Shown here piece after piece: positions 1 through 33,069 of a stretch of DNA of 33,069 nucleotides. This DNA is from Nautiliaceae bacterium (GTDB taxonomy: Bacteria > Campylobacterota > Campylobacteria > Campylobacterales > Nautiliaceae): positions 1 to 33,069 of the forward strand of contig JAMOTL010000063.1 of assembly GCA_027062285.1 (NCBI GenBank). The letters run 5' to 3'. Made by a program: the position numbers and the translations under genes. Numbering within the stretch: the stretch's first letter is position 1; every line of letters begins with the position of its first letter. The notes under the pieces were generated by a model. That model made no database searches and was not told where the DNA came from. It was given only the letters and a program-made list of their open reading frames with translations.

Positions 1-1
1 T

Positions 2-433
2 TTTGGAAATATTCTGCTTATAGAAAAAAACGACCTTTTAATGATGGGAATTATTGATACTGTTTTAATCGTTTCAATAATACTTTTATACCATAGATTT
101 TTAGCAATGAGCTATGATATGGAGTTTCTTGAAATCAGAGGAATAAACGCAAAACTTTTATATATGTATTTTCTGATTTTGACATCTCTGACAATCGTTA
201 TGAGTGTAAGGGCAATCGGGATTATTTTAATACTCGCACTATTTACAATACCGCCTCTTATCGCCGAAAAGTTTACCAAAAGATTTTATCAGATGATAAT
301 ACTCAGCGGCATATTAAGTGCTTTTTTTGTAATAGGAGGAATTGTTCTTAGTTACTACTTTGACCTGGCTCCAACTCCTACAATTGTAATAATCGCAGCA
401 CTTGGGCTTTTTTTGAGTATGTTTAAAAAATGA
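2..433 (+). CDS. ABC-3 family metal ABC transporter permease (ZnuB-like), 3' part
   Basis: The reading frame is already open at the left edge and the upstream codons continue the protein in frame, so this is the C-terminal part of a longer gene; the ATG at 41 is internal. The product is very hydrophobic, with about four membrane segments. The stretch MSYDMEFLEIRGI followed by a helix with VRAIGIILILALFTIPP is typical of ABC-3 permeases (ZnuB/TroC/MntB type) that import Zn, Mn or Fe with an ATPase and a periplasmic binding protein. Those partners would lie outside the window. The family is fairly sure; the metal cannot be told. The gene ends 30 bases before the convergent lipoprotein gene. Confidence 0.8.
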   Translation, partial: FGNILLIEKNDLLMMGIIDTVLIVSIILLYHRFLAMSYDMEFLEIRGINAKLLYMYFLILTSLTIVMSVRAIGIILILALFTIPPLIAEKFTKRFYQMIILSGILSAFFVIGGIVLSYYFDLAPTPTIVIIAALGLFLSMFKK

Positions 434-446
434 ATAAAAAATTCAA

Positions 447-462
447 ACTCGCTAAAACGAGT
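447..462. terminator. Small hairpin between convergent genes, possible bidirectional terminator
   Basis: ACTCG (447-451) and CGAGT (458-462) form a 5-bp stem around a 6-base A-rich loop in the 30-base gap between the permease and the convergent lipoprotein gene. It is flanked by A-rich sequence on the left and TTAATCTAATATT on the right. The stem is short, so this is only a weak terminator candidate. Confidence 0.3.
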
Positions 463-463
463 C

Positions 464-1954
464 TTAATCTAATATTTCTAAAACATTATCGTTTTTATCA
501 AAAATAAAAAACTTATACATGCCATTATCATACTTACAATAAAGTTTTAATCCATTTACAATTTGTAAATAAAAACCGTTTAATTTACATTCTTTTTTTG
601 CTTCCTCAAAATTAAATCTGTTTTTTTCAGCTTGAGTAATTCCTTGTAAAGTTTTACCTGTAAATTTTAGCTGATTATTAACTACATCAAAATTATAAAA
701 ATATTTGTCATTATTATAAATTCTTTCAACCACTATTTTGGTTTTACTATCAATATTTGAAATATAAAAACCCTTATATTTAATCCAAGCAGTATTTACT
801 GATAAATCCTTTTTATTTAGCATCACAGCTTTAGCAATATTTAATACATTTTTATCGTCAAATTTTACAGATGGCTTTGATAATATATTAAGTGCATTGG
901 AAATTTTATTTTTTTCAGATGTTTTTTGACTGAGATTTGGTTGATTATTGTTTGAATCTTCAGTTTGTAGATTATTTATTAATTTATAATCAATCCCCTT
1001 TATTGCATTAAAATATCCATTTTCAGCATTCCATATAAACATAAACTGTTTATCTGGATTTTGTTTGTTTTCACACCAGATATAACCTTTTTTTGATACA
1101 GGAAACATAATTAACTCACCATATGTTTCAGTTGATAAATTATTATCCTGTCCATATTCTCTAAGCTCTTCATCATACATTTTAAATAAGTAATCTTTCA
1201 TAGTCATTTTTTTCATATTTGTTCCTGCATCAGTTGCTATATACTCAGTTCCTCCAAGGTATTTACATATTGGATATGTTGTTATAAGAAAATAATTATC
1301 TATTCCCCTATTTCTAATTCTATCATAGTCTTGAATAATCTTATTGACATCTTTATTTTTATAATTTTTTTCCAAAAACGGTTTATAAGAATTTAATACA
1401 TAATCAATTTTTGGAGAATTTGGAGTATCATAGTCTATTTTAAAGTATCTGTGCCATTTATAAACAACTCCTCCACCTAAATTCATAGCAATATTTCTTA
1501 TTTTTACATCATATAATCCAAGTTCATATAAATGAAAACCTTTACCTTCTGGTGCTTCACATTTTCCAATTCCTGAGACATTTGTATTTTGGTTTTTCAA
1601 TACTTTAAAATACAAAAGAGGATTTGTGGTTCCAAATTTTTTTGCAAGATTAATAAATCTTTTACCATATTTCCATTTTCCACCAATTGCTTCGCAGTAA
1701 TTTGATAAATCTTCAGTTGCTCTTTCTACACCTGCAATATTTACTTTATTTACAGCCTGAGTTCCCATTGTGGCAAACAATGTGGCTTTTTCGCTATCAT
1801 CAAAGATTTTATATGCGTTTTTATTCGAATTAATTACATCTCTTGGAGTTAAATGTTTATTTTTTATTTCTTGAGGTGAAAGATTGGTTGCATTCATACA
1901 TCCTGTAAAAATTAATGCCGCAATAGCAGAACCTGAAAATAAAATTTTTTCCAT
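464..1954 (-). CDS. Hypothetical lipoprotein, 496 aa
   Basis: The N-terminus is a lipoprotein signal: a short basic start, a hydrophobic core and a lipobox LIFTGC with the acylated Cys at residue 19. The mature part is rich in Asn, Lys and Tyr and contains several scattered cysteines (for example in NYCEAIGGKW, PICKYLGG and KKECKLNG) that could form disulfides in the periplasm or outside the cell. I recognise no domain and propose no function. The start is preceded by two purine-rich Shine-Dalgarno-like runs in tandem (complement of 1959-1963 and 1968-1973). It is a single-gene unit, divergent from the XRE regulator, with a near-consensus promoter flanked by palindromes, so control by that regulator is likely. 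Low GC and an orphan nature suggest an accessory gene. Confidence 0.75.
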   Translation of the reverse strand: MEKILFSGSAIAALIFTGCMNATNLSPQEIKNKHLTPRDVINSNKNAYKIFDDSEKATLFATMGTQAVNKVNIAGVERATEDLSNYCEAIGGKWKYGKRFINLAKKFGTTNPLLYFKVLKNQNTNVSGIGKCEAPEGKGFHLYELGLYDVKIRNIAMNLGGGVVYKWHRYFKIDYDTPNSPKIDYVLNSYKPFLEKNYKNKDVNKIIQDYDRIRNRGIDNYFLITTYPICKYLGGTEYIATDAGTNMKKMTMKDYLFKMYDEELREYGQDNNLSTETYGELIMFPVSKKGYIWCENKQNPDKQFMFIWNAENGYFNAIKGIDYKLINNLQTEDSNNNQPNLSQKTSEKNKISNALNILSKPSVKFDDKNVLNIAKAVMLNKKDLSVNTAWIKYKGFYISNIDSKTKIVVERIYNNDKYFYNFDVVNNQLKFTGKTLQGITQAEKNRFNFEEAKKECKLNGFYLQIVNGLKLYCKYDNGMYKFFIFDKNDNVLEILD

Positions 1955-1980
1955 TTTTCCTCCTTTTCCCTCCTTTATTT

Positions 1981-1992
1981 ATCCTATAGGGT
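1981..1992. promoter_or_regulatory. Palindromic operator candidate, site 1
   Basis: ATCCTATAGGGT has a perfect CCTATAGG core and resembles the second site at 2037-2048 (ATCC-AT-GGAT pattern). It sits just downstream of the predicted transcript start of the lipoprotein gene, where a bound repressor would block elongation or initiation. The adjacent XRE protein is the obvious candidate ligand, but this is inference. Confidence 0.5.
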
Positions 1993-2004
1993 AAAGACAA
2001 AAGC

Positions 2005-2033
2005 ATTATATCTTCTTATTATTTTCAAGTCAA
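2005..2033 (-). promoter_or_regulatory. Sigma-70 promoter of the 496-aa lipoprotein gene
   Basis: Read on the minus strand, TTGACT (2033-2028) and TATAAT (2010-2005) are separated by exactly 17 bases. This puts the transcript start near 1998, about 44 bases before the lipoprotein ATG. It is one of the two best-looking promoters in the window. Candidate operators lie on both sides of it. Confidence 0.75.
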
Positions 2034-2036
2034 TTT

Positions 2037-2048
2037 ATCCAATAGGAT
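2037..2048. promoter_or_regulatory. Palindromic operator candidate, site 2
   Basis: ATCCAATAGGAT is a palindrome with one mismatched pair. It lies 11 bases before the XRE start codon and directly upstream of the -35 of the divergent lipoprotein promoter. It shares the ATCC..AT.GG pattern with site 1, centred 56 bp away. AGGA within it (2044-2047) may also serve as the ribosome binding site of the XRE gene, so binding could couple to autoregulation. Confidence 0.5.
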
Positions 2049-2058
2049 TATTAAATTT

Positions 2059-2304
2059 ATGAATAAAGAAATTGAGAATTTTTATAAAAAAATCGGCTTG
2101 AATGTTAAGAAAAAAAGAATTCAAAAAGGATATTCTCAATTAGAAATCGCTTTGGAAATCGGAATTAAATCTGTTGCTTTTTATTCAAACTGCGAAAATG
2201 TAAGATACGGCAAACACTTCAACCTCGAACACCTCTACAAACTCTCAAAAGTATTAGATACAGATATCTGTGAGTTTTTTAAAGACATCTCAAACAAAAT
2301 TTGA
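2059..2304 (+). CDS. XRE-family helix-turn-helix regulator, 81 aa
   Basis: A single Cro/C1-type HTH domain fills the protein: the helix LNVKKKRIQKGYSQLEIALE is followed by a recognition-helix region, and HLYKLSKVLDTDICEFF matches the usual last helix. It carries no effector domain and would bind DNA as a dimer. It is divergent from the 496-aa lipoprotein gene, with two related palindromes in the 104-base spacer, one placed over its own leader. The likely role is autoregulation and repression of the lipoprotein gene. It could alternatively be a regulator remnant belonging to the downstream vapBC pair, but vapBC has its own promoter starting inside the last codons of this gene. Confidence 0.85.
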   Translation: MNKEIENFYKKIGLNVKKKRIQKGYSQLEIALEIGIKSVAFYSNCENVRYGKHFNLEHLYKLSKVLDTDICEFFKDISNKI

Positions 2305-2342
2305 CAAAACAATCAAAAAAGTATATACTTGAGAATATATAC
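2301..2342 (+). promoter_or_regulatory. vapBC promoter with overlapping inverted-repeat operator
   Basis: TTGACA (2301-2306) and TATACT (2324-2329) are 17 bases apart, a textbook sigma-70 promoter that begins at the stop of the XRE gene. GTATATA (2321-2327) and TATATAC (2336-2342) form a perfect 7-bp inverted repeat around 8 bases, covering the -10 element and start point. This is the usual arrangement for VapB or VapBC autorepression. A strong AAGGAG (2343-2348) follows, before the vapB ATG. Confidence 0.8.
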
Positions 2343-2353
2343 AAGGAGTCAAA

Positions 2354-2575
2354 ATGATTTTAGAAGCCAAAACATTTAAAAACGGAAATTCTCAAGCAGT
2401 GAGACTTCCAAAAGAGTGCAGGTTCGATTCACAAAAAGTGTTAGTTAAAAAGATTACTGACGGAATCGTTTTAATCGAAAATTCAAAAAAAACATGGGAA
2501 AAGTGGTGGCAAAGTTTTGAAAAAACAAGCCTAAAAAGAGAGCAAGGCTCTCAAAAAAGAGAGGATCTTTTTTAA
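2354..2575 (+). CDS. vapB: VapB-type antitoxin (AbrB/SpoVT DNA-binding fold), 73 aa
   Basis: The N-terminal half carries the swapped-hairpin AbrB signature FKNGNSQAVRLPKE typical of VapB/VagC antitoxins. The C-terminal tail (WEKWWQSFEKTS and a basic stretch) would be the disordered part that wraps the toxin active site. It is immediately followed by the PIN toxin, with a one-base overlap (TAATG). The protein should both neutralise VapC and bind the inverted repeat over its own promoter. Antitoxin identity rests on motif and context, both clear. Confidence 0.88.
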   Translation: MILEAKTFKNGNSQAVRLPKECRFDSQKVLVKKITDGIVLIENSKKTWEKWWQSFEKTSLKREQGSQKREDLF

Positions 2576-2979
2576 TGTATCTGCTTGATACGAATATTTG
2601 CATATATATTATTAAACGAAAACCGCCTGAAGTACTAGAAAAATTCAAACAATTTAATATTGGAGATTTAAAAATAAGCTCAATTACTATGGCGGAGTTA
2701 TATTTTGGTGCGTATAATTCCGAATATGTAGAAAAAAACCTACAAATAGTAGAAAATTTTTTACTGCCTTTTGATATATTACATTTTGATGAAAAAAGCG
2801 CAATCAACTATGCAAAAATAAAAAGCAAATTAAAAAAACAAGGAAACATCATAGGTGAACTTGACATGCAAATTGCCGGCGTGGCGATAGCAAACAACTT
2901 AACACTAGTTACTAACAACACTAAAGAATTCGAAAGAATAGAAGAGTTAAAATTAGAAAACTGGATTAAAAAGGAGTAA
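2575..2979 (+). CDS. vapC: VapC-type PIN-domain ribonuclease toxin, 134 aa
   Basis: This is a PIN domain with its acidic residues visible: D5 in MYLLDTNICI, E41 in ITMAELYFG, and D97 in GELDMQIAG. A C-terminal TNNTKEF follows, as in FitB/VapC-type toxins. Family members are Mg-dependent RNases, many of which cut tRNA anticodon loops or 23S rRNA; the target here is unknown. The length is normal and the active site looks intact, so the toxin is probably functional. Translation is coupled to vapB by TAATG. Its last codons contain the Shine-Dalgarno site of trmH, which starts one base after the vapC stop. Confidence 0.9.
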   Translation: MYLLDTNICIYIIKRKPPEVLEKFKQFNIGDLKISSITMAELYFGAYNSEYVEKNLQIVENFLLPFDILHFDEKSAINYAKIKSKLKKQGNIIGELDMQIAGVAIANNLTLVTNNTKEFERIEELKLENWIKKE

Positions 2980-2980
2980 G

Positions 2981-3613
2981 GTGTATTTAGTAAGTGAAGA
3001 GAGACTAAATAAAATGAAACGAATTTTAGAGACCCGCCAGGATACTTTAAGGGTTTTTATGGATTATGTCTATTCCCCTCACAATCTCTCTGCAATTGTC
3101 AGGACCTGTGATGCGGTAAATGTCGGAAAACTATATTATCGCCATCAAAAAAAAGTAAAACTCAATAACGAAATTACAATGGGCGCTCATAAATGGATTT
3201 TCCACGAGTATGTCGATGATATCCAAAAATTTTATCAGGATATAAAATCTCAAGGCTATCAGGTTGTAGTGACTCTTCTTGATGAAGATACTGTTGATTT
3301 TAGAGAAGTCGATTATACTAAACCGACTCTTATTGTCCTTGGAAACGAGGTTGATGGAGCCAGTGAGACGAGTATCAAATACGCCGATAAAAAAGTGATA
3401 ATTCCGATGTATGGTATGAGCCAAAGTCTAAACGTATCGGTTGCCAATGCCGTAATCTTATACGAAGCCCAGCGTCAAAGAGCAGCAAAAGGCATGTATG
3501 ATAAACCTCAGCTTCCACCAGAAATTATAGAAAAAACCCTAAAAAAATGGGCATATGACGATATAATAGAAAAAGAATTAAAAAGAACTCGTCACAAACC
3601 TAAACCTCACTGA
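2981..3613 (+). CDS. trmH: SpoU-family tRNA/rRNA 2'-O-methyltransferase, TrmH-like
   Basis: This is a SAM-dependent 2'-O-ribose methyltransferase of the SPOUT superfamily, likely tRNA (Gm18) methyltransferase. Motif 1 is YSPHNLSAIVRTCDAVNVG (catalytic Arg at 41), motif 2 is LIVLGNEVDGAS (about 118-128), and motif 3 is the IPMYGMSQSLNVSVANAVIL knot loop (141-160). The basic C-terminal tail also fits TrmH. The start is GTG at 2981, supported by AAGGAG at 2971-2976, inside the end of vapC. No separate promoter is visible in the one-base gap, so it seems cotranscribed with the toxin-antitoxin pair. The exact target nucleotide is inferred from the family. Confidence 0.85.
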   Translation: MYLVSEERLNKMKRILETRQDTLRVFMDYVYSPHNLSAIVRTCDAVNVGKLYYRHQKKVKLNNEITMGAHKWIFHEYVDDIQKFYQDIKSQGYQVVVTLLDEDTVDFREVDYTKPTLIVLGNEVDGASETSIKYADKKVIIPMYGMSQSLNVSVANAVILYEAQRQRAAKGMYDKPQLPPEIIEKTLKKWAYDDIIEKELKRTRHKPKPH

Positions 3614-3747
3614 TTATCCAAATCCTTCCATGCTTTTTGGGCATCTTGTTTTTGAGTTTCAAACGATGGATTTTGTTTTACCGGCTCTTTTGAAGAACAG
3701 CCTATTAAAAATATTCCCGTTATTAAAACTAAAACCACTTTTTTCAT
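3607..3747 (-). CDS. Very small lipoprotein, 46 aa
   Basis: Reading the minus strand from the ATG at 3747 gives a 46-codon frame with a lysine start, a hydrophobic stretch and a lipobox LIGC followed by SSKEPVK, then a polar tail ending KAWKDLDNQ. A strong AAGGAG lies at 3758-3753, overlapping the stop codon of the upstream MBL-fold gene, so it is the last gene of that operon. The end overlaps the convergent trmH stop by 7 bases. It resembles the small entericidin or osmotically inducible type lipoproteins only in form, and its function is unknown. Confidence 0.7.
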   Translation of the reverse strand: MKKVVLVLITGIFLIGCSSKEPVKQNPSFETQKQDAQKAWKDLDNQ

Positions 3748-3756
3748 ATTTTCTCC

Positions 3757-4452
3757 TTAAAATTCAATAATTCTCCCGACTCCTCCCGGGATATAGTTTT
3801 CACCGTAAGTTTCTTTAAAAATTTCAATTGCCAAATCTCCGGAGCAGTGAGTAGGAGTTACATATTCGACTCCTAAAGTTTTTAAAGCTTTTACTACTTC
3901 TATAATCTCTTCTTCACTGCTTCTCATAAGATGAAAGCCGCCAAGAGCGTATAAAACCGGCTTATTTAACATTTCAATCCCTCGGCGTACGATATTAACA
4001 ATTCCCGGATGAGCACAACCCGTTACTACGATGCTAAAATCCCCCTCATCAATCACCAAAGACTGTTCTCCTATTGGCATCATAACACCCGTGGAATAAA
4101 ATTTACCAAAAAGTTTAGTAGGATTTTCGTGAATGACTTTTACTTCACGGCTGAGTCTTTTTAAATCTCTAATGTAGAGTTTTGAAAGACTGTCGGGTAA
4201 AAAAAGAGTCATATAAGGATTTATATCCAACACGCTGTCAATCCCGCCTATATGGTCCCAGTGAGGATGTGAAATAAAAAGATATTTTAGAGCATTTATA
4301 TCAACTCCCATTTTTGCCATATTTCTAAGAAGCACTCTTCCGTTGCTCCCTGTATCAAACAGAAAATAGTCATTTATTACACAGCTAAATCCCCAAAAAC
4401 TCTCCAATTGTTCGTTTGCTTTATAATTGTCAAAAACTATTGAAAATTTCAT
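3757..4452 (-). CDS. MBL-fold metallohydrolase (COG1237-like), 231 aa
   Basis: This is a metallo-beta-lactamase fold enzyme with HxHxDH as H62-x-H64-x-D66-H67 (SHPHWDHIGG). Further likely metal ligands are H148 (TGCAHPG) and H202 (THCSG), and GGFHL lies near 174. The TGCAHPG / ALGGFHL / THCSG set is typical of the COG1237 group, which includes an enzyme of methanopterin-type synthesis, although most bacterial members have no proven substrate. The GTG/ATG region overlaps the preceding methyltransferase gene by 4 bases (ATGA), so the two are translationally coupled. Cytoplasmic; no signal peptide. Confidence 0.82.
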   Translation of the reverse strand: MKFSIVFDNYKANEQLESFWGFSCVINDYFLFDTGSNGRVLLRNMAKMGVDINALKYLFISHPHWDHIGGIDSVLDINPYMTLFLPDSLSKLYIRDLKRLSREVKVIHENPTKLFGKFYSTGVMMPIGEQSLVIDEGDFSIVVTGCAHPGIVNIVRRGIEMLNKPVLYALGGFHLMRSSEEEIIEVVKALKTLGVEYVTPTHCSGDLAIEIFKETYGENYIPGGVGRIIEF

Positions 4453-5057
4453 TTTCTCCCCCTTATAACCTTAAAGGCCCCGCCGTTACAGTCATTTATT
4501 TCAAATTTTAAATTATCCAAGTTATCACCGTACAGATTTTCTTTACATTCAAAATCTTCAAATCCAACCTTTTTCATTAAATTTATTATATCCTCTTTCG
4601 TAAAAAATGTGGCAGGAGCGTAAAATTTTGAGCGGTTTTTATTTTTTTCATAAGTTTTACCAAGAGGAGAGTTTTTATCTACAAAAGCTATAAGCAAATA
4701 TCCCCCTTTTTTCAAAGCTGTGTAACAGTTTTGGATTGTTTTTAGAGGGTCTTTTACAAAACAGATTGTAGTCACCATTAAGATAAAATCAAATTCTTCT
4801 TTAAAATTCATCTCTTCAGCCCTGGTTTCAACAACTTCAATACCTCTTTTTCTGGCAATCTCCGCCATTTTACGGCTTGGTTCTATTCCGAATTTAATAC
4901 CAAGAGGAGCGGCAAAACGCCCGCTTCCAACCCCAACTTCCATTCCCCTGCCCTGAGGCAAAAGAGCTTTTATGGTTTTTAGCTCTTCTTCGTAAATTTT
5001 AGGGTGTTTTTCAAACCACTCTTCATAATCTTTATAATACAAATCAAAAATATTCAT
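4449..5057 (-). CDS. Class I SAM-dependent methyltransferase, 202 aa
   Basis: This has a Rossmann methyltransferase fold: motif I GMEVGVGSGRFA (about 38-49), acidic post-I region GIEPSRKM, motif II region FDFILMVTTICFV, then a LKKGGYLLIAFVDKNS motif III region. It is similar to the UbiE/BioC-like Methyltransf_11 group, and the substrate is not evident. It is the first gene of a three-gene unit (methyltransferase, MBL hydrolase, small lipoprotein). The pairing with the MBL hydrolase by a 4-base overlap suggests a shared pathway that I cannot name. A TATAAT element just upstream overlaps the nrdG stop codon. Confidence 0.82.
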   Translation of the reverse strand: MNIFDLYYKDYEEWFEKHPKIYEEELKTIKALLPQGRGMEVGVGSGRFAAPLGIKFGIEPSRKMAEIARKRGIEVVETRAEEMNFKEEFDFILMVTTICFVKDPLKTIQNCYTALKKGGYLLIAFVDKNSPLGKTYEKNKNRSKFYAPATFFTKEDIINLMKKVGFEDFECKENLYGDNLDNLKFEINDCNGGAFKVIRGRK

Positions 5058-5078
5058 TAAAAACCTCTTTTTAATTCG

Positions 5079-5084
5079 ATTATA
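5079..5084 (-). promoter_or_regulatory. -10 element upstream of the methyltransferase operon
   Basis: The minus strand reads TATAAT at 5084-5079, 21 bases before the methyltransferase ATG and directly next to the nrdG stop codon. No good -35 is seen, which is common for vegetative promoters in Campylobacterota. It would let the three-gene unit be expressed independently of nrdD-nrdG. Confidence 0.5.
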
Positions 5085-5762
5085 CTAAAAATTCCTAAAT
5101 TCAAGAGGTATTAAATCAAGAAGTTTTGAAGTATCGAGTTTTCTTTTTTGAGGGCCTATATTTCCTATAGTTTCTTTATTGGTTTCGAAGAAGTTTTGAA
5201 GGTAGTAGGTGCCTTTGTAGCCTTTTTTATGAAGAATTTTAATAATTTCGTTTATATCGTCTTCGTCTAACAAACCGGTATGAACGGTAGTGCGCACTTC
5301 AAATTCCACATCAGAATCAATTAAAAAATTAAGCGTTTTTTCATATTTATCGAAATGCTTGTTTTTAGTAATCTTTTCAAATTTCTCAGGTGGTGCTTTA
5401 AAATCAAGCGCTATGTAATCTACAAGCTTTTGCTCTATCATTTTTTTTATTACATCAAAATTTATTCCGTTTGTATCAAGCTTTATATCAAAACCCATCT
5501 TTTTGATTTTTTCACTAAAAGGAATCAGGCTTTTATAAAGCGTTGCTTCCCCTCCTGTAAAACTTACCCCGTCAAGCAGTCCTACGCGCTTTTTTAAAAA
5601 ATCCAAAACCTCATCTTCTTCTATCTGTTTTTGACCGAAAACAACGTCTTTATTATAACAGTAAGGACAGCGCATATTACATCCGCTAAACCATATAATC
5701 GCCGCAAGGCGCCCGGGAAAATCAAGAGAGGAGAATTTTTGAAAAGAATATATGCCTAGCAT
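5085..5762 (-). CDS. nrdG: Anaerobic ribonucleotide reductase activating protein, radical SAM (NrdG2 type)
   Basis: This is a radical SAM activase that generates the glycyl radical on class III ribonucleotide reductase. The 4Fe-4S motif CNMRCPYC gives C28, C32 and C35, and a GGEAT-like SFTGGEATLY segment binds SAM. LDFPGRLAAIIWFSGCN matches the longer NrdG group (about 200-230 residues) rather than the 154-residue E. coli form. Its ATG overlaps the end of the 55-aa glycyl-radical gene by 7 bases and follows nrdD in the same unit, so the three products are evidently made together. Confidence 0.92.
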   Translation of the reverse strand: MLGIYSFQKFSSLDFPGRLAAIIWFSGCNMRCPYCYNKDVVFGQKQIEEDEVLDFLKKRVGLLDGVSFTGGEATLYKSLIPFSEKIKKMGFDIKLDTNGINFDVIKKMIEQKLVDYIALDFKAPPEKFEKITKNKHFDKYEKTLNFLIDSDVEFEVRTTVHTGLLDEDDINEIIKILHKKGYKGTYYLQNFFETNKETIGNIGPQKRKLDTSKLLDLIPLEFRNF

Positions 5763-5923
5763 TCTTTAAAATATTTTCTTTCTTTATGTTCGGCTTTTTT
5801 ACCGATATTGAAACTTTCTACCGGTCTGTGATAACCCATAACCCTTGTATAAACCATACATTTTTGACGTTTGTGTTCTACTTTTTTTAGTAATTCTTCT
5901 TTAGTTAGTGTTTTTGTTTCCAT
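5756..5923 (-). CDS. Separate glycyl-radical domain of class III ribonucleotide reductase, 55 aa
   Basis: Below the usual ORF size limit, this frame starts with ATG at 5923, with AAGGAG (5934-5929) inside the last codons of nrdD. The protein begins with a lysine-rich helix, then CMVYTRVMGYHRPVESFN and GKKAEHKERKYF. That is the glycyl-radical segment normally found at the very C-terminus of NrdD (pattern R-V-x-G-Y..RPV..(W/F)N.GK..E...R), with G30 as the probable radical glycine. NrdD itself stops before this segment. The frame differs from that of nrdD, with two bases between them, and the gene overlaps nrdG by 7 bases. I infer a detached radical-bearing subunit that associates with NrdD and is activated by NrdG. 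Confidence 0.82.
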   Translation of the reverse strand: METKTLTKEELLKKVEHKRQKCMVYTRVMGYHRPVESFNIGKKAEHKERKYFKEC

Positions 5924-5925
5924 TT

Positions 5926-8022
5926 TTACTCCTTGTTTTCAAGTTCTTCTAAAAGCTCAGCATCACAATACGGACAATATTCATACTCTCCCGGAATATA
6001 TCCGTGTTTTGGGCATACGGAAAATACCGGTGTTATTGAAATATACGGCAGTCTAAAGTTAGTAATTGCTTTTTTTACTAAATTTTTAGCAGCTTCAGGT
6101 GAGCTTAATTTTTCGCTCATATATAAATGAAGCACCGTCCCTCCCGTATACATTGTCTGTAATTCATCCTGAAGCTCAAGCGCTTCAAACGGGTCATCAG
6201 TATAATCAACAGGAAGCTGAGACGAGTTTGTATAATAAGGAGAGTCTTCAAATCCGGCTTGGATAATATCAGGAAATCTTTTTTTATCCTCTTTTGCGAA
6301 TCTATACGTTGTCCCCTCAGCAGGCGTTGCTTCAAGATTATAAAGGTTACCCGTCTCTTCCTGATAAATTTTTAGTCTCTCTCTCATAAATTCAAGCACT
6401 TCTTTAGCAAACTCTATCCCTCTATCGGTTGCTATATTTTCCCTGTCTCCTGTGAAATTTCTAATCATTTCATTCATTCCGTTTACGCCTATAGTTGAAA
6501 AATGATTGTTAAAGCCCGGAAGATATCTTCTCGTATAAGGGTAAAGACCCCTATCGTACATCTCCTGGACGAATTTGCGTTTTTTCTCAAGTGTTGATTT
6601 GGCTAAATCCATAAGTTCAGCAAGTCTTTCAAGCAACGCTTTTTTATCGCCTTTATAAAGATATCCAAGTCTTGCCATATTAATGGTTACAACCCCGATA
6701 CTTCCCGTCATTTCAGCACTACCAAAAAGCCCACCACCTCTTTTTAAAAGCTCTCTTAGGTCTAATTGAAGTCTACAGCACATACTTCTAACTGCACCCG
6801 GTTCATATGCGTTTGGATTTCTTACTCTATTTCCGTTTTCATCGATAATGTACTGACTTCCTATGAAATTTTGAAAATAACTGCTTCCGATTTTTGCCGT
6901 ATTTTCCCATAAAGCTTTGGCGGCTTCGCTGTCCCAGTCAAAATCTTCTGTGATATTAACAGTCGGTATAGGAAATGTAAAAGGTTGTCCTATCGCATCC
7001 CCTTCAGTCATTACCTGATAATACGCTTTGATAATTTCTTGCATTTCAGGCTCGAAATCTTTATATGTGGCATCGGTTAGTTTTTTGATTTTTGGATTTC
7101 TTTTTTTAAGTTTTGCTAAAAGCTCTTCATCCTCAACACCCTCAAAAAGATGTCTATTATTGCGGGTTGGAATTTGGTCTTTCAAATCATCAGGAACTTT
7201 AAAATCAAGAGTAATATTCGTAAAAGGACTCTGCCCCCAGCGAGCCGGTACATTTAGGTTATATACAAAACTTTCAATCGCTTCTTTGATTTCTTTGAAT
7301 GAGAGTTTGTCTTTAAATACATAAGGCGCAAGATATGTATCAAAACTGCTAAAAGCCTGAGCTCCCGCCCATTCGCTCTGAAGTATTCCTAAGAAATTCG
7401 CCATTTGACCCAGCGCGCTTCTAAAGTGGCTTGGAGCTTTTGATTCGACTCTTCCCCTAACTCCGTTGAACCCTTCATTCAATAAATTCCTTAAACTCCA
7501 CCCAGCGCAATAAGGCGCAAGACAATCTAAATCATGAATATGATAATCCCCATCTCTGTGGGCTCTTCCTTCTTCAGGAGAATAAATTTTATCTAACCAG
7601 TAATTTGCTATAACTTTTCCGGCGGTATTGTTTATAAGTCCCGCGTGAGAATATCCGGTATTGGAATTTGCGTTAATTCTCCAGTCTACTTTATTGATAT
7701 ATTCTTCTATAGTTGTGTTACAATTGATATATGTAGCTTCTCTGTCTAGTAGATTTTCACGTTGTAATTTATGAAGATGTCTATAGAGCATAAAGTTTTT
7801 CATAACATCAAAATAACCGTGTTTATATAAAGATTTTTCTATCAAATCTTGTATATATTCAACTTCAGGAGTCTCAATTTTTTGAATTTGTTTAATCACC
7901 TCTTCAAATACGTTTACGTCATAACTGACACCAGTAGCATCAAATGCTTTTTTAATAGCATCTTCAATTTTATAAGGAAAATAGTTTTGATAAGTTCCAT
8001 CCCTTTTAATTACTTTTTTCAT
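5926..8022 (-). CDS. nrdD: Anaerobic (class III) ribonucleoside-triphosphate reductase, catalytic chain lacking the glycyl-radical tail
   Basis: This makes deoxyribonucleotides from NTPs without oxygen. An N-terminal ATP-cone (about 1-95, KKVIKRDGTYQNYFPYKIEDAIKKAF) is followed by the large barrel domain, with typical segments such as HIHDLDCLAPYCAGW and SMCCRLQLDLRELL. A zinc site sits near the C-terminus, with C670, C683 and C686, and H673 nearby. The protein ends 12 residues after the last of these cysteines, at residue 698. In normal NrdD the glycyl-radical loop follows this site directly; here it is in the next gene. The start has a good AGGAG. It is the first gene of nrdD-(55 aa)-nrdG and has a TATAAT promoter. 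Confidence 0.93.
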   Translation of the reverse strand: MKKVIKRDGTYQNYFPYKIEDAIKKAFDATGVSYDVNVFEEVIKQIQKIETPEVEYIQDLIEKSLYKHGYFDVMKNFMLYRHLHKLQRENLLDREATYINCNTTIEEYINKVDWRINANSNTGYSHAGLINNTAGKVIANYWLDKIYSPEEGRAHRDGDYHIHDLDCLAPYCAGWSLRNLLNEGFNGVRGRVESKAPSHFRSALGQMANFLGILQSEWAGAQAFSSFDTYLAPYVFKDKLSFKEIKEAIESFVYNLNVPARWGQSPFTNITLDFKVPDDLKDQIPTRNNRHLFEGVEDEELLAKLKKRNPKIKKLTDATYKDFEPEMQEIIKAYYQVMTEGDAIGQPFTFPIPTVNITEDFDWDSEAAKALWENTAKIGSSYFQNFIGSQYIIDENGNRVRNPNAYEPGAVRSMCCRLQLDLRELLKRGGGLFGSAEMTGSIGVVTINMARLGYLYKGDKKALLERLAELMDLAKSTLEKKRKFVQEMYDRGLYPYTRRYLPGFNNHFSTIGVNGMNEMIRNFTGDRENIATDRGIEFAKEVLEFMRERLKIYQEETGNLYNLEATPAEGTTYRFAKEDKKRFPDIIQAGFEDSPYYTNSSQLPVDYTDDPFEALELQDELQTMYTGGTVLHLYMSEKLSSPEAAKNLVKKAITNFRLPYISITPVFSVCPKHGYIPGEYEYCPYCDAELLEELENKE

Positions 8023-8048
8023 GTAGGCTCCTGAAATAAATTTTAAAA

Positions 8049-8103
8049 ATTATACTCCTATAAACTTATTAAAAACTTAAAAAATACCGAGAAAAATACC
8101 GAG
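8049..8103 (-). promoter_or_regulatory. nrdD promoter with tandem 11-bp repeats upstream
   Basis: The minus strand has TATAAT at 8054-8049, 27 bases before the nrdD ATG, with no clear -35. Upstream of it are two exact copies of CTCGGTATTTT (plus-strand AAAATACCGAG at 8081-8091 and 8093-8103), starting 12 bases apart. Their place about 30-50 bases above the -10 fits a binding site for an activator or a cooperative repressor of the ribonucleotide reductase operon. No NrdR-box-like sequence was seen. Confidence 0.5.
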
Positions 8104-8183
8104 ATTTAGGGACTCTTTTTGTCTTAAATAAGGCTGCAGATACCTAAAAAACGAAAAAAAAAGGAAAAAAACTTTTTTTAAAA
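8104..8183. other. A/T-tract-rich spacer between nrdD promoter and pyrC
   Basis: This 80-base spacer holds A9, A7 and T7 runs (8154-8179). The A7-C-T7 stretch could form an A:T-only hairpin, which is too weak to call a terminator for pyrC. Such phased A-tracts might bend DNA upstream of the nrdD promoter. No gene or convincing terminator is seen. Confidence 0.3.
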
Positions 8184-9149
8184 TTATAAAACTTTATATC
8201 TGAATTTTTTACCTGCCCACATAGGTTTTACTTCTCCTACGATGTAAGGAGCCGTCCACTCTTCTTCAATCAGCTCAATTTTTCTCTCAGGTACTTCAAT
8301 ATTGAAGTTTTCTCTTGCGTTATCGCTTATAAATTTTTGAAACGTTTCTATATCACCTTCAAAAAACTCAGCCAACGCCGGTAAAATTACGGGAGCACTG
8401 AATACTCCGGCAGCACCTTTTAATTTGTTTTTTATTGTATGCGGAGCACTGTCGCTTCCGAACATAACTTTTTTATGACCTTTTTTTACGTATTCCTGGA
8501 TTTTAAGTTTGTCAGCAGGTGTTTTAATAATCGGTTTACAAAAGAAATGAGGATTTAACATACCTCCTGCTAAATCATCAAGAGTTAATAGTAAATGATG
8601 AAGGGTTACGGTTGCGTATAGATTTTCATATTCCTCCAAAAGCCCTAATAAATCAGCCGTACCTACATGCTCCATAATAATTTTCAGTTTTGGAAAATCA
8701 CGTGCTAGTTTTTCATAAACAACAGCAAATTCTCTTTCTCTATCAAGAACAAATCCGTTTGTTTCTCCATGAACGGATAAAGGAATACCCAGCTCTTGCA
8801 TAATTTCAAGCACCGGATAAATATTTTCTATCGATTTTACTCCACCTTCACTATTTGTAGTGATTCCCGCCGGATAAAGTTTGATTGCAAAAATATCTTC
8901 AGCTAAATCCAAAAGCTCGTCTTCAGTGTATTCTCTCATAAATACATTCATTAAAGGCGTAAAATTCTCACTATTTGCTAAAATCTCTTCTTTATACGAT
9001 TCAAGTCTTTGTCTATTATCTACAGGAGGTACGAGGTTTGGCATAATTACAGCCGCTGCGAATTGATTTATAGTATAAGGAATAACATCACGAAGCATTT
9101 TTCCTTCACGGAGATGTAAATGCATGTCTATTGGAGTATTTAGAATCAT
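8184..9149 (-). CDS. pyrC: Dihydroorotase, class II-like (pyrimidine biosynthesis)
   Basis: This zinc enzyme closes carbamoyl-aspartate to dihydroorotate in de novo UMP synthesis. Metal and catalytic residues are visible: H10 and H12 (DMHLHLRE), K90 (AIKLYPAG, the carbamylated lysine), H127 (LSVHGE), H161 (MEHVGT) and D233 (GSDSAPH). Length 321 is slightly short of E. coli PyrC, but all motifs are present. It follows the DUF493 gene on the same strand by 36 bases and probably shares its promoter. The C-terminus (TAPYIVGEVKPMWAGKKFRYKV) is also family-typical. Confidence 0.93.
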   Translation of the reverse strand: MILNTPIDMHLHLREGKMLRDVIPYTINQFAAAVIMPNLVPPVDNRQRLESYKEEILANSENFTPLMNVFMREYTEDELLDLAEDIFAIKLYPAGITTNSEGGVKSIENIYPVLEIMQELGIPLSVHGETNGFVLDREREFAVVYEKLARDFPKLKIIMEHVGTADLLGLLEEYENLYATVTLHHLLLTLDDLAGGMLNPHFFCKPIIKTPADKLKIQEYVKKGHKKVMFGSDSAPHTIKNKLKGAAGVFSAPVILPALAEFFEGDIETFQKFISDNARENFNIEVPERKIELIEEEWTAPYIVGEVKPMWAGKKFRYKVL

Positions 9150-9185
9150 TTGAAGCCTTTTTTATGTAATTTTAACAAAAAGAAA

Positions 9186-9434
9186 CTATAAGACGAATTT
9201 AATATCCTTATGATTTTGAAGTCTTTTAAAAAATTCGTTTCTCTCTTCTTCGCTTGTTACATAAGCTTCAAATTTTTGAGAATAATATTTTCCTTTTTGG
9301 TTATTATCCTCTATTTTACATTCTTGATTATCAATACATTCTTTAACTGCCGCTTTCATTTTTTCTTTATCTTCACCTATAATTCTAAATCCCCACATTC
9401 TCGGATACTCTATTTTGTTTTCTTTTTTATCCAT
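9186..9434 (-). CDS. DUF493 family protein (HP0495/YbeD-like), 82 aa
   Basis: A small soluble ferredoxin-like alpha/beta domain. The pattern IEYPRMWGFRIIGEDKEKMK ... KYYSQKFEAYVTSEEERNEFFKRLQNHKDIKFVL matches the DUF493 family, which includes Helicobacter HP0495 and E. coli YbeD. The fold resembles regulatory ACT-like domains, and no enzymatic role is established that I know of. A GGAGG Shine-Dalgarno precedes the ATG, and a good promoter lies 34-62 bases upstream. It is cotranscribed with pyrC by position, which may reflect convenience rather than function. Confidence 0.85.
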   Translation of the reverse strand: MDKKENKIEYPRMWGFRIIGEDKEKMKAAVKECIDNQECKIEDNNQKGKYYSQKFEAYVTSEEERNEFFKRLQNHKDIKFVL

Positions 9435-9467
9435 ATTCCCCTCCTTTTATTTTAAAACTTTAGTATG

Positions 9468-9496
9468 ATTATATCAAGTTTCTTTCTTTCTGTAAA
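9468..9496 (-). promoter_or_regulatory. Promoter of the DUF493-pyrC unit
   Basis: The minus strand reads TTTACA (9496-9491) and TATAAT (9473-9468) with a 17-base spacer, which is close to the sigma-70 consensus. The start would fall near 9461, giving a leader of roughly 27 bases before the DUF493 ATG. Confidence 0.65.
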
Positions 9497-9530
9497 GATA
9501 ATATAAGTGTAGAAATTATTTACAATAAAA

Positions 9531-9542
9531 GCCCAAAAGGGC
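9531..9542 (-). terminator. Short GC hairpin after rnj
   Basis: GCCC-AAAA-GGGC sits 6 bases beyond the RNase J stop. On the minus strand the 4-bp GC stem with a T4 loop is followed by TTTTATTG, a weak intrinsic terminator. Flanking A and T runs can extend the stem with A:T pairs. Confidence 0.45.
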
Positions 9543-9547
9543 AAAAA

Positions 9548-11506
9548 TTACATAAAGTAGACCATAGGTACAATAGTAGGATATTTTTTAGTTTTTCTAA
9601 ATACGTGTTTTCTTATAACGTTTCTAAGCTCGTTTTCAAATATTCTGTTTTTTTCATAAACATAATCTTTTGCGTGGTCAATGTAATTTACTAACAACTC
9701 TTCCATCTCTTTAGCAAATGCTTTGTCATCTTTATCAGCAATAATTCCATAAGTAGAAACACGAGGACGCCCTATTAATTTTTTATTTTGTCTATCAACT
9801 TGGGCAACTATCATAATAATACCCTCATTCGCCAGTTTTTGTCTATCGATCACCACGTCGTTTTCTATTTGTTCATTAATTTGATTATCGATATAAATTT
9901 TTCCAACTTTTACATTTTTAACTTTTCTAACTCTTTTCGGAGTGATTTCCCACTGTTCTCCATCTTCCATAATAAATACATTCTCTTCTTTCATACCTGC
10001 TTGAAGAGAAGTCTCTTTATGCTTCATAAGATGGTTATATTCACCATGAACCGGGAAGAAATATTTAGGTTTTACAAGACGAAGCATCAGTTTTTGCTCT
10101 TCTTGACTTGCGTGACCTGAAACGTGAATTTCACTGAATTCGTGATACGCAACTTTTGCACCTTTTTTCATCAAGAAGTTTATAAGTTGTGAAACAGTAG
10201 GTTCATTACCCGGAATTGCTTTTGCCGAAATAATAATTTGATCACCCTCTTTAATTTTTACATGTCTATGTTCGTCAATCGCCATTCTGTAAAGAGCACT
10301 CATACTCTCACCCTGGCTACCTGTAGTAATAATTAAAATTTCTTCGTCTTGATACTTTCCTATTTCATAAGGGTCTATAAAAATATCTTTTGGAAGCTTG
10401 ATATAACCTAAATCCATAGCAACATTTAAGTTCTGCTCCATACTTCTTCCGATAATACAAACTTTTCTTCCAAACTTAATTCCTTGTTCAATTGCCTGAT
10501 AAACCCTATGAATATTCGATGAGAAGGTAGACATAATAACTCTACCTTTTGTTTTCATAAACAGATCTTCAAATGTCTTACCTACTACGCTCTCACTTGG
10601 TGTAATCCCAGGCTTATAAGAGTTTGTAGAGTCACTAAATAACGCCAACACCCCTTTTTCTCCGTAATACGCAAGTCTGTGTAAATCAGGTGGATATCCG
10701 TCAATAGGGGTATTATCTATTTTAAAATCTCCGGTATGAATGATTGTACCAATAGGGGTCTGAATAGCAAGAGAAGAACTGTCAACAATAGAGTGAGTCA
10801 TATGAATCCACTCTACTTTAAAATCACCTATTTGGATAGGATGACGTTTTTTTACGCTTCTAAAATAACTTTTATATTGATGGATTTTATGTTCTTTAAA
10901 TTTATTTTCAATCATAGCAAGCGGAAGAGATGTTCCGTAAATTGGAAATTGCATTTCTTTAAATAAATAAGGAATGGCTCCGATATGGTCTTCATGTCCG
11001 TGAGTAATTATAAGACCTTTGATTTTATGACGGATTTCTCTAAGATAACTAAAATCTGGAATTAAAATATCAACTCCGTGCATATCTTCATTCGGGAAAC
11101 TCATCCCACAATCTATGATAATAGCACTGTCTTCAGTTTCAAGAACTGCACAGTTTCCACCTATTTCGTCAAGTCCTCCAAGAGGAGTAAATCTTACCCA
11201 TCCTTTTTTATTACTATCTATTTTTGTATGACAATTAAGCCTTGCTTTATGAATTTTTTCATTTTCATTAAACGCTTTATTCAAATCTTTAAACCATACG
11301 AAGTTTTTAGGATCGATTTTTTTCTGAGATTGCGAGTAGTTTTTTTTCGTCTGTTTTTCTATTTTTTTAGGATTTTCATTTGTTTCTGTTTTGTTTTCAA
11401 CATTTTCTTTTTCAATATTTTGTTCTACTTTTTCTTCATTTTCTTTTTTTAAATTTTCTTCAACAGTATTTTTAATCGCTTCTTGAAGATTGATTTCTTT
11501 TTCCAT
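9548..11506 (-). CDS. rnj: Ribonuclease J with long N-terminal extension
   Basis: A beta-CASP metallo-beta-lactamase ribonuclease, with 5' exo- and endonuclease activity, central to mRNA decay in bacteria lacking RNase E. HxHxDH is H169-x-H171-x-D173-H174. The barrel start is FTPLGGLDEIGGNCAVLE (about 106-123), and beta-CASP motifs include FSDSTNS, STFSSNIHR, TTGSQGE and HVSGHASQEE, ending with the usual C-terminal domain. The first ~100 residues are Glu/Lys/Asn-rich and probably disordered, as in the Helicobacter pylori enzyme, whose extension contributes to RNA and helicase interactions. The start overlaps the end of rsmA by 35 bases but has its own AGGAG at 11515-11511. Confidence 0.95.
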   Translation of the reverse strand: MEKEINLQEAIKNTVEENLKKENEEKVEQNIEKENVENKTETNENPKKIEKQTKKNYSQSQKKIDPKNFVWFKDLNKAFNENEKIHKARLNCHTKIDSNKKGWVRFTPLGGLDEIGGNCAVLETEDSAIIIDCGMSFPNEDMHGVDILIPDFSYLREIRHKIKGLIITHGHEDHIGAIPYLFKEMQFPIYGTSLPLAMIENKFKEHKIHQYKSYFRSVKKRHPIQIGDFKVEWIHMTHSIVDSSSLAIQTPIGTIIHTGDFKIDNTPIDGYPPDLHRLAYYGEKGVLALFSDSTNSYKPGITPSESVVGKTFEDLFMKTKGRVIMSTFSSNIHRVYQAIEQGIKFGRKVCIIGRSMEQNLNVAMDLGYIKLPKDIFIDPYEIGKYQDEEILIITTGSQGESMSALYRMAIDEHRHVKIKEGDQIIISAKAIPGNEPTVSQLINFLMKKGAKVAYHEFSEIHVSGHASQEEQKLMLRLVKPKYFFPVHGEYNHLMKHKETSLQAGMKEENVFIMEDGEQWEITPKRVRKVKNVKVGKIYIDNQINEQIENDVVIDRQKLANEGIIMIVAQVDRQNKKLIGRPRVSTYGIIADKDDKAFAKEMEELLVNYIDHAKDYVYEKNRIFENELRNVIRKHVFRKTKKYPTIVPMVYFM

Positions 11507-12248
11507 TCTTACTCCTTTCTTTTAGCGCAGAAAAGAGCCGGAAAAAAGTATCAGCATCTACTTGGTGAGGTCTTATCGTATCGGCAAGCCCGAATTCTTT
11601 AGGATCAAAATTGAAAGCCGCAGATAAATTTTTTTTGAGTGTTTTACGAGGATTACTAAATGCAATTTTTAAAAATTTAGCAAAATCCTCATCATATGAG
11701 TCTTTAAATTTTTTAAATTCAATTACACTGCTTGTAACTTTAGGAGCCGGAACAAAAGCCCCCGGCGGTATATCAAACAATTTTTTTACATCAGCCACTC
11801 GGCTTGCCAGAATACTTAAAGACCCATAATTTTTATCACCTGGTTTTGCGCTAAATTTATCCGCAACTTCTTTTTGAATTAATACAACTATATTTTTAGC
11901 ATTTTTATCTTTTAATGCTCTTAAAATTATATTAGTTGCTATATAGTAAGGCAGATTTGCTACCAAATCATAGTTTTCATCCGCCAAACTTTCCTGCCAA
12001 TATTTTAAAACATCACCACAAATTAAGTTTAAATCAGGAAATTTCTGTTTTAAAATTTCACAAAGTTCTTTGTCTATTTCGATTGCCGTTACTTTATTTC
12101 TTTTTTCCAGCAACTTTTCTGTTAAATCGCCTAAGCCAGGCCCAATTTCTATTACCAAATTATCGGTATTGGGCATCGCTTGGGCGATCTTGTCTAAATA
12201 GTGCTTGTCTTTTAAAAAATTTTGACCGAATTTTTTCTTTGCCTTGAT
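11472..12248 (-). CDS. rsmA: 16S rRNA adenine dimethyltransferase RsmA/KsgA, start codon non-canonical
   Basis: Dimethylates two adenines near the 3' end of 16S rRNA. Motifs include VIEIGPGLGDLTE (SAM site), IEIDKEL, CGDVLKYW and VANLPYYIAT (the N-L-P-Y catalytic motif). The first in-frame ATG (12176) would cut off the conserved beginning, yet the frame continues upstream and encodes KAKKKFGQNFLKDKHYLDKI, the expected KsgA N-terminus. Between the upstream stop (12266-12264) and 12176 there is no ATG, GTG or TTG. A good AAGGA lies at 12262-12258, so initiation is probably at AUA (12251) or AUC (12248). An out-of-frame ATG-ATA-TAA overlaps this site, so a TA-dinucleotide slip is the alternative. 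The given start is my choice of AUC and is uncertain; the protein identity is not. Confidence 0.85.
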   Translation of the reverse strand: MKAKKKFGQNFLKDKHYLDKIAQAMPNTDNLVIEIGPGLGDLTEKLLEKRNKVTAIEIDKELCEILKQKFPDLNLICGDVLKYWQESLADENYDLVANLPYYIATNIILRALKDKNAKNIVVLIQKEVADKFSAKPGDKNYGSLSILASRVADVKKLFDIPPGAFVPAPKVTSSVIEFKKFKDSYDEDFAKFLKIAFSNPRKTLKKNLSAAFNFDPKEFGLADTIRPHQVDADTFFRLFSALKERSKNGKRNQSSRSD

Positions 12249-12288
12249 TATATCATATCCTTTTTAAAAAAGTAAATAGTATGATAAA

Positions 12289-12294
12289 ATTATA
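12289..12294 (-). promoter_or_regulatory. -10 element for rsmA (-rnj)
   Basis: The minus strand reads TATAAT at 12294-12289, about 40 bases upstream of the inferred rsmA start and Shine-Dalgarno. A second TGATATAAT (extended -10 type) covers 12254-12247, on top of the start itself. If used, it would give transcripts lacking the usual start. hisF is divergent, so its promoter must share this 88-base region. Confidence 0.45.
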
Positions 12295-12336
12295 ACAAAT
12301 TAAACTACCCGTAGATTAAGCAAATAAAGGATTTTA

Positions 12337-13098
12337 ATGGAATATTTCGCTAAAAGAATAATCCCATGTCTTGATGTAAAAGACGGAAGGGTGGTAAAAG
12401 GTGTTAATTTTGTAGGCTTACGTGATGCAGGTGATCCGGTAGAAGCCGCTATCAGATATAATCAAGAAGGAGCAGATGAACTGACATTTCTTGATATTAC
12501 GGCAAGTCACGAAGAAAGAAAACCGATTGTAGATATTATCAAAAACGTAGCTCGCGAAGTATTTATTCCATTAACCGTCGGTGGAGGAATAAGTGAACTT
12601 AATGATATTTATAATTTATTAAACGTAGGATGTGATAAAGTTTCTATAAACTCTGCTGCCGTTAAAAGACCTGAATTTATCAATGAAGCCAGCAAAAGAT
12701 TTGGGAGTCAATGTATAGTAGTGGCAATAGATGTAAAAAAAATCGCTCCAAATAAATGGCACGTTTTTATAAAAGGAGGTCGAGAAGATACCGGCCTTGA
12801 CGCCATAGAATGGGCAAAAGAGGTTGTAGACAGAGGTGCTGGTGAAATACTCCTGACTTCAATGGACGCAGACGGAACAAAAGCCGGTTTTGATATTGAA
12901 ATTACGGAAAAAATATCAAAACTTGTTAATGTTCCGGTAATCGCCAGCGGTGGTGCCGGAAAGATGGAACATTTTAAAGAAGTTTTTGAACATTCGGCGG
13001 ATGCAGCTTTAGCAGCGAGTATTTTTCACTTTCGCGAAATAGATATTATGGATTTAAAACAATATTTAAGAAATAACAATATAAGTGTTAGGATATAA
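12337..13098 (+). CDS. hisF: Imidazole glycerol phosphate synthase cyclase subunit HisF
   Basis: A TIM-barrel that closes the imidazole ring in histidine synthesis, releasing AICAR, using ammonia from HisH (not in the window). [19 protein letters not shown] is the family start with the acid/base Asp at 13; the second catalytic Asp is D132 (VVAIDVKK). Phosphate-binding loops are LTVGGGI and VIASGGAG. Length 253 is normal. It opens the plus-strand run hisF - exported protein - phosphorylase-like - rlmN - DUF3343, separated by 2 bases from the next gene. Apart from location, the histidine function has no visible link to the neighbours. Confidence 0.96.
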
Positions 13099-13100
13099 AA

Positions 13101-13529
13101 TTGAAAAAACTTATACTTTTAATTCCTTTTTTAGTTTTTGCATTTGAGGTTGAATTTACTAAAATTTACAAAGAATATGTAATTCCAAAAAAAGAAGCCA
13201 TTTTAATAAAAACTAAAAACAATAATTTAACTTTTCCTTTTAAATTTATTAAAGTCAAAGACGGATATATTTTAATTGGAAATTTAGAGGAAATAAATAT
13301 GTGGCTTGAGAATAATTTTTATGCTCCTGATGATGCTGAGTTTAAAACAATAAAAATTACCATTGTTGACATGGACAAAATTCAATATAAAGTAATTAAA
13401 AAAATAAAAAGAATTTATAAAGGATGCGAACTTAAAAAACTTATCTTTTTAACACCTGATGAAGTAAAAATTATTACAAAACCTATATACATTAAAACAA
13501 AATATAAAATTATTTTAGACTGTAAATAA
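13101..13529 (+). CDS. Small exported protein of unknown function, 142 aa
   Basis: Starts with TTG at 13101, two bases after the hisF stop, with AGGA just inside the hisF end. Residues 1-14 (KKLILLIPFLVFAF) form a signal peptide. The mature part is Lys- and Ile-rich beta-type sequence with only two cysteines (C109, C141) that could form a disulfide. I cannot assign a family; a remote resemblance to the N-terminal domain of plasminogen-binding PgbA/PgbB-type exported proteins was considered but not supported. The stop codon is followed directly by a parS site. Confidence 0.7.
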   Translation: MKKLILLIPFLVFAFEVEFTKIYKEYVIPKKEAILIKTKNNNLTFPFKFIKVKDGYILIGNLEEINMWLENNFYAPDDAEFKTIKITIVDMDKIQYKVIKKIKRIYKGCELKKLIFLTPDEVKIITKPIYIKTKYKIILDCK

Positions 13530-13545
13530 TGTTCCACGTGAAACA
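13530..13545 (+). promoter_or_regulatory. parS centromere site 1
   Basis: TGTTCCACGTGAAACA exactly fits the ParB/Spo0J binding consensus TGTTNCACGTGAAACA. It occupies the 27-base gap between the exported-protein gene and the phosphorylase-like gene, beginning on the base after the stop codon. ParB would load here and spread to organise the origin region with SMC/ParA; parAB themselves are not in the window. Confidence 0.92.
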
Positions 13546-13556
13546 AAGGTAAAAAA

Positions 13557-14096
13557 ATGATTATTTCGGCCGGTAATGAAGAAATTTTTAGTTTTGCTAC
13601 TCCAATAGGTGTAGGATTAATTGAAAGTACGATAAATCTCACTAGGATTTGTCTGTTTAAAAAACCTGATTTTTTAATTTTTGTGGGAAGTGCAGGAAGC
13701 TATGGAAGATTAAAAATCTTTGATATAGTAGAAAGTAAAAGCGCTTCTAATATTGAGCACTGCTTTTTTAAAAAAAAGTGTTACTCACCAATAGAAAACA
13801 TGATTTCAATTGATGATGTTTCACGTGGAACAATAATAAACTCTTCAAATTATATTACGACATCAAGTTTAATCTCAAAAGCTTATTTACATATAGGAAT
13901 AGACGCAGAAAATATGGAATTTTTTTCTGTATTAAAAGTGGCAAAAGAATTTGGAATACCTGTAAAAGGAATTTTTATCATTACTAATTATTGTAATGAA
14001 AATGCACATAATGATTATTTGACAAATATAAAAATAGCAAAAGAAAAATTAATCAAATATTTAGAAAACAAAAAAATCATAAAGGAAATAAAATGA
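13557..14096 (+). CDS. Nucleoside phosphorylase-like protein (PNP/UDP/MTAN superfamily), 179 aa
   Basis: The core resembles the PNP_UDP_1 superfamily: [24 protein letters not shown] at the start, [11 protein letters not shown] (glycine-rich nucleoside/phosphate loop), [29 protein letters not shown] (the conserved glutamate region) and a terminal catalytic-loop-like NENAHNDY. At 179 residues it is shorter than MTAN (about 230) and may be a divergent or reduced member, so the substrate is not certain. It sits between the exported-protein gene and rlmN, overlapping rlmN by 4 bases (ATGA). A gene in the same place (between ksgA and rlmN) is, as I recall, present in Campylobacter. A second parS site lies inside it and encodes DVSRGT. 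Confidence 0.7.
13817..13832 (-). promoter_or_regulatory. parS centromere site 2, inside a coding region
   Basis: TGTTTCACGTGGAACA is the exact reverse complement of site 1, centred 287 bp downstream and so in inverted orientation. It lies within the phosphorylase-like gene, so the protein sequence DVSRGT is constrained by the DNA site. A 16-base exact repeat pairing with a known consensus is very unlikely by chance. Confidence 0.92.
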
Positions 14097-15178
14097 AAAA
14101 ATGCTTTATGGATTATCTGCCTGAAGAACTTTTAGAAATGGGTATACAACCTAAGTTTAGAGTAAAGCAATTATATAATTGGGTTTATAGAAAATATGTA
14201 GATGATTTTGAAAAAATGACAAATTTACCAAAAGATTTAAGAGAAAAACTAAAAGAAGAATTTTACGTTAATCCTCTTGAACTTGTAAATCACGAAATAG
14301 CAAGTGACGGAACCGAAAAATTTTTATTTAAACTACATGATAATCATACAGTTGAGACGGTACTTATTAAAATGAAAGACGAAAGAATAGAAAACGGTAA
14401 AAAAAAGGAAGCAAAATACACCGTATGTGTATCAACTCAAGTAGGATGTAAAGTGGGATGTGCTTTTTGTCTAACAGCCAAAGGAGGATTTGTGAGAAAT
14501 TTAACTCCGGGTGAAATAGTGGCGCAAGTATGGTTTATGAAAAAATTTAAAAATTTTGATGAAAATAAAGCTTTAAATGTCGTATATATGGGAATGGGCG
14601 AACCTTTAGACAATTATGACAATATGGTAAAAGCTATCAAAATAATAGCACATCCTGACGGACTTAATATTTCACCTAAAAGACAAACAATCTCCACATC
14701 AGGAATTGCTCCGAAAATTAAAAAATTAGGAAAAGAAAATTTAGGAGTTAATTTAGCTATTTCTTTACATGCGGTTGATGATGAATTAAGAGAAGAGCTT
14801 ATTCCTCTTAATAAAGCGTATAATATTCAAAGTGTTATAGATGCTGTTAGAGAATTTCCGATAGATAAAAGAAAAAAAGTTATGTTCGAATATCTTGTAA
14901 TTAAAGACGTAAACGATGATATCAAATCAGCAAAAAAATTAGTAAAATTATTAAATGGAATTCCAAGTAAAGTAAATTTAATTTATTTTAACCCCTATCC
15001 TGGAAGTCCTTATAAAAGACCTGATGAAGAAACTATGAAAAAATTTCAGCGTTTCTTGCTTGATAGAGGAATCACCTGTACCATAAGAGAGAGTAAGGGT
15101 ATTGATATAAGCGCTGCTTGCGGACAACTTAGAGAAAAAGAACTAAAAAATTGTACTTCACCTGAATTTAAGGAATAA
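14093..15178 (+). CDS. rlmN: 23S rRNA/tRNA adenine-C2 methyltransferase RlmN
   Basis: A radical SAM methyltransferase making m2A2503 in 23S rRNA and m2A37 in some tRNAs. The iron-sulfur motif is C119, C123, C126 (GCKVGCAFC), embedded in [22 protein letters not shown]. The two mechanistic cysteines are C112 and C343 (ISAACGQL). Length 361 is normal. It is coupled to the upstream phosphorylase-like gene by ATGA and followed 3 bases later by the DUF3343 gene. In H. pylori rlmN also lies close to rnj and ksgA (from memory), which supports vertical inheritance of this block. Confidence 0.96.
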
Positions 15179-15180
15179 AG

Positions 15181-15519
15181 ATGGCAGAACTAAAATATTT
15201 ACCAGCAGGAATAAGATTACATCTAAAAGAAATAATTTATAAATTAACGGATGATCTAAGTAAATATTATTATTTTCATTTCGAAGATATTCCAACAGGA
15301 TTAAAAGCGGAAAAAATATTAAAAAGGGAAAATATAAAAACAATACCTACTCCTAATGAAATATTTGAAGACTGTGGAGTAACGATATTGACAACGGAAA
15401 AAGACGTTATTAAAAAAATCCTTGATAAAGAAAAAATTAAATATGAAATTTGGGTTATGGAAAATAAAAAATATAAAAAAATAGAAGGAAATTTAACAGC
15501 AAAAAGCTGTAATATTTAA
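15181..15519 (+). CDS. DUF3343-like protein (putative Se/S carrier-like), 112 aa
   Basis: Residues about 29-70, YYYFHFEDIPTGLKAEKILK then TIPTPNEIFEDCGVTIL, match DUF3343: a beta strand, an A-x-K-A-E-k-x-L helix and a P.P..i...CG. active-site-like motif, with C65 as the conserved cysteine. DUF3343 proteins are often linked to selenium or sulfur delivery (YedF-type neighbours), but this is not proven. The N-terminal ~28 residues are extra compared with typical 70-90-residue members. It starts 2 bases after the rlmN stop and ends with a 4-base convergent overlap with the SurA-like gene. Confidence 0.75.
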   Translation: MAELKYLPAGIRLHLKEIIYKLTDDLSKYYYFHFEDIPTGLKAEKILKRENIKTIPTPNEIFEDCGVTILTTEKDVIKKILDKEKIKYEIWVMENKKYKKIEGNLTAKSCNI

Positions 15520-16337
15520 TCTTTATATATCTTTATATCTGCTTGATTTTTAATCTTAGCAAAATATTCTTTTAAAATTCTATCTCTTTTTTCTTTTATA
15601 AGTCTATTAGCAATAATATTTTTTACCTTATTTAAAGGAAGTAAAATTTTTCCGTCTTTTCTAGCAATATAATATGTAACAAATGCCGTTCCGTTATTTA
15701 TGATAGGTGTAAATTCCCCTACTTTTGTATTTTTAAAAAGATATATTAGATTTACAGGAATTTCATCGTATTCGAATACCTGAGTTTTTGTAACTATATT
15801 ATTATTCGATAAGAACGGCGATTTTTTAATTTTTTCGAGTTTTTGAGGATCTTTAGAAAAATAAGCCACTACTTGAATAGTCTTAAAAGTAGTAAATTCA
15901 TCCTTATGATTTTCATAAAAATTATTAATTTCTTCATCACTGATTCTCAATTTTGAATTTACTATTTGAGAAAAAAGTTTTTCTTTTAAAAGATTATCTT
16001 TTATTTGTGATTTTACTTTATTAAGCTCACCTCTTTGCTGAAGATAGCTTTTAAATTCAAAAAGGCTCATACCGTTTTTTTGAGCAATTTTTTCCATGGC
16101 GTTTTCCACATCAAAATCATCAACTGAAATACCTCTTTTTTTAATTTCACTCTCTAAAATTTTTTTATCTATCAGATAATTTAACGCCTGTTGAGGAGTC
16201 ATTTTAAGAGTTTGAAAAGTTTTTGAAATATCATAACTTGTAATAGGTTCACCGTTTACGCTTGCCACAACCCTATCAACTATTTTAGCTTGTAATAAAG
16301 AAGCGGCTATTAATCCAACTATTAAAATTTTTTTCAT
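15516..16337 (-). CDS. Periplasmic SurA-like peptidylprolyl isomerase/chaperone, 273 aa
   Basis: A signal peptide (MKKILIVGLIAASLLQA, about 1-17) precedes a SurA N-terminal domain, IVDRVVASVNGEPITSYDISKTF, with the four-helix chaperone pattern to about residue 140. A reduced PpiC-like (parvulin) region follows (about 143-235) and then a C-terminal helix. Such proteins, including Campylobacter PEB4, help outer-membrane protein folding; I cannot tell whether the isomerase activity is kept, because the parvulin region is divergent. It lies 9 bases after marR on the same strand and likely shares its regulated promoter, suggesting envelope-stress control. Confidence 0.78.
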   Translation of the reverse strand: MKKILIVGLIAASLLQAKIVDRVVASVNGEPITSYDISKTFQTLKMTPQQALNYLIDKKILESEIKKRGISVDDFDVENAMEKIAQKNGMSLFEFKSYLQQRGELNKVKSQIKDNLLKEKLFSQIVNSKLRISDEEINNFYENHKDEFTTFKTIQVVAYFSKDPQKLEKIKKSPFLSNNNIVTKTQVFEYDEIPVNLIYLFKNTKVGEFTPIINNGTAFVTYYIARKDGKILLPLNKVKNIIANRLIKEKRDRILKEYFAKIKNQADIKIYKD

Positions 16338-16346
16338 AATTTTCCT

Positions 16347-16763
16347 TTAAAAATTATCTCTAATTAATGATAGTTTTTCTATCAAACATTTAAATTCTTC
16401 CTCACTTACCAAGTTTTTTATTTTATTATTAAATTCTACAGCTACTTTTTCCGCTTTTTTCATATTTTCATATCCTTTTTCAGTTAAAACGATTTTATAT
16501 GACTTGGCATTTATTTTTTCTTTTTTAATAAAATCTTTTGTTTCTAAAGAACTTATAATTCTTGTAATATTAGCTCTGTCTCTTCCTAAAATTTCAGCTA
16601 TTTTGCTTGGCATAAGCTCTCCGATTTCATCAATTAATTTCAAAACACCAAATTGCTCCGAACTTAAATCATATTTTTTTATAGCACTGTTAAATTTTTT
16701 TCTTAAAGTGTTTAATGTAGTAGTAAGTGCAAATCCGAGAGATTCATCTATACTCAATTGCAT
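16347..16763 (-). CDS. MarR-family transcriptional regulator, 138 aa
   Basis: A winged helix of the MarR type: FGVLKLIDEIGELMPSKIAEILGRDRANITRIISSLETKDFIKKEKINAKSYKIVLTEKGYENMKK contains the recognition helix and the D-x-R-wing region. N- and C-terminal helices form the dimer interface. The spacer upstream has a perfect 8-bp inverted repeat over the start point and the Shine-Dalgarno site, typical autorepression. The operon partner is the SurA-like periplasmic chaperone, so its ligand or stress signal may concern the envelope. The signal is unknown. Confidence 0.88.
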   Translation of the reverse strand: MQLSIDESLGFALTTTLNTLRKKFNSAIKKYDLSSEQFGVLKLIDEIGELMPSKIAEILGRDRANITRIISSLETKDFIKKEKINAKSYKIVLTEKGYENMKKAEKVAVEFNNKIKNLVSEEEFKCLIEKLSLIRDNF

Positions 16764-16769
16764 ATAAAT

Positions 16770-16797
16770 CCTTAAAAGGTAATTTTAAGGAATTATA
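16770..16797 (-). promoter_or_regulatory. marR promoter and palindromic operator
   Basis: CCTTAAAA (16770-16777) and TTTTAAGG (16783-16790) form a perfect 8-bp inverted repeat with a 5-base centre. The minus-strand -10 TATAAT lies directly upstream at 16797-16792. The repeat therefore covers the transcript start and includes AAGG of the marR Shine-Dalgarno site (16773-16769). This geometry implies autorepression by the encoded MarR protein. Confidence 0.7.
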
Positions 16798-16822
16798 CTA
16801 TAAAGAAGAAAAAAAGAAGAAA

Positions 16823-17341
16823 TTAGTTAGCCGCAGCTTCTTTAAGTGCTGCTAAAGCCGCTTCGTAGTTCGGTTCTTCCGTAATTTCAGGAACAAGCTC
16901 TTTATATGTTACTTTTCCATCTTTTCCTACAACAAATACAGCTCTTGCGCTCAATCCTCTAAGTGGTCCCTCAGCAATTAGTATTCCGTATTGAGTTGAG
17001 AAACATTTTTCTCTGTAATCACTTAATACTTGAAGATTTTCAACCCCTTCAGTAGAACAAAATCTTTTTGCTGCGAATGGTAAATCCATTGAAACTACAC
17101 AAACAACAGCATTTTCTACATTTGCCGCTTCTTCATTGAATTTTCTGGTTTCCATCGCACATACAGGCGTATCAAGACTCGGCACGGCAATAATTAATTG
17201 TGCTATACCTTGAGCTCCACCAATAGTTACTTCTTCAAGTGAGCTGTTTGGTAAAGTTACAACCGGTGCTTTATCTCCTACGTTTACTTGATTTCCGTAA
17301 AGTGCTACGTCATTACCTTTTAATTTTGTTAATGTTGGCAT
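16823..17341 (-). CDS. tpx: Thiol peroxidase Tpx, 172 aa
   Basis: A 2-Cys atypical peroxiredoxin that reduces peroxides with thioredoxin in the periplasm or cytoplasm. Peroxidatic C61 lies in SLDTPVCAMETRKFNEEA and resolving C95 in KRFCSTEG; VGDKAPVVTLPN is the family start. I place the start at 17341, because GGAGG precedes that ATG with correct spacing and the family begins there. The longer frame to 17371 adds nine residues with no support. It is monocistronic by position, and a 15-base perfect palindrome lies upstream near the predicted promoter, suggesting redox or peroxide regulation. Its presence fits an anaerobe needing peroxide defence. Confidence 0.95.
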   Translation of the reverse strand: MPTLTKLKGNDVALYGNQVNVGDKAPVVTLPNSSLEEVTIGGAQGIAQLIIAVPSLDTPVCAMETRKFNEEAANVENAVVCVVSMDLPFAAKRFCSTEGVENLQVLSDYREKCFSTQYGILIAEGPLRGLSARAVFVVGKDGKVTYKELVPEITEEPNYEAALAALKEAAAN

Positions 17342-17417
17342 GATGCCTCCTTTTTTATAGCAGTGTAACAAAAAGAAAATAAATAAAAAAGACTATTATT
17401 ATCTCTTTTTAAAGAAT

Positions 17418-17432
17418 GTTACAAATTGTAAC
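17418..17432. promoter_or_regulatory. Palindrome in the tpx upstream region
   Basis: GTTACAAATTGTAAC is a perfect 7-bp inverted repeat around a single base, about 77 bases before the tpx ATG. Read towards tpx, its second half supplies TTGTAA, 17 bases from a TAATAA element, so it would overlap the -35. A partial copy (TGTAACA) appears at 17361-17367. It does not match the PerR or Fur box pattern closely, and the regulator is unknown. Confidence 0.5.
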
Positions 17433-17453
17433 TATAACTTTACAAAAATTATT

Positions 17454-18191
17454 TTAATCAGCTGTAATCGCTTTAAAAGTTTCCTTTACTTTGCCTTTAA
17501 AATAAAGTCTTCCGTTTCTTAAAGAAACATTAAGTTCTTCTTGGCTTTTTGGATAAACTTTCACAGAATTGTCTATCAACCCATTATCTCTTGCCGTTAA
17601 AAAAGAAGCACACATACCTGTCCCGCAAGCTAGAGTTTCATCTTCAACCCCTCTTTCATAAGTTCTTACAAAAAGTTTCCCCTCTTTTACCTCAGCCCAG
17701 TTTACGTTTGCGTTATATTTATATCTTAAATCCCTAGCTAATTTCTTATCAAAATTTTCTATACTTTCCATAATCACTATATGAGGAACCCCGGTATCAT
17801 AGATTTTAAATTTTTTTCCAAAATCCTCATATTCTCCTATGAATTTATAAGGAGTCAGTTGAGACTCAACCAAATCCCCGTCGACCTCCGCTTCAATCAC
17901 TCCGGCAAGCGTTAAAAACTTCATTTTTTTTGAAGCTAATCCTTGCGTATAGGCATAATGTGCAGCCGCCCTGCTTCCGTTTCCGCACATTTCAGCCTCG
18001 CTTCCGTCGGCATTGTAAAATTGCCACTCAAAATCATATTCATTATGAGGAAGTATTACAATTAATCCGTCAGCCCCTACTCCGTTTTGTCTGTCACAAA
18101 GTGTTTTTGCCAATTCACTTCTATTCTTTTTTTTAAATGTATGAAAAATTACAAAATCATTACCGCTTGCGCTGTATTTACTAACTACCAT
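17454..18191 (-). CDS. dapF: Diaminopimelate epimerase
   Basis: Converts LL- to meso-diaminopimelate for lysine and peptidoglycan. The two catalytic cysteines are C69 (DGSEAEMCGNGSRAAA) and C189 (ETLACGTGMCAS); KYSASGNDFV is the family start. Length 245 is normal. The start overlaps the end of the GGDEF-EAL gene by 11 bases on the same strand, so it is translated from within that transcript. A separate promoter inside the upstream gene is possible but not obvious. Confidence 0.95.
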   Translation of the reverse strand: MVVSKYSASGNDFVIFHTFKKKNRSELAKTLCDRQNGVGADGLIVILPHNEYDFEWQFYNADGSEAEMCGNGSRAAAHYAYTQGLASKKMKFLTLAGVIEAEVDGDLVESQLTPYKFIGEYEDFGKKFKIYDTGVPHIVIMESIENFDKKLARDLRYKYNANVNWAEVKEGKLFVRTYERGVEDETLACGTGMCASFLTARDNGLIDNSVKVYPKSQEELNVSLRNGRLYFKGKVKETFKAITAD

Positions 18192-20244
18192 TATTCTCCT
18201 TTAAATATTTCTCTTCGAACTCTCTCGCTTCAATAGGAGGAGAGTAATAATAACCCTGAACGTAATCACACCCGTGAGAAAAAACAAAATCTCTTTGAAT
18301 TTTATTTTCTACTCCTTCGGCAATAACTTTAAGATTCATATTTTTTGCCAATGAAATTATTGTTTTAGTTATCATTACATCGTCTTTATCATCCGGGATA
18401 TCTTTTATAAAACTTCTGTCTATTTTAAGTTTGGATACGGGGAGTTTTTTTAAATAACTAAGTGACGAATAGCCCGTTCCGAAATCATCAATATTTATAT
18501 TTATACCAAGATTTCTTATTTTTTCCAACATCGCAATAGATGTTTGAGGATCTTTCATTATGCTTTCTTCCGTAACTTCTATATTTAGATTATCAGGATT
18601 AAAATTATTTTTTTCTATAATTTCTTTTAAATGAGTGGCAAAATCGGTTTTTTCAAGCTGATACATAGTAACATTACAAGATAAAACACCGGGCTTGTAT
18701 CCCATATTTTTCCATGCATTATATTGTTTAATGGCTTTTTCTATAATAAATAAATCTATTTTATCGATAAGCCCCATTTCTATAGCCAACGGAATAAATT
18801 CAAAAGGAGGTATTTTTCGTCCGTTTTTTATCCATCTTACAAGTACTTCACTACCGTAAAGATTATCGTTTTTATCTATTTGAGGTTGAAAAAAAGGAAT
18901 TAATTCATCCTGTTTTAAAGCTTCATATAAATCATTTTTTAAATTAATTCTTTTTTTAGCCAATTCACTTAATGTTTTAGTAAAAAACTCAAATCTGTCT
19001 TTTCCCTTACGTTTGGCGCTATACATAGCGTTATCGGCATTTTTTATTATCTCTTCTACATTTTCTCCGTCTCTTGGTATAAGCGCTATTCCTATACTTC
19101 CTGAAATATGATGGGTATGTTCTCCCAATTTAATAGGTTCTTTTATTTCTTTTAAAATTCTTTGAGCGATTTCTATCACCATACTTTCTTGATCTATATC
19201 TTTCAAAAACACTAAAAATTCATCACCTCCGAATCTACTTATAAAATCTGTCTCTCTCACCACTCTTTTAAGTCTTTTGGCAATTTCTTTTAATGTTTCG
19301 TCGCCGTATTTATGTCCTAATGAATCGTTTATTTCTTTAAATCCGTCAATATCTATAAATAAAACGGCTCCTAAATCCTTTTTTCTTTTTATGTAAAATA
19401 TCTCTTTTTGTAACAAACTCTCAAAATAACTTTTACTTAAAAGTCCGGTAAGAGAATCATAATTCGCCCTTTTAAAAAGTTTTTCTTTTTCGGTTTTTAA
19501 CTCTTTTTCATATTGTAAAAATAATTTCCTAACCCAAAATGACAATATAAGTAAAACCGATATCATTACCGCTAAAATAAGTAACGACAAATAAAAAATA
19601 TTCCGTATCAAAGTTTTATAAAGTTTTTGATGCTCTTCTTGCTTTTTTAAAAGTTTTTTATCCAGATAATCAAGATATACTCCGTTACCAAGGTAAATTC
19701 CAAGAGGTTTATAAACTTTCAGATAAGAGATTTTTTCAAGAGGCTGTTTGCCGCTCGGATTATATGCCCAATATTTTGCATATGTCCCCTCGGGATGCTC
19801 TAAAGCCTTTTTGGTTAAAAGCTGAACGATTTTGACATTATTTCTCTGAAGATTCCATCTATTGACACCTATTAATTTATGATTCGGATGATAAATTGTA
19901 TTTCCTTTAAAATCCATTACGAAAATATACCCTTTTTCACCCCATTTGAGCTTATCTAAAATATCAGGGAGTATTTTTAGCGTTTTTGTTTTAGGGTCAG
20001 GAGAATTGATATTGTTTTTATATAAAGCGTCTATAATATTGTAAGCAATATTTGTTCTTTGTTTTGTAATTTGTTTAAGATTTTCCATAAATTCTTCTGT
20101 TATTATCTCTTTTTGTTTGTCAAAATTGTTTTTTATAGTTAAATAGGTAATAAAAGATATAAGAATTACAGTAACAACAAGCCCTGAAAGAGGCAAGCCT
20201 ATTATTAATTTTGGAATATGTTTAGAATAAATTCTTTTCATCAT
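18181..20244 (-). CDS. Membrane-bound GGDEF-EAL cyclic-di-GMP protein with Cache-type sensor, 687 aa
   Basis: Turns over the second messenger c-di-GMP. Domain order: a transmembrane helix (about 12-37); an extracytoplasmic Cache-like sensor (about 60-200, with WGEKGYIFVMDFKGNTIYHP); a second helix (about 213-237); GGDEF (262-420) with intact GGDEF at 339-343 and inhibitory R330-x-x-D333; and EAL (about 435-675). The EAL motif reads EVL (466-468), but N524, E556, DDFGTG (586-591), K607 and E643 look intact, so phosphodiesterase activity is possible. Both activities may be regulated in turn. The start is at 20244 (AAAGGAGTTTATATG); upstream in-frame codons to 20322 lack support. The Cache domain probably senses a small ligand. 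Confidence 0.92.
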   Translation of the reverse strand: MMKRIYSKHIPKLIIGLPLSGLVVTVILISFITYLTIKNNFDKQKEIITEEFMENLKQITKQRTNIAYNIIDALYKNNINSPDPKTKTLKILPDILDKLKWGEKGYIFVMDFKGNTIYHPNHKLIGVNRWNLQRNNVKIVQLLTKKALEHPEGTYAKYWAYNPSGKQPLEKISYLKVYKPLGIYLGNGVYLDYLDKKLLKKQEEHQKLYKTLIRNIFYLSLLILAVMISVLLILSFWVRKLFLQYEKELKTEKEKLFKRANYDSLTGLLSKSYFESLLQKEIFYIKRKKDLGAVLFIDIDGFKEINDSLGHKYGDETLKEIAKRLKRVVRETDFISRFGGDEFLVFLKDIDQESMVIEIAQRILKEIKEPIKLGEHTHHISGSIGIALIPRDGENVEEIIKNADNAMYSAKRKGKDRFEFFTKTLSELAKKRINLKNDLYEALKQDELIPFFQPQIDKNDNLYGSEVLVRWIKNGRKIPPFEFIPLAIEMGLIDKIDLFIIEKAIKQYNAWKNMGYKPGVLSCNVTMYQLEKTDFATHLKEIIEKNNFNPDNLNIEVTEESIMKDPQTSIAMLEKIRNLGININIDDFGTGYSSLSYLKKLPVSKLKIDRSFIKDIPDDKDDVMITKTIISLAKNMNLKVIAEGVENKIQRDFVFSHGCDYVQGYYYSPPIEAREFEEKYLKENNGS

Positions 20245-20300
20245 ATAAACTCCTTTTTCGGTATTAATGTATCGGAATTTCCTTAATTTACTTAATATGA

Positions 20301-20306
20301 TATAAT
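20301..20306 (+). promoter_or_regulatory. -10 element of kdsA-ribH-nusB
   Basis: TATAAT preceded by TGA (an extended -10, as at the gyrB promoter), 19 bases before the kdsA ATG. No good -35 is seen. The divergent GGDEF-EAL gene starts 81 bases away. Confidence 0.6.
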
Positions 20307-20325
20307 CACATAAAAAAGGCAAAAG

Positions 20326-21126
20326 ATGATTTTAATAGCAGGGCCTTGCGTCATAGAAAGTAAAGAGCAGATTTTTAAAATAGCCGAATATTTAAAACCT
20401 TATAACGAAAAATATGATTTTTATTTTAAAGCGAGTTACGATAAGGCAAACAGAACTTCCCTTGATAGTTACAGAGGTCCCGGCATAGATAAGGGACTTG
20501 AAATATTAAACGAAGTAAAAGAAAAGTTCGGTTATAAACTTTTAACAGATGTCCATGAAACATGGCAGGTAAAAAAAGCAGCAGAAGTTGTAGATGTTTT
20601 ACAAATTCCGGCATTTTTATGTCGTCAGACGGATTTATTGGTGGAAGCCGCAAAAACAGATAAAATAGTAAACATTAAAAAAGGCCAGTTTATGAATCCG
20701 GCCGATATGAAATATTCGGTTTTGAAAGTTCTTAAAACCAGAGGATGTGATGAGGTAAATTACGAAAATTCAAAAAAACACGGTGTATGGCTGACGGAAA
20801 GAGGAACTACATTTGGATATGGAAACTTGGTAGTGGATATGAGAAGTCTCTATATTATGAGAGATTTTGCTCCTGTAATTTTTGATGCCACACATGCGGT
20901 CCAGATGCCAGGCGGTGCTGGCGGAAAAAGCAGCGGAAAAAGAGAATACGTACCCGTACTCTCTCGCGCAGCCGCAGCAGTGGGAATTGACGGATTTTTC
21001 TTTGAGACACACTATGATCCGGATAATGCGTTAAGCGACGGACCGAATATGATTACCCCGCAGATGCTTGAAGAAATTACAAACGATATAGAGTGTATAA
21101 ATAATTGCGTGAAGGAGAAAAAATGA
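20326..21126 (+). CDS. kdsA: 3-deoxy-8-phosphooctulonate (KDO-8-P) synthase
   Basis: Condenses arabinose-5-phosphate with phosphoenolpyruvate to make KDO-8-P for lipopolysaccharide, so the organism has a Gram-negative outer membrane. [11 protein letters not shown] is the family start; [38 protein letters not shown] and [10 protein letters not shown] are typical. Length 266 is normal. A Cys at the N-terminal metal site would indicate the metal-dependent type; the GPCV motif supplies it (C8). It is followed by ribH with an ATGA overlap. Confidence 0.96.
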
Positions 21127-21587
21127 AAGTATATGAAGGAAGTTTACAGCTTGAAGGCAGTGAAAAAGTCGCGATTATAGCCAGCAGGTTTAACCATTTG
21201 ATTACGGATAGACTGATTGAAGGTGCAAAAGACGCTTTTTTAAGAAACGGGGGTAAAGAAGAGAATCTCGAACTTATTTTAGTACCGGGAGCATTTGAGA
21301 TTCCTTTCGCATTAAAAAGAGCTCTGAAAAAAGATTTGTTTGACGGAATAGTGTGCCTTGGAGCAGTTATTAGAGGAGCCACTCCTCATTTTGATTACGT
21401 AGCAGCAGAAGCTACAAAAGGTATAGCTAACGCTACTTTACAATACGATACGCCTGTAACATTTGGGCTACTTACAACAGACACAATAGAACAGGCAATA
21501 GAAAGAGCCGGAACAAAAGCAGGAAACAAAGGTTTTGAGGCTATGCTCGGACTAATTGAAATGATTAATCTTTATAAGGAATTTTAA
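21123..21587 (+). CDS. ribH: 6,7-dimethyl-8-ribityllumazine synthase
   Basis: The penultimate step of riboflavin synthesis; it forms capsid-like oligomers. Motifs: [13 protein letters not shown] at the start, [23 protein letters not shown] with catalytic H89, and [12 protein letters not shown] start at 21123, with AAGGAG at 21112-21117 and ATGA overlapping the kdsA stop; a longer frame from 21105 has no support. Length is 154 residues. It overlaps nusB by one base (TAATG), a common ribH-nusB pairing in bacteria. Confidence 0.96.
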
Positions 21588-22003
21588 TGGCAACTATAAC
21601 ACATGCAAGAGAAGCCGTAATCCAAACGCTTTATGCGCTTGAACAAGGAAACGATGAAGCGGTAAAACAGTTTGACGAACTTTTAAAAGAAAAAAAAATC
21701 AAAGGCTCAAAAGCCGAGTTCGCTAAAAAACTTTTAAACGGAATCTTAGAACATTTAGACGAAATAGACGAAATTATAAAAGACCATCTGATAGACTGGA
21801 GTTTTGACAGACTCGATAAAGTTGATAAACAGATTTTAAGACTTGGCGTATATGAACTAAAATATACCGATACGCCTTTTCAAATAGTAATAGACGAAGC
21901 CGTAAAAATAGCAAAAAACTTCTCTGAAGATAAAGCAAAAAGCTTTATTAACGGGATTCTTGACAGAGTGGCAAAAGAAATAAGGGAAGAATCGAAAAAA
22001 TAA
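21587..22003 (+). CDS. nusB: Transcription antitermination factor NusB
   Basis: Binds boxA RNA with NusE/S10 in rRNA antitermination. The all-helical signature is clear: AREAVIQTLYALEQGNDEA near the start, DWSFDRLDKVDKQILRLGVYEL, TPFQIVIDEAVKIAKNFS and KSFINGILDRVAKE. Length 138 is normal. It ends the kdsA-ribH-nusB unit with a hairpin formed around its stop codon. Confidence 0.95.
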   Translation: MATITHAREAVIQTLYALEQGNDEAVKQFDELLKEKKIKGSKAEFAKKLLNGILEHLDEIDEIIKDHLIDWSFDRLDKVDKQILRLGVYELKYTDTPFQIVIDEAVKIAKNFSEDKAKSFINGILDRVAKEIREESKK

Positions 22004-22011
22004 TCTTCCCT
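21983..22011. terminator. Bidirectional hairpin terminator at the nusB end
   Basis: AGGGAAGA (21983-21990) pairs with TCTTCCCT (22004-22011) around a 13-base A-rich loop. On the plus strand it is followed by ATTTTAG, and the left side is T-poor. The stem overlaps the ends of both convergent genes (nusB and the host-attachment-family gene), which are only 6 bases apart, so it probably serves both. Confidence 0.6.
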
Positions 22012-22483
22012 ATTTTAGTATATCAGGTTTGAATTCTTCAATAAGTTTGTTTTTATCGGTTTTTAACAAATCTTTTTCTATAAGTCTGAATATTTTATCA
22101 CTATATTTCATAGCGTTTAATACGTCATTTGAAATTATTTTTGGAAGTGATAAAAATACTTTCTTATCTCCGTACCGTTCAATCAACATATCAATATCTT
22201 CCGCTACAGCTTTTACAGCTTCTTTATAGATTTCATCTTTTAGATTATGATTTTCTCCGCTTGCGGCTCTATTTAAAAATCCCGCTTTTTTTACATCTCC
22301 GGTGGTATCAGTAATCAAATCAGAAAGTTTTTTATGACTTTCAACAACATCAATCGCAGTTAAAAAATCAAGTTTAATTTCATTCGGTTTTAAACCGGCC
22401 TCCGCTTCAAGAGTTCTTGGAGCAGCTTTGTAAGCTTTTATTTCCCCAAGAGATGCTACTATTACCAAATCACCTACTTTCAT
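22010..22483 (-). CDS. Host-attachment (AtsE/BaeRF-type) family protein, 157 aa
   Basis: Resembles the Host_attach family (PF10116): MKVGDLVIVASLGEIKAYKAAP at the start, GENHNLKDEIYKEAVKAVAEDIDMLIERY, and VFLSLPKIISNDVLNAMKYSDKIFRLIEKDLLKTD. The family name comes from an Agrobacterium attachment phenotype, while the fold is related to archaeal/eukaryotic release factor domains (BaeRF), possibly a ribosome-linked role. Function here is not known. No signal peptide. The ATG is preceded by AAGGAG. It is monocistronic by position. Confidence 0.75.
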   Translation of the reverse strand: MKVGDLVIVASLGEIKAYKAAPRTLEAEAGLKPNEIKLDFLTAIDVVESHKKLSDLITDTTGDVKKAGFLNRAASGENHNLKDEIYKEAVKAVAEDIDMLIERYGDKKVFLSLPKIISNDVLNAMKYSDKIFRLIEKDLLKTDKNKLIEEFKPDILK

Positions 22484-22509
22484 TCGTTCTCCTTTTTGTT
22501 AATTATACA

Positions 22510-23094
22510 TTAAATTTTCGGTAATTGCCAATTTCGTATATGAGCTATAATTCTTAGAAACACACCTACAATAAATATTGTTAGAATATAAAAAAAATCA
22601 TTTGGTAAGAAATATACTAATAAAGCCACTAAAATTGCTATACTCCCGTAAAATTTTTCTTTTAGAATAAAAGGAATATGATTTATAAGCATATCTCTAA
22701 ACATCCCTCCTCCAACGGCTGTAATAAGAGCCAAAGTAGCCACTCCGAAAATATTAAACCCCTTCATCTCTCCTACAATTGCCCCTGATATGGCAAAACT
22801 AACGAGCCCTATGGAATCACTGAGTAAAAAGAGTCTATTTTTTTCAAAATCAAATCTGTGAAATTTAAAATAAATCCCTATCAACACTACCAAAAGCACC
22901 AAAATTCCCGGTAATATATCGGTAAAAGCATAAATCTCTCTATCAGCAATAACATCCCTTATAATACCCCCACCAAGAGCCGTCAAAAACGCACTTATAA
23001 TAATCCCAAGTAAATCAAGGCCGTTTTTCACGCCTATAATAAAGCCGCTTATAGCAAACGCCACTATTCCTATAATATCGGTAATTTCTAACAT
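22510..23094 (-). CDS. TRIC-like/UPF0126 membrane protein, 194 aa
   Basis: About six to seven membrane helices in two related halves, each carrying a glycine triplet before a charged R-D/R-D-M motif: [20 protein letters not shown] and [20 protein letters not shown]. This is the UPF0126/YadS family, related to eukaryotic TRIC cation channels, and some bacterial relatives are tied to glycine uptake. Substrate is not clear from sequence. It starts inside the end of ruvC, with a 7-base overlap, and is translated downstream of it. Confidence 0.85.
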
Positions 23095-23552
23095 TTTATC
23101 CTCTGTGAGTGAGTAATGGCCACCGCTATGGCATCGGTAATATCAAGAGGTTTTATATCACCTTTTAAACCCAAAATTCTTTTAACCATAAAAGCAACCT
23201 GCTCTTTTTTTGCCTTTCCGTTTCCGGTAACTGCTCTTTTTACCTGAAGAGGCGTATATTCGGCAAAATTTCCGTGTACCTGTAAAATCCTAAGAGACAA
23301 TGCTCCTCTAAATTGAGCTAGTTTTAAAACTGTTTTTGGATTATAAGCATAAAAAATATCTTCAATCGCCACTTCATCAATCGGATTTTTTAAAATAATA
23401 TCCAGTCCCTCTATCAACTGAGAAAGCTGATATTGTAACTCTTTTTCAGTGATTTTTATAAAACCGGCATCCAATAACTGTAATTTTGGCGTGGTTTCTA
23501 TAATAGCATATCCGCATCTGATAGTTCCGGGATCTATTCCAAGTATTTTCAT
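23088..23552 (-). CDS. ruvC: Holliday junction resolvase RuvC
   Basis: An endonuclease that cuts Holliday junctions in the RuvABC pathway. Catalytic acids: D7 (ILGIDPGT), E64 ([14 protein letters not shown]), D137 and D140 ([13 protein letters not shown]). The DNA-binding loop [15 protein letters not shown] and [17 protein letters not shown] are family typical. Length 154 is normal. It is divergent from dnaA, with DnaA-box-like sequences in the 152-base spacer. Confidence 0.96.
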
Positions 23553-23691
23553 TCACACTTCTTTCATGTTTTATTCACATTTAATTCACTATGTGAATAA
23601 CTTTATTAGACATTTAATTTCCATTATGTTAAAATTAAATTCACATAACTTTTCACAATATATTCACAATGTGAAAAAAATTTTATTCACA
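23549..23691. other. oriC-like DnaA-box cluster upstream of dnaA
   Basis: The ruvC-dnaA spacer holds three exact TTATTCACA boxes (23571-23579 plus, 23592-23600 minus, 23683-23691 plus). Near matches are TCATTCACA (23549-23557), ATATTCACA (23660-23668), the complement TTTTTCACA (23678-23670) and CTTTTCACA (23649-23657). Their density in about 140 AT-rich bases, directly upstream of dnaA, is typical of a Campylobacterota origin half and of dnaA autoregulation. The exact affinity of each box is unknown. Confidence 0.8.
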
Positions 23692-23704
23692 AAGGAGCTG
23701 TTTT

Positions 23705-25012
23705 TTGTTATTCGATAAAATAAAACAAGAACTAAAACGTGAAAATCAAGTGAATTATAATAAATTTATAAAAAATTTGGAATTCGATGAAGAAAACAGT
23801 GACAGTGCGAGATTAATAATTAAAGCTCCCAATATTTTTATAGCCAATTACGTAAAAAGAAAATATTCTAAAAAAATTGCCGAACTATATCAAAAAGAAA
23901 CAGGAATAGAAGCGGCAGTGGAAATAATTACAAAAGAGATCAAACCAAAAAAATATACCAGTGAAGAAATTCTAACAACCTCCACTCCTTCGGTACTCAT
24001 ACCGGAATATACCTTTGAAAGTTTTATTGTGGGACCATCTAATCAGTTCGCTTACAGTGCAGCTAAAAGCGTAGCTGAAAATCCCGGTAAAAGTTATAAT
24101 CCTCTTTTTATTTACGGAGGGGTCGGTTTAGGTAAAACACACCTCATCCAAGCCATAGGAAACTACCTAAAAAACAAACTAAAAGTAATTTACGTAACAA
24201 GCGAACAATTTATGAACGAATTTAGAGAACATGTAAGAAACCAAACAATGGACAGATTCCACGAAAAATATAGAAACTGCGACGTTTTATTGATTGACGA
24301 CGTTCAATTTTTCGCAGGAAAAGAACAAACCCAAGAAGAATTTTTCCACACTTTTAACGAACTTTACAACCAAAAAAAACAGATATGTCTTACAGCCGAC
24401 AGACCTCCGAAAAAACTTCAAGATCTGGTAGACAGATTAAGAAGCCGCTTTGAAGCCGGTCTCATAGCCGATATCCAACCTCCGGAACTTGAAACAAAAA
24501 TAGAAATCATCAAGAAAAAATGCGAACTTAACGGTATTTATCTCCCGGATGACGTAATTGAATTTATTGCTACAAAACTTGATGATAATATAAGAGAAAT
24601 AGAAGGTATGATAGTAAAATTAAACGCCATGGCAAAACTTTTGGGAATTACGGATATTACTCTTGATTTTGCAAAACAGGCCCTGAAAGAACATATAAAA
24701 GATAAAAAAGAAAATATCACTCTTCAGGATATTATCGAACTTATCGCTAAAGAATTTAACATAAAACCAAGCGAAATAACCTCAAAAAGCAGAAACCAAA
24801 ATATCGTAGCAGCGAGAAGAACTGCTATTTACTTGGCCCGTGAGTTTACAAAGGAATCAACTCCGACAATTGCAAAATATTTCGGACTTAAAGACCACAG
24901 CGCAGTAAGCCACGCAATCAAAAGTTTTAATAAAAAACTAAAAGAAGATAATGATTTTAGAATTAAAATCGAAGAGCTGAAAAATAAAATTCAACTAAGA
25001 AAAGGTGAATAG
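23705..25012 (+). CDS. dnaA: Chromosomal replication initiator DnaA
   Basis: AAA+ initiator of replication. Start is TTG at 23705, with AGGAG at 23693-23697. Domain I lies at about 1-80. The AAA+ core begins at YTFESFIVGPSNQFAYSAA (102-120), with Walker A GGVGLGKT (138-145) and Walker B VLLIDDVQFF (194-203). The C-terminal HTH with the box-binding signature FGLKDHSAVSHAI binds DnaA boxes. Length 435 matches the short DnaA of Campylobacterota, with a minimal domain II. DnaA-box-like clusters lie on both sides. Confidence 0.97.
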   Translation: MLFDKIKQELKRENQVNYNKFIKNLEFDEENSDSARLIIKAPNIFIANYVKRKYSKKIAELYQKETGIEAAVEIITKEIKPKKYTSEEILTTSTPSVLIPEYTFESFIVGPSNQFAYSAAKSVAENPGKSYNPLFIYGGVGLGKTHLIQAIGNYLKNKLKVIYVTSEQFMNEFREHVRNQTMDRFHEKYRNCDVLLIDDVQFFAGKEQTQEEFFHTFNELYNQKKQICLTADRPPKKLQDLVDRLRSRFEAGLIADIQPPELETKIEIIKKKCELNGIYLPDDVIEFIATKLDDNIREIEGMIVKLNAMAKLLGITDITLDFAKQALKEHIKDKKENITLQDIIELIAKEFNIKPSEITSKSRNQNIVAARRTAIYLAREFTKESTPTIAKYFGLKDHSAVSHAIKSFNKKLKEDNDFRIKIEELKNKIQLRKGE

Positions 25013-25110
25013 CGTGAATAAAAAAGTTATTCACTTTCACTTACAAAATGTGAAGATTACGGGGATTTTCAGCAAAATTCAACAATTCACTATAATCTAC
25101 TACTACTACT
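25013..25110. other. oriC-like region between dnaA and dnaN: boxes plus (CTA)4 DnaA-trio-like run
   Basis: Box-like sites: complement TTATTCACG (25021-25013), TTATTCACT (25027-25035), complement ATCTTCACA (25057-25049) and CAATTCACT (25083-25091). Then CTACTACTACTACT at 25097-25110 repeats CTA four times and a half. This resembles the DnaA-trio (repeated 3'-GAT on the other strand) that marks the single-strand entry point for DnaA filaments in Bacillus and other origins. Opening would happen into the AT-rich sequence that follows, up to dnaN. TATAAT at 25091-25096 may also be the dnaN promoter -10. Confidence 0.7.
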
Positions 25111-25137
25111 GTAAGAATTTAAATAAAGGAGAAAGTT

Positions 25138-26190
25138 ATGCACATTAAAATTCAAAAACCTGTTCTTGAGAGTATAATAAACCAGGCACTTCCTTTTACG
25201 GAAAAAAAAGACAACACTCAAATTACTTCTCATATACTGCTACAAGCAGATGAAAACCTAACAATCAAAGCTACAGATAAGGAAATAGGAATAAAAATAA
25301 CAACAGATACTGAAATTTTAGAAAAAGGTATAGTTACTATAAACGGAAAAAGACTGTCTGATATTATTAAAGCCCTACAAAACAAAGAAATAGAAATAAA
25401 AAGCGAAGGTGATACGATTATTATTACACAAGATACATCAATTTATAAACTTACAAGCTTTAATGCAAATGAATTTCCGGAATTTCCAAATCCAAACGAC
25501 TTGGAAAAACTAAATATTCAAAATAACGAATTTTTTGACGCAATTAAAAAAATATTCCCAGTAATCGATACAAATAACCCTAAATACGAATTAAACGGAG
25601 CTCTCTTTGATATAAAAGAAAAAACAAACTTTGTATCAACTGACACAAGAAGACTTGCTGTTTACTACAGTGACGCTACCGGAAAAGAAAACCAAATCAT
25701 CGTTCCAAAAAGAGCAATAAGTGAAATTAAAAGAATATTTAAAGACGATATGGAAATTTTCTATGATGAGGTTTATTTAATTTTAAAAGATGAAAATACA
25801 ATGTTTTTCACAAAATTAATAAACGGAAAATTTCCGGCATATGAAAAAATAATTCCTCAAAGCTTCAATTACGAACTTAAAATCCCAAGAGGAGAGTTTT
25901 TATCACATTTAAAACAGGTAAGCATTATTTCAAACGAAGTAAGAATATCAATTAAAAAAGACAAAATAGAATTCGAAAGCATAAGTGACGAAACTATGCA
26001 AGCAAAAACAAGTTTTGAATACAACAGTAATATAGATGATTTTACTTTTGCGGTAAATAGCAGATATTTAATGGATTTTCTAAATATAATAAATTCAGAT
26101 GAATTTGAACTTTGTCTAAACGAACCGAATATACCGTTTATGTTAAGAGACGGCAAATTCATCACAATAGTAATGCCTCTTAATATTTGA
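25138..26190 (+). CDS. dnaN: DNA polymerase III beta sliding clamp
   Basis: The processivity clamp for the replicative polymerase. The three-repeat fold is recognised by MHIKIQKPVLESIINQALPFTEKK, HILLQADENLTIKATDKEIGI, the NLEKL to STDTRRLAVYY middle domain and a C-terminal NIPFMLRDGKFITIVMPLNI, with the final M-P-L hallmark. Length 350 is in range. It follows dnaA by 125 bases that contain origin elements, and has an AAAGGAGA site and an ATG at 25138. gyrB follows with its own -10 over the dnaN stop. Confidence 0.95.
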   Translation: MHIKIQKPVLESIINQALPFTEKKDNTQITSHILLQADENLTIKATDKEIGIKITTDTEILEKGIVTINGKRLSDIIKALQNKEIEIKSEGDTIIITQDTSIYKLTSFNANEFPEFPNPNDLEKLNIQNNEFFDAIKKIFPVIDTNNPKYELNGALFDIKEKTNFVSTDTRRLAVYYSDATGKENQIIVPKRAISEIKRIFKDDMEIFYDEVYLILKDENTMFFTKLINGKFPAYEKIIPQSFNYELKIPRGEFLSHLKQVSIISNEVRISIKKDKIEFESISDETMQAKTSFEYNSNIDDFTFAVNSRYLMDFLNIINSDEFELCLNEPNIPFMLRDGKFITIVMPLNI

Positions 26191-26196
26191 TATAAT
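26191..26196 (+). promoter_or_regulatory. Extended -10 element of gyrB
   Basis: TGATATAAT spans the dnaN stop codon (TGA 26188-26190) and the following bases, with TATAAT at 26191-26196, 28 bases before the gyrB ATG. It would allow gyrB transcription separate from dnaN. Confidence 0.5.
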
Positions 26197-26224
26197 TAGT
26201 AAAAAGTAGCTTTAAAGGAACTGA

Positions 26225-28501
<2,277 letters not shown>

Positions 28502-28509
28502 GGAAAAAA

Positions 28510-28911
28510 ATGAGCGAAATTAAGTACGGTGAGAGGGAAATAATCGAATTTGATCCTCAAAAAGACCTTGAGATTTGGCCGAATAAAAATAAAAAAAACT
28601 ATAAAATAAAAATAACATTACCTGAATTTATGTGTAAATGCCCTCGCTCCGGTTATCCGGACTTTGCCACTGTGTATCTTGAATATATTCCGGATGAATG
28701 GGTCGTGGAATTGAAGGCGTTGAAACTTTATATCAATTCGTTTATGAATAGATATATCTCTCATGAAGACAGCGCAAACGAAATTTTTGATACTCTATAT
28801 AACAAATTAAAACCAAAATGGATGAAAATCGTTATGGATTTTAACCCAAGAGGAAATGTCCACACTGTAATAGAAATAGACTCCGATACTATAAATAAAA
28901 CTTCTAACTAA
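28510..28911 (+). CDS. queF: NADPH-dependent 7-cyano-7-deazaguanine reductase QueF
   Basis: Reduces preQ0 to preQ1 for queuosine in tRNA. It is of the short, unimodular type (133 residues). Key residues: C44 (KCPRSGYPDFA), D51, QueF motif ELKALKLY (67-74), H85 and E86 (ISHEDS). The spacing C-D-H-E (7, 34, 1) agrees with the known B. subtilis QueF. It starts 8 bases after gyrB, so it is cotranscribed; there is no room for a preQ1 riboswitch. Other queuosine genes are not in the window. Confidence 0.93.
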   Translation: MSEIKYGEREIIEFDPQKDLEIWPNKNKKNYKIKITLPEFMCKCPRSGYPDFATVYLEYIPDEWVVELKALKLYINSFMNRYISHEDSANEIFDTLYNKLKPKWMKIVMDFNPRGNVHTVIEIDSDTINKTSN

Positions 28912-28975
28912 TCTCTTTTTTTATTTTTTTCTTAATATTTTTAATTATCTGACACAAATTTTACACTATATTTTG

Positions 28976-28986
28976 TATAATATAAT
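28976..28986 (+). promoter_or_regulatory. -10 region of the 1268-aa lipoprotein gene
   Basis: TATAAT occurs twice, overlapping by one base (28976-28981 and 28981-28986), within a 102-base gene-free stretch after queF, 28-38 bases before the ATG. No good -35 is present. The T-rich run after the queF stop has no hairpin, so no intrinsic terminator is evident. Confidence 0.45.
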
Positions 28987-29013
28987 TTGTAAAATTTTTT
29001 TTAAGGATAAAGA

Positions 29014-32000
29014 ATGAAAAAGGGAGTAAAGTATTCATTATTTAGTTTAGCGGCATGTTTAATTTTAGTAGGTTGTGGAGGAGGAAGCAGTAGTAATAGT
29101 AGTTCTTCTACTTCCAGTACAACAACTAATAAAACATCAACATTAAATGGTTCAGCTATAGATGGTCCTATTGCTTATGCTAAAGTTTGTTTAGATTTAA
29201 ATTTTAATGAAAAGTGTGATGATAATGAACCTTTTAGTAATACAGATGCTAATGGAAATTTCAGCTTTTCTTATAATCCAGCAGATGAAAATGCAACAAT
29301 TGCTCCAGTATTAGTAGAGCCTACCGATAATTCAATAGATATTTATACCAAAGAAAGTTTTGTTAATAAACTATCCACTCCAAGGACAGGAGAAAATACT
29401 GTTTATGTATCTCCTATATCTACTATTGCTACCAAAAAAGTTTATGTAAAGACAAAAACAAATAAAATTACTGAAACTGAGATAAAAGAAATTAAAGAAA
29501 AAGTATCTAAAGCTTTAAATTTAGAAGAGGATATAACAAATATAAATCCAATTAAAGATAAAAAAAACTTAGCAGTTTCAGTATTTTTGTCTAAATTAGC
29601 AGAAGAAAATCCTGATGTTATTGAAGTTGTTTCAGATAAAATAATTAATGAAAATAAATCAATAGAAGAAGCTATTCCTAAAGAACATCAAACTGTTTTT
29701 AATAATATTATAACAAGTGTTGAGAATAATGAACTAAATGACCCTGTTATACTACAGCAAGCTGTAGAAGTGTCAATTGACACTAATGAAAACATTGTAG
29801 AGAAAATTAATGATACTCAAACTGAAGTAGATTTAGCTAAAGTACTTATAGGAGGGTATTTAAAGGGTATATTTAATGATTTTAAAACATATGATTTAGC
29901 TGGGTTAAATGATATAAAAGTTAATTTAGATTTGAATCCAGAAGATATTGCTGAATCAATATATAATACTTATAGTATTAAAAATATTTCTTCATTAAAT
30001 GAAGCAGTTAATGAAAAAGAAATAAATGTAAAAATCAATGAAAGTGAAATTAAGATTAATCAAATAATCAATACTTACGAAAAATTTAAAAAAATAAAAA
30101 AAGTTTTTGATGAGTTAAATATTTTACATGCTGAAAATATAGGAGATATAAATAAAAAATATTATTTTGATGTGGTAAAAGGTAAACAACTATTCTTACC
30201 TCATAAAGATTATCAAGCATTTATGTTTAAAGAAAACAATATTACTCAAAGTATATATATGAGTGATGAAAATTATGTGGCAATAACAAATAATGAAATA
30301 TTTAATAAAGTATTTGTAATAGAGGATAATAATATTAATGCTTATTTCCCAATTTTAATATCTGATTCTAATAATTTGGATGATATAAAATTAGTGTTGA
30401 GTTATAAAGTTATTGATAATAATAGTATAAAAGATAGATATTTAATTGATGGAAAAATTTATGAAATTGATAGTAATAAAATAAAAGATGGTATTTTGGA
30501 GTTAGATTCGGATAATTATTTTATAGCAACAAAAATTACAGATGATTATTCCATTTTAAATGGTTATATAGTGAAGTTGGAAAATGGAAAAGTTATATCA
30601 GTTAAAACAGCTACTATGGTGTATAGTATTTCTGAAGTTGAAAAATTTTTAGATTCATTACCTTTTAAGCCGATCCCAATTACTTTAAGTGATATAGCTG
30701 GTAAAAAAATTATTTTGGATAATATATTTACTGCTTATTTTACTTCAAATAAAAAAGTGTTTTTTCATAACGAAGATGATTATGACATCATTAATAATGT
30801 TTTAGTAATTTATAATGCTAGTACTAATATAAATGTAATGGTAGCGTTTAAATCTTTAAATGATTCTAATGGAGAAATCAGTTTTTATGATTTTAAGGAT
30901 GAAAAATTATTTGAAAATATGGAGGTAAGAGTAGAATCATTTGATGAAGCAACTTTTAATCCTTATCCTACCTATGTAATAAATAATTCTCAAGTTATGC
31001 TAAAAAATGATGATGATAAACTTAATTTAAATCAAAATGATGAATTACAATTTAATATTGTTGATGATAATGGTACTGGAATACAATGTACTACTAATTT
31101 TAATAGTTTAGAAGAATTTAAAAACGCTTTTGATGGAAATGAACTTATATTAGATGCTGCTGAAAATGAAATAAACTGTTTATATTTGGTAGGGTATAAT
31201 GTTTCTTTAACTGATAAACAAACAGAGATAATTAAGTTTATTGATAATAATGATGGAAGTTATCAAATCCATTTGATAACGGGTTATTTTAGTGGAACAT
31301 ATGAAGAAAATAATGAAACAAAAGAATTTAATATAACTGCAATTGATGATAATATTGTATTTTTTGAAGATGAAAATTTCGAGAATGAATCAGTTGAAAA
31401 TGAAGAAAATCAAACAAATACTAACTCTAGTATAGAAGTGGAACCTTTAACAAATTTATGGGGATATGATTGGGTTAAAATTTTAGCAATGTATCCAGGA
31501 GATGAAAGGTTTAAAGACAATGATGTTGTGATTTACGATGAAAATGAATATATAGTTCTAAGAGCTTATAAAAAAGACAAAATTGATTCAATGGCTGAAA
31601 TAGCAACTAATTTAAATTATGCATCTGGTTTTAATATTAAAGTTAATTTAGAAAATGAAAGTAGTAATTCGAACTTTGGAGCTTTAGGAATTGCTAAAGG
31701 CTATATTAAAACGAATGGTAATGTTGGAAATCTTAAACGTGATGAAAATCTAACTTTTATAGCGGGAATTAAAGTTTATGAAAATTCTATTTCAAGTTGG
31801 GTCTATTTAAATGATAGTGAAGGTAATGAGTATTATCAAACAATAAAAACACAAGACTACTCTGAAGACTTAAATAATTTAAATAGTGATGGTAATGACG
31901 TGATGATTGAGATTAAAGAAGAAAATGGTTCAATTCATTATGTCGTAACAAACGATAATAGTGGAGATGTGATTTTTGATTCTATTGTTAATTTAAAAGA

Positions 32001-32820
32001 TTTAAATATTACTAATTTTGAAGGTTTTAATATAGCAGCTATAAGAAGCCGTATAAAACCTGATAGTGATGGAAATAAGAGTGAAAATATTATTAATGAG
32101 TTTGAAGCTTTTTATCAAATAGATTCAGTAGATGAATTTTTAGAAAAAATAGATTTCGAACCTATGGAGCTAAGTGAATCAGATTTAGTAAATAAAGCGT
32201 TGTATTTGGATATTAAGGAGGAAGGGAATTGTTATATAAAATTTTTAGATAACGGTTCTTATGAATATTATGAAGAAGATAAAGAACCAGAAAGTGGAAC
32301 ATGGAGAGTTGAAAAAAATGTTTTGGTATTAGATGATGTAACATTTGCTGCAATTAGACGTAAAGAAGGTTCTATTTTATATACGACAATATCTGAAAAA
32401 GGAGAGTTATTTAATGAAACAGATGCTTTATTAAAAGGTGATAAAGTTAACAATACAGATGATATCTTAAATATTATTGACAATAAACCGAAAGAAATTG
32501 CAGAAAAAGATTTAAAAGGCACCGTATGGAAACTTTCAGATACTGATAAACTTTATTTGAACGATGATTACTCCGTAAAAGTGGAGTGGGTAGAGGATGG
32601 TAAAACCGTTTCTGCTACAGGAAAGTGGAGTATGGACAATAATATAATTGTAATTGATTTAGATAAGAATGATTTTGATGTAGATAAATCATATATAATT
32701 CCTCTTTATACTGACGAAGACTCTAATGGATTGTTTTTGATTGGCTTATTAAGTATTGATACAGATACAGACGAGAATATTAATATGGTAATGAAGGATG
32801 AGTGGAAAATAGATAATTAA
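29014..32820 (+). CDS. Large modular Asn/Asp-rich surface lipoprotein, 1268 aa
   Basis: Lipobox LILVGC with Cys at 21, then a Gly/Ser/Thr linker (about 22-45). An SdrB/transthyretin-like beta module follows (about 46-90), where DLNFNEKCDDNEP looks like a calcium-binding loop. Then comes a long helical/coiled section (about 150-360), several beta modules, and a module near 815-1030 with a lectin-like (concanavalin-type) flavour. At about 538, 1037 and 1149 a repeat unit begins with an (E/D)FL..x.P.....S/D pattern, followed by W/Y-rich lipocalin-like strands. No known function. It is very acidic and its codons are more AT-rich than those of neighbours, suggesting fast evolution or transfer. It is likely outer-membrane anchored and surface exposed. 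Confidence 0.75.
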   Translation: MKKGVKYSLFSLAACLILVGCGGGSSSNSSSSTSSTTTNKTSTLNGSAIDGPIAYAKVCLDLNFNEKCDDNEPFSNTDANGNFSFSYNPADENATIAPVLVEPTDNSIDIYTKESFVNKLSTPRTGENTVYVSPISTIATKKVYVKTKTNKITETEIKEIKEKVSKALNLEEDITNINPIKDKKNLAVSVFLSKLAEENPDVIEVVSDKIINENKSIEEAIPKEHQTVFNNIITSVENNELNDPVILQQAVEVSIDTNENIVEKINDTQTEVDLAKVLIGGYLKGIFNDFKTYDLAGLNDIKVNLDLNPEDIAESIYNTYSIKNISSLNEAVNEKEINVKINESEIKINQIINTYEKFKKIKKVFDELNILHAENIGDINKKYYFDVVKGKQLFLPHKDYQAFMFKENNITQSIYMSDENYVAITNNEIFNKVFVIEDNNINAYFPILISDSNNLDDIKLVLSYKVIDNNSIKDRYLIDGKIYEIDSNKIKDGILELDSDNYFIATKITDDYSILNGYIVKLENGKVISVKTATMVYSISEVEKFLDSLPFKPIPITLSDIAGKKIILDNIFTAYFTSNKKVFFHNEDDYDIINNVLVIYNASTNINVMVAFKSLNDSNGEISFYDFKDEKLFENMEVRVESFDEATFNPYPTYVINNSQVMLKNDDDKLNLNQNDELQFNIVDDNGTGIQCTTNFNSLEEFKNAFDGNELILDAAENEINCLYLVGYNVSLTDKQTEIIKFIDNNDGSYQIHLITGYFSGTYEENNETKEFNITAIDDNIVFFEDENFENESVENEENQTNTNSSIEVEPLTNLWGYDWVKILAMYPGDERFKDNDVVIYDENEYIVLRAYKKDKIDSMAEIATNLNYASGFNIKVNLENESSNSNFGALGIAKGYIKTNGNVGNLKRDENLTFIAGIKVYENSISSWVYLNDSEGNEYYQTIKTQDYSEDLNNLNSDGNDVMIEIKEENGSIHYVVTNDNSGDVIFDSIVNLKDLNITNFEGFNIAAIRSRIKPDSDGNKSENIINEFEAFYQIDSVDEFLEKIDFEPMELSESDLVNKALYLDIKEEGNCYIKFLDNGSYEYYEEDKEPESGTWRVEKNVLVLDDVTFAAIRRKEGSILYTTISEKGELFNETDALLKGDKVNNTDDILNIIDNKPKEIAEKDLKGTVWKLSDTDKLYLNDDYSVKVEWVEDGKTVSATGKWSMDNNIIVIDLDKNDFDVDKSYIIPLYTDEDSNGLFLIGLLSIDTDTDENINMVMKDEWKIDN

Positions 32821-33069
32821 CCTCCTATATTCATACTGAAAATAGGAAGAAGCATCGCGGTGACGATAAAGCCGATGATGCTTCCGATAACCACCATCAT
32901 AACCGGCTCAAGGAGTGAGAGCAGGGTAGAGGTTTTTGATTCGTACTCTTCAAGATACATTTCACTGATGTTTTGTAAAATGTTTTCCATCTCACCGCTC
33001 TCTTCCGCTAAAGCGATTGATTCTATAAAATTTGTTTCATAAAAGCCGTGTTTTTTTAGGGAAGTTGAT
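32817..33069 (-). CDS. Type II secretion / type IV pilus inner-membrane protein (GspF/PilC), 3' part
   Basis: The frame runs from the right edge and stops at 32819-32817. It reads SLKKHGFYETNFIESIALAEESGEMENI, then EYESKTSTLLSLLEPVMMVVIGSIIGFIVTAMLLPIF at the end, the characteristic C-terminal part of GspF/PilC-type assembly platform proteins with the final membrane helix. The start and most of the gene are beyond the window. It converges on the large lipoprotein gene with a 4-base overlap of stop codons. Whether it serves type II secretion or type IV pili cannot be decided here. Confidence 0.88.
   Translation of the reverse strand, partial: STSLKKHGFYETNFIESIALAEESGEMENILQNISEMYLEEYESKTSTLLSLLEPVMMVVIGSIIGFIVTAMLLPIFSMNIGG

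Follow-up and report, generated by a model that had tools for sequence, protein, structure and literature searches.

A predicted DNA-unwinding module with five DnaA-trios between dnaA and dnaN in a Nautiliaceae bacterium

We analyzed the gap between dnaA and dnaN in a Nautiliaceae bacterium and predict, with a probability of about 0.94, that positions 25075-25137 constitute a DNA-unwinding module (a basal unwinding system), which would form the oriC2 half of a bipartite origin organized as ruvC-oriC1-dnaA-oriC2-dnaN. A preliminary description of this DNA had proposed an unwinding site in the same gap and, as a prediction, that proposal finds support in the gene context, in conservation, orientation and spacing, and also in the GC skew of a relative. 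The material obtained here comprises the sequence, the position of the elements, their conserved order, spacing and register, and a skew minimum at dnaA in a congeneric genome. The window, i.e. the whole 33,069-nucleotide stretch that was analyzed, is one of the 111 contigs (C63) that make up a draft genome of 1.55 Mb. The gene order at the locus is ruvC-dnaA-dnaN-gyrB, with ruvC (23088-23552) on the minus strand, dnaA (23705-25012, 435 aa, TTG start) and dnaN (25138-26190, 350 aa) on the plus strand, and gyrB at 26225-28501. Further along, 29014-32820 encodes a lipoprotein-like protein of 1268 aa without a Pfam match.

Boxes, spacer and trios in the dnaA-dnaN gap

The first DnaA box core at this end of dnaA lies within its last codons (25005-25009, minus strand), and a GTGAA is found within the last 14 nt of dnaA in all 20 family genomes, the window's included. 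This is followed in the gap by the boxes TTATTCACG (25013-25021, minus) and TTATTCACT (25027-25035, plus), which are the two box-like sites named in the preliminary description, by ACTTTCACT (25033-25041, plus), which overlaps TTATTCACT, and by the box-like ATCTTCACA (25049-25057, minus), which is not fixed among relatives. Near the middle of the gap two G's (25061-25062) are invariant in 20/20 gaps, and in genera g3 and g4 this pair follows a TATAAT. Nearer to dnaN two co-oriented boxes on the plus strand are fused to each other, namely the distal AAATTCAAC (25075-25083), with the weak core TTCAA, and the proximal CAATTCACT (25083-25091); they overlap by 1 bp, with base 25083 common to both. 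A 5-bp AT spacer, ATAAT (25092-25096, plus), which together with base 25091 reads TATAAT, separates the pair from five in-frame DnaA-trios, CTA CTA CTA CTA CTG (25097-25111, plus), each CTA corresponding to 3'-GAT-5' on the strand that DnaA would be expected to bind. The trios are succeeded by a largely conserved AT-rich tail, TAAGAATTTAAAT (25112-25124, plus), and by the dnaN ribosome-binding site AAAGGAG (25125-25131, plus). The coordinates given earlier for the (CTA)4 run (25097-25108), the TATAAT (25091-25096) and CAATTCACT are all correct; the element is bigger than had been described, as the fifth in-register trio CTG (25109-25111) and the second box AAATTCAAC had been missed.

Exact TTCAC/GTGAA cores number five in the 125 bp of the gap (Poisson 3e-6 relative to the rest of the window). 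A basal unwinding system calls for three or more trios whose middle base on the bound strand is A, and five such units are present; likewise, the spacer of 5 bp after CAATTCACT falls within the 0-16 bp that the relevant part of PMC8287927 gives for the distance of a box from the first trio, and the tandem co-oriented boxes expected upstream of the trios are present as the fused pair. A GC-rich spacer between box and trios is absent here, its place being taken by ATAAT, and the family spacers have 23% GC; such a spacer is a frequent feature of these systems, neither universal nor defining. The segment 25097-25137 has a G+C of 11/41, and among 50-bp segments 25097-25146 lies at the 80th and 25075-25124 at the 94th percentile of instability. 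By these values the stretch does not clearly stand out as unstable, and thermodynamic instability is weak as proof of an opening site.

The (CTA)4 run occurs once in the window and in none of 100 shuffles. Across the 1.55 Mb genome it also has a single match, as has the box-plus-trio pattern, and for each of the two the backwards pattern has two. Rarity of the repeat was consequently rejected as evidence: the motif alone proves nothing, because its backwards readings in the genome are no rarer. It is place and conservation, not motif rarity, that exceed chance.

Conservation in the Nautiliaceae and other Campylobacterota

The family set consisted of 21 genomes including that of the window, 20 of which were used (G020, with dnaN in fragments, was left out). 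In all 20 gaps, the window's included, fused boxes at an 8-bp pitch and in the same orientation are followed by trios. The box-plus-three-trio pattern matches 20/20 gaps and 0/20 of their reverse complements, and shuffled gaps match it in a mean of 0.06 of 20 (maximum 1, 200 rounds). From the start of the nearer box core to the trios there are 11 nt in 14 genomes and 10 nt in six, corresponding to spacers of 4-5 bp; the conservation of the repeats and of their spacing in relatives, to which the preliminary description had looked for a check, is borne out with trios at 10-11 nt in 20/20 gaps. Five in-frame YTR units are seen in 18 gaps, and in the other two the fourth unit is CCA. When the gaps were aligned without anchoring on the trios, all five first-base columns were found to vary, and then between C and T alone, as compared with two of the ten second- and third-base columns, each in two genomes (hypergeometric 0.007). 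Earlier column counts had been anchored on three YTA units and were circular for units 1-3; the unanchored alignment agrees with them. Exchange of C and T at the first base is what a need for the other strand to read 3'-(G/A)AT-5' would predict.

Within the fused pair the box with the exact core switches sides, being the nearer one in five of the 20 family genomes, the farther one in 13 and both in two. One locus, L048 (genome G003), is listed under the same genus as the window; its DnaA is only 62% identical to that of the window, its gap is longer (147 bp), and DnaA proteins from other genera of the family are 82-90% identical to that of the window.

Beyond the family, we compared 42 gaps from other Campylobacterota, made up of 23 loci and 19 of 20 stretches (L093, a stretch with no dnaA, was dropped). 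Of the 150 genomes in the source list, seven belong to the family of the window and 43 of the others were covered; the remaining 100 and the group f2g17 lie outside the comparison. A strict pattern of a box with three trios matches 15/42 gaps and fails to match 27/42, as against no reverse complements and a mean of 0.12 shuffled gaps (at most 2). A box with two trios matches 24/42, as against five reverse complements and a mean of 2.33 shuffled gaps (at most 6). An uninterrupted run of five trios follows a box in 2/42 of these gaps, in contrast to the five units in 18/20 family gaps. A more forgiving search, run with no control, finds two TTCAC-like cores together with CTA-like units in 41/42 and no site in one. 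The distance from the trios to dnaN ranges in other families from about 19 to 82 nt, with the parts in the same order.

The cluster before dnaA and the GC skew

The gap between ruvC and dnaA (23553-23704) contains an oriC1-like cluster of eight exact DnaA box cores, six TTCAC and two GTGAA, in 152 bp (Poisson 4e-10). The corresponding gaps of 12 relatives have 6-10 cores each, L012, in which there is no such gap, having been left out; some of these 12 lie on contigs that also supplied the 20 family gaps, and the two sets are not independent. A bipartite Campylobacterota oriC is recognized by the order ruvC-dnaA-dnaN together with TTCAC cores on both sides of dnaA, and both features are found at this locus, the second box cluster lying before dnaA as in published bipartite origins of the phylum.

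The cluster consists of two similar halves about 78 bp apart (23574-23690), which flank a promoter-like site for dnaA at 23607-23635 on the plus strand (TAGACA-17-TAAAAT, with a TG before the -10), the scan that gave this site finding no more sites than shuffles do (8 versus 7.9). With a looser pattern, a similar element was found before dnaA in all 12 relatives' loci searched; that pattern misses the window itself, its minimum gap being one base too long for the site there, and the site in the window comes from the separate scan. Each half of the cluster has a dyad, TTCAC-N3-GTGAA, at 23585-23597 and 23663-23675. The first is exact in 12 of 13 gaps (window included), and the second is exact in four, with N4 in eight and N5 in one. 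The placement of these dyads on either side of the promoter-like site suggests that DnaA may regulate its own expression.

As the window's own genome is spread over 111 contigs, GC skew was computed from G001, a one-contig genome of the same genus, and the switch of skew at the replication start is seen by this proxy only. In contiguous 10-kb bins over 104-264 kb, the cumulative minimum of G001 is at 204,294, adjoining dnaA (203,067-204,371), next to which dnaN lies on the minus strand (201,889-202,938). The signal at this resolution is noisy, and single bins at 134 and at 174 kb are positive. Coarser sampling (20 samples of 20 kb) places the change from negative to positive between 104 and 169 kb, which falls 35-100 kb short of dnaA, and the switch back between 947 and 1,012 kb. 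Within the window the skew minimum is at 25706. A GC-skew minimum mapping elsewhere had been named as a finding that would speak against an unwinding site in this gap; in relatives the proposal passes this test, the minimum of G001 being at dnaA, and for Nautilia profundicola, a member of the same family, a genome paper of 2009 likewise used GC skew to locate the origin near dnaA (PMC2628731).

Alternative readings and comparison with known origins

One alternative is that the trinucleotide run is a chance repeat lying beside ordinary DnaA boxes, for which it can be said that in the window's genome (CTA)4 is matched in frequency by its backwards control. We hold this to be extremely improbable, since trios are kept at 10-11 nt in 20/20 family gaps with changes mostly at the first base of a unit, and trios also occur in other Campylobacterota families; conservation refutes the chance repeat unless the conserved block serves something else. 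A second alternative is that the conserved block is mainly a leader or translation element of the dnaN mRNA, and both the position of the block, ending 23-33 nt before the dnaN start, and the AAGGAG conserved in 20/20 family gaps could be understood in this way. However, fused DnaA boxes lie directly beside the block at a constant spacing, and other families keep the same order of parts despite the wide variation in distance to dnaN, which makes a role in the dnaN leader rather than in the origin very improbable as well.

A different proposal, which could add to the origin reading in the window's genome alone, came from the preliminary description: the TATAAT at 25091-25096 would be the -10 element of dnaN, transcription would start within the trios (about 25103), and DnaA binding would thereby control clamp expression. 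The hexamer is exact, a transcript beginning about 35 nt ahead of the dnaN ATG would take in AAAGGAG, a TATAAT is present in only 7.4% of shuffles of the window's gap, and 8/20 family gaps have one somewhere. Against this, none of the 19 relatives has the exact hexamer at this place, one having 5/6 matching bases and six having 4/6, and in five of the 20 family genomes (genera g3 and g4) a TATAAT lies 41 nt upstream of the trios; in three it lies 13-21 nt after the trio start. The promoter scan, which requires a -35-like hexamer, did not list 25091-25096, and its hits overall match the shuffled number, as given above. Moreover, transcription from the promoter-like site before dnaA could run on into dnaN, because the scan listed no plus-strand terminator-like site between the two genes. 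We accordingly rejected the TATAAT as a conserved dnaN promoter of the family, and consider the coupling of DnaA binding to clamp expression unlikely for the window's genome too. Another candidate -10 is a TATAAG-like hexamer where the last trio ends; TATAA is present at that place in 11/20 gaps, which the trio and the AT tail explain equally well.

In the origin reading, the steps of DnaA binding, strand capture and opening are inferred from work on Helicobacter pylori, other Campylobacterota and Bacillus subtilis. DnaA would dock on the fused box pair (25075-25091), and its oligomer would extend over the 5-bp spacer to capture the lower strand at one trio after another, five in all (25097-25111). 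Opening would then spread to the AT-rich tail and the start of dnaN, leading to helicase loading. The other boxes, at 25005-25057 and 23574-23690, probably build and regulate the complex, perhaps with looping over dnaA.

Such modules are known, and according to PMC8235120 most studied Epsilonbacterota have trios beside a box. In H. pylori the trio module is needed for opening, as seen by footprinting and P1 assays, with opening beginning 3 nt after the nearer box (PMC8235120), and mutated modules gave no transformants (PMC8287927). The present module resembles H. pylori oriC2 in that a pair of fused or overlapping boxes stands next to about five perfect 5'-YTR-3' trios and precedes them on the same strand, in the AT-rich DNA after the trios, and in the second cluster across dnaA (PMC8235120, PMC8287927). 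It differs in that a GC-rich tract separates box and trios in H. pylori (PMC8235120, PMC8287927), where ATAAT stands here, and in that H. pylori dnaA is not next to dnaN, whereas here the module lies inside the dnaA-dnaN gap. The preliminary description had placed the H. pylori unwinding element between these two genes; it is indeed downstream of dnaA, but not in a dnaA-dnaN gap, because H. pylori dnaA sits between punB and comH and the order ruvC-dnaA-dnaN is not kept (PMC6052347). The Campylobacter jejuni oriC is similar in its location in the dnaA-dnaN gap, its twin boxes with a 1-bp overlap, its boxes in the 3' end of dnaA, and its distance of about 5 bp, without a GC-rich tract, from the boxes to the opened DNA; its trios are called degenerate and the origin probably monopartite (PMC6052347), in contrast to the five clean trios and the cluster before dnaA described here. 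Arcobacter butzleri, Sulfurimonas denitrificans and Wolinella succinogenes share with the window the order ruvC-dnaA-dnaN, clusters flanking dnaA, the TTCAC core and a trio motif in oriC2 (PMC5043019). Neither Nautiliales nor Nautilia appears in the text of PMC5043019, and the passages on the origin in the N. profundicola genome paper (PMC2628731) do not name boxes, trios or an unwinding site; the supplementary list of trio origins in PMC8235120 possibly has a Nautiliaceae entry. The basal unwinding system of B. subtilis likewise has two co-oriented boxes that load DnaA onto 3'-GAT-5' trios (PMC10721633), but with a GGCC tract between box and trios (PMC8235120).

A further difference from B. 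subtilis lies in DnaA itself. The trio-reading residues N187, I190, I193, R202 and E228 of B. subtilis correspond to N171, R174, V177, H186 and E212 in the window DnaA, and the arginine finger R264 is kept as R248. In B. subtilis, R202 contacts the first trio base and I190 flanks the third (PMC10721633). Across the 20 family genomes the combination of the five residues is NRVHE in 13, NTIHE in three, NIIHE in two, and NKVQE and NSLQE in one each. The R202 position is thus His in 18/20 and Gln in 2/20, and the I190 position is Arg or Lys in 14/20, Thr in three, Ile in two and Ser in one; the latter is variable in other families too (T, I, L, S, M). We regard the altered R174 and H186 as a lead, and not as evidence against DnaA function. 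At the I190 position the residue fits the core-to-trio spacing in 20/20 family genomes (R/K with 11 nt, T/I/S with 10 nt), a link that was dropped as other families combine T and I with a spacing of 11 nt. Over the first three trios of the family the first base is C or T in a ratio of 34:26 and the second and third bases are nearly fixed; of the 42 gaps from other Campylobacterota, 21 have three clean trios, and in these the first-base ratio is 53:10. It might be imagined that Nautiliaceae DnaA reads its five mostly uninterrupted units in a shifted manner, at the second and third trio bases instead of the first and second, but we find this quite improbable: family f7, in which the R202 position is Gln or Lys, keeps CTA CTA CTA in 9/10, and the third base is mostly A in the clean trios of other families as well. 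Relatedness alone could be sufficient for the pattern of bases and residues behind it.

The trio module as such is already known from H. pylori and others, and the window adds one clean example that is ordinary for the phylum; the family-specific details are the five mostly uninterrupted trios, the lack of a GC-rich spacer and the altered trio-reading residues of DnaA. The general picture of how origins open is unchanged by this module. With it, a further family joins those whose trio module is legible straight from sequence at the origin, and the 20 related natural variants with their matching DnaA sequences could help in asking which residue reads which trio base. For the organism itself, the gap between dnaA and dnaN, built like the known origins of its relatives, is very probably where the chromosome of this vent-type bacterium is first opened for copying.
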